Made by a program: the position numbers and the translations under genes
Assembly: GCA_001788955.1 (NCBI GenBank)
Contig: MFXT01000005.1
Location: 1 to 36,410, forward strand
Reading direction: 5' to 3'
Length of the DNA stretch: 36,410 bases
DNA from: Candidatus Peribacteria bacterium RIFCSPHIGHO2_02_FULL_49_16
GTDB lineage: Bacteria > Patescibacteriota > Gracilibacteria > Peribacterales > Peribacteraceae
The notes under the pieces: generated by a model
Databases searched by the model: none
What the model saw: only the letters and a program-made list of their open reading frames with translations
Told to the model about the DNA's origin: nothing
Part shown: piece after piece, positions 1-36,410 of the stretch
Position numbering within the stretch: the first letter of the stretch is position 1
How the letters are laid out: each line of letters starts with the position of its first letter

Positions 1-131
1 CCTCGCAAATCGCCATACGAACTGCGCTCACGAATCCTGCCGTCGCGTCCATGGATAAAAAGCTCAGTACGCTCACGCCTAGCCGTCCGCTTTGCGGCGT
101 CAACTGCTTCAGCCTGTGTGTTTGCGCCATT
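1..131 (-). pseudogene. DUF2188-like fragment, cut at both ends
   Basis: Reading the - strand from 131 down to the window edge gives a peptide that contains NTQAEAVDAAKRTARRERTE and then LFIHGRDGRIRERSSYG. This is the typical C-terminal half of small DUF2188 proteins (Ala/Arg-rich helix, then an HGRDGRIRE strand pair). The N-terminal half of the domain is absent: an in-frame stop lies at 150-152 with no ATG between. The reading frame continues past base 1 and its last residues differ from the usual NDP ending. I therefore call it a decayed remnant, probably left when the neighbouring toxin-antitoxin module arrived. The function of DUF2188 is not known to me. Confidence 0.55.
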
Positions 132-158
132 CTGACAAGAGGAGTACAATTATAGTAC
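122..158 (+). promoter_or_regulatory. Promoter and possible operator of the first toxin-antitoxin pair
   Basis: TTGCGC at 122-127 and TACAAT at 145-150 are separated by 17 nt and precede the antitoxin ATG at 175. The -10 box lies inside a small palindrome, GTAC-AATTATA-GTAC (144-158). RelB-family antitoxins usually repress their own promoter through such sites, so binding here is a reasonable inference. Confidence 0.45.
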
Positions 159-174
159 ATTCTCCCCAATCCCT

Positions 175-450
175 ATGGCTGCCGAACGCATTCAACAACG
201 CATCGACCCCGATCTCCGCCAGGAGGCCGAGGCCATTCTTGCCACACAAGGCATCAAGCCATCCCAGGCAATTATTCTCTTCTACACCGAAGTGAAACGA
301 TCCCGAGGTTTGCCGTTCAAGCCATCGCCCGTCTCGTCGTCCGAAATCCCCAATGTCCGTTTGCAAAAAGAACTGCGGGATGCTGCCAAGGGAAAGGGAG
401 TGAAGACTTATAGGAATGCAAAAGAGCTGTTTGATTCGCTGCATTCTTAG
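175..450 (+). CDS. RelB/DinJ-family antitoxin
   Basis: A 91-aa protein beginning MAAERIQQRIDPDLRQEAEA and continuing with a GIKPSQAIILFYTEVKRSRG segment. This is the ribbon-helix-helix pattern of RelB/DinJ antitoxins: a basic strand that binds DNA, then two helices that dimerise. The C-terminal part (VRLQKELRDAAKGKG, then YRNAKELFDSL) is the usual toxin-wrapping tail. The toxin gene starts 5 nt after the stop, so the two are co-transcribed. Start 175 is the first ATG downstream of a promoter-like sequence; no Shine-Dalgarno is visible. In this family the antitoxin neutralises the partner and represses the operon. The family assignment is firm; the exact subfamily is less so. Confidence 0.85.
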   Translation: MAAERIQQRIDPDLRQEAEAILATQGIKPSQAIILFYTEVKRSRGLPFKPSPVSSSEIPNVRLQKELRDAAKGKGVKTYRNAKELFDSLHS

Positions 451-455
451 AAATC

Positions 456-740
456 ATGAGAATCCCCAAGACAACAAAGCAGTTTCGCCGTCAGTACGTC
501 AAAATGAGTCGATCAGGCAACAACATTGCGAAACTGGAAGCAGTGATGAAACTATTGATCCGCGGTGATACCCTTCCCGCCAGATACAAAGATCATGCAC
601 TCAAAGGTGTGTACCACAACCTCCGCGATTGCCATATCGAAGGAGATTGGCTGCTGCTCTACGAACTCGGCACAGATCACGATGGCAGGAAGATGGTCAT
701 CTTTCACGCAACGGATACGCATGAGAATCTGTTTGGGTGA
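456..740 (+). CDS. YafQ-type mRNA interferase toxin (RelE superfamily)
   Basis: A 94-aa protein with the YafQ core: DHALKG near residues 46-51, then LRDCHIEGDWLLLYE (56-70), and a C-terminal FHATDTHENLF. His47, His60, Asp64 and His89 line up with the His/His/Asp/His active-site set known for E. coli YafQ, so the toxin looks catalytically intact. YafQ enzymes bind translating ribosomes and cut mRNA at the A site. Length is normal for the family. It lies directly behind its RelB-type antitoxin. Its likely roles are stabilising this accessory region, growth arrest under stress, or phage defence; the sequence does not decide between these. Confidence 0.85.
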   Translation: MRIPKTTKQFRRQYVKMSRSGNNIAKLEAVMKLLIRGDTLPARYKDHALKGVYHNLRDCHIEGDWLLLYELGTDHDGRKMVIFHATDTHENLFG

Positions 741-816
741 CGACAATCAGCAAAGGGGGGAATCGATAAAAGGCTACTCCGGTGAAGGAACAGCCTTGCG
801 TTCTTTTCCATGAACA

Positions 817-1185
817 TCACCGTACCGGTTCTGTGATGATGATGAACGGTGGATACCGGAGGTCGAGCATATAGGAGACTCCGACAATCCGAAATTCCTT
901 CCGGTGCGCTTCCCGCCAGCACGCAATGATTTTTGCGATGGTGCGAGTCGTATCCAGCTCCTTTCTCTCCTCCTTCCCCTCCTCATTGAAGAACTCGTCG
1001 AGTTCCAGGTGGTAGACCCCACCACCCTGATTCTCGAAGTACTCTTCGTAAGGACAGGCTCGTTTCTCTTCATTTTCACGAATGCGATCTGTTTGTCTTA
1101 GTGCCATGACGGTAAAGATCACAAGACTCCCGAAAAACAGAAAGAGAAGAAGGGCGATTACAGGATTCCAGATGTTCTTTCTCAT
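817..1185 (-). CDS. Small single-pass membrane protein, unknown function
   Basis: A 122-aa protein of unrecognised family. After MRKNIWNP it has one hydrophobic stretch (about residues 8-28) and then a charged, mostly soluble domain rich in Glu, Arg and Lys with two Cys residues. The tail should face outside or remain in the cytoplasm depending on orientation, which I cannot settle. I chose the ATG at 1185 because a strong GGAGGT lies at the right distance; an ATG at 1191 directly abuts that motif and would be too close. The clear Shine-Dalgarno differs from the leaderless style of the core genes here and suits a transferred gene. No partner gene is evident. Confidence 0.6.
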   Translation of the reverse strand: MRKNIWNPVIALLLFLFFGSLVIFTVMALRQTDRIRENEEKRACPYEEYFENQGGGVYHLELDEFFNEEGKEERKELDTTRTIAKIIACWREAHRKEFRIVGVSYMLDLRYPPFIIITEPVR

Positions 1186-1236
1186 TTTCATACCTCCGTT
1201 GTAAAAAGAACACAATCGATGCTTTCCTCCTGGCAC

Positions 1237-1545
1237 AGTGCTAGAAGGAACGTATCATATATGCTTTTGAAAAAGAATCAAATATGGCATGCACCCCATA
1301 TCTTGGACATACTTTTGATACACTTCTGGCATGTACCCCTCCCTTGCTTTCCGGCCATCTTGTCCCTGGTAGCCTTGGCGAAGTGGGAAGCTTTAGCGAC
1401 GGCTGGAGGGAGGGGTGAAGGGGAGGGTTTTTGAAGAATATGTTCCACAACACGCTTGTTCGCGCGTAGAACTCCTGTTAGGAAGCCAGTTCCAGACTGC
1501 TGCTTGTGCTTCGTCAAAGACGAGTTTATCCTGATGAGCTTGTCT
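1237..1545. other. Non-coding stretch with a short degenerate repeat and a promoter
   Basis: No convincing gene lies here. Two related 13-mers sit 18 nt apart: AGCCTTGGCGAAG (1371-1383) and AGCTTTAGCGACG (1389-1401), identical at 10 of 13 positions and embedded in a purine-rich tract. The right end holds a promoter-like pair, TTGTGC (1504-1509) and TATCCT (1527-1532) with a 17-nt spacer, pointing at the next gene. Confidence 0.4.
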
Positions 1546-2235
1546 ATGCCGAAGGCAAATCTTGAACCGCGAACATACCCTGGCCTTGTGGAATACGTGG
1601 AAGTTCAGCCGCTTCTGAAGGAATTGGAATATCTCGAACTCTCCTATGGGCGTCCTCCGCTCTCCCATAGACGCATTTCTACGCTCCGTGCGGATACCGT
1701 GGCAAAAGTGGGCATGCTGGATCCGGAAATGTTTGTAGAGTTCTCAAAGCAGTCGGTTCTGCCACGACCAAGGCACAAAACGACGGTGTGGCTGAAGCAT
1801 CCCGGGGAATTGGACATGCGCTTTCCGACCGATCTGCAACGCTTCCTTTCCGTCGCGAAACTGCTTACGGGGTTTGAACGGTCTCATCCATTGTGGCTCC
1901 ACATGCGCATCCGTATGGCTATTGATGCGTGCCTGGTGAGAAAAGGATACTACCACAGGTTCGGCGGTCAGCCGCATCAGGATGTGCCGCGAATTCCGAA
2001 AGACAGTTTATCCACGACGATTTATACCATCTATGACAGCTGCCCAACCATGTTCATGCGCCGGAAACCGCTTGGAAATCTCTTTGTGGAGCCCGTAACA
2101 TTTGCGCCGGGCAGCATCGTGAAGTACAGTGGACTGACATGGCACGTGCCGCAGAAGATGGAGGAAACGCGGATACGAAACTTCGTTGCTCTGCAATGCA
2201 ATGTGTCTACGAAGGATGTGGAGATTGCCGAATAG
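1546..2235 (+). CDS. Candidate 2OG-Fe(II) oxygenase-like protein
   Basis: About 229 aa from the ATG at 1546, which lies 13 nt after a TATCCT -10 box; ATGs at 1534 and 1456 are alternatives. I do not recognise the family by overall sequence. The C-terminal half holds a suggestive metal-site layout: PHQDVPR (His144, Asp146), a run of beta-like segments, then SGLTWHVPQ (His200) followed by ETRIRNF (Arg209). An HxD motif, a distal His about 54 residues on, and an Arg 9 residues after it is the arrangement of Fe(II)/2-oxoglutarate oxygenases of the prolyl-hydroxylase or phytanoyl-CoA type. The N-terminal half is unassigned. The function is an inference from motif spacing only, and the substrate is unknown. 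Confidence 0.45.
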   Translation: MPKANLEPRTYPGLVEYVEVQPLLKELEYLELSYGRPPLSHRRISTLRADTVAKVGMLDPEMFVEFSKQSVLPRPRHKTTVWLKHPGELDMRFPTDLQRFLSVAKLLTGFERSHPLWLHMRIRMAIDACLVRKGYYHRFGGQPHQDVPRIPKDSLSTTIYTIYDSCPTMFMRRKPLGNLFVEPVTFAPGSIVKYSGLTWHVPQKMEETRIRNFVALQCNVSTKDVEIAE

Positions 2236-2372
2236 AAGTTTTTCAGTGGATCGCGAGCCCATTCTCCATCGAACATCATTCAGTTAGACCTCGTGTCGAG
2301 GTCCTTGAGTTCTTCGTGGAATTCACGCTGCAACACAATAGTAATAAGCGGCCATCGAGGCCATACAATGTA

Positions 2373-2401
2373 TTGCATATGTATTACATTTGATATACAA
2401 T
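2373..2401 (+). promoter_or_regulatory. Promoter of the second antitoxin, leaderless arrangement
   Basis: TTGCAT (2373-2378), 17-nt spacer, TACAAT (2396-2401), then only 6 nt to a GTG start at 2408. The spacer and flanks are AT-rich with repeated TATTGCAT/TATTACAT-like words that could be an antitoxin operator. Confidence 0.55.
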
Positions 2402-2407
2402 AGAACT

Positions 2408-2686
2408 GTGCCCAAACACCCCACTACCATTCGGATCGAGCAGAATCTCTATCGGGAGACCGTTCGGGAAGCCGAGAAGATTGGTCTCAATTTCACGAGC
2501 GTCGTTCATCTTCTTCTGTACGCCTTTATGGAAGGGACGGTTCAGATCGGAGTAACACAACACCCGCCCGAATACCTGGCTGCCCTTGGCAAGGAGGCCG
2601 ATAGTCTGCGACATCAGCATAGGAAAGGCAAAGCAAAAAGATATGCCTCTTCAAAGGCGCTGTTCGATGATATTCTTGATCGGTGA
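2408..2686 (+). CDS. RelB-type ribbon-helix-helix antitoxin (second locus)
   Basis: A 92-aa protein if started at the GTG at 2408, beginning MPKHPTTIRIEQNLYRETVR; a TTG at 2390 is unlikely because it lies upstream of the -10 box. The strand-helix-helix pattern (TTIRIEQNLYRETVREAEKI, then NFTSVVHLLLYAFMEG) matches small RelB-like antitoxins. The C-terminal end (YASSKALFDDILDR) resembles the ending of the first antitoxin (YRNAKELFDSL), so the two loci are probably distant relatives. Its stop codon overlaps a GTG that opens the remnant toxin frame. It may persist as an orphan antitoxin. Confidence 0.7.
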   Translation: MPKHPTTIRIEQNLYRETVREAEKIGLNFTSVVHLLLYAFMEGTVQIGVTQHPPEYLAALGKEADSLRHQHRKGKAKRYASSKALFDDILDR

Positions 2687-2815
2687 AATTCACCATCGTC
2701 CCATCGAAACGTTTCCTCAAGAAAGCCAAGAAGTATCTGCCTCGACGCGCTCGACGATTATTTCGAGAACGAAGGCGTCACCGGAAAAGGTAGAGCCCGA
2801 GAGTTAAACCGGAAT
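2683..2815 (+). pseudogene. Frameshifted RelE/YafQ-like toxin remnant
   Basis: A GTG at 2683 overlaps the antitoxin stop (GTGA) and opens a frame reading MKFTIVPSKRFLKKAKKYLP, the usual opening of RelE-superfamily toxins, but it turns into an Arg-rich run and stops at 2791-2793. In another frame the same DNA reads LDALDDYFENEGVTGKGRAR, which looks like normal protein. A small indel near 2735-2750 would explain both. The conserved central and catalytic parts are missing further on, so the toxin is dead while its antitoxin frame is intact. It was too short to be seen as a normal ORF. Confidence 0.5.
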
Positions 2816-2832
2816 GACAAGAAAAATAGCTA

Positions 2833-2879
2833 CAGATGCACATCATCCGAGGGTAATGATCCTAGATGGTGTGCATCTG
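2833..2879. repeat. Stem-loop with 15-nt arms
   Basis: CAGATGCACATCATC (2833-2847) can pair with GATGGTGTGCATCTG (2865-2879) around a 17-nt loop. The single imperfect pair is a U-G wobble if the + strand is transcribed, which favours an RNA hairpin on that strand. There is no T-run after it, so it is not a standard terminator. The rest of 2794-2992 shows no gene. Confidence 0.5.
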
Positions 2880-2992
2880 CATGCCAAAAAGTTGACAAAC
2901 ACGTTGAAAACGCCCGTTTTGAGGCGTGGTGGACATGATACGTAAAAGTTCAAACCGCTTGGAGCAGCTTATTTTTGTGTGGGCTGTACACA

Positions 2993-3355
2993 TCAGCCAG
3001 CTTTCCGCTTAGCGTTTTCTTCATTTTCCAATCCTTTCTCGATTACTATGAGCAGTGATGGAAGATCAACCTGGCATGTATCCCATACCACCTTTGAATC
3101 CACACCGAAGTACTCATGGATAAGGATATTCCGCATACTGATAGCATCGGCAAACGGGAAGTCCGCGTGCTTCTTCCGGAATTCCTCGGACAATTGTGCC
3201 ATCGCCTCGCCCATGATTTCGAGCTGTCGCTGTACCGCAGCAGTCGTCTTCTTGTCTGCCTTAAAAGTGTTATACGTCATCCCATCCGTGAACTCCTGAA
3301 TATTCTGGATTGCCTCACGAATATGCCGAAGGTAGACAGCATCATGACGCGGCAT
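2993..3355 (-). CDS. hepT: HepT-like HEPN ribonuclease toxin (DUF86)
   Basis: A 120-aa all-helical protein starting MPRHDAVYLRHIREAIQNIQ. Near the C-terminus it carries RNILIHEYF, a perfect R-x4-H-x-Y motif. In HEPN toxins the Arg and His form the RNase site, and the Tyr is the residue that the MntA partner AMPylates. The start at 3355 is chosen because it begins the usual HepT sequence and overlaps the mntA stop by 14 nt; upstream residues in this frame are antisense to nothing useful and lie within mntA. Gene order mntA then hepT on the - strand is the standard arrangement. Catalytic residues appear intact. Confidence 0.85.
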   Translation of the reverse strand: MPRHDAVYLRHIREAIQNIQEFTDGMTYNTFKADKKTTAAVQRQLEIMGEAMAQLSEEFRKKHADFPFADAISMRNILIHEYFGVDSKVVWDTCQVDLPSLLIVIEKGLENEENAKRKAG

Positions 3356-3644
3356 ACAGCGACTGCGCTTCGGCAAGGACTTCGTCTCGGAAGTAGGGAC
3401 TGAGTTGCTTTGTGGTGACGAGATCCACCTTTTCTCCAAGACATTTTTCCAAGAAGTGGATCATATGGGACATATCGAAAAGAGTAACTGTTCCCTGGAA
3501 CTCCACCAGAAGATCGATGTCACTATCCCTACCACTATCCCCATGTAGCCGGGAACCGAAGAGCGCGAGACTCTTCACGCAATCTCCCTTGGGCATGTGT
3601 GGGATTGCCTTCTGTACCTTCTGTCGCAGTTCTCGAGTACTCAT
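3342..3644 (-). CDS. mntA: MntA-like minimal nucleotidyltransferase antitoxin
   Basis: A 100-aa protein starting MSTRELRQKVQKAIPHM. LALFGSRLHGDSGRDSDIDL contains the GSx10DxD signature of minimal nucleotidyltransferases (Gly-Ser, then Asp-x-Asp as metal ligands), followed by VEF. MntA proteins transfer AMP from ATP to a Tyr of HepT, which blocks the toxin. The ATG at 3644 is preferred over one at 3680: a TACAAT box ends 6 nt before it and no Shine-Dalgarno exists. The pair acts as a type VII toxin-antitoxin system in characterised examples. Confidence 0.85.
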   Translation of the reverse strand: MSTRELRQKVQKAIPHMPKGDCVKSLALFGSRLHGDSGRDSDIDLLVEFQGTVTLFDMSHMIHFLEKCLGEKVDLVTTKQLSPYFRDEVLAEAQSLYAAS

Positions 3645-3650
3645 AAGGAG

Positions 3651-3680
3651 ATTGTAGCACAGTGAAACTGTGGGCAACAA
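3651..3680 (-). promoter_or_regulatory. mntA-hepT promoter
   Basis: On the - strand TTGTTG (3680-3675), 18-nt spacer and TACAAT (3656-3651) end 6 nt before the mntA ATG, suggesting a leaderless transcript. Confidence 0.5.
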
Positions 3681-3937
3681 AAATGAATGAATGCATACTT
3701 GACTTGGAGAGCATGGATGCGACTTAATCGTCGCATCATGCTACACTCGCCCGACAGCAAATTCTCAACGAAGGAAGGCCTCAAGGAGAATCTTGCGATT
3801 GGTTCGCCAACATCGAATCTTGCATGGTGGAAAAATCTCTGTTCCAATTGGGAGAATGCAGCTAAGACAAGCTACAAATTACCATTTTTAGGCGCCCAAA
3901 ATAAAACGCTCTCTGTCACAACTCGACAAGAAGGAGG
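3681..3937. other. Intergenic region with one hairpin
   Basis: No credible gene. One hairpin is clear: GATGCGAC (3716-3723) pairs with GTCGCATC (3730-3737), extended by GCAT/ATGC (3711-3714 with 3738-3741) across a bulged G. No T-run follows on either strand. Confidence 0.4.
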
Positions 3938-4014
3938 TGGTGGACGATAGTGGAGTCGAACCACTGACCTTGCGAATGTGAGTCGCACGCTCTAACCAAC
4001 TGAGCTAATCGTCC
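3938..4014 (-). tRNA. tRNA-Val (anticodon CAC)
   Basis: The - strand folds as a full cloverleaf: acceptor GGACGAT/ATCGTCC, D stem GCTC/GAGC, anticodon stem TGCGA/TCGCA with loop CTCACAT (anticodon CAC, codon GUG), and T stem AGTGG/CCACT with loop TTCGACT. The 3' ACCA (3941-3938) is encoded. Confidence 0.95.
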
Positions 4015-4045
4015 AGACTCTTATCATTACAAAAATATAAGCAAT

Positions 4046-4076
4046 AGAAAAGCCGCGGTGCAAGATGCACTGCGGC
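4046..4076 (-). terminator. Intrinsic terminator of the transporter gene
   Basis: On the - strand GCCGCAGTGCA pairs with TGCACCGCGGC (4076-4052, one mismatch, 3-nt loop) and is followed by TTTTC. It lies 10 nt past the stop of the transporter gene and separates it from tRNA-Val. Confidence 0.8.
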
Positions 4077-4085
4077 AAAGTGGTC

Positions 4086-5408
4086 TTATGCTTCATCATC
4101 AACGTGCGCACGCCACAGCCGCTGAATATCCATACATTCAAAACAGACAATGGCTCCAACAATTCCAATCAGAAGCTGGATGCTGATAATTGGTGCGAAA
4201 CCGTAGACTATCAGCGTCGACATTCCAAGCGTCCATACCAGAAGATATGGGCCGAATGCCGCTGCTTCTCTGAACCAGATGACAAAAACTTCTTTTGATG
4301 TGGTCTGTTTCAGTGCCACGAGAATGATCAGAAACAACGTGATCTGGGGGCCATTTCCCAATGGAGAGAGGCCGCCATACACAACACTATTAAACAGATT
4401 GAACCATGTTTGATAGACCTGATCCATCTGTTCATACATGGGATACGCAGCTGCGAATGCTGCCGCATTGTCAGCTCCCAATGTCATGCCAATCACCGGA
4501 ATAATCATTCCTTGATCGCTGATATGCACATCGTGTAGTCCCGTATGTGCAAGACAAACCACCGCAAAGAACGCGATGAAAATCGCTGCACATTCGATAC
4601 ACCAATGTATCGTGTCATGACGAGCTGCATGTCCAAAAAAGAATGAGGACATGACGCCAATAGCACACACTCCTCCGAGGAACATCGTTACCTCGTATCC
4701 TCGAAGCTTTGTGAGTGCGATAGCGAGACAGGCAGCAATGAGCAACCCATACGCCGCCTTCAGCCAGTTGGCCGGAAGAATCGCAAAGAGATTTTGTGGT
4801 GAACCGAATCGCACTCCAAAGCGTCGCAGTGCGACGTAATATACCATCCACGTCACCATCATGAACGGCCAGAATTGGGTCAGTGGAAAGAAAAAGCTAA
4901 GAGGTTCTCCTTTCACTGCAGCTTTCACCGCCCACATGGCTTGCGGCGGATCTGCAGCAAGCGTTCCCAATGCCAACATGTTCATTGAAAAGATGCATGT
5001 TGCCACAAGAATGCGACACCACCGATTGGGATATTGTCGTTTGAGTACCGGCATCAAGCTTAATCCAATCGGCACCATTGCCCACGTCGTCGCGAAATTC
5101 GCGGCAATAGGACAAGCGACGAGAAGAAACCATCCCAATCCCGCACCGTCCTTTGCTCGCACGATAAACAGTCCGAGACTCGCAATAATCACTGTCGCAA
5201 GCGGAATGAAGATGAACTGTGGGTAATCCACCACATAGACATGATGGATCACGTGATGCGCGCTGTCTCCACCGAATGCCCAAAGTCCACCCGCAGTCAG
5301 AGCGCCGACTCCCAAAAAAATCAGAACTTTTTTCCAGAGCTGTTCGATGAACAGCGACGTCGAGACGATGACTCCCAACACCACCACAGCCAGAAACAAC
5401 CACAACAT
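4086..5408 (-). CDS. NhaD/ArsB-type ion transporter, putative Na+/H+ antiporter
   Basis: A 440-aa integral membrane protein with about 11-12 hydrophobic segments. In the C-terminal third YGGLSPLGNGPQITLF resembles the GG-x(2)-TPIGN-x-P re-entrant motif of the ion-transporter superfamily (NhaD antiporters, ArsB), and LGADNAAAFAAAY sits where NhaD proteins have a conserved Asp-Asn. By family analogy it would exchange Na+ (or Li+) for protons across the inner membrane. The ion and direction cannot be read from sequence. Start 5408 has AAGGAG 8 nt upstream, one of few strong Shine-Dalgarno sites here. It lies downstream of dcd on the same strand with a 123-nt gap and has its own terminator. Family certainty is moderate. 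Confidence 0.6.
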   Translation of the reverse strand: MLWLFLAVVVLGVIVSTSLFIEQLWKKVLIFLGVGALTAGGLWAFGGDSAHHVIHHVYVVDYPQFIFIPLATVIIASLGLFIVRAKDGAGLGWFLLVACPIAANFATTWAMVPIGLSLMPVLKRQYPNRWCRILVATCIFSMNMLALGTLAADPPQAMWAVKAAVKGEPLSFFFPLTQFWPFMMVTWMVYYVALRRFGVRFGSPQNLFAILPANWLKAAYGLLIAACLAIALTKLRGYEVTMFLGGVCAIGVMSSFFFGHAARHDTIHWCIECAAIFIAFFAVVCLAHTGLHDVHISDQGMIIPVIGMTLGADNAAAFAAAYPMYEQMDQVYQTWFNLFNSVVYGGLSPLGNGPQITLFLIILVALKQTTSKEVFVIWFREAAAFGPYLLVWTLGMSTLIVYGFAPIISIQLLIGIVGAIVCFECMDIQRLWRAHVDDEA

Positions 5409-5531
5409 GTGTACGACTCCTTTTATTCAAAAACCGATCATGAAAAAGACCACAGCCCCCTCCAAGGCAGACCTTAGAAAGGCCAGCCTTTTTAACAGAA
5501 AAATGGATAAAAATCAAGGGTCTTCGTCCTT

Positions 5532-6125
5532 TTACGCCGGTGGAGACGCGAATTCCATATCCATTGCCAAACGGCTCTCTTCCGGAAGTACCTGACCTTG
5601 ATATTTACTGCCCGGTTTCTTGTGGTACGGCATTTCTGCAGGACTGCTCATTTGTTCAAAAGCAATCTGACAAATACGCATTCCTGAATACAATAAAACG
5701 GGCATGCGATTCAGGTTACTGATCTCGAGCGTGATTGTGCCCGAGAACCCCGGATCCACGAATCCCGCCGTTGAATGCACGATAATTCCAAGTCTCCCCA
5801 GAGAACTCCTTCCTTCGACGCGCACGACCAGATCATCGGGAACGGAAATTGTTTCCCGAGTGACACCGAGGATAAATTCTCCCGGTTGTACAATAAAAGG
5901 ATCACCGTTCTCCACAACAATCGTTCGCATATTCCCGATAAATGTCTCCGGTTTTTTGGGATCGAGTACCGCAAAACGGCTATGCTCATAGAGCTTGAAT
6001 GTGTTCCCCATGTGCAAATCCATAGAACTTGCATGAATATGCCACTGCTCCTTTGGAAGTTCGCTTTCGATGCGCACCCGTCCATCGGCAATGGCGCGAC
6101 GGATATCTCGATCAGAAAGAATCAT
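5532..6125 (-). CDS. dcd: dCTP deaminase
   Basis: A 197-aa protein beginning MILSDRDIRRAI, the canonical Dcd N-terminus, which fixes the start at 6125 rather than a TTG at 6161. RSSLGR (106-111) and HSTAGFVDPGFSGTITLEI (117-135) are the trimeric dUTPase-fold motifs; Ser107, Arg111 and Glu134 correspond to the catalytic Ser, Arg and Glu of E. coli Dcd. The enzyme deaminates dCTP to dUTP in the cytosol, feeding dTMP synthesis. Some homologues also hydrolyse dUTP to dUMP (DCD-DUT); I cannot separate the two activities here. A TTGGAT-N17-TAGTCT promoter ends 7 nt before the ATG. Confidence 0.93.
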   Translation of the reverse strand: MILSDRDIRRAIADGRVRIESELPKEQWHIHASSMDLHMGNTFKLYEHSRFAVLDPKKPETFIGNMRTIVVENGDPFIVQPGEFILGVTRETISVPDDLVVRVEGRSSLGRLGIIVHSTAGFVDPGFSGTITLEISNLNRMPVLLYSGMRICQIAFEQMSSPAEMPYHKKPGSKYQGQVLPEESRLAMDMEFASPPA

Positions 6126-6132
6126 GAAGAGG

Positions 6133-6161
6133 AGACTAGCAGACCGATCCCTTGTATCCAA
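6133..6161 (-). promoter_or_regulatory. dcd promoter, leaderless arrangement
   Basis: On the - strand TTGGAT (6161-6156), 17-nt spacer, TAGTCT (6138-6133), then 7 nt to the dcd ATG. No ribosome-binding site fits between. Confidence 0.6.
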
Positions 6162-6189
6162 CGTACAAAAAGTTCACCATGAGACACCC

Positions 6190-7272
6190 ATGCCAAAAAA
6201 GGAAACCACACCGGAACACAAGAAGCAGGAACGGGATTTTTCTGTGGAAAAGCAGCAATATCTACGAAAGATACAACGGGAACTTATTGAAGAATTTCGT
6301 AGGTACATGCACGTGACGCATGACGTGCTGCGCCTTGCTTCTAAGGAAGAAACCGAGGCGCTGCGTATACCGCTTCTTGCAATGGAGCTCAAAGAAGAAG
6401 TGATTGCACAGTGGGAACACTTCCGGCGACTCGTTCCCACACTCCTCTACTCTGCACGGGAACTTAAACGAGATATCACTCTTCTCCTGAATAAAACACA
6501 GATTTGGACTCATACGGAACATCATGCAATGCACACATTTTTTGATGACACCGATATTTCATTCGAAAAAAAGAAAACAGAGCTTGAGGCACTGCAGAAA
6601 AAAACTCTGCTGTATGAAGCACTCGAAAAACAGCGTTTACGTCTCTCTCAAGAAGCAGAACAGTATCCATCCTCATCTGTACCAAAACTTCTCGAATGGA
6701 AAAAATTCCGGGAACTTCCAGTTCATCAACGCCGCACGCAACTGCATAAAGCAGAGCAGCTTCTTCACACGGAAAAACGCACGTATGAGAAAGACCATAT
6801 GGAGAAGAAGAGACAGGAAAAACTGCGCAAAGAGCAGGAAGAGATAAAACAAAATACAATCGATCAGCAGCAAAAACAAAAAAGGGAGAAATATCGGCAA
6901 CATCTTGCAATCACCGTAGAACAGCTCCCTGACCAACTTATTCCTCTCTATCGAGTGGCAATAGCTGACGGCCGGAGTGCCATGCAGAAACTTCATGTGC
7001 TTATGAAGACCCGCAAAAACGCACATCAAAATGGAACGCCCCTTCTCATCGTCGACGCTGATCTGACAGCCCATGCAACACGTGACACACTACAAACGCT
7101 TTTAGAACAATCACAAGATCGTCATGCTGCCTTTATTCCCAAAAATATTTCTTATCAATCGCATGCCATCATCGTATCGCAGATTCACACATCTCTTCTG
7201 CACGACATGGAAGAACTTGAACGAAAACCATTCAATCCTAAAGAAGCACAACAACATACAATTGCTATTTGA
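6190..7272 (+). CDS. Charged coiled-coil protein, unknown function
   Basis: A 360-aa protein from the ATG at 6190 (MPKKETTPEHKKQERDFSVE). I do not recognise a family. It is rich in Lys, Glu, Arg and Gln, has no signal peptide or membrane segment, and shows long heptad-like helical stretches, strongest around the middle where KKRQEKLRKEQEEIKQN and a Gln-rich run follow. The last third (VAIADGRSAMQKLHVLM, TPLLIVDADLTAHATRDTL) looks more globular, with a beta-strand-like LLIVDAD. The frame is open upstream to 6070, but that part is antisense to dcd. It is divergent from dcd. It could be a structural or nucleoid-type protein; this is only an inference from composition. Confidence 0.6.
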   Translation: MPKKETTPEHKKQERDFSVEKQQYLRKIQRELIEEFRRYMHVTHDVLRLASKEETEALRIPLLAMELKEEVIAQWEHFRRLVPTLLYSARELKRDITLLLNKTQIWTHTEHHAMHTFFDDTDISFEKKKTELEALQKKTLLYEALEKQRLRLSQEAEQYPSSSVPKLLEWKKFRELPVHQRRTQLHKAEQLLHTEKRTYEKDHMEKKRQEKLRKEQEEIKQNTIDQQQKQKREKYRQHLAITVEQLPDQLIPLYRVAIADGRSAMQKLHVLMKTRKNAHQNGTPLLIVDADLTAHATRDTLQTLLEQSQDRHAAFIPKNISYQSHAIIVSQIHTSLLHDMEELERKPFNPKEAQQHTIAI

Positions 7273-7283
7273 CAAATAGCAAT
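7261..7283. repeat. Perfect 10-bp hairpin across a stop codon
   Basis: ATTGCTATTT (7261-7270) and AAATAGCAAT (7274-7283) form a perfect stem with a 3-nt GAC loop. It contains the TGA stop of the coiled-coil gene (7270-7272) and a TTGACA word (7269-7274) that could be a -35 box for the next gene. Confidence 0.6.
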
Positions 7284-7304
7284 CGAATGATCATCATACA
7301 GCTC

Positions 7305-7910
7305 ATGATCACGAAAAAACGAACAATAACATGTGCAGCAGTAAGTTCTCTTTTTCTGCTCATGGCATGCTCTCCTGCAGTGCCGACTCGCACGCGAATG
7401 CTCGATGATCAGCTTGAAAATCCTCTTTTTGCGGAACGTTATTACGATGAGCTTGTCGAAAACATGGTAGAGATTGAGATTTATGAAAATCCTCTTGCAC
7501 ATGATCCGCAAAAAAAACGACTCATCGAACGAACGCGAAAAGAGGGTCTCGAAAACGCGAAAAAGGCAAATTCCGTCCAGAATACAGGAAAGACTGCTGC
7601 ACTGATAAGCATGGAAACATATACAAAGGGAATTGTCCTCCTCACGGATACACACCTCTTCTTTTCCTCTGAATTCGAAATCATTCCCGGTGTGGAACTT
7701 CATGTTTTTCTTACGGAAACAGTAGATCCGCGAGATGTAACCTTTCCTGATGAAACCGCAGTAGACCTCGGCATAGTACAGAGTGCATACGGCCACCAAA
7801 GTTATGCATTACCTGCCTCCATGACAGGAGCGCTCCGTATGCGCAGTATTGTTCTTTGGGACAAGGCTCTCGAACGTCTTCACGGTTTTGGACAATTACA
7901 TTCTTTGTAA
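7305..7910 (+). CDS. Lipoprotein with a DM13 domain
   Basis: A 201-aa protein from 7305 with a lipoprotein signal: basic MITKKRT, a hydrophobic core and LFLLMAC, giving a lipidated Cys22. An ATG at 7287 would add six residues. The C-terminal half fits the DM13 domain: GVELHVFLT, then VDLGIVQSAYGHQSYALP and the closing MRSIVLWDKALERLHGFGQL, close to the usual SVVIW-C-x-FG pattern. Here the conserved Cys of that closing motif is replaced by Asp (LWDKAL). DM13 domains have been suggested to bind haem or act in extracellular redox reactions. It converges on a DsbA-like lipoprotein with a 6-nt gap, which fits a shared role at the cell surface. Confidence 0.75.
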   Translation: MITKKRTITCAAVSSLFLLMACSPAVPTRTRMLDDQLENPLFAERYYDELVENMVEIEIYENPLAHDPQKKRLIERTRKEGLENAKKANSVQNTGKTAALISMETYTKGIVLLTDTHLFFSSEFEIIPGVELHVFLTETVDPRDVTFPDETAVDLGIVQSAYGHQSYALPASMTGALRMRSIVLWDKALERLHGFGQLHSL

Positions 7911-7916
7911 ATCTGT

Positions 7917-8522
7917 TTACAGCTTCTGTTGCACGCTGCTCAACCCCTTATCAATTGCAGTTGTAATCGCCTTCAGCGTGCTTTCTACCTGTTGTCCGTT
8001 CACAAAGAATGTCGGCGTCCCTTTTACACCGGCATCTTGTCCTTCTGCATAATCTTCCAAGATAACATCCTTTTTGATGTGAGACTTCATACAACGCTCA
8101 AAATGATCCATATTAAGCTCGAGTTCCTCCGCCCATGCAGAAATTTTCTCTCGATTCATTTCCGGTTGGTTCAGAAAGGCGATATCGACAAACTCCCAGA
8201 ATTTCTGCTGATTTTGATCTGCAGCACATTCACTCCCTTCCGCGGCAATTAATGCGTAACGATGAATGGAACGAAGTGGGAAATGCTTAAATTCGTAGCG
8301 AATACGTAAACCGTACTTCTCAAGAAGAGGCTGCATAATTTGTGAATGTGCCGCGCGACAGGCAGGACATTGAAAATCGGCAAATTCATGAACAATCACG
8401 GCAGCAGACGGATTCGTATCGGGATGCGGACCTTTCAACGACTCCCCGGAAATTCCCGTTGTACTCGTACAGGCAGTAAGAAAAATGGTGAAAATGACGG
8501 CAAGAGGGGCAAAATAATTCAT
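7917..8522 (-). CDS. DsbA-like thiol oxidoreductase lipoprotein
   Basis: A 201-aa protein from the ATG at 8522: MNYFAPLAVIFTIFLTAC gives a lipobox with Cys18. Then VHEFADFQCPACRAAH shows the thioredoxin-fold DsbA/DSBA-like active site CPAC (52-55). A helical insertion follows, and KGTPTFFVNGQ supplies the cis-Pro loop. Enzymes of this type form or shuffle disulfides in secreted proteins. The frame is open upstream to 8702, but those residues overlap dnaX and lack sense. It is divergent from dnaX (72-nt gap). Its redox partner could be the Trx-CcdA fusion encoded at 25550, an inference from function only. Confidence 0.85.
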   Translation of the reverse strand: MNYFAPLAVIFTIFLTACTSTTGISGESLKGPHPDTNPSAAVIVHEFADFQCPACRAAHSQIMQPLLEKYGLRIRYEFKHFPLRSIHRYALIAAEGSECAADQNQQKFWEFVDIAFLNQPEMNREKISAWAEELELNMDHFERCMKSHIKKDVILEDYAEGQDAGVKGTPTFFVNGQQVESTLKAITTAIDKGLSSVQQKL

Positions 8523-8559
8523 GTAAACAAGAATGACAGCCGCACAACCCTTATGCAAG

Positions 8560-8588
8560 TTCCACTCATAATCTATAACCTGTAATCT
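8560..8588 (+). promoter_or_regulatory. dnaX promoter, leaderless arrangement
   Basis: TTCCAC (8560-8565), 17-nt spacer ending in TG, and TAATCT (8583-8588, extended -10 type), followed by 6 nt to the dnaX ATG at 8595. Confidence 0.5.
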
Positions 8589-8594
8589 ACATCC

Positions 8595-9974
8595 ATGACC
8601 CTTTACCGCACCTATCGACCTCAATCCTTTGCAGAGGTCATTGGCCAGAAACACATTACAGAAACGCTCCAAAACGCCGTTGATCAGGATCGTATCGCAC
8701 ATGCATATCTTTTTTCCGGTTCACGCGGAACAGGGAAAACATCTATTGCACGCATACTGGCAAAAGCGATTTTCATTCGATCTCTAGAAGAGGGTGTCCG
8801 AAAAGAGCAGATTCTCCGGGCGCTGCAGGAGGGAAATATGATTGACCTCCTCGAAATCGACGCCGCAAGCAACGGAGGAATTGACGAAATTCGCTCCATT
8901 CTGGAAAATATGTATTTCCCTCCGATTCTCGCAAGCGCGAAAGTTACCATTATCGATGAAGCACACATGCTCTCAAAATCGGCATGCGATGCGCTCCTTA
9001 AAACTCTGGAGGAACCCCCATCACATGCATATTTTATTTTGGCTACGACAGAGCTTTGGAAAATTCCCAATACCATCCAGTCACGCTGTCAGCGATTTTC
9101 ATTCAATATGCATACGGAGGAAGACGTTGTTATGCAACTCGCTTCTATTGCTCATCAGGAGATAATCTCGATCGACGAAAGTGCACTCAAGAAGATTGCA
9201 CATCATGCGAACGGGAGTATGCGTGATGGCATCACACTCCTTGATCAATTGCGTACAGAAGGACACATTACCGAAGACATCGTACATAATCGTCTGGGAA
9301 CAGGAAAAGACGTTTCTCTAGAGAACATATTCACTGCTCTCATGCATCACGACACAGTAACCATTCTTACTGCTCTTCAAGCAATCGAGCAGGCAGCGGT
9401 TCCCTTCGACAATATTCTTCGTGAAATGCTCACGAAACTCCGTACGCAATTGCACATGGACCTGCAGAAAGGCAATGATACGCGTCGCACATTGCATATG
9501 CTTCATGCGATACTCAATACTCTGCGTGCAATACGCACATCTCCCCTGCCGGCATTGACTGTAGAGGCGGCATTGATTGCATTGTGTGAATCACAGTCAG
9601 ACGACGCATCAGCCTCCGCCAAGGTGGAGCCTGTTGTAAATCAAGATGAGGGAGACGATCCAGAACTTGAACAGATTCAGCACTGTTGGCCGCGAGTTGT
9701 GGAACAGATGTTGCCACCATCCGCAAAAATGTCTCTGAAAACCGGTCAATTGCTCTCTTGTAAAAAACATATACTCACCATCTGCTTTCCCTCCGCATTC
9801 CATCATCAAAAAGTGATACAGCCGGAAGCGATGCACACTATGCAGAATCTCCTGCAAAAGCAGATAGATTATCCTGTACGCATACGCTGCATAGTAAAAA
9901 AAGAACGAACTGATATTCCAATAAAGCCATACTCTGCGGTAGATCTTGCCAAAGCAGCAAGAGAAGTTTTTTAA
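8595..9974 (+). CDS. dnaX: DNA polymerase III subunit gamma/tau
   Basis: A 459-aa clamp-loader ATPase: MTLYRTYRPQSFAEVIGQ opening, Walker A GSRGTGKT (42-49), Walker B VTIIDEAH (117-124), sensor 1 ILATTE (149-154) and the SRCQRF arginine-finger motif (163-168). It drives loading of the beta clamp in the replisome. Between Walker A and the EIDAAS motif (87-92) typical DnaX proteins have a four-Cys zinc module; here that stretch (AIFIRSLEEGVRKEQI and on) has no Cys at all. The C-terminal region after about residue 330 is short compared with tau, and may bind few partners. The start fits the leaderless promoter. glyA follows 15 nt downstream. Confidence 0.93.
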   Translation: MTLYRTYRPQSFAEVIGQKHITETLQNAVDQDRIAHAYLFSGSRGTGKTSIARILAKAIFIRSLEEGVRKEQILRALQEGNMIDLLEIDAASNGGIDEIRSILENMYFPPILASAKVTIIDEAHMLSKSACDALLKTLEEPPSHAYFILATTELWKIPNTIQSRCQRFSFNMHTEEDVVMQLASIAHQEIISIDESALKKIAHHANGSMRDGITLLDQLRTEGHITEDIVHNRLGTGKDVSLENIFTALMHHDTVTILTALQAIEQAAVPFDNILREMLTKLRTQLHMDLQKGNDTRRTLHMLHAILNTLRAIRTSPLPALTVEAALIALCESQSDDASASAKVEPVVNQDEGDDPELEQIQHCWPRVVEQMLPPSAKMSLKTGQLLSCKKHILTICFPSAFHHQKVIQPEAMHTMQNLLQKQIDYPVRIRCIVKKERTDIPIKPYSAVDLAKAAREVF

Positions 9975-9989
9975 CGGTATGAAGGTGAT

Positions 9990-11336
9990 ATGATTCACAA
10001 CACCATGACGCACACCGATACATTCGCAGGCGCAGGACAATTGCCGTATCTCAAAGCAGATGCAGAAGTTTTTACAGCAATTGAAGGAGAAAAACAGCGA
10101 CAACTGGACGGCGTGGAACTCATTGCATCAGAAAATTATACCTCCGGCGCCGTTCTGGAAGCATTGGGAAGTATCATGACGAATAAGTACGCCGAAGGAT
10201 TTCCGGGAAAGAGATACTACGGCGGACAACAGTTCACTGATAGCATAGAAACATTGGCGATTGAGCGGGCAAAAACTCTGTTTCGTTGTGATCATGCCAA
10301 TGTCCAGCCTCTCTCCGGTGCTCCGGCAAACATTGCGGTCTATCTCGCTTGGATGAAACCCGGAGATACTATTCTTGGAATGGATCTCACGCATGGAGGA
10401 CATCTGACACATGGATCTCCCGTCACCGCCATGGCAAAGATATTCAATTTTGTACGCTATAAAATGAAAGATACGGAAACCGGAGAAATTGACTTCGACC
10501 AGATGCATGATATTGCCAAAAAAGAACAACCCAAGATCATTCTTGCAGGCTTTTCCGCCTATCCTCGGGAACTCAATTACAAAGCCTTCAAAGAGATTGC
10601 TGATGGAGTCGGAGCTGTCGCCATGGCCGATATGGCACATATCGCAGGACTCATTGCCGCTGGAGTGTTGCGCAATCCTTTTGATGACGATTTTCACATT
10701 ATGACAACCACAACACATAAAACGCTTCGCGGTCCGCGTGGCGGCATGATTCTTACACGCGGCACGGTCAGTAATCCCTTAAAAGCTCCCGAACACACGA
10801 TCGACAATCTTCCGACGATTATCGATCGCAGCGTCTTTCCCGGTTTTCAGGGCGGGCCGCATATGAATACCATTGCAGCAATCGCCGTTGCACTCCAAGA
10901 AGCAAAAACACCGGAATTTAAAACGTATGCGGAGCAAATCATAAAAAACGCAAAACACCTCGCGGCATTTCTTATGAAAAACGGGTGCAAACTCGTTACC
11001 AACGGAACAGACAATCATCTTATGGTCATTGATTGCATGACATCATGGAATATACATGGGAAAGAAACGGAATACGTTCTCGATCAGATCGGCATCACAG
11101 CAAGCAAGAGCACGATTCCTGATGATCCAAATCCACCCTTCATGCCCAGTGGACTTCGTATTGGTACCCCGGCAATCACCACGCGAGGCATGAAAGAGCA
11201 GGATATGGAAACTTTGGGCAGATTCATGCTTGATGCCATCACCCATAAAACAGACGAAAAATATTTACAGAAAATTCACAAGGAAGTAAAAACATTCTGT
11301 CGTCAATTTCCGGTTCCGGGGATTTCCGCAGATTAG
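9990..11336 (+). CDS. glyA: Serine hydroxymethyltransferase
   Basis: A 448-aa PLP enzyme converting serine and tetrahydrofolate to glycine and methylene-tetrahydrofolate, the main source of one-carbon units for dTMP and purines. Visible motifs: GVELIASENYTSGAVLEA (41-58), NKYAEGFPGKRYYGG (65-79), the ADMAHIAGL strand (213-221) and the PLP-binding TTTTHKTLRGPRGG with Lys244. C-terminal LRIGTPAITTRGM is also typical. Length is slightly above the family's usual 410-430 owing to a longer N-terminus. AAGGTGAT precedes the ATG closely; a TATGAA box 6 nt upstream is an alternative. It follows dnaX by 15 nt and may share its transcript. Confidence 0.96.
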   Translation: MIHNTMTHTDTFAGAGQLPYLKADAEVFTAIEGEKQRQLDGVELIASENYTSGAVLEALGSIMTNKYAEGFPGKRYYGGQQFTDSIETLAIERAKTLFRCDHANVQPLSGAPANIAVYLAWMKPGDTILGMDLTHGGHLTHGSPVTAMAKIFNFVRYKMKDTETGEIDFDQMHDIAKKEQPKIILAGFSAYPRELNYKAFKEIADGVGAVAMADMAHIAGLIAAGVLRNPFDDDFHIMTTTTHKTLRGPRGGMILTRGTVSNPLKAPEHTIDNLPTIIDRSVFPGFQGGPHMNTIAAIAVALQEAKTPEFKTYAEQIIKNAKHLAAFLMKNGCKLVTNGTDNHLMVIDCMTSWNIHGKETEYVLDQIGITASKSTIPDDPNPPFMPSGLRIGTPAITTRGMKEQDMETLGRFMLDAITHKTDEKYLQKIHKEVKTFCRQFPVPGISAD

Positions 11337-11370
11337 GAGGGTGGCAAGGGAAAGCCATTTAAAGAACAAA

Positions 11371-11431
11371 AAATTTTTTCATACAACATTCTCTATGAAT
11401 AGACCATTCAAAGATGTTGCATAAAAAATTT
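11371..11431. repeat. Long hairpin downstream of glyA
   Basis: AAATTTTTT (11371-11379) pairs with AAAAAATTT (11423-11431); AT/AT and CAACAT (11384-11389)/ATGTTG (11414-11419) continue the stem with a bulge and one mismatch. It may end the glyA transcript or mark the left limit of the structured region that follows. Confidence 0.6.
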
Positions 11432-11444
11432 ACACGAATATGAT
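11417..11444 (+). promoter_or_regulatory. Promoter-like sequence for the putative structured RNA
   Basis: TTGCAT (11417-11422), 16-nt spacer, TATGAT (11439-11444). The predicted start near 11451 lies just before the first of a series of hairpins. This matches the style of other promoters in the window but is unproven. Confidence 0.45.
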
Positions 11445-11449
11445 GACAT

Positions 11450-12016
11450 GATTTGTTGACCGAAGAGCTGTTAACAAATCGTTGATCCTTAAGGCCTGCG
11501 GCCTTGCGCAAAACAAACACACATATGCTTGACTCTATGAGTCAAGAACCCCGGGGTCCAAACCCGCATGGGCTTGGACCCCACCCCTTTTGCTCCTTAA
11601 TACCATCGAATCAACACAGAGAGAAGACTAGTCATGCGTTCTTCGCACTCGTTCCTCCTGGTCACACTTCGCGTCTCTTCCGCCACTTCTGGGTACAGGA
11701 ACGTGACTGTTAAGTGCTGCGTGACTACCCTTCTCTCTGCTCTGCGATGCTACGTACGATGAATAGCATGAGGATGCACCGTCGTACGCACCACAATACT
11801 TCCCAGTGTTCCCCTTTGCGTATGCGAAGTTCGGTGAACCGGTCCGGGAACCTCGCCTGGTCACGAGGAGAAACAAGCGACCGGAGCACTGCAGAGAGCC
11901 GAGGTATCCTCACCTCAATTTCCTTCATTTTTAACGGCTCAGTAGCCTTTACGTGCTACCGATAGTCGGGAGGAAATAACACAAACACAAAAAGGCCTCT
12001 TCAAAAGGGCCTTTTT
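11450..12016 (+). ncRNA. Putative large structured non-coding RNA, about 560 nt
   Basis: No convincing ORF lies here, yet inverted repeats are nested and dense. Local hairpins: 11450-11480 (11 bp with one G-U), 11491-11505 (AAGGCC/GGCCTT), 11528-11546 (CTTGACTC/GAGTCAAG), 11553-11582 (GGGGTCCAA/TTGGACCCC). A long-range helix joins 11617-11638 to 11718-11739: 10 bp (CAGAGAGAAG/CTTCTCTCTG), a 2x2 internal loop, then 10 bp including TAGTCA/TGACTA and two G-U pairs. Inside it GCACT/AGTGC (11645/11713) and CGTTCCT/AGGAACG (11650/11697) pair. Further stems: CGTACGA/TCGTACG (11753/11782), AATACT/AGTGTT (11795/11805), CTTTGC/GCGAAG (11814/11824), CCGGTC/GACCGG (11839/11879) enclosing CCTCG/CGAGG (11851/11864), GAGCCG/CGGCTC (11896/11935), GTAGC/GCTAC (11942/11955). 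An intrinsic terminator closes it. Hallmarks of RNase P RNA, tmRNA, SRP RNA and group II domain V were looked for and not seen. Confidence 0.6.
11989..12016. terminator. Bidirectional intrinsic terminator
   Basis: AAAAAGGCC (11989-11997) pairs perfectly with GGCCTTTTT (12008-12016) around a 10-nt loop. It gives a T-run on both strands, so it can end the + strand RNA as well as the - strand ATPase gene whose stop is at 12018. Confidence 0.9.
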
Positions 12017-12017
12017 G

Positions 12018-14708
12018 TTATCCGCTCTTTTCCTTCTCCTCTTTCGCCTGCAACATAGTTTTACTCGGAGGAGGAACGCCGCCGGTTTTCTCGAGTTTCT
12101 CTGTAAGATCCTTCTGTTGATTCTTTTCATCAGCCGACAACATTTCTCCTAAAAATTCCTTCTTCCGCAGCGCGTTAAACTCATTCTTCCACATCTCTCG
12201 ATCGCGCCACTTGCGATACTCCTCAAGAGACATTTTCTTTGCACGTGCTTTTTTGCGTTCTTCTTCTTCTTTTTCCACACGCTTCGTTTCTTTTTTACCC
12301 TCCTGTACCGCATGCGTAGACACGGAGAGCCATTCTGAAATATTTTTCTCAACAATCGCACGTTTTTCGGCATATCGCTCACGAGAAAGGGCACGAATTT
12401 TCTCTATTCCCCCCTCACTTTTCTGCACATTCGGTGGAGGAAGCGTATGCACAGAAAATGGTTTGCTAGGCACACCGTCAATGAGTAAACGTATATAGAC
12501 ATGATATTTCGGCAGACTTAATACATCCTTCGGCGATACATCTTCTTCAAACTGCAAACTCATTACTTCTGCATCATCAGAACCCACTTGGAAACTGATG
12601 AGCGTTCCGACGTTTCCGAAAACTGCATCACGCAGAGTGGTATTTCTGTCACCAAGAAGCAGTTGTGTCACATACTGATTGGCCATCGTCAGGCTAAGAC
12701 GATACTTTCTCGCCTCGCTCAAAATGGTTGCAAAAGACTCCGTTGCAAAGTTCTGAAATTCATCAACAAATAGGAAGAAATCCCGACGTTCACTTTCTGC
12801 AACATCCGCACGACTCATAGCGTCAATCTGGAACTTCGTCACGAGTATGGAACCGAGAAATGCAGCAGTGTCTTCACCAATTTTTCCTTTACTTAAATTG
12901 ACCAGAACAATCTTTCCGCTATCCATTGCATGACGTAGATCGAGCCGGGAACGCACTTGTCCGATAATGTTTCGCATTAAGGGGCTGGAAAGAAGTTGTC
13001 CGATCTTATTCTGAATGGCCGCCGTTGCTTCAACGCGATATTTCTCATTCCAGCTTGCAAATTCCGCCTCCCAGAAACTCTTTACTGTTGGATCTGTAAC
13101 TTTCTCCAAAACTTTTGCACGATAGGCTTCATCGGTGAACATGCGTGGAATGCCGAGCATAGATGCATTCCCTGCTTCCACCAGTGCCAAAAGCGTATTT
13201 CGCAGGATATGTTCCATGCGTCCACTCCACACATCGGGCCATATCTTGGTAAAAACACTCATGAGACCCGATACAATCAGAGGGCGTTGTTCGGGATGGC
13301 GGCATTCCAGCACATTGAATGACAAAGGGAATTCGCGATCAGATGGATCAAAGAGCACAACATCATTCTGACGACGTTTAGGGATGAACTGCAGCACCGC
13401 ATCAATCAAATCCCCATGCGGGTCAATGACACCTACTCCCCTTCCTGCGTAGATATCACTAAAAATCATATTCTCCAGAAACACGGATTTTCCCATACCG
13501 GTCTTTCCAAGCATATAGACATGCCGACGACGATCTTCTTTCTTGATGCCAAATCGCGTTCTCTTCCCACGGTACACCGCTTCACCAAGAGTCGTGACAT
13601 CTTCGACATTCTGTGTTATAAGCGGAACATTAAGTGGAGGACCTAGTTTCTTCGAACTCACACAATCAAAATTGGGTGTTTGAACGATCGCGGTGGGAAT
13701 ATGCCAAATGGTTGCAAGTTCTTCAGTGGAAAACACATTTGCTCTACGAGAAAATCTCACAGAAAGTGATGGAAAAATTTGCAGACGCGATAGTGCAAAC
13801 CCATTGCAATGTGGCAAGGTGAATTGCCGAAAACTACTCGCAATCTCCCGTACTTTGATCTGCGCATCTTCTTGATGTTCTCGTGCTGCAATGACGCTGA
13901 TACGCACATTTGCCTGGAAGAGAAGACGATTGACTTTATCCACTGCGGCAGTCGTACTGTCTTCCCGATCGTGGCTGCGCATGTTCATTTTGGATGTGAG
14001 ATCTTCTTCTCTGTCGATACCCTCTGCTGTCGCTGCCGCCTTGAGAGGCGCAAACCACAGACGAAAGCCACCAAGCACTATATACAGAGGTAAGAGAAAT
14101 AGACGCCGCCAACCTCGGGCAAGGTAGGCACGCGCCAGAAGAAGGGCATATATATTGGAATGTTTTGCAAGGCCCTTTCCCAAAAAGGGAATGAGTTTTA
14201 ATGCACGACGGCGATACGAACCATTTATCGGACGCATCGCAATCTGTACATGCCCACGCATCCCCTCTTTGGGGTACTGCACAAGTGCGGATGTTATGCC
14301 TGCAATCGTGTCAACGTTCTGACGGCTCGCTATATCCGCAAACTGACTGTATCGCTTGATCGGGAACACTTCTGGCGCAGAAAGACGCAAATCTGCCGAA
14401 ACGACAACTTCACCTTCGTTGGCAGCAAAGGTATGCAGTGGCACTTCTTCGATCTCCGCATCCGGATACTGCCCATAGACCTGACTCTTCAGAAGCGCTG
14501 CCGTATGCGGACTCACGCGCGCGTAGAGCCCCACTTTCCCTCCCGTAGATCCCATTTCAAATGATATATTCTTGTCCAGACCGCGCAGTGCATGAAGTGC
14601 GGATAAGACAGATTCCATCATCAGCGGCCCACGTGCCATGCTCGGATCATCAGGATCGGGCAAAGGCGGGCGAATAAGAAGAAGGACATTTTGGAGAGAC
14701 TGCTTCAT
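12018..14708 (-). CDS. DUF87/TraG-type ATPase, type IV secretion or DNA-transfer related
   Basis: An 896-aa protein. The N-terminal half (1-380) is a divergent domain with a hydrophobic segment near 203-222. From about 385 a RecA-like motor follows: MLGKTGMGKS (Walker A, 399-408), GVIDPHGDLIDAVL (426-439) and FFLFVDEFQNFATES (Walker B, 644-658), then a Gln/Asn segment MANQYVTQL typical of VirD4/TraG/TraD coupling-type ATPases. The C-terminus (from about 770) is a Lys/Glu-rich coiled coil. CPR genomes often carry such proteins without a full secretion system; they may pump DNA or serve pilus or conjugation functions. Its start overlaps the hrcA stop by 4 nt (ATGA), so it is translationally coupled to hrcA. 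Confidence 0.8.
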   Translation of the reverse strand: MKQSLQNVLLLIRPPLPDPDDPSMARGPLMMESVLSALHALRGLDKNISFEMGSTGGKVGLYARVSPHTAALLKSQVYGQYPDAEIEEVPLHTFAANEGEVVVSADLRLSAPEVFPIKRYSQFADIASRQNVDTIAGITSALVQYPKEGMRGHVQIAMRPINGSYRRRALKLIPFLGKGLAKHSNIYALLLARAYLARGWRRLFLLPLYIVLGGFRLWFAPLKAAATAEGIDREEDLTSKMNMRSHDREDSTTAAVDKVNRLLFQANVRISVIAAREHQEDAQIKVREIASSFRQFTLPHCNGFALSRLQIFPSLSVRFSRRANVFSTEELATIWHIPTAIVQTPNFDCVSSKKLGPPLNVPLITQNVEDVTTLGEAVYRGKRTRFGIKKEDRRRHVYMLGKTGMGKSVFLENMIFSDIYAGRGVGVIDPHGDLIDAVLQFIPKRRQNDVVLFDPSDREFPLSFNVLECRHPEQRPLIVSGLMSVFTKIWPDVWSGRMEHILRNTLLALVEAGNASMLGIPRMFTDEAYRAKVLEKVTDPTVKSFWEAEFASWNEKYRVEATAAIQNKIGQLLSSPLMRNIIGQVRSRLDLRHAMDSGKIVLVNLSKGKIGEDTAAFLGSILVTKFQIDAMSRADVAESERRDFFLFVDEFQNFATESFATILSEARKYRLSLTMANQYVTQLLLGDRNTTLRDAVFGNVGTLISFQVGSDDAEVMSLQFEEDVSPKDVLSLPKYHVYIRLLIDGVPSKPFSVHTLPPPNVQKSEGGIEKIRALSRERYAEKRAIVEKNISEWLSVSTHAVQEGKKETKRVEKEEEERKKARAKKMSLEEYRKWRDREMWKNEFNALRKKEFLGEMLSADEKNQQKDLTEKLEKTGGVPPPSKTMLQAKEEKEKSG

Positions 14709-15415
14709 GAAGACCGAAGTAAGTCAGCAATACACTCAAGGGCAACAGTATTGTAGCCGTAATCCATACGCAGAGGACCGACAATACCCACTGCGCCACG
14801 ATTCCCACGAACGCTGTATTCTGTCACAATCATACTGCAACTCTGCATCTGTGGCAGAAGATGATCCTCACCAATGTAATACCGGATATGATCATCAACA
14901 CACACCTCTTCTAGAAAGTCAATTATTCCACTTTCGAGTGTTTCCACCACACCGCTTGCCAGCAATTGATCCTCCTGAAATTCCGGAAGGCGAAGGGTAT
15001 TGGCGAGTCCAAGGTAATGGACATGGTGTTTGTGAGGGACGGTGGCAAAAGCAATATTCGGAATCATTTGTGAAAGAAGCGCCACAGATTCATAAACACG
15101 TTCCTGATCTTTGTGCTGAAAATACTGTTCACGCAGACTTTCAAAGCGTTTTCGCACCTGCTTTTCGTACTGGGATGGCTCCATGAATTCTTTTACATAT
15201 GCCCGATACCCCTTTGCCGTGGGAATACGACCGGCGGAAATATGCGGCTGTATCAGATACCCTTCATCCTCCAGATATGCCATTTCATTGCGAATTGTTG
15301 CTGGCGAGACGATAAATTGTCCTCCTTTCAAGAGACTCTTAGAACCTACAGGAAGTGCTGTCTGAATAAACTGATCAATAATGGCAACCAGGAGTTTGCT
15401 CTGTCGCACATTCAT
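14705..15415 (-). CDS. hrcA: Heat-inducible transcription repressor HrcA, short form
   Basis: A 236-aa protein from the ATG at 15415 (MNVRQSKLLVAIIDQFIQTA). The N-terminal winged helix is clear: PVGSKSLL, then SPATIRNEMAYLEDEGYL and the HISAGRIPTAKGYRAYV wing. Typical HrcA has about 340 residues; here the central insertion domain is largely absent. HrcA binds CIRCE and represses heat-shock genes, releasing them when GroEL is busy with unfolded proteins. A CIRCE site lies 12 nt upstream of this start, so self-control is likely. The frame's earlier ATGs lie inside or beside CIRCE. Unusually the downstream partner is a TraG-type ATPase, not grpE or dnaK. Confidence 0.92.
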   Translation of the reverse strand: MNVRQSKLLVAIIDQFIQTALPVGSKSLLKGGQFIVSPATIRNEMAYLEDEGYLIQPHISAGRIPTAKGYRAYVKEFMEPSQYEKQVRKRFESLREQYFQHKDQERVYESVALLSQMIPNIAFATVPHKHHVHYLGLANTLRLPEFQEDQLLASGVVETLESGIIDFLEEVCVDDHIRYYIGEDHLLPQMQSCSMIVTEYSVRGNRGAVGIVGPLRMDYGYNTVALECIADLLRSS

Positions 15416-15426
15416 ACCCACCAGCA

Positions 15427-15451
15427 TAGCACTCATAAAGCGCGAGTGCTA
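15427..15451. promoter_or_regulatory. CIRCE operator
   Basis: TAGCACTC (15427-15434), 9-nt spacer, GAGTGCTA (15444-15451): the CIRCE inverted repeat apart from its outermost base pair. It lies between rpmE and hrcA, 12 nt before the hrcA start. HrcA should bind here and control hrcA and the ATPase gene. Confidence 0.92.
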
Positions 15452-15462
15452 GCTAAAGAACC

Positions 15463-15675
15463 CTATTCTGCTTTCTTTTCAGCACGTTTACGAAACCGCT
15501 CGATTCGACCACCTTTTCGTTCCTGCTGTTTTTTGCCAGTATAGACCGGATGACATCGACTGCAGATCTCTACAGATTGTTCCTTCACGGAACTGGGAAT
15601 GGAAAATATCGCCCCGCACGTCGTACATGTGGTGCGCGCATCAGCATAAACGGTGGGGTGTGCTCCGATCTTCAT
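15463..15675 (-). CDS. rpmE: 50S ribosomal protein bL31, zinc-binding form
   Basis: A 70-aa protein, MKIGAHPTVYADARTTCTTC onwards. Cys17, Cys20, Cys38 and Cys41 (CTTCG and CSRCHPVYTGK) form the zinc site of the C+ type of L31. HPVYTGK is the family's hallmark. The basic C-terminal tail is usual. L31 bridges the large and small subunits near the central protuberance. A strong promoter ends 9 nt before the ATG with no room for a Shine-Dalgarno, so the message is probably leaderless. The zinc form suggests that zinc is normally available; no zinc-free paralogue is seen here. Confidence 0.93.
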   Translation of the reverse strand: MKIGAHPTVYADARTTCTTCGAIFSIPSSVKEQSVEICSRCHPVYTGKKQQERKGGRIERFRKRAEKKAE

Positions 15676-15684
15676 AGAGGTGCT

Positions 15685-15712
15685 ATTGTAGAATAGTACA
15701 CTATTGATGCAA
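15685..15712 (-). promoter_or_regulatory. rpmE promoter, leaderless arrangement
   Basis: On the - strand TTGCAT (15712-15707), 16-nt spacer, TACAAT (15690-15685), then 9 nt to the ATG. Confidence 0.65.
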
Positions 15713-15721
15713 TGATTTCTT

Positions 15722-18346
15722 TCAGGATACAGAACGGCTTTTTCGTATTTTCTTTGTTTCCTGCTTCAATTCTTCCACTTCTTCGGCACGCTGCTCCTTC
15801 GCCGCCTCTTCCAGAGCCTTTTCCGCTTCCTCATCGCGTAATACCACACTCATACTTGCCACTTTATCCGCCCCACGAAGACGCATAACGATGACACCCT
15901 GTGTCGCTCGCCCACGTGAAGGAATATCGGTAAGATCCATACGAATGGCCTGTCCATTTCTACTTAAACACAAAAGATCTCCTTTTGCTCCTTCCAAAAG
16001 AACGCATCCCCCGACAATCTTTCCGGTTTTCGTTGTCAATTGCGCCGCTTTCACGCCCGATCCTCCGCGCCCCTGTACACGATACTGGGATACCGGCGTC
16101 ATTTTTCCAAGGCCATTCTCCATCACAACAAGAATACGATGCACTCCTACATTTGGAATAATTGCGCCTGCCTCTACAACATAATCCGATTCGCCGAGTT
16201 TAATGCCACGCACGCCTGCGGCAGCACGTCCCATGGCACGTACTTCATCTTCATTAAAACGAATCGCCTTCCCTTCGTGCGTCACGAGGAGAATTTCATC
16301 CTTCCCCGTCGTTGTGACAACCCATCGCAATTCATCTCCTTCGGGAAGTTTTTGTGCAATGAGTCCAGAACGCCGAATGTTGTCGAAATCCGTAATGTCC
16401 GTCCGCTTCACGAGCCCCTTTCGCGTAGCAAGGAAAAGGTATTTTGCACCGGAAAAATCTGTACGAAGAATTGCGGCAACACGCTCTTCTGGTTTGAGTT
16501 GGAGTAGATTCACAATTGCTTGTCCACGCGCCGTGCGACCGGCTTGAGGTAATTCGTAGACAGGAAAACGGAAGACACGTCCGGTATTCGTGAAAAAGAG
16601 AAGTTCATCATGATTCATCACATGCAACAGAGACAATACTTCGTCGTCTTCACGAATCTCCATACCTTTAACCCCCTTTCCGCCGCGATGTTGCGCGCGG
16701 AACTGCACCGGACTCATACGCTTCACGTATCCGCTGCGCGTCAGCGTCACCATCATCGGCGCATTCGGAATCGTATCTTTCGCACTGAATTCTCCCGCAG
16801 CCGATGAAACAACCGCCGTGCGACGCTTATCACCATACGCTTCGCGTATTGCAGTCAGTTCATCAATGAAAACCTGATCGATCTTCGTGGGGCTTTTGAG
16901 TACTGCTTCACATTCGGCAATGAACTTGAGCTTCTCTTTCAGTTCGTCCTCTACTTTTTTGCGTTCCAATCCGGCAAGCGTCTGCAGGCGCATTTCCAGA
17001 ATAGCTGTCGTTTGGATCTCGGTAAGTTTGAATTTTTTCATCAACCGCTCTTTGGCAATTTCTTTCGTCTCACTCTTCTTAATGGTCTCAATAACAGCAT
17101 CGATATTGTCGAGTGCTTTCTTCAGGCCTTCGAGGATATGAGCGCGCTCTTTGGCACGATCTCTTTCAAAAGTGATGCGCCGGACGATCACGATACGACG
17201 GTGATCAATAAAAATTTGCAGAAGTTCCTGCAAATTCATAAGTTGCGGTTGAAGACCGTCACGCAACGCAATCATGTTATAGCCAAAACTGCTCTGAAGA
17301 TCGGTGTGACGAAACAACTGATTCAGCACTTTTTGCGGATAAGAATCTTTCTTCAGCTCGATGATCACACGAATACCATCACGATCCGATTCATCACGAA
17401 TGTCGGAAATTCCTTGAATGATCTTGTCCTGCACAAGCCGTGCCATCTTCTCAATCATCGTAGATTTATTGACCTGAAACGGAAGTTCAGAAATGCGAAT
17501 GTGGTAACGACCTCCTGTCATTTCCTCAATTTCTGCCTTCCCTCGAATGACCACAGATCCTCTTCCCGTCAGATATGCTTGCTTGATCGCCTTTTTGTCA
17601 TACACAAGTCCCCCTGTAGGGAAATCCGGACCTTTGATGAATTTGAGCAAGTCTTCAACGGAAGCGTCGGGGGTTTTGAGGAGATGAAAAATAGTATCAA
17701 TGAGTTCATTCAAGTTATGCGGCGGAATATTCGTCGCCATTCCCACGGCAATACCCACGGTGCCATTAAGAAGAAGACCGGGCACTTTTGCCGGAAGCAC
17801 TGTTGGTTCTTTGCGCATCTCATCATAATTTGGGCGAAAATCGACGGTGTCTTTTTCAATATCCTGAAGCACCTCCTCGGTAATCTTCTCCATGCGCGCC
17901 TCGGTATATCGCATTGCTGCCGGAGGATCTCCATCAACAGAGCCGAAATTTCCTTGCCCTTCGACAAAAGGATAGCGCATGGAAAACGGCTGTGCCATAC
18001 GCACAAGCGCTTCATAAACGGGCACATCACCATGCGGGTGATAGTTACCGACGACATCTCCGACAATCTTCGCGCACTTTCGGTATTTGGCAGCATGACG
18101 CAATCCCAGTTCGTGCATGCCATAGAGAATGCGACGATGAACAGGTTTTAGTCCATCACGCGCATCAGGCAGTGCACGGGCAACAATCACACTCATCGCA
18201 TACGCGAGATAGCTTTCTTCCATTTCTGCGACAATCGGCCGCGGTTTGATGCGTCCGATACTGCTTAATGTCTCCCCTTCTCCCATAGGAGATGCAGAAG
18301 AAGGCTCCCCCTTGCCGGCATCAGAATCTTTCTTTTTCTCGGGCAT
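15722..18346 (-). CDS. gyrA: DNA gyrase subunit A
   Basis: An 874-aa protein from the ATG at 18346 ([14 protein letters not shown]). A low-complexity start of about 30 residues precedes the catalytic core: [32 protein letters not shown] is split here only for reading, followed by [10 protein letters not shown] with the DNA-cleaving Tyr. The C-terminal half carries repeated beta-pinwheel blades (for example [45 protein letters not shown]), and RGGKGVKGM is a good GyrA-box candidate. With GyrB it introduces negative supercoils and relaxes DNA ahead of forks. gyrB is not in this window. The TACACT promoter lies 11 nt upstream of the ATG and overlaps the divergent rsmI promoter. Confidence 0.95.
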
Positions 18347-18356
18347 AGAATGAGAA

Positions 18357-18387
18357 TAGTGTAGCGCTATGCTCTCGATCGTTTCAA
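18357..18387. promoter_or_regulatory. Overlapping divergent promoters of gyrA and rsmI
   Basis: On the - strand TTGAAA (18387-18382), 18-nt spacer, TACACT (18363-18358), 11 nt to the gyrA ATG. On the + strand TAGTGT (18357-18362) ends 6 nt before the rsmI ATG at 18369; its -35 is weak. The two -10 boxes share five bases, so the promoters should compete. The gyrA -35 lies within the rsmI coding start. Confidence 0.55.
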
Positions 18388-19034
18388 CTCCCATCGGCAA
18401 CTTGGGTGATCTCACGCTCCGGGCGCTGAAGACGCTCAAGGAATGTGATGCGATTGTTTGTGAAGATACGCGCGTAACGGGGAAACTCCTTCATATGCTC
18501 GATCTGCCGAAAAAAGAACTCATCAGCTTTCACAGTTACTCGGACAAAAAAAAACTGACACACATTCTGGAACGCCTTGAAAGCGGAGAACATCTCGCTC
18601 TCGTTTCCGACGCAGGAACCCCCTGTATCAGTGATCCGGGCTACCAACTCGTTTCTCAATTATCAGTGAACCATTGTCCATTCTCCATTGTCCCCGGCCC
18701 CTCCGCATTCCTCGCCGCACTCTCGGCTTCGGGACTCCCGATCAACCAATTTATCTATCTCGGATTTCTGCCACTCAAAAAAGGACGCAAGACGCTGCTT
18801 GAATCATTGAAAGAAGAAAAACGCACGATTGTTTTTTATGAATCCGTACATCGTATGAAAAAAACAATGAGTGAACTTGCAGACGCATTGCGAGAACAAC
18901 CGCATCGACCGGTTGTCATCTGCAGAGAGCTGACAAAGATGCACGAAGAAGTACTACGAACAACGATTACAGAACTTCCTCACATCACATTCACACAAAA
19001 AGGTGAATTTGTTGTCGTCATCGGTGCGATGTGA
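18369..19034 (+). CDS. rsmI: 16S rRNA (cytidine-1402) 2'-O-methyltransferase
   Basis: A 221-aa SAM-dependent enzyme of the tetrapyrrole-methylase fold. Motifs: [19 protein letters not shown] (2-20), [13 protein letters not shown] (29-41), [19 protein letters not shown] (76-94), [18 protein letters not shown] and the FLGFLP-type turn ([12 protein letters not shown]). It methylates the ribose of C1402 in the decoding centre together with RsmH. Length is shorter than the E. coli protein (286 aa) because the C-terminal domain is missing, which is common in small genomes. It is divergent from gyrA and starts 6 nt after a -10 box. ruvA follows after 52 nt. Confidence 0.94.
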
Positions 19035-19086
19035 TGTCAAATAGAATACGCAGCATTGTGGAGGAAAATATGCTACGCTTGGGCTT

Positions 19087-19668
19087 ATGATTGCTCGCCT
19101 GAGAGGAAACCTAATAAGACTCTCTCCGGGAGAGATACTCGTTGACGTGCGAGGTGTGGGCTATTATGTGCATACATCACTCTCCGTGTGGGAAAATACA
19201 GAAGAAAGTAACGAGCAAGAGCTCTGGATTTCCACGTACGTTCGTGAAGACCGATTCGATCTTTTTGGTTTCCAATCACAACATGAACGCATGTTATTCG
19301 AACGCTTCCTTGCACAGCAGGGTATCGGGCCGCGCCTCGCGCTTGAACTCTGCTCTCTTTCACAGACAACTCTTCTCCAGGCAATCTATGAACAAAATCC
19401 CACACTCCTCTGCACAGTCAAAGGCATTGGGAAAAAGAAAGCAGAAAAAATTCTTCTGGATCTCAAATCACTCGCAGAATCTGCACCGGAACTTTTTATA
19501 CAAAATGGAACGAGCAATAAGAAACAATCAATACTGGACTCCGATGCAATAGAAGCTTTGCAACAACTCGGCTACTCCTCTTCTCACATCCTCAAAGTTC
19601 TGCAAGATCTCTCTCCCGATCTCACGACTACTGAAGAACGCGTTACCGCCGCGCTGCGCTCATTATAA
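19087..19668 (+). CDS. ruvA: Holliday junction branch-migration protein RuvA
   Basis: A 193-aa protein: MIARLRGNLIRLSPGEILVD and GVGYYVHTS make the N-terminal OB-fold; REDRFDLFGF ends it. Two helix-hairpin-helix motifs follow, LAQQGIGPRLALEL and TVKGIGKKKAEKILLDLK, and a short UBA-like C-terminal domain (AIEALQQLGYSSSHILK) that contacts RuvB. The tetramer holds the Holliday junction in a square-planar form for RuvB-driven migration. The acidic pin between the OB strands is present as Glu/Asp residues. ruvB and ruvC are not adjacent. A TATGCT box lies 12 nt before the ATG. pgi follows 18 nt downstream. Confidence 0.94.
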   Translation: MIARLRGNLIRLSPGEILVDVRGVGYYVHTSLSVWENTEESNEQELWISTYVREDRFDLFGFQSQHERMLFERFLAQQGIGPRLALELCSLSQTTLLQAIYEQNPTLLCTVKGIGKKKAEKILLDLKSLAESAPELFIQNGTSNKKQSILDSDAIEALQQLGYSSSHILKVLQDLSPDLTTTEERVTAALRSL

Positions 19669-19686
19669 ATTCTCAATTTCATCGCA

Positions 19687-20982
19687 ATGCTTCATCTCGA
19701 TATCTCCACAGCATTGGCCAAGGTCATTACATCGTCATTCGGCGTCACAAATGATGAGCTCATGCAACTACGCACATCCATGAAGCGCTATATCGAAGAA
19801 TGGCTGAAGGAACGTGAAAAAGGAGGGCACACATGGTCGATGGACCCATACAATAAAACGACAGTGGACCGCGTGAAAGAAATTGCGAATCGCATTAAAA
19901 AAGAAAAAGTGCAGACCGTAGTATGGATCGGTATCGGCGGATCAGGACTTGGGCCAAAAGTCATTCAGGAAGTTTTTGAAACCCCGTCATCGCTCGAATT
20001 TCTTGTCATCGATACGATAGATCCTGCCCTTCTCCAAACGTATCTGCACATTATCGACTGGAAGTGCACATGCCTTATTGTTGCAAGCAAATCCGGAGGA
20101 ACACTCGAAACGATGAGCGTTTTTTTCCTTTTTTGGGAGGAACTCAAAAAAGCACTTGGCAAGCGTGCCAATGAACGCGTCTTTGGCATTACCGATAAGC
20201 AGAGCGGTGTACTGCGTGATTTCTGTCTGGAGCAGAATATCGAGATGCTCTTCATTCCTTCGGAGGTCGGCGGACGGTTTTCCATCTTCACTCCCGTCGG
20301 TCTTCTCCCTTTTATGCTTTTAAGCGACGACATTGATGAATTTCTCCATGGCGCCAAAGAGATGGATACGCTCTGTCAACAAACAACACTCGAAGATAAT
20401 CCCGCCGCCCTTCTTGCCAGTATGCAGTATATTCTCGATACAAAGCGCGACATGCCGGTGCGCGTCATTATGCCGTATAGTCAGAGACTGCAATCCATTG
20501 CCCGTTGGAATCAGCAGCTCATTGCCGAGAGTCTTGGAAAAACAGAGCTTAGCAACCCCATTCCCCTTGCTGCCATCGGTACACACGATCAACATTCTCT
20601 TCTTCAGCAGTGGATGGCGGGACCGCGCAAATGCTGGCACATCTTCATTCGCGATGCCGATAAACCCGTTCTTCCTCTCCCTTCAATAGATGATGAACGA
20701 TTCTCATACATAAAAAATGCCTCATTTGGTGAATTGCTCGATGCCTGTTATGAGGGAACTAGCCAGGCACTGTCACAAGCAAAACGCCCGCATATTACTA
20801 TCACTCTTCCCCAATTGGATGCCTATCATTTAGGCCAGCTCTTCTTCTTTTTTCTCACAGAAGTTGTTCTCTTAGGCAAGATCTATCGCATCGATCCGTA
20901 TGGCCAACCGGCTGTGGAAATTGGAAAAACTCTTACAAAAGAAATTCTTTCGAAAAATAAAATTTCACGAATGGCTTCGTAA
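19687..20982 (+). CDS. pgi: Glucose-6-phosphate isomerase
   Basis: A 431-aa protein. Motifs: WIGIGGSGLGPKVI (80-93), the phosphosugar-binding VASKSGGTLETM (132-143) and SEVGGRFSIFTPVGLLP, with a WNQQLIAESLGK segment later. The length matches the shorter bacterial class (about 430-450). It interconverts glucose-6-phosphate and fructose-6-phosphate in the cytosol, so an upper glycolytic or gluconeogenic route is likely in this organism, in contrast to the most reduced CPR lineages. It lies between ruvA and trxA in a compact + strand run. The active-site Glu/His region near the HDQHSLLQQWM motif is retained though somewhat divergent. Confidence 0.94.
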   Translation: MLHLDISTALAKVITSSFGVTNDELMQLRTSMKRYIEEWLKEREKGGHTWSMDPYNKTTVDRVKEIANRIKKEKVQTVVWIGIGGSGLGPKVIQEVFETPSSLEFLVIDTIDPALLQTYLHIIDWKCTCLIVASKSGGTLETMSVFFLFWEELKKALGKRANERVFGITDKQSGVLRDFCLEQNIEMLFIPSEVGGRFSIFTPVGLLPFMLLSDDIDEFLHGAKEMDTLCQQTTLEDNPAALLASMQYILDTKRDMPVRVIMPYSQRLQSIARWNQQLIAESLGKTELSNPIPLAAIGTHDQHSLLQQWMAGPRKCWHIFIRDADKPVLPLPSIDDERFSYIKNASFGELLDACYEGTSQALSQAKRPHITITLPQLDAYHLGQLFFFFLTEVVLLGKIYRIDPYGQPAVEIGKTLTKEILSKNKISRMAS

Positions 20983-21019
20983 ACGATATGATGTCCACAT
21001 CATTTCCCTCATTTACGCT

Positions 21020-21337
21020 ATGGCACATGAACTCACCGATGCAGACTTTGACACAGAAGTGCTTCAATCCGACATTCCCGTTCTCGTAGATTTCTGGGCG
21101 CCGTGGTGCGGCCCCTGTAAATCCATGCTTCCGATTGTGGAAGAACTGACAAAGGAATATGAGGGCAAAGTGAAGGTAGTTAAAATGAATGTTGATGAAA
21201 ATACGGACACGCCGGGAAAATTCAATGTCATGAGCATTCCCACATTCATCATCTTCAAAGGAGGTGAAGTGGTAAATACCATTGTCGGCATGAAATCAAA
21301 GGAGGATATGAAGAAAGAACTCAACAAAGTTGAATGA
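21020..21337 (+). CDS. trxA: Thioredoxin
   Basis: A 105-aa protein from the ATG at 21020 (MAHELTDADFDTEVLQSDIP). VLVDFWAPWCGPCKSM shows the canonical WCGPC site (29-33), NVDEN and SIPTFIIFKGGE the cis-Pro loop. It reduces disulfides in the cytosol, supplied with electrons by a thioredoxin reductase not seen here. The reading frame stays open upstream to 20900, but that part overlaps the end of pgi and lacks thioredoxin homology. Its stop overlaps the start of the next gene by 4 nt (ATGA). It could also feed electrons to the CcdA-type membrane domain of the gene at 25550. Confidence 0.95.
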   Translation: MAHELTDADFDTEVLQSDIPVLVDFWAPWCGPCKSMLPIVEELTKEYEGKVKVVKMNVDENTDTPGKFNVMSIPTFIIFKGGEVVNTIVGMKSKEDMKKELNKVE

Positions 21338-21582
21338 GATATATCCTTCCGATCATCGGAATGGTCTTTTCATTCCTGCTGATGAAATATCGCGAGAGAA
21401 TCGGTGATGTTATCGGCGAAGCGGAATGGATGCGAAAAATCGGTGGCGTGTACTACGTGATCGTCTACGCAGCTCTGCTCATCTTCTTCTGGAGTCTTGC
21501 CGAGCTCACGGGCACCACAGACATCTTCTTAAAACCCCTCATGCTCATTTTGCCGATCCCGAACCGACAGACAGATTTCTAA
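21334..21582 (+). CDS. Small membrane protein linked to thioredoxin
   Basis: An 82-aa protein of no family I recognise. It has two hydrophobic segments (about residues 3-17 and 39-58) separated by a charged stretch, MKYRERIGDVIGEAEWMRKI, and a third hydrophobic patch at the C-terminus (LKPLMLILPIP). The ATG overlaps the trxA stop, so translation is coupled and a functional link with thioredoxin or the membrane is plausible. No catalytic residues stand out and there is no Cys. It is the last gene of the ruvA-pgi-trxA run before the AT-rich insert. Confidence 0.6.
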   Translation: MRYILPIIGMVFSFLLMKYRERIGDVIGEAEWMRKIGGVYYVIVYAALLIFFWSLAELTGTTDIFLKPLMLILPIPNRQTDF

Positions 21583-21654
21583 AAATCCCCTCTCTCCGAA
21601 GAAGAGCGAAGTGTGTTGGCTTGCCACGCGAAGCTCGCAGCAGCGAGCGAAGTG

Positions 21655-21690
21655 TGGTGGAGCTGTCGGGAACGATCTCGAACTCGACAG
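21655..21690 (-). repeat. Degenerate tRNA-Ala/tmRNA 3' end, possible att site
   Basis: TGGTGGAGCTG (21655-21665) equals the first 11 bases of the tRNA-Ala 3' end as it appears on the + strand (25385-25395). After it GGGA and TCGAAC...TCGAC are partly shared, but three extra bases and other changes spoil the T arm. The orientation is the same as in the intact tRNA, as for an att copy at the far end of an island. Confidence 0.45.
21660..21684. repeat. 25-nt imperfect direct repeat, copy 1
   Basis: Shares 21 of 25 positions with 21831-21855: GAGCTGTC at the left and ATCTCGAACT at the right are identical, with a variable 7-nt centre. Copies are 171 nt apart. Confidence 0.6.
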
Positions 21691-21830
21691 CCGCCTGAAA
21701 GTGGACCCACTTACTCTATCAGAAAAGCTCAGAGGGCTGAGGAATTCTCTAGATTTCATCAGAAACATTCTCAAAAGTCCCCAAGCGATGGAATATGCTC
21801 TTACGCTATGAATAGCTATGTCACGTCAAT

Positions 21831-21855
21831 GAGCTGTCTGAACCAATCTCGAACT
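21831..21855. repeat. 25-nt imperfect direct repeat, copy 2
   Basis: Second copy of the repeat at 21660-21684, with centre TGAACCA instead of GGGAACG. It lies 16 nt before the stop of the defence-type gene. Confidence 0.6.
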
Positions 21856-21871
21856 TTTCAAGTCCTCGGGC

Positions 21872-22822
21872 TTATTTATGTAAATCAGAGTTACATTCCA
21901 CGAGAAAAATAATATTGGTAGCAGCGAGATGTAGTGCATATGCGGCAACATGTGATGGAACTGTTTTAATTTCCGCACCTCCGCCATGTGGGCCTTCTCT
22001 ATTTCTCAAGCTCGGTAAGCCGCTCTCCAACGTATTCCGCAGACTACTGAAATGCGAAATCAGGTATTCCGGTATTAGTCCTTTTTCAAAACAAATATCC
22101 AAGAGATTTTTTGCATTAGCTGCCACCGGATATAGCCATCCTCTTTGATCTAGGATTGCTTTCATCGTGCTTTCAAAACTCGCGAGGGAAAAGGTAACAG
22201 CTTGGCGGTGTTCACCTTTTCGAAAATGTTCGTGAGCATTGAGGAACTCATTTTCTGGTCCAGCAAATCCCTTTTGATTCAAAAGCCTTAGTGCGGGCTT
22301 TGTCACTTCCTCGTGCATGAATTCGGAATCAATGCGAAGCAATTGGTCTTTTTCAAATCGATATCCAACTTTCCATTGTGCAAAACGCCCGTTCAATTCA
22401 CGTATCGCTTCAGAAGTGTGCACGCGGTCTGCATGCCCACCTCTCATGCCCTCCCAATATCTTTTCGAATCCTCCAGTCGAGAGAAAGCTACTTCTACAA
22501 TATCGAGCACCAGCGCATCCTCTCCATAAAGAACAGCATTGGTTACCTGTTCATAAGAACCTCTACCGGAGGCAATACTCATTTGCCCACGATTTCTTGC
22601 AACGATATGTGCAATTGCATTCCAGTGCTCTGTATGTGTTTCCTCGATGTCTCCAGTCAGATGAGTCAACCTACCTGGTGGGCCTAATGCATCAGTAAGA
22701 ATCTGAACGATGTTTACACGCATTTCCTGAGGCACGTCATATTTCACCAATGCGGCATCCGGTTGGTCAGCTTCTTTCTGCTGACGCTTCCTTCTCTGTG
22801 AAAAAAGCTCTGTAATACGCAT
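21872..22822 (-). CDS. AbiJ-like abortive-infection protein with HEPN-type C-terminus
   Basis: A 316-aa protein from the ATG at 22822: MRITELFSQRRKRQQKEADQ matches what I recall of the N-terminus of the STM4504/CBY_0614 family (AbiJ_NTD4 domain), then YDVPQEMRVNIVQILTDALG. The C-terminal part has SLRNREGPHGGG, giving Arg273-x5-His279, the R-x4-6-H motif of HEPN ribonucleases, followed by a helix. Such proteins are found in phage-defence islands and are thought to cut RNA and stop growth when infection is sensed. The assignment rests on memory of the family plus the motif. It is the last gene of the AT-rich insert, next to the putative att-like sequence. Confidence 0.65.
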   Translation of the reverse strand: MRITELFSQRRKRQQKEADQPDAALVKYDVPQEMRVNIVQILTDALGPPGRLTHLTGDIEETHTEHWNAIAHIVARNRGQMSIASGRGSYEQVTNAVLYGEDALVLDIVEVAFSRLEDSKRYWEGMRGGHADRVHTSEAIRELNGRFAQWKVGYRFEKDQLLRIDSEFMHEEVTKPALRLLNQKGFAGPENEFLNAHEHFRKGEHRQAVTFSLASFESTMKAILDQRGWLYPVAANAKNLLDICFEKGLIPEYLISHFSSLRNTLESGLPSLRNREGPHGGGAEIKTVPSHVAAYALHLAATNIIFLVECNSDLHK

Positions 22823-22865
22823 AAGTCTATTTTGGCAGAAAAGCCATTTATTACAATGAGAGACT

Positions 22866-23057
22866 CTAATATAACCGCGTGCCATCTTCGTCGATCTTTA
22901 TCACATTTGGATCATTCAGTGGTTCCTGTTCTTGAATCTCTTTCATCAGCAGTAACAGTCCAATCGCATTCGTGAAGTCGTAGTTTTTCCATTTCTTAGG
23001 GAGTTTGTCTCTGAAATCGGCAGCCATAGTGGGCGCACATTTGATCGACTGAAACAT
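22866..23057 (-). CDS. Short hypothetical protein, possibly a C-terminal fragment
   Basis: A 63-aa frame from the ATG at 23057 (MFQSIKCAPTMAADFRDKLP). I recognise no family. It is soluble, ending LNDPNVIKIDEDGTRLY. The same frame stays open upstream to about 23103 with sensible residues (FFSFSPAALVAL) but no ATG, so this may be the tail of a longer gene lost on insertion. It lies between the HEPN protein and a surface protein on the same strand. Confidence 0.35.
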   Translation of the reverse strand: MFQSIKCAPTMAADFRDKLPKKWKNYDFTNAIGLLLLMKEIQEQEPLNDPNVIKIDEDGTRLY

Positions 23058-23106
23058 CAAAGCAACCAGAGCGGCTGGACTGAAGCTAAAGAAAGAATCG
23101 AGGACA

Positions 23107-24078
23107 TTATTTTAGTGATGCTATAGAGCAGTTAGAGCCGCTCACGCACTCATATTCGAATAGAGCCTCGGCAATTGTGCCAAATATTCTATTTCTTGGA
23201 TCTTCTACAATCATGGAATTTCCGTCCCCTACATAAAGAGACCCGTATAATGTATTAGAATTTCTATTATTAACTCGACTCACAAAATTAACTATCTCAC
23301 TACCCGTACTTTCAATATTTGCCATTTTTGCATTACTTAGATCAAATTCTCTTTTAGCAGGCGTGTCTGTTCCTTTAAAGATTCCATGGTCATTTAAATT
23401 CAATCTGTTGTTTTTAATTTTTTCAGCCCCAATTGTTCGTGGAATTTCTTCATTAATTTCAAATTGAAAATAATAATATTCTGGAATTTTAAAACTTGTA
23501 GTTGCTATTGCAATTAGTTTAATCGACTTAAATTGACCATTAAATTCAAGTAATAAATTATCCCTGCTCGGTTTATAAGGCGCTTGCGTCTTCAAGGGCT
23601 CAACTTCTGTTGTGTAACCTTTAAGGATTACTGTTTGTTTACTAATTGTTGGTTTACAATCTCTTTTAATTGGGAATTGATCATAGTTAATTTTGCAATT
23701 GGTGTCGGCTTTTTTCTGTATCTCTCTTGTTTCAGAAAATTCTTCAGAATCCTTTTCGCAAATTGACCAGTCGCTTATATTTAAATTTTCTTCCTTACAC
23801 TCTGGCACATATTCACACCCAATTTTTCCATCTGGCCGTTCAACTTTGCCGGGATTAAAACAAGTAATATTGGATTTTTTTATCACATTCCTCGCTATGA
23901 AATTTTTTTCATTGCATTCTTCGATGTCCCTAATTTCATAAACATCGTCTACAGTGCATTCGCCTGGTATTACTCCCAAACCCTGCAACAAATATTTTGC
24001 TCCGAAAAGAAGTGCTGAGATCCCTAAGACCAATGCAGCCAGTTCTTTTATGCCAATTTTTTTACCCTCGTTTTCCAT
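23107..24078 (-). CDS. Membrane-anchored Cys-rich surface protein, unknown
   Basis: A 323-aa protein. After MENEGKKIGIKELA it has one membrane segment (about 13-33), so the rest is probably outside. Residues 41-145 carry at least ten Cys with a WSICEKDSEEFSETREIQ segment, reminiscent of thrombospondin type-1 repeats (W-S-x-C ... R). The remainder is beta-rich and Asn/Lys-rich with no family I know. Base composition is clearly AT-rich compared with the flanking core genes. The many Cys suggest disulfides formed outside the cell, which may need the exported oxidoreductases. The start of this gene overlaps the previous small membrane gene by 17 nt. Confidence 0.55.
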   Translation of the reverse strand: MENEGKKIGIKELAALVLGISALLFGAKYLLQGLGVIPGECTVDDVYEIRDIEECNEKNFIARNVIKKSNITCFNPGKVERPDGKIGCEYVPECKEENLNISDWSICEKDSEEFSETREIQKKADTNCKINYDQFPIKRDCKPTISKQTVILKGYTTEVEPLKTQAPYKPSRDNLLLEFNGQFKSIKLIAIATTSFKIPEYYYFQFEINEEIPRTIGAEKIKNNRLNLNDHGIFKGTDTPAKREFDLSNAKMANIESTGSEIVNFVSRVNNRNSNTLYGSLYVGDGNSMIVEDPRNRIFGTIAEALFEYECVSGSNCSIASLK

Positions 24079-24364
24079 ATGTTAATCGAAAATTGAAGAA
24101 GGATAATAAATTGTGAGCAGAGAGCAAAGACAAAATAAACATGGCAACACGCTTGAACTTAAAATCATAATCAATAAATTTTCTAACCGCATTAATAATC
24201 TTCTTGTCTAATGGAATGACGATTTTAGAGTTACTGCCTATAAAAGCAATTACAGCAAAGACTGTGGTGAAAAAGGCAATGATTGGATAGTTTAGAGTAA
24301 GATAAATACCATTTAATGCTAATAAGATTAGCCAAGCCGATTGTTCATTTAATTTAAACTTCAT
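24062..24364 (-). CDS. Small multi-pass membrane protein, unknown
   Basis: A 100-aa protein with three hydrophobic stretches (about 10-24, 26-44 and 73-87) and a basic loop KKIINAVRKFIDYDFKFKR between the second and third. No family recognised. It overlaps the next gene and is 9 nt from the preceding lipoprotein gene, so the three form one AT-rich operon on the - strand. Confidence 0.5.
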   Translation of the reverse strand: MKFKLNEQSAWLILLALNGIYLTLNYPIIAFFTTVFAVIAFIGSNSKIVIPLDKKIINAVRKFIDYDFKFKRVAMFILSLLSAHNLLSFFNFRLTYGKRG

Positions 24365-24373
24365 TATGGGAGA

Positions 24374-25222
24374 TTATTGAAGTAGATATTTTTTGCCTTG
24401 GTTAAATTCTTCAAGTGACTTCGCGCAAACGACATCCTGCCCCATTGCTTTCGCAGCTGCGCATTTCATGCCTTCTCCACCGCTGTAATAGTGTATGAGC
24501 ATATTCTTAGTAAACATTTCATACAGCATGATTGCATAAGCTGTGCCCGGTCCATATTCCTCCCTTTGCAACAAGCACGTATCCAAGGTAGGGCTGAAGT
24601 AAAATTCAAACTCGATTGAGCCATCATCAAAGTAAGTATCTTGATATTCCTGTTTTCCGTATTGCTCGCACTTTATTTTACTATCGACTGCAGATGGTTC
24701 TTGATCGGAAGGTTGTGCCGATATCTGAGCAGGTGGAGATGGCTCTGTCTGACAAACCTGCCGAGGGACGATAGATTCAATAAACCAGCCGTTACTTCTC
24801 TCTGTCAGATTCACATCTACCATATCTTTGCACTTTTCCTTGTCTTGCTCTTTGTAGGTATACACAACGCGCTTTTGCGTCTCACCAACCCAGTCAATTC
24901 TCTCAATCTTAAGCATTTGTTCTAAACCTCCATAGTATTTGGTCATGCGCTCAGAAATGTAACTACCGGTTTCTTGTTTTTCAGGAACAATAAATTGAAC
25001 TGCCTTTGAGCCATTGCCCATACTCAACGCATTGTAAAAAGCACTCACTGCATTTTCTGCGGACTCTGCGCCCATAGATGTCGGCTGTTGCTTTTCTTCT
25101 GCTCTTCCACCTGTCTCAACATCTGCATCCTGAACAGTCGTTGCATTCTGGCTATTAGAGCAAGATACGAGTAGAAGCGCCGCCACTGCTAGGAAAACCT
25201 TTTTCACTATATAAAGCATCAT
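24374..25222 (-). CDS. Lipoprotein with NTF2-like domain
   Basis: A 282-aa protein with a lipoprotein signal: MLYIVKKVFLAVAALLLVSC, the lipidated Cys being residue 21 from the first Met. A Ser/Thr/Gln-rich linker follows. Then AENAVSAFYNALSMGNGSKAVQFI is typical of the NTF2-like/DUF4878 fold in exported lipoproteins. A Pro/Gln/Ser linker (SPPAQISAQPSDQEPSA) leads to a second domain with four Cys. Function is unknown. It is the first gene of the AT-rich operon, right after tRNA-Ala on the same strand. Confidence 0.65.
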   Translation of the reverse strand: MMLYIVKKVFLAVAALLLVSCSNSQNATTVQDADVETGGRAEEKQQPTSMGAESAENAVSAFYNALSMGNGSKAVQFIVPEKQETGSYISERMTKYYGGLEQMLKIERIDWVGETQKRVVYTYKEQDKEKCKDMVDVNLTERSNGWFIESIVPRQVCQTEPSPPAQISAQPSDQEPSAVDSKIKCEQYGKQEYQDTYFDDGSIEFEFYFSPTLDTCLLQREEYGPGTAYAIMLYEMFTKNMLIHYYSGGEGMKCAAAKAMGQDVVCAKSLEEFNQGKKYLLQ

Positions 25223-25384
25223 ATTCTTTGCTGGGAGTTCATGTCACGACGAGTTCAAGTCCCTTCAGGTCGGACTGCAAAGTATGCAAAGTCGCGCAAA
25301 GTGTGCAGACTCAACCTAAGTGCAACAAAAAAGCGCAAGTGGCGCTTTGTAGATCAAACTCGATCAAAGTGTGCATAGTTGTCA
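25223..25384. other. Intergenic region with short repeats, next to tRNA-Ala
   Basis: Contains the direct repeat CAAAGTGTGCA at 25297-25307 and 25365-25375, several GCAAAGT words around 25277-25300, and a terminator for tRNA-Ala. No gene seen. Confidence 0.45.
25327..25348 (-). terminator. Intrinsic terminator of tRNA-Ala
   Basis: On the - strand AAAGCGC (25348-25342) pairs with GCGCTTT (25336-25330) around CACTT and runs on into TTTTTT (25332-25327). It is 37 nt past the tRNA 3' end. Confidence 0.8.
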
Positions 25385-25461
25385 TGGTGGAGCTGGAGGG
25401 AGTCGAACCCTCGACATCCTGCTTGCAAAGCAGGCGCTCTGGCCAACTGAGCTACAGCCCC
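25385..25461 (-). tRNA. tRNA-Ala (anticodon TGC)
   Basis: The - strand gives acceptor GGGGCTG/CAGCTCC, D stem GCTC/GAGC, anticodon stem CCTGC/GCAGG with loop TTTGCAA (anticodon TGC, codons GCN), T stem GAGGG/CCCTC and loop TTCGACT. ACCA is encoded (25388-25385). The 3' end is the likely attachment point of the AT-rich insert. Confidence 0.96.
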
Positions 25462-25549
25462 ACGAGAATATGTTAGTACAGATTTTGTCGCATTGCAGAG
25501 AAAAAGCAAGGATCGGAATCAATACACATCACCGGGATAGTGTGATATC

Positions 25550-26812
25550 ATGAATAACAAGTTCATGAAACGACTCTGGATTTTTCTCCTCGCGGCATTC
25601 ATCCCCGCAATCATTCTTGCAGGGATCTATCCCGACCGCGTGTTTAAGGAAAATATTCCCGAAGGACGGTATCTTTCGTATAACGAAGCCGATATTGTCG
25701 TCTTCGTTCGCGATGGATGCCCGCACTGTGCGGCTTTTGAAGCTTTTGCGCATGAGAATGATTGGCTGGTTGAGTATCACGAAGTGACGCAGATCGATTC
25801 GCAATCCCTCTTCCAAAAACTCCAAAAAGTTGCTCCTGCATTACAACAAGGCGTGCCAACGATCATTATTAACGGTCACATTGCGCAAGGGTATGATAAA
25901 GATGAAAATACCGGACAGTATCTCAAAAATCTCTATGACACGTGCCGGGCATCAGAAAATGGATGTCTGTCCTATGAAAATTTCATCGCCACTGCTTCCG
26001 ACGTTGTCGTTGAAAGCTCCTCCGCCGTCTGCACCGAAGAATGCGAAACAGATGAGAGCAAATACATCTTCGATATGTGGATTTTTGGCAAAGTGAATCT
26101 TCTCGATATGACACTTCCGGCTCTTAGCATCTTCCTTGGCTTTCTTGATGGATTCAATCCATGCGCCATGTGGGTGCTGATCACTCTCCTGACACTGCTC
26201 ATCGGTACCAATGACATGCGCAAAGTATGGGTGATTGGAGGAACGTTTCTCTTCGTAAGCGGTGCGGTCTATTACCTCTTCATCGCCGCATGGCTCAATG
26301 TATTCCTCCTTCTCGGTTTCAACGCCTGGGTCCAAAAAATCATCGGTATGGTCGCTATCGGTGCGGGAGGGTTTTACTTGTACGAAGCTCTCGGCAAAGA
26401 TCCCACTGTCTGTCACGTCACCAAGCAGGCACGACGTCAGAAAATCATCGCCCGCATGAAGCATCTCACGCAGATCGCCACATGGCCTGCGTTGATTTTC
26501 GGTGTCGCCATCCTCGCGGTTTCCGTGAATATGATCGAGCTTGTCTGCACTGCGGGCCTGCCTGCCGTTTTCACACAGATTCTCGCCTTCAACGAAGTCA
26601 GCAATCTTGCACGGTACTCTTATATCGGTCTCTACATTCTGCTCTACATGATCGATGATATGATCATCTTCGGAGTAGCCGTGCTCACGCTCCATGCCAC
26701 CGGACTCACGACCAAATACCGCCGATTTACGTTGATCTTTGGCGGCATCCTCATGTACGTCCTCGGTTTCCTTCTGATTTTCTGGCCGGAGTTGCTGACA
26801 TTTAATACCTAA
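25550..26812 (+). CDS. Fusion of an exported thioredoxin-like domain and a CcdA/DsbD membrane domain
   Basis: A 420-aa protein. One N-terminal membrane segment (8-26) is followed by a thioredoxin/glutaredoxin fold: VVFVRDGCPHCAAFEAFA with CPHC (57-60) and GVPTIIINGH with cis-Pro103. Then a six-helix membrane domain from about 183: LDGFNPCAMWVLITLLTLLI holds Cys205 and VNMIELVCTAGLP Cys333, the Cys pair used by CcdA/DsbD/ScsB to pass electrons through the membrane. So cytosolic reducing power (probably thioredoxin) could be moved to the outer domain. Four more Cys lie in the linker (132-165). The next gene starts 3 nt after its stop. A TAGTGT box is 6 nt before the ATG. Confidence 0.8.
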   Translation: MNNKFMKRLWIFLLAAFIPAIILAGIYPDRVFKENIPEGRYLSYNEADIVVFVRDGCPHCAAFEAFAHENDWLVEYHEVTQIDSQSLFQKLQKVAPALQQGVPTIIINGHIAQGYDKDENTGQYLKNLYDTCRASENGCLSYENFIATASDVVVESSSAVCTEECETDESKYIFDMWIFGKVNLLDMTLPALSIFLGFLDGFNPCAMWVLITLLTLLIGTNDMRKVWVIGGTFLFVSGAVYYLFIAAWLNVFLLLGFNAWVQKIIGMVAIGAGGFYLYEALGKDPTVCHVTKQARRQKIIARMKHLTQIATWPALIFGVAILAVSVNMIELVCTAGLPAVFTQILAFNEVSNLARYSYIGLYILLYMIDDMIIFGVAVLTLHATGLTTKYRRFTLIFGGILMYVLGFLLIFWPELLTFNT

Positions 26813-26815
26813 ACC

Positions 26816-27358
26816 ATGCCCCGTTCACCGGAAATATTTCACGAAGAAGATGATCTGAATGAAAGTTTTCAGGAATATTTTTCCGAAGGAACGCTTACGG
26901 AGATCGGGCCATCCGAATATGATGATCATATTGTAGACGCGCTTAGATCGTTCCAAGATGAAGTGGATTATGTGTGGCAGCATGTCTATCGCATTGATCA
27001 TGATAATGGCGATAGTACATACGCTGCATGCTCTGAAAGAGAAACAAAAATAAAAACATGGGATGTCATTTGTATTCTCGATACACGAGACGGGAAAAAA
27101 ATCGGAACTGGCTGGATCGAGCATGAGGATCTGCCCGTTGTTGGATGGGCCGAAACAACAGAAGATGTACGAGGACAAGGAATTGGTATACGCCGTTTAC
27201 GCGAGATGAATGCTCTTGCACAAGTGATCTATAAAAAACCCCTCCATTCAGGAGAACCTATTGAACCCGAAGCAGAAAAACTCTGGAAAAATTTGGTTCA
27301 TAACCAAGAAGCGGACAAAGAGATCATTGATGGCATACCACGATATTTCTTTCGATAA
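26816..27358 (+). CDS. GNAT-like N-acetyltransferase domain protein
   Basis: A 180-aa protein. The second half has VVGWAETTEDVRGQGIGIRR, in which RGQGIG fits the acetyl-CoA pyrophosphate loop (Q/R-x-x-G-x-G/A) of GNAT enzymes, and YKKPLHSG then EAEKLWKNLV resemble the last strand and helix. The first half is acidic (EEDDLNESFQ) and unassigned. Acceptor unknown. The 3-nt gap from the Trx-CcdA fusion gene implies co-transcription, though no functional link is evident. Confidence 0.5.
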   Translation: MPRSPEIFHEEDDLNESFQEYFSEGTLTEIGPSEYDDHIVDALRSFQDEVDYVWQHVYRIDHDNGDSTYAACSERETKIKTWDVICILDTRDGKKIGTGWIEHEDLPVVGWAETTEDVRGQGIGIRRLREMNALAQVIYKKPLHSGEPIEPEAEKLWKNLVHNQEADKEIIDGIPRYFFR

Positions 27359-27368
27359 AAACAAACTC

Positions 27369-27397
27369 CTTCATTGCATCACCATCTGCGCTACAAT
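27369..27397 (+). promoter_or_regulatory. tRNA-Cys promoter
   Basis: CTTCAT (27369-27374), 17-nt spacer, TACAAT (27392-27397), 9 nt before the mature tRNA 5' end. Confidence 0.5.
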
Positions 27398-27406
27398 TTT
27401 ACCAAT

Positions 27407-27481
<75 letters not shown>

Positions 27482-27485
27482 TTTT

Positions 27486-28040
27486 TCATTTCTCCATATC
27501 AAACGTCAGAGACAGAAGCATGGTGAGTACCTCCTCTTCGACGCCTGTTTCAATGCTCAATGGAACAATTGCCGTTGCCGTGTACCCTACCCCTTTAGAA
27601 ACAGAGCTGACCTGATAGAAACGCTTTTTGGGTTCATCAGCTGCGGGCTGCGCAGCAAAGACGTGGAGATGAATATTTTCTCCGTCAATGTTGATATTCT
27701 GTTTATCAAGTTGCTCAAACTCCGGAAGAGATTTCACCGATTCGACATTCTCTGCACTGTACGAAGACGCATCAAAGTCATTCACAAGCATTTCCTGCGT
27801 AATCAAAACAGTGGGGATATTCCCTCCTATCTGCTGCGACTGGAAGACAACCATGACTTCCTGTGGAACACCATGCTCACGCAACTCTTCGGCACTCAAT
27901 TCGTTCCATCCCGATGGCACGCATATGCCAAAGACGCCGAAGGAGCGTTCTTGACAAGAAATACTTTCTCCATTCCCGCAACCAACAAGAAGGATGGAAC
28001 CGCAGAACGCACTCATGGCAACAGAAAATGCACGTCGCAT
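27486..28040 (-). CDS. Lipoprotein, unknown function
   Basis: A 184-aa protein: MRRAFSVAMSAFCGSILLVGC gives a lipobox with Cys21. The mature part begins with a SISCQERSFGVFGICVPSGW segment; FGICVPSGWNEL recalls the entry strand of PsbP-like domains, but the rest is not convincing. There are two more Cys in the mature region that could form a disulfide. It is transcribed towards tRNA-Cys, whose 3' end is 5 nt from its stop. A TACACT box lies 9 nt before the ATG. Confidence 0.6.
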   Translation of the reverse strand: MRRAFSVAMSAFCGSILLVGCGNGESISCQERSFGVFGICVPSGWNELSAEELREHGVPQEVMVVFQSQQIGGNIPTVLITQEMLVNDFDASSYSAENVESVKSLPEFEQLDKQNINIDGENIHLHVFAAQPAADEPKKRFYQVSSVSKGVGYTATAIVPLSIETGVEEEVLTMLLSLTFDMEK

Positions 28041-28151
28041 ATACGCGCGAGTGTATACTCAAAAAGATCCTTTCCACACCCTCAAATAGGGTACGGCTAA
28101 CGAAAGAGTATGGACATAATCCAAAAATAGTTTTTAAAATTCATCAACTGA

Positions 28152-28180
28152 TTGAAGAAAACGCCAAAAAACTGTAGAAT
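28152..28180 (+). promoter_or_regulatory. Promoter of the large surface protein gene
   Basis: TTGAAG (28152-28157), 17-nt spacer, TAGAAT (28175-28180), then 11 nt to the ATG at 28192. Confidence 0.6.
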
Positions 28181-28191
28181 AAATAGATTTT

Positions 28192-30597
28192 ATGCAGAAA
28201 CTCTCTCTCTTCTTCATCTGCAATATCCTCCTTTTTTCCCCGGGGGAGCTCCACGCCCAAACGCTGACCGTTGATGATACAATCGTTGGGGTAAGCACGC
28301 GCATTGAGCTTCACGATTTTCCTTCACAAAAGTCCCTCACGCTCTCCATTTCCTCTCCAAAAGGAGAGGAAATGTCACTGCAGGGAAAAACAAATACAAA
28401 AGGAAATGCGGATCTTGCTCTTCCCGGATACGCACTGAAACAAGCGGGAATCTACACGATTCACGTATCTCCTGGAGGAGAACAATCACAATTCACCGTG
28501 CATCCGGAATCGATCGACCGCAGTACATCTGTCATTACGGCAGAACGGTCGATATTGAACCCCGATGGAACAGATGCCATTACCGTGCAGGTGACGCTTA
28601 CCGATCAGTACGGCAACCCTCTTACGGCACGACCGGTGGCGCTCATTTCAAACAGAACAGAAGATGTCATTGAACAAAGCACGAAAGAAACCAATGAACA
28701 CGGACTACAGTACTTTGTTGTACGAACACAAAAGGAAGGCGTTATTACTCTGCGTGCAATGGATCTTCTTAGCGGCAATATGCTCGATGACACGTTCTCC
28801 ATCCGTGTACAGTCACACACAGATGTATCATCTGAACCTTTTTCCTCTCAAAGAACGAATGTCGGCAATTCATCTTGGACAATCCTTACTGCGCAAATCG
28901 ACAGAAACTTCGATATCATCGATCATTTTGAAATTAGCGTCCCTTCCCAACTGCAAGCAGGAATTGCCGTACAAAAATTCACCATTCGTGCCGTAGATCG
29001 AAACGGCAATGCTGTCGAAAACTATACGGGAAATGTGACAATCACCACGTCGGATCCGAGCGCAGATGTTCCTTTTAAACTTCGACCGAATTACGGAGTG
29101 TATGCATTCCAAGAACGAGATCGCGGGGAACGCATCTTTGCCCTTGCCCTCACACTCTATTCTCCTGGAACACAGACTATCCGTATACAGGATGAAAAAA
29201 ACCCGACTGTGATCTTCGGAGAAGCGGAAGTACTCGTCACCGGACAGGCTGCTGCACAATTTACAAATGCTATAAGGATCACATCTCATAAAGATGGTGA
29301 CACCATCAATTCGTCCACAATCACTCTTGAAGGAAAAGGTCCGTCTTATATCGATATCAAAATCATGGGTGGCATACAAGATATCTTGAGTAATACCGAC
29401 AATTCTGAAGGAACATTTTCAGAAACAGTGGAACTGAATTCTCTGCACAAAGAATTCACTCTGCGAGTACAGGATAGTAATAATCCACAAAGTGAATCTC
29501 CTCCCATCCATCTCTTTCTGGATAACGAGGCGCCGGAAATCTATTCAATCATGTTCTCTCCGGAAAAACCGATAACAGACACGAACATTCTCGCTGTGGC
29601 TATCAGTGAGCCGGGACTTCGGAGCATGACCATGCATCTTCGTCATCCACAAACAGGAGAAGAAGAAACGTTTTCTCTCACGGAGACGGCAAATCCCGGC
29701 ACATATCAGACATTGTTTAGCAGATCGTTGCCCGGTTCCTACCAGCCACGTATTCGCGCATCGGATGGAGCCGGAAACGTAACGGAAATCCAAACAATGC
29801 TCACAGTGAATCCCAAGCCCGTTGCGCGCGTTGATAATCTGCAAGCCATAGCGGAAGCTAATTCCGCAGCTCTTTCTTGGAATGCCACTCCTGAAGATGT
29901 CGACGGGTACCGTATTTACATCGGTGAAGAGCCGGGAAATTTTCTGTATAATCTCGATACTGGCCGGCCCACAACCAAAGCAAACGTGTCCGGCCTACAG
30001 TCGGGCAAAACATATTATTTTGCGGTGACTGCTCTCAAGGGAAATGCCGAAAGCGCTGAAAAAAGCAACACCGCCAGCGTCATCATTCTCGGTCTTGCAT
30101 TGACCGTGACACCGCAAGATAGCGCACTTCTTTTGCAATGGCCTTCATTTCCCATCGATCTGCCTCTCTCCTCTTTTGTTCTTGAATACGGCACACAGAG
30201 GGATGTCTATACGGAAAAACGAACGCTGAATGGCGAGCTTCGTGCACATACACTGCGTGATCTCATCAACGACATAACGTATTACCTACGACTCACACCG
30301 ATCGATATCACCGGAAGTTTCATGCAGGAGCTCACGGCAACCGGCGAAGGGACGCCACGGAGCAGTGGTGTATTTCAGTCAACACCTTCACAACCTCTCT
30401 CACAAGCTCCTGAAGATTTCCCTGCTCCCAGATCGCCACTGCCACCGGAGCTTGAGAAGGATGGACTTCCTTCTTTTGTTCTCTGGATTTTGGGTGTCGG
30501 CGGCGGAACTGTTTTCTTCCTCTATCGCTGCCGCAGGAATCGGATGCAGACGGTGAGATTTATGGATGCCATTCATGCACAAAGCGTTTTGTCATAA
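28192..30597 (+). CDS. Large Ig-like/Fn3 surface protein with C-terminal membrane anchor
   Basis: An 801-aa protein. A signal peptide (MQKLSLFFICNILLFSPGEL, cut after HAQ) leads to several beta-sandwich domains: a Big_1-like domain (VQVTLTDQYGNPLTARPVAL, near 131-150), a similar one later (FTIRAVDRNGNAVENYTGNV), a cadherin- or Ig-like block (DNEAPEIYSIMFSP onwards, about 445-540), and a fibronectin type III domain (AALSWNATPEDVDGYRIYIG, SGKTYYFAVTALKGN). A second Fn3-like domain follows. The C-terminus has a single membrane helix (FVLWILGVGGGTVFFLYRC) and a basic tail. This is the form of a cell-surface adhesin or sensor. No sortase motif is present. Ligand unknown; it may serve attachment to a host or neighbour cell. 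Confidence 0.8.
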   Translation: MQKLSLFFICNILLFSPGELHAQTLTVDDTIVGVSTRIELHDFPSQKSLTLSISSPKGEEMSLQGKTNTKGNADLALPGYALKQAGIYTIHVSPGGEQSQFTVHPESIDRSTSVITAERSILNPDGTDAITVQVTLTDQYGNPLTARPVALISNRTEDVIEQSTKETNEHGLQYFVVRTQKEGVITLRAMDLLSGNMLDDTFSIRVQSHTDVSSEPFSSQRTNVGNSSWTILTAQIDRNFDIIDHFEISVPSQLQAGIAVQKFTIRAVDRNGNAVENYTGNVTITTSDPSADVPFKLRPNYGVYAFQERDRGERIFALALTLYSPGTQTIRIQDEKNPTVIFGEAEVLVTGQAAAQFTNAIRITSHKDGDTINSSTITLEGKGPSYIDIKIMGGIQDILSNTDNSEGTFSETVELNSLHKEFTLRVQDSNNPQSESPPIHLFLDNEAPEIYSIMFSPEKPITDTNILAVAISEPGLRSMTMHLRHPQTGEEETFSLTETANPGTYQTLFSRSLPGSYQPRIRASDGAGNVTEIQTMLTVNPKPVARVDNLQAIAEANSAALSWNATPEDVDGYRIYIGEEPGNFLYNLDTGRPTTKANVSGLQSGKTYYFAVTALKGNAESAEKSNTASVIILGLALTVTPQDSALLLQWPSFPIDLPLSSFVLEYGTQRDVYTEKRTLNGELRAHTLRDLINDITYYLRLTPIDITGSFMQELTATGEGTPRSSGVFQSTPSQPLSQAPEDFPAPRSPLPPELEKDGLPSFVLWILGVGGGTVFFLYRCRRNRMQTVRFMDAIHAQSVLS

Positions 30598-30634
30598 ATT
30601 TTCCCTTGTACATGCCCTCTTTTTGAGATACACT

Positions 30635-30665
30635 TTGACACTAGAAAATTTCTCATACGTATACC
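30635..30665 (+). promoter_or_regulatory. Promoter of the 201-aa conserved gene
   Basis: Perfect TTGACA at 30635-30640; the -10 is TATACC (30660-30665, 19-nt spacer) or TACGTA (30656-30661, 15-nt spacer). The ATG is at 30673. Confidence 0.45.
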
Positions 30666-30672
30666 CACTCCC

Positions 30673-31278
30673 ATGTCCGACGATTCACTTCTTCATGTCC
30701 AGGAACTTCTCGAGAGCGCAACGTCTTCCTTAAAGACGGCCAATACTCTCCTCCGTGACATGACCGGCGTAAGTGATACCCACCGTGAGCGTTACACGCT
30801 CAAAGCACATGCGTTCGGAGGAGTGGCAGAAGGAAAAATTGTTGAAGGAATATTTGATGGACAGAATATGATTGATGCAAACGGACAGAGTTACCCCGTT
30901 CCGGCAAATTATGCCAGCAAGAGTAAGCTCGTCGAAGGAGACGGCATGAAACTCACGATCACCGATGAAGGAAAATTCATTTACAAGCAAATTGCTCCCA
31001 TCGAAAGAAAAACAGTTCAAGGGACACTCGTTCAGGAAGATGGGCAATATAAAGTTCTTGCTGAAGGAAAAGCGTATCGGGTTCTCCTGGCATCCGTCAC
31101 TTTCTATCGTGCCGAAGTCGGAGATCGTGTCACCATCCTTCTTCCGAAAGGCAGCGAAGCAAACTGGGGAACAGTAGAAGCCGTCATTCCAAAGCACCTC
31201 GCTGAAGCACATGCAAAGCAAGTCATAGGGAAACATTCGCAGGAAAATGGTGAACTTCTTCCGGATATTTCGGAATAA
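30673..31278 (+). CDS. Conserved CPR-type protein with two small beta-barrel-like repeats
   Basis: A 201-aa soluble protein with no enzyme motif I know. After a helical start (LHVQELLESATSSLKTANTL) come two similar beta units: GKIVEGIFDGQNMIDANGQS...YPVPANYASKSKLVEGDGMK and VQGTLVQEDGQYKVLAEGKA...YRVLLASVTFYRAEVGDRVT. Each has the order strand, G-x-F/L, D/E-G, YxV, then K/R-x-V-x-GD, like SH3 or OB barrels. I recall near-identical proteins being widespread in CPR genomes, sometimes labelled as ribosomal L7/L12-like without good reason. Function unknown; a nucleic-acid or ribosome link is a guess. The start follows a TTGACA promoter. Confidence 0.65.
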   Translation: MSDDSLLHVQELLESATSSLKTANTLLRDMTGVSDTHRERYTLKAHAFGGVAEGKIVEGIFDGQNMIDANGQSYPVPANYASKSKLVEGDGMKLTITDEGKFIYKQIAPIERKTVQGTLVQEDGQYKVLAEGKAYRVLLASVTFYRAEVGDRVTILLPKGSEANWGTVEAVIPKHLAEAHAKQVIGKHSQENGELLPDISE

Positions 31279-31286
31279 TTCAACAG

Positions 31287-31315
31287 TCGCATGACGGACT
31301 TTTGCATGGTAGGCT
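31287..31315 (+). promoter_or_regulatory. Promoter of the TPR gene
   Basis: TCGCAT (31287-31292), 17-nt spacer, TAGGCT (31310-31315), 7 nt before the ATG at 31323. Confidence 0.4.
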
Positions 31316-31322
31316 GCAATCT

Positions 31323-32630
31323 ATGTCGTGGTCACCACGCAATACCATTCCCATTGTCGGCGCATGCATACTTGCATCTCTTATCATAGGAACATTGTGG
31401 TGGAAACTTCATTCTGTCACAACATCACTGACAAGAGGATCACAAGAGATGTCCGTACAATCATCGCCAAAAAAAACTGTCTCCTCTCTTCTCACATCGG
31501 TGCGTGTTTCAGAGGAATCGGCGCTCTATCATCTGCGCAAAGGTGATGTCTTTGCCCTGCAAGGAGAGTGGCCGAAAGCCAAAAAGGAATATGAAGAAGC
31601 AGTTCGCAAACATGGGGGTCTGCCCGCGCTGCGAAAACTTGCTCAAGCAGAGTTACAACAGCGCAATATTCGTGGCGTCCAGAATATTCTTCAGCAGTTG
31701 CGCCAGGAAGGTGCGCGAGAAGAAGATATTCTTCTTCTGGAAGGCGTTATATTATTGCGTACGGGAGAACTGGAAAAAGTACAACACTATATCAACAACG
31801 CATCTGATTCACCGCACAAGAGTTATATCCTTGCCCTGCTTTCAATCATTCAGGGCAAACACAATCAAGCACAAGAGTATCTGCAAGACGTTACTCTGGG
31901 ATGGGAACCGATTTTGCGCGCATATGGTAGTACACTTCAGTCCGCTTATGATGAATATGCTCTCTTCCCACAAAGTCCTTCCGTCCATCTCACAACACTC
32001 CTTTCGCGTGCTCTTGCAGAAGCGCAGGAATGCGAACTTGCTCTTCCTCTTCTTGCACAAGTCGTACAACAGGAAGCCGCGTATCGTGATGCATGGATTG
32101 TTCAGGGATACTGCGAATTAGTCACAGAACGCTTGCCGGAAGCCCTTGCTTCACTTGAACGTGCCTACTCTCTGGATCCGCAAAAACCGGAGATACAATA
32201 TTTCCTTGGCAGAACCTATGCAGCATTGGGAAATAGCGAAAGCGCCCTTGTATTCTATGAGTACGCATTGAAAAACGGTTTTTCACCGGAGAAAGAAGTG
32301 CGTATACGCATTGCAGAGCTTGCGCAAAGCATGCAGAGATATGAAGAGGCTCTGACACAGTACACTGTTCTTCTTTCGCAAAAAGAAGCCACCCCCGATC
32401 TCGTTCCTTTCTTTGTTCAGATCGCCCTCCAAGCTCACCGGGAAGATGAAGTATATTTGAGTGTAGAGAATGCTCTACAGAAATGGCCGGATACTAAAGA
32501 CGTTCTTGTCGCATTCTCTGAAATTGCCGTACGTATGGGGAAAATACAAGAAGCCCGGAAAGCACTGGAAAAAGCATCTTTCATGTATCCAAATGACGAA
32601 AAAATTCATCAATTGCTCCGTGAGCTCTGA
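31323..32630 (+). CDS. Membrane-anchored TPR protein
   Basis: A 435-aa protein from the ATG at 31323 (MSWSPRNTIPIVGACILASL), preferred over 31302 because it follows a TAGGCT box by 7 nt. One N-terminal membrane helix (about 9-29) is followed by helical repeats over the rest: ALYHLRKGDVFALQGEWPKA, RDAWIVQGYCELVTERLPEA, PEIQYFLGRTYAALGNSESA and AFSEIAVRMGKIQEARKALE all fit the TPR consensus (W/L-G/Y-A-F-A-P pattern). Such proteins serve as assembly or scaffold factors, for example with pili or secretion parts. It precedes secF by 21 nt, which fits a link with export, although secF has its own promoter. Confidence 0.8.
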   Translation: MSWSPRNTIPIVGACILASLIIGTLWWKLHSVTTSLTRGSQEMSVQSSPKKTVSSLLTSVRVSEESALYHLRKGDVFALQGEWPKAKKEYEEAVRKHGGLPALRKLAQAELQQRNIRGVQNILQQLRQEGAREEDILLLEGVILLRTGELEKVQHYINNASDSPHKSYILALLSIIQGKHNQAQEYLQDVTLGWEPILRAYGSTLQSAYDEYALFPQSPSVHLTTLLSRALAEAQECELALPLLAQVVQQEAAYRDAWIVQGYCELVTERLPEALASLERAYSLDPQKPEIQYFLGRTYAALGNSESALVFYEYALKNGFSPEKEVRIRIAELAQSMQRYEEALTQYTVLLSQKEATPDLVPFFVQIALQAHREDEVYLSVENALQKWPDTKDVLVAFSEIAVRMGKIQEARKALEKASFMYPNDEKIHQLLREL

Positions 32631-32641
32631 ATCGCTACTCT
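32613..32641 (+). promoter_or_regulatory. secF promoter, leaderless arrangement
   Basis: TTGCTC (32613-32618), 17-nt spacer, TACTCT (32636-32641), then 10 nt to the secF ATG. It overlaps the end of the TPR gene. Confidence 0.55.
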
Positions 32642-32651
32642 AGCGTACATA

Positions 32652-33566
32652 ATGAAATTTGCATATATTAGCAAGCTGTGTTCTGGCATTTCTATTATCC
32701 TTGTTATCCTGTCGATCGGGCTTCTGATCTATCCGGGGCCGCGCTTGAGCATCGATTTTACCGGAGGAACGCTTCTGGAACTGCGTCTGACGACAGAAAA
32801 AACAAAAGACGATCTTCTTTTGGTATTACGTCAGGATAGACAGAGTGATCTCATAGGAAACGCAAATGTATCTGTCACAAAAGCCGATACATTTCTCATT
32901 CGTACACGGGATCTCACTCAAGAGGAGCACGCACGACTTCTTACGAGACTGGAACGGGAACTTGGCGAACTGGAAGAACTCCAATTTACCACAATCGGGC
33001 CTACTGTGGGAACAAATCTAAAAAAGCGGGCGATATGGGCGTTCACTGCTGCATCGGTCTCTATCATCCTCTATCTGACATTCGCGTTTCGGAAAGTACC
33101 AAAAAAACTGAATCCATGGAGTTTTGGCGTAAGCGCTCTTGTGGGAATCATACACGATGTTTTTGTGACACTGGGCATATTCATTGTGTTGAGTCACACA
33201 ACATCTTTTGAGATAGACATGCTCTTCGTGACAGCCATTTTGAGTATTATGGGTTATTCCGTCAATGATACGATCGTGATCTTTGATCGTCTGCGCGATG
33301 TGCTATTTTCCGCACACAAGCATGAAGATTTTTCTGTCACAGCAGAGCATGGTCTACGACAATCTGTCAGTCGAACCTTGAATACGGGTAGCAGCTCACT
33401 AATCATGCTCCTCGCTCTCTTCTTTTTGGGATCAGAGAGTATTCGCTGGTTTATCCTGGCAATCATCGTCGGCATCATTATCGGAACATACTCGTCATTC
33501 TTTGTTGCCACTCCACTGCTCGTTTTTCTCCAGAAACACCGGCATCACAAACAATCCAGACAATAA
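32652..33566 (+). CDS. secF: Protein translocase subunit SecF
   Basis: A 304-aa membrane protein with six predicted helices. RLSIDFTGGTLLELRL (31-46) is the SecF hallmark FxGG, and the periplasmic-type P1 domain follows (TTIGPTVGTNLKKRAIWA at its end). Later helices hold SALVGIIHDVFVTLGIFIVL and ILSIMGYSVNDTIVIFDRLRD, both standard. SecF works with SecD to pull proteins out using the proton gradient. secD is not adjacent; it is usually directly upstream. Here a TPR gene takes that place. tig-like gene follows after 3 nt. Same operon probably covers nascent-chain handling and export. Confidence 0.93.
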   Translation: MKFAYISKLCSGISIILVILSIGLLIYPGPRLSIDFTGGTLLELRLTTEKTKDDLLLVLRQDRQSDLIGNANVSVTKADTFLIRTRDLTQEEHARLLTRLERELGELEELQFTTIGPTVGTNLKKRAIWAFTAASVSIILYLTFAFRKVPKKLNPWSFGVSALVGIIHDVFVTLGIFIVLSHTTSFEIDMLFVTAILSIMGYSVNDTIVIFDRLRDVLFSAHKHEDFSVTAEHGLRQSVSRTLNTGSSSLIMLLALFFLGSESIRWFILAIIVGIIIGTYSSFFVATPLLVFLQKHRHHKQSRQ

Positions 33567-33569
33567 TCT

Positions 33570-34559
33570 ATGAAAGCGGATCTCAAGAATCCAGCAACGG
33601 GAAAACATGTCTACACGCTCTGTTTCGGGGCAGAAGAAGAGGAACAAGAAAAAACAATTGCTCTTCAACAGCTTGGTTCAAAAACAACATTCTCCGGTTT
33701 TCGTCCCGGTAAAGCACCGAGGGATGTCCTTCTTCAACAGATCGATCCACAAAAACTTCTCGAGACGACCCTGCGTCTTCTCATAGGGAAACATTTGCCA
33801 AAGCTCGTAAAGGAACAGAACATCACTCCCATCATTCCTCCGCGCATCGAACTTACTGCACAAAAACCCTTGACTGTCAGCATCACCCTCATCGAACGCC
33901 CTGTGATCACCATGTCTTCTCCTAAAAAACTCCCAAAAAAACAGGAAACGCGCGTATCAGAGAAGGAAGTGGAAACTGTGCTTATGGAGCTGAAAAAAAA
34001 GGAGAACATTACGGAACTTACGGATGATCTTGTGCAGACACACTGGAATATTTCTTCTCTGGGAGAGCTAAAAGAACACATCAAGAAATCCATCTACACA
34101 CGAAAAGAACGCGAGGAAGAACGAGAACAGGACAAGCGATTTTTTCAGAATATGATTGATGCCGTGAAAACAGTTTTTCCCAAAGAATTAATCGAAGAAG
34201 AAGCACAGAAACTTTTACAGAGCACACTTCAGCGCATTTCTGATGAAAAACAACGCCAACAGTGGCTGCGAAAGCAACAGGAGCGAAAAGATCAATTCAT
34301 CGATGAGCTTCATAAAGAAGCAGAACGACAAATCAAATTCCAGTTCGGAATTGAAAAGTATGTAAAGGATAAGGGCATCACAATATCGGAAGAAGACATG
34401 CAAAAATCCATCACAGTATTTCTTCAACTCTTTCCGGAAGAGAAGCGCAAAGAAGTGCAAAAGCAGTGCAAAACCGGAGGAGAGGCGTATACACAATTAC
34501 AGTGGCAGAAACTCATTGAAGCAGTAAAGAAAACACTCACGTCATCATCTGCCACATAG
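33570..34559 (+). CDS. tig: Trigger factor lacking the PPIase domain
   Basis: A 329-aa protein. The N-terminal ribosome-binding domain has the signature FSGFRPGKAPRDVL (41-54), with GFRPGKAP being the ribosome L23 contact loop, and IPPRIELTAQKPLTVSITLI as its strands. After PVITM the chain goes on into KKLPKKQETRVSEKEVETVL, the first helix of the C-terminal chaperone domain, which fills the rest with KRFFQNMIDAVKTVFPKELI and charged helices. Full trigger factor has about 430 residues; the missing 100 are the FKBP-type prolyl isomerase. It should still hold nascent chains at the exit tunnel. The gene starts 3 nt after secF and its end overlaps the convergent rel gene by 23 nt. Confidence 0.88.
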   Translation: MKADLKNPATGKHVYTLCFGAEEEEQEKTIALQQLGSKTTFSGFRPGKAPRDVLLQQIDPQKLLETTLRLLIGKHLPKLVKEQNITPIIPPRIELTAQKPLTVSITLIERPVITMSSPKKLPKKQETRVSEKEVETVLMELKKKENITELTDDLVQTHWNISSLGELKEHIKKSIYTRKEREEEREQDKRFFQNMIDAVKTVFPKELIEEEAQKLLQSTLQRISDEKQRQQWLRKQQERKDQFIDELHKEAERQIKFQFGIEKYVKDKGITISEEDMQKSITVFLQLFPEEKRKEVQKQCKTGGEAYTQLQWQKLIEAVKKTLTSSSAT

Positions 34560-36237
34560 CCGTAATGCGACGCGCTGAATTCGCTTTTTTAAGAAACGCG
34601 CAGTCGGCACGATGAATCTTCACAATGCCACAACGGGCGATCACTCCTTGAAGAGAAGAACTTTCTCTGCTCTCCTCGGGGACGCAGCACTTCGCATAGA
34701 CAATCGGCATTGCGATTCCTTCACAAACAACATGCCATTTTGCATGCTCTGCTTTCGACACAACACGCTGTTTCGGTGAAGCAGGCATAATTTCCGACGA
34801 GGAGTTCGTACTCGTTTCAGCAGGATACTTGGCACCAAAAAAATGCCGCAGACGATTGCGTGCGCACGACGTGCGTACGAGAGAGAGCCACCGCTCGGAC
34901 GGTCGCGGAGATTTCCATCGAAGAATTTCCACAACATCACCATTTTCCAGCACATGATCCATGGGAACAATGGCGCCATTGACGCGCGCTGCGCGAAAAC
35001 ACAAACCCAAATCCGAATGAATATGAAATGCAAAATCCAACGGTGTTGCATTTTCCAGAAGAGCAATCACCTCATTTTTGGGTGTGAGAACAAAAATATG
35101 ATCGGCATTTCCTATGCCAAGATCTTCCTGTAGGAGATCCTCGAGATGGCGCTTGCGCGCAGCGTGTTGCATCGCACCGAATTCCTTGTACTGCCAATGT
35201 GCTGCAATACCAAGCTCTGCCTGACGATGCATGTCGATCGTGCGAATCTGTACCTCAACAAATACATGCGGCGGCATGCCGGGCAAATGCGTTAAAGTCG
35301 TATGCATACTCCGATATCCATTGGGTTTCGGGAACGAAATATAATCTTTGAAGCGATGCGGAATCGCATGACCAATGGTATGTAAAACTCCCAATGCCCG
35401 ATAACATTCTTCGACGGACTCAACCACAACCCGCAATGCGAAGAGGTCATATATATGTGTGATATCTGACAAACTCTTGCGTCGCATCTTTGCAAAGATG
35501 CTATACAACTGCTTTTCTCGTGCTTTCACATCCGCTTTTACATTACGTTCATACAAAAATGACTCCGTATACGTCGCTGTTTTCTGAAGAAACGGCGCAT
35601 GCTCCTTCCAGAAAAGATGCAATTGCCCCGCAATATGCTCCGCATCTGTCGGATAGGCGATGGGAAAAGCCAGACGCTCTAACTCATGCTTCAGAGTATA
35701 GATACCCAAACGAGCGGCAGCAGGCGCGAAGAGTTGCAACGCATCCTGACAGATCCGTCGCTGCTCTTCTTCGGGAAGGGAGGCCACATGCTGTAATACA
35801 GAACACCGATCACAAAGAATCATAAGAAGTGCTCGAGGATCATCTGATGCCTGCACAAGCATTTTTCGCAAATTCTGAACGGGAATCCGCCTATTTCGAA
35901 GCGTCACATGCGAAAGGAGATGCACGTGACGCACGATCGTCTGCACGGTTTTGCCAAAAACTGCTTCCAGTTGTTGCATATTCCAGTCGGAAAATTGCAA
36001 AACGTGATGCAAAAGACAGGCAATCACTGCATCCGCATCCGGAGAAAAACGCATAAGAACTTGTAAAACGCCAAGCACATGCGCATCAAATTTTTCTCCC
36101 GTCCAATGTCGGTGCTCCTGATATGTTTTTTGTGCATACTCCCAAGCTATAAGAACGCGCGAATCCCCATACCGGGCATCATTCACCCCAAGGCGTTCCA
36201 ATACATCATCCCACTGAAGATTGGGACTTTTCCTCAT
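34537..36237 (-). CDS. rel: RelA/SpoT-type (p)ppGpp synthetase with degenerate HD site
   Basis: A 566-aa protein. The N-terminal HD-like region has LLHHVLQF (75-82) where hydrolases show LLHDVVED: the metal-binding Asp and the Glu-Asp pair are gone. The synthetase domain is well kept: HRFKDYISFPKPNGYRSMHT (294-313), then VEVQIRTIDMHRQAELGIAA (328-347) and HWQYK. A TGS domain follows (HIFVLTPKNEVIAL, near 380-393). After it comes only a Cys/His zinc-finger-like segment (YAKCCVPEE, KIHRADCAFLK); no ACT domain remains. I infer that it makes but does not degrade (p)ppGpp, unless another gene does so. Promoter TTGTAC-N16-TATAGG (about 36276-36249) ends 11 nt before the ATG. Confidence 0.9.
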   Translation of the reverse strand: MRKSPNLQWDDVLERLGVNDARYGDSRVLIAWEYAQKTYQEHRHWTGEKFDAHVLGVLQVLMRFSPDADAVIACLLHHVLQFSDWNMQQLEAVFGKTVQTIVRHVHLLSHVTLRNRRIPVQNLRKMLVQASDDPRALLMILCDRCSVLQHVASLPEEEQRRICQDALQLFAPAAARLGIYTLKHELERLAFPIAYPTDAEHIAGQLHLFWKEHAPFLQKTATYTESFLYERNVKADVKAREKQLYSIFAKMRRKSLSDITHIYDLFALRVVVESVEECYRALGVLHTIGHAIPHRFKDYISFPKPNGYRSMHTTLTHLPGMPPHVFVEVQIRTIDMHRQAELGIAAHWQYKEFGAMQHAARKRHLEDLLQEDLGIGNADHIFVLTPKNEVIALLENATPLDFAFHIHSDLGLCFRAARVNGAIVPMDHVLENGDVVEILRWKSPRPSERWLSLVRTSCARNRLRHFFGAKYPAETSTNSSSEIMPASPKQRVVSKAEHAKWHVVCEGIAMPIVYAKCCVPEESRESSSLQGVIARCGIVKIHRADCAFLKKANSARRITAMWQMMT

Positions 36238-36244
36238 GGTAGAG

Positions 36245-36410
36245 TCATCCTATAGAAGAATACTGCTTTTGTACAACCAATGTACGAGTCCAGTACATTT
36301 GGCACTCCCTGGTTGGTAATCCAGACACAATATACCGCAAAGGTGATACTTGTCCCAAGGACTCATGGGGTCGCTTCAGATTGTACCAAAGAAGCCAGTC
36401 CACAAGCTTC
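36245..36410 (-). mobile_element. C-terminus of an rve-type integrase/transposase, cut by window edge
   Basis: The last 54 codons of a - strand frame, stop at 36247-36245. It reads DWLLWYNLKRPHESLGQVSP and then LRYIVSGLPTRECQMYW. The Y-N-x-x-R-P-H-x-S-L-G-x-x-S-P pattern is the C-terminal end of DDE integrases (rve fold, IS3/IS481 style), where the helix follows the catalytic Glu. The YIVSGL...CQMYWTRT tail resembles integrases I recall from CPR genomes. It sits directly upstream of rel, whose promoter lies inside its 3' end. Whether the element is whole cannot be seen. Confidence 0.8.

Follow-up and report, generated by a model that had tools for sequence, protein, structure and literature searches.

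Between glyA and a convergent gene for a VirD4/TraG-like coupling ATPase lies a stretch of several hundred nucleotides with no convincing protein gene. The window, that is, the whole stretch of 36,410 nt that was analysed, is contig C5 of a genome of 917,216 bases. Does this interval hold a gene, and if so, what is its product? A sequence-only reading had proposed a large, highly structured noncoding RNA that could belong with OLE, GOLLD and ROOL or be new.

The RNA gene and its conserved fold

Judged by sequence comparison, positions 11450-12016 of the plus strand, on which all features described here lie, form a stand-alone gene for a noncoding RNA of about 567 nt, equipped with a promoter and a terminator of its own. 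The RNA begins with a conserved GATTTG and ends with an intrinsic terminator (11989-12016), which is preceded by an A/C-rich linker and was found at the coordinates first proposed. The proposed extent was also correct, except that the start was shifted from about 11451 to 11450. The RNAs of relatives are 346-759 nt long, with a median of 557.

The promoter (11417-11444) is composed of a -35 box TTGCAT (11417-11422), a 16-bp spacer and a -10 box TATGAT (11439-11444), and the GATTTG start lies 11 nt past the first base of the -10 box. This promoter had been suggested from the letters alone and is supported by an equal spacing to the GATTTG start across relatives; all of 52 promoters of the RNA share T at -11, A at -10 and T at -6. 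Further upstream, the distal element AAAAAATTTTTTCATACAACA (11368-11388; family consensus ACAAAATGTATTCANAAAACA) is centred about 72 bp before the start. It is strongly conserved: it was scored in 45 of the 52 promoters, in 40 of these at -81 to -83. The element was not seen in rRNA promoters, which were inspected by eye and carry TTGAC, whereas the promoter of the RNA has TTGCN and the distal element. The RNA may hence be regulated separately. A regulon could not be assigned to the distal motif, as its other matches, in the genome and at other loci, were spread about without a clear target among them.

Folding of the locus gave a minimum free energy of -208.9 kcal/mol. The z-score was -7.6 for the plus strand and -4.0 for the minus strand, and none of 100 shuffled sequences was as stable, as would be expected from the proposal of a highly structured RNA. 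In order to follow the fold through evolution, a structure was written by hand and its pairs were counted over 55 sequences. Bases were paired in 91.6% of the cells, and two-sided changes occurred in 22 of the 35 tested pairs. Double-changed cells numbered 185, against 58 in shuffles, and in none of five measures did any of 500 shuffles reach the observed value. When the partner was moved by 1-3 columns, pairing fell to 38-49%. This last control is lenient, because the structure was derived from the same sequences, but the count of double changes is not. Base-pair covariation is decisive support for a conserved RNA fold as predicted from these alignments; its absence had been named in advance as an outcome that would refute a novel RNA.

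The 5' hairpin (11450-11480) opens with the conserved GAUUUG. A long-range helix, P0 (11619-11737), is formed by strands 11619-11636 and 11720-11737. The sequence-only reading had described this helix with 20 bp (11617-11638 with 11718-11739); the helix is real, but it comprises 18 pairs. P0 reached at least 12 pairs in 43 of 53 RNAs, against 23% when the 3' strand was swapped among RNAs. It encloses an optional insert domain, which some RNAs lack and others have in a large form, so that the two strands stand 41-241 nt apart.

The core is closed by helix P1 (11737-11745/11886-11894; strands CUGCUCUGC/GCANGGCAG), with nine positions and five pairs with two-sided changes. Within it follow hairpin P2 (11753-11760/11781-11788; spanning 11753-11788), in which six of seven pairs show two-sided changes, and helices P3 (11800-11804/11846-11850) and P4 (11808-11811/11836-11839), which together occupy 11800-11850. 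P3 is paired in 99.6% of the cells, with two-sided changes in four of its five pairs; the corresponding count for P4 is three of four. An H-type pseudoknot (11851-11882) completes the core: stem S1 (11851-11855/11864-11868) is paired in 95% and stem S2 (11859-11862/11879-11882) in 96% of the cells, both with two-sided changes. Its A-rich loop, AGAAACAAGC at 11869-11878 in the window, is nearly invariant within the family as AGAAACAAG. The outgroups keep the topology of the pseudoknot with different letters; at locus L127 the stems are GAUGA:UCAUC and GGUG:CACC and the loop is UAAAAACAAGA.

Downstream of the core, a small hairpin GAGGU/ACCUC (11901-11916) is visible directly in the alignment. 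It is followed by a 3' hairpin, GGCUCAG...CGAUAGUC (11936-11967; consensus CUCAG...YGAUAG), with a conserved UA bulge, which is retained across the family and in outgroup loci L123-L126, L128, L229 and L230. The letters UGAUAG/CUCAG had suggested a k-turn in this hairpin; the idea was dropped, as UCAG/CUGA pairs and leaves a two-base UA bulge.

Two copies depart from the usual dimensions. The copy at L031:2264-2458 has an additional hairpin between P0 and P1. The copy at L132:1380-1648 has big insertions in P2, in P4 and inside the pseudoknot, with all core helices still present, and represents a natural test of the tolerance of the fold to insertion.

Distribution in Peribacteria and related families

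NCBI places the Peribacteria in the phylum Candidatus Peregrinibacteriota. A blastn search found the RNA sequence in 22 of 40 relatives, all from one family, the window's own. A pattern search of GTDB genomes with 29 positions yielded 53 loci, nearly all in Peribacteria/Peregrinibacteria. A covariance model built from the 164-nt core, R1, matched 71 of the 74 genomes of the Peribacteria family (56 of 57 high-quality genomes; 39 of 40 genera), with 1-3 copies in each. Copies often occupy two fixed loci, and several genomes have two or three. No second copy was found in the window's genome, all 917,216 bases of which were scanned, and no copy was detected in the complete family genome G070. That a streamlined lineage has retained the RNA in nearly all its genomes suggests that it is likely important there.

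Beyond the family, but within the class, R1 had eight matches, all weak. Seven outgroup loci (L123-L128 and L130) were read and showed the same layout; L129 is nearly identical to L128. This layout includes the -10 box, CUCUCUGC or a close variant, and the pseudoknot, joined in most of the loci by the GATTTG/AATTTG start, a boxA-like motif, the 3' hairpin and the terminator. A broader model, R2, trained with seven outgroup sequences, matched 102 of 353 genomes of the class, 31 of them beyond the family and spread across ten other families. E-values of the models come from a shortened calibration, and few of the divergent matches below about 40 bits were inspected. Three new R2 loci were read. 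L229 and L230 are clearly genuine, with core and 3' hairpin present; L231 (genome G608, another class, E = 9e-4) is a false match within a coding region. As the RNA is present across families, its origin must go back at least as far as that of several families in the class.

The boxA leader and the palindromes upstream of it

The leaders of 16S and 23S rRNA are the place where the antitermination element boxA is expected, and each of the 15 Peribacteria 16S leaders searched for it contained one. The 5' half of the RNA contains a conserved motif, GAUCCUUCACACCAC, that matches the leaders of the organism's own 16S gene (GCTCATTCACATCATTGTAGAGTAGAGAAG) and 23S gene (GATCTTTCACAGCATCG). In the window this boxA-like element is GCUCCUUAAUACCAUCG (11592-11608), with a score of 16.8 by the 16S-leader matrix; it agrees in 10 of 11 letters with the published consensus GYTCTTTAANA, taken from a survey that did not consider noncoding RNAs (PMC5725501).

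The matrix was trained only on 13 16S rRNA leaders of these bacteria. At a threshold of at least 9 bits it matched 44 of the 53 RNAs; shuffles gave a mean of 2.6 (maximum 6), and upstream DNA gave 2 of 53. The type of boxA follows lineage in both genes: in outgroup family f34 the 16S leader has TGTTCCTTGAAAACA and the RNA has TGTTCTTTGAAAAC, with the form TGTTCYTTGAAAAC common to both. If a boxA-controlled transcript is one whose boxA resembles that of the organism's own rRNA leaders, the RNA qualifies.

The likeness to rRNA operon leaders extends to the layout, in which a lineage-specific boxA, the signal for NusB-S10, precedes a long helix. After boxA, the RNAs commonly have GUAGAGAG; the 16S leaders have GUAGUAGAGAAG and a leader-trailer helix. 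There are also differences: the RNA precedes no rRNA gene, its long helix closes within the RNA, its -35 box and distal element differ, and palindromes stand before its boxA. A boxA outside rRNA is also found in genes of the suhB type, which differ in being mRNAs regulated by Nus factors (PMC5725501).

The 16S gene (L159, on C6) and the 23S gene (L140, on C2) are on different contigs, each has a promoter-like sequence of its own and a boxA in its leader, and a clear leader-trailer helix is formed by the 16S gene. At the 16S 3' end, most Peribacteria (L197-L215; L199 is the 16S rRNA of the window's genome, G000:C6) do not have the usual anti-Shine-Dalgarno sequence CCUCC and carry GGAUGGAACGUUUCCUUACC or GGAUGGAACACUUCCUUACC instead. 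CCUCC is kept in two family genomes, and outgroup L216/L217 has GGAUCACCUCCUUUCU.

The 5' domain of the RNA is rich in A and C (median A+C 0.67) and contains GC-rich perfect palindromes. Spacer-free palindromes of at least 10 nt occur in 29 of 53 RNAs (0.8 in shuffles, maximum 4 in 200 sets), and palindromes of at least 12 nt in 23 of 53 (0.2 in shuffles, maximum 3). They comprise 18 different sequences with CCGG, GGCC or CGCG at the centre. Among inverted repeats, those with spacer 0 were the most enriched (40 against 10.1, fourfold), and other spacers rose less. Little or no excess was detected in the 3' core or in upstream DNA, and 1 of 15 16S leaders, used as control, had such a palindrome. 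By computation, a dimer was favoured over two hairpins by about 20 kcal/mol.

Selection that keeps these sites self-complementary while leaving their letters free points to the pairing of two molecules. The palindromes suggest homodimerisation of the RNA in many species, a prediction for which there are no dimerisation data. The GC-rich 10-nt palindrome is absent from 24 of the 53 RNAs, and one palindrome, GGCUCCGGAGCC, is common to seven RNAs, so that the 29 cases are not independent. The window has a weak version of the palindromes of its relatives, which measure 10-20 nt: ACCCCGGGGU (11548-11557) is only 10 nt long and its 3' half overlaps a hairpin arm, hence dimerisation may not hold in the window's own species.

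In E. coli rRNA leaders, boxB precedes boxA. The palindromes, too, precede boxA, by 8-43 nt, and can also fold into hairpins; they could thus be boxB-like antitermination hairpins (both elements are named in PMC10250234) or, alternatively, sites for a symmetric protein. This possibility, which competes with the dimer step only, is doubtful to our mind, although it keeps some weight. A hairpin does not need a perfect palindrome without spacer, yet spacer 0 was the spacing enriched fourfold, and the 16S leaders of the same bacteria have such a palindrome in one case out of 15. A protein site would be difficult to reconcile with palindrome sequences that vary among species.

Established by comparison of the homologous loci are the autonomous gene, the boxA leader, the long helix, the 164-nt pseudoknot core and the 3' hairpin with its UA bulge. 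The reading that we prefer, with a probability of roughly 0.6, is that of a new class of large ornate RNA that is synthesised by rRNA-style antitermination, is probably abundant and perhaps dimeric, and has a structural role; expression, binding, dimerisation and role are inferred. NusB and S10 (NusE) at boxA would likely convert RNA polymerase to its rRNA-type antitermination form, for which there are no binding data, and the long untranslated transcript would then likely escape Rho and fold correctly. With less certainty, the palindromes upstream of boxA would pair two RNA molecules into a homodimer or a larger working particle in many species. The weakest step, made by analogy with the apparent behaviour of OLE, ROOL and GOLLD, is that the RNA might be abundant and act in trans as a structural RNA or as the scaffold of an RNP, and would not be a regulator of neighbouring genes.

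A different use of boxA is conceivable. The RNA could be a sponge for Nus factors and a regulator of ribosome synthesis, in which boxA captures NusB-S10 and rRNA antitermination is reduced as a result; the structured core would then protect the RNA or bring in a second ligand. The boxA and the GUAGAGAG that follows it do imitate an rRNA leader, in other bacteria the control exerted by Nus factors is not confined to rRNA (PMC5725501), and a promoter unlike that of rRNA would permit separate regulation. However, boxA lies in the leader and is less conserved than the core, and the pseudoknot core would be superfluous in a sponge. The simpler reading is that the RNA uses boxA as rRNA does, for its own transcription. 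We regard a sponge as unlikely.

Our preferred reading has a bolder form, in which a class-wide Patescibacteria RNA is made like rRNA through boxA antitermination and would assemble into RNA-only homodimers or larger particles through variable self-complementary palindromes. This form is speculative and, on the sequences at hand, more probably wrong than right. If it is true, the pathway that makes rRNA also supplies cells with about 1 Mb of DNA with a dedicated structural RNA machine. We know of no earlier noncoding RNA class, rRNA aside, in which an rRNA antitermination signal is present lineage-wide. boxA suggests a route of synthesis that can be tested directly, and the palindromes offer a simple test of quaternary structure; the RNA is also a potential marker gene and cryo-EM target.

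Known RNA classes, neighbouring genes and coding potential

A scan of the whole window with Rfam 15 at gathering level returned three tRNAs only and no match at the RNA locus. A permissive scan of the locus gave only sub-threshold matches at chance level, mostly at the terminator hairpin, and a scan of 12 homologous loci, outgroups included, likewise named no family. A significant match to a known class would have contradicted the proposal of a novel RNA. A search of the published literature on RNAs of these bacteria returned nothing relevant. With 71 of 74 genomes, covariation, no Rfam family and no conserved frame, the comparisons favour a new class; the novelty is at the level of the RNA class, as the broad idea of large ornate RNAs already exists.

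Membership in OLE, ROOL or GOLLD, the other option first left open, was rejected, as the covariance models of these RNAs were not listed even at E-values up to 10. The likeness is of a general kind. These RNAs, too, are several hundred nucleotides long, with elaborate conserved structure, no protein and a largely unknown role; in GOLLD, as here, the 3' half is conserved and the 5' half varies; and all three form homo-oligomers, partly through symmetric kissing loops (cryo-EM structures in PMC12286853), as the palindromes suggest for the Peribacteria RNA. ROOL and GOLLD are mostly phage-borne, often near tRNAs. Such carriage was discarded for the Peribacteria RNA, which has a fixed chromosomal synteny and no match among IMG/VR viral sequences (exact pattern only). 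We know of no boxA in OLE, ROOL or GOLLD, and of very few bacterial RNAs this large and complex, most of them without a known role.

The sequence-only reading had seen no signature of RNase P RNA, tmRNA or SRP RNA at the locus, and Rfam has no match there. RNase P RNA and tmRNA were found above cut-off elsewhere in the genome (C25:77429-77936 and C7:7607-8013, respectively). Neither the two SRP models of Rfam (small and large) nor its 6S RNA model had a match in the genome, the locus included, and a simple scan of the whole genome for SRP motifs gave nothing convincing. The RNA might thus replace a housekeeping RNA that went undetected, such as SRP RNA or 6S RNA. The absence of SRP RNA is weak evidence, since the same search missed Bacillus subtilis for both SRP models, and may reflect a limit of sensitivity. 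SRP domain IV is a hairpin with a GGAA-type loop and an AGCA/CAGG internal loop, and 6S RNA is a single long bulged hairpin; the core of the Peribacteria RNA has a pseudoknot and no SRP domain IV. With RNase P RNA and tmRNA present elsewhere, a replacement is not supported, although it is not excluded, and we consider it quite improbable.

In the window, the RNA begins 113 bp past glyA (Pfam SHMT), and the end of the ATPase gene lies a short way past the RNA. It could hence be a cis-regulatory element or an untranslated tail of either neighbour. The RNA has its own promoter and terminator, however, and the downstream gene is convergent. In other genomes the neighbours are unrelated, and the upstream one is often divergent. 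Two arrangements recur. In the first, glyA and the RNA face genes for the VirD4-like ATPase and HrcA (HrcA was named by reading the sequences); in the second, genes for SecF and a membrane protein run away from the RNA, which faces genes for a TPR protein and a PfkB kinase (all named by reading). The varied gene contexts have already largely refuted an element or tail acting in cis, which is very improbable. As neighbours vary (glyA/VirD4-like, SecF/TPR and others) while the RNA persists, action in trans is most likely.

Four ORFs overlap the RNA on both strands, with lengths of 67-83 codons, and none has a conserved frame, in agreement with the view that no convincing ORF is present; such a frame in relatives, which would have refuted a novel RNA, was sought and not found. 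Pfam gave no match for the three of these ORFs that were scanned. That the locus encodes a small protein can practically be ruled out: the translations match relatives in several frames, on both strands and with stops included, of the 16 indels that separate the locus from copy L072 of the same genus, 15 would shift a reading frame, and the substitutions track the base pairs.
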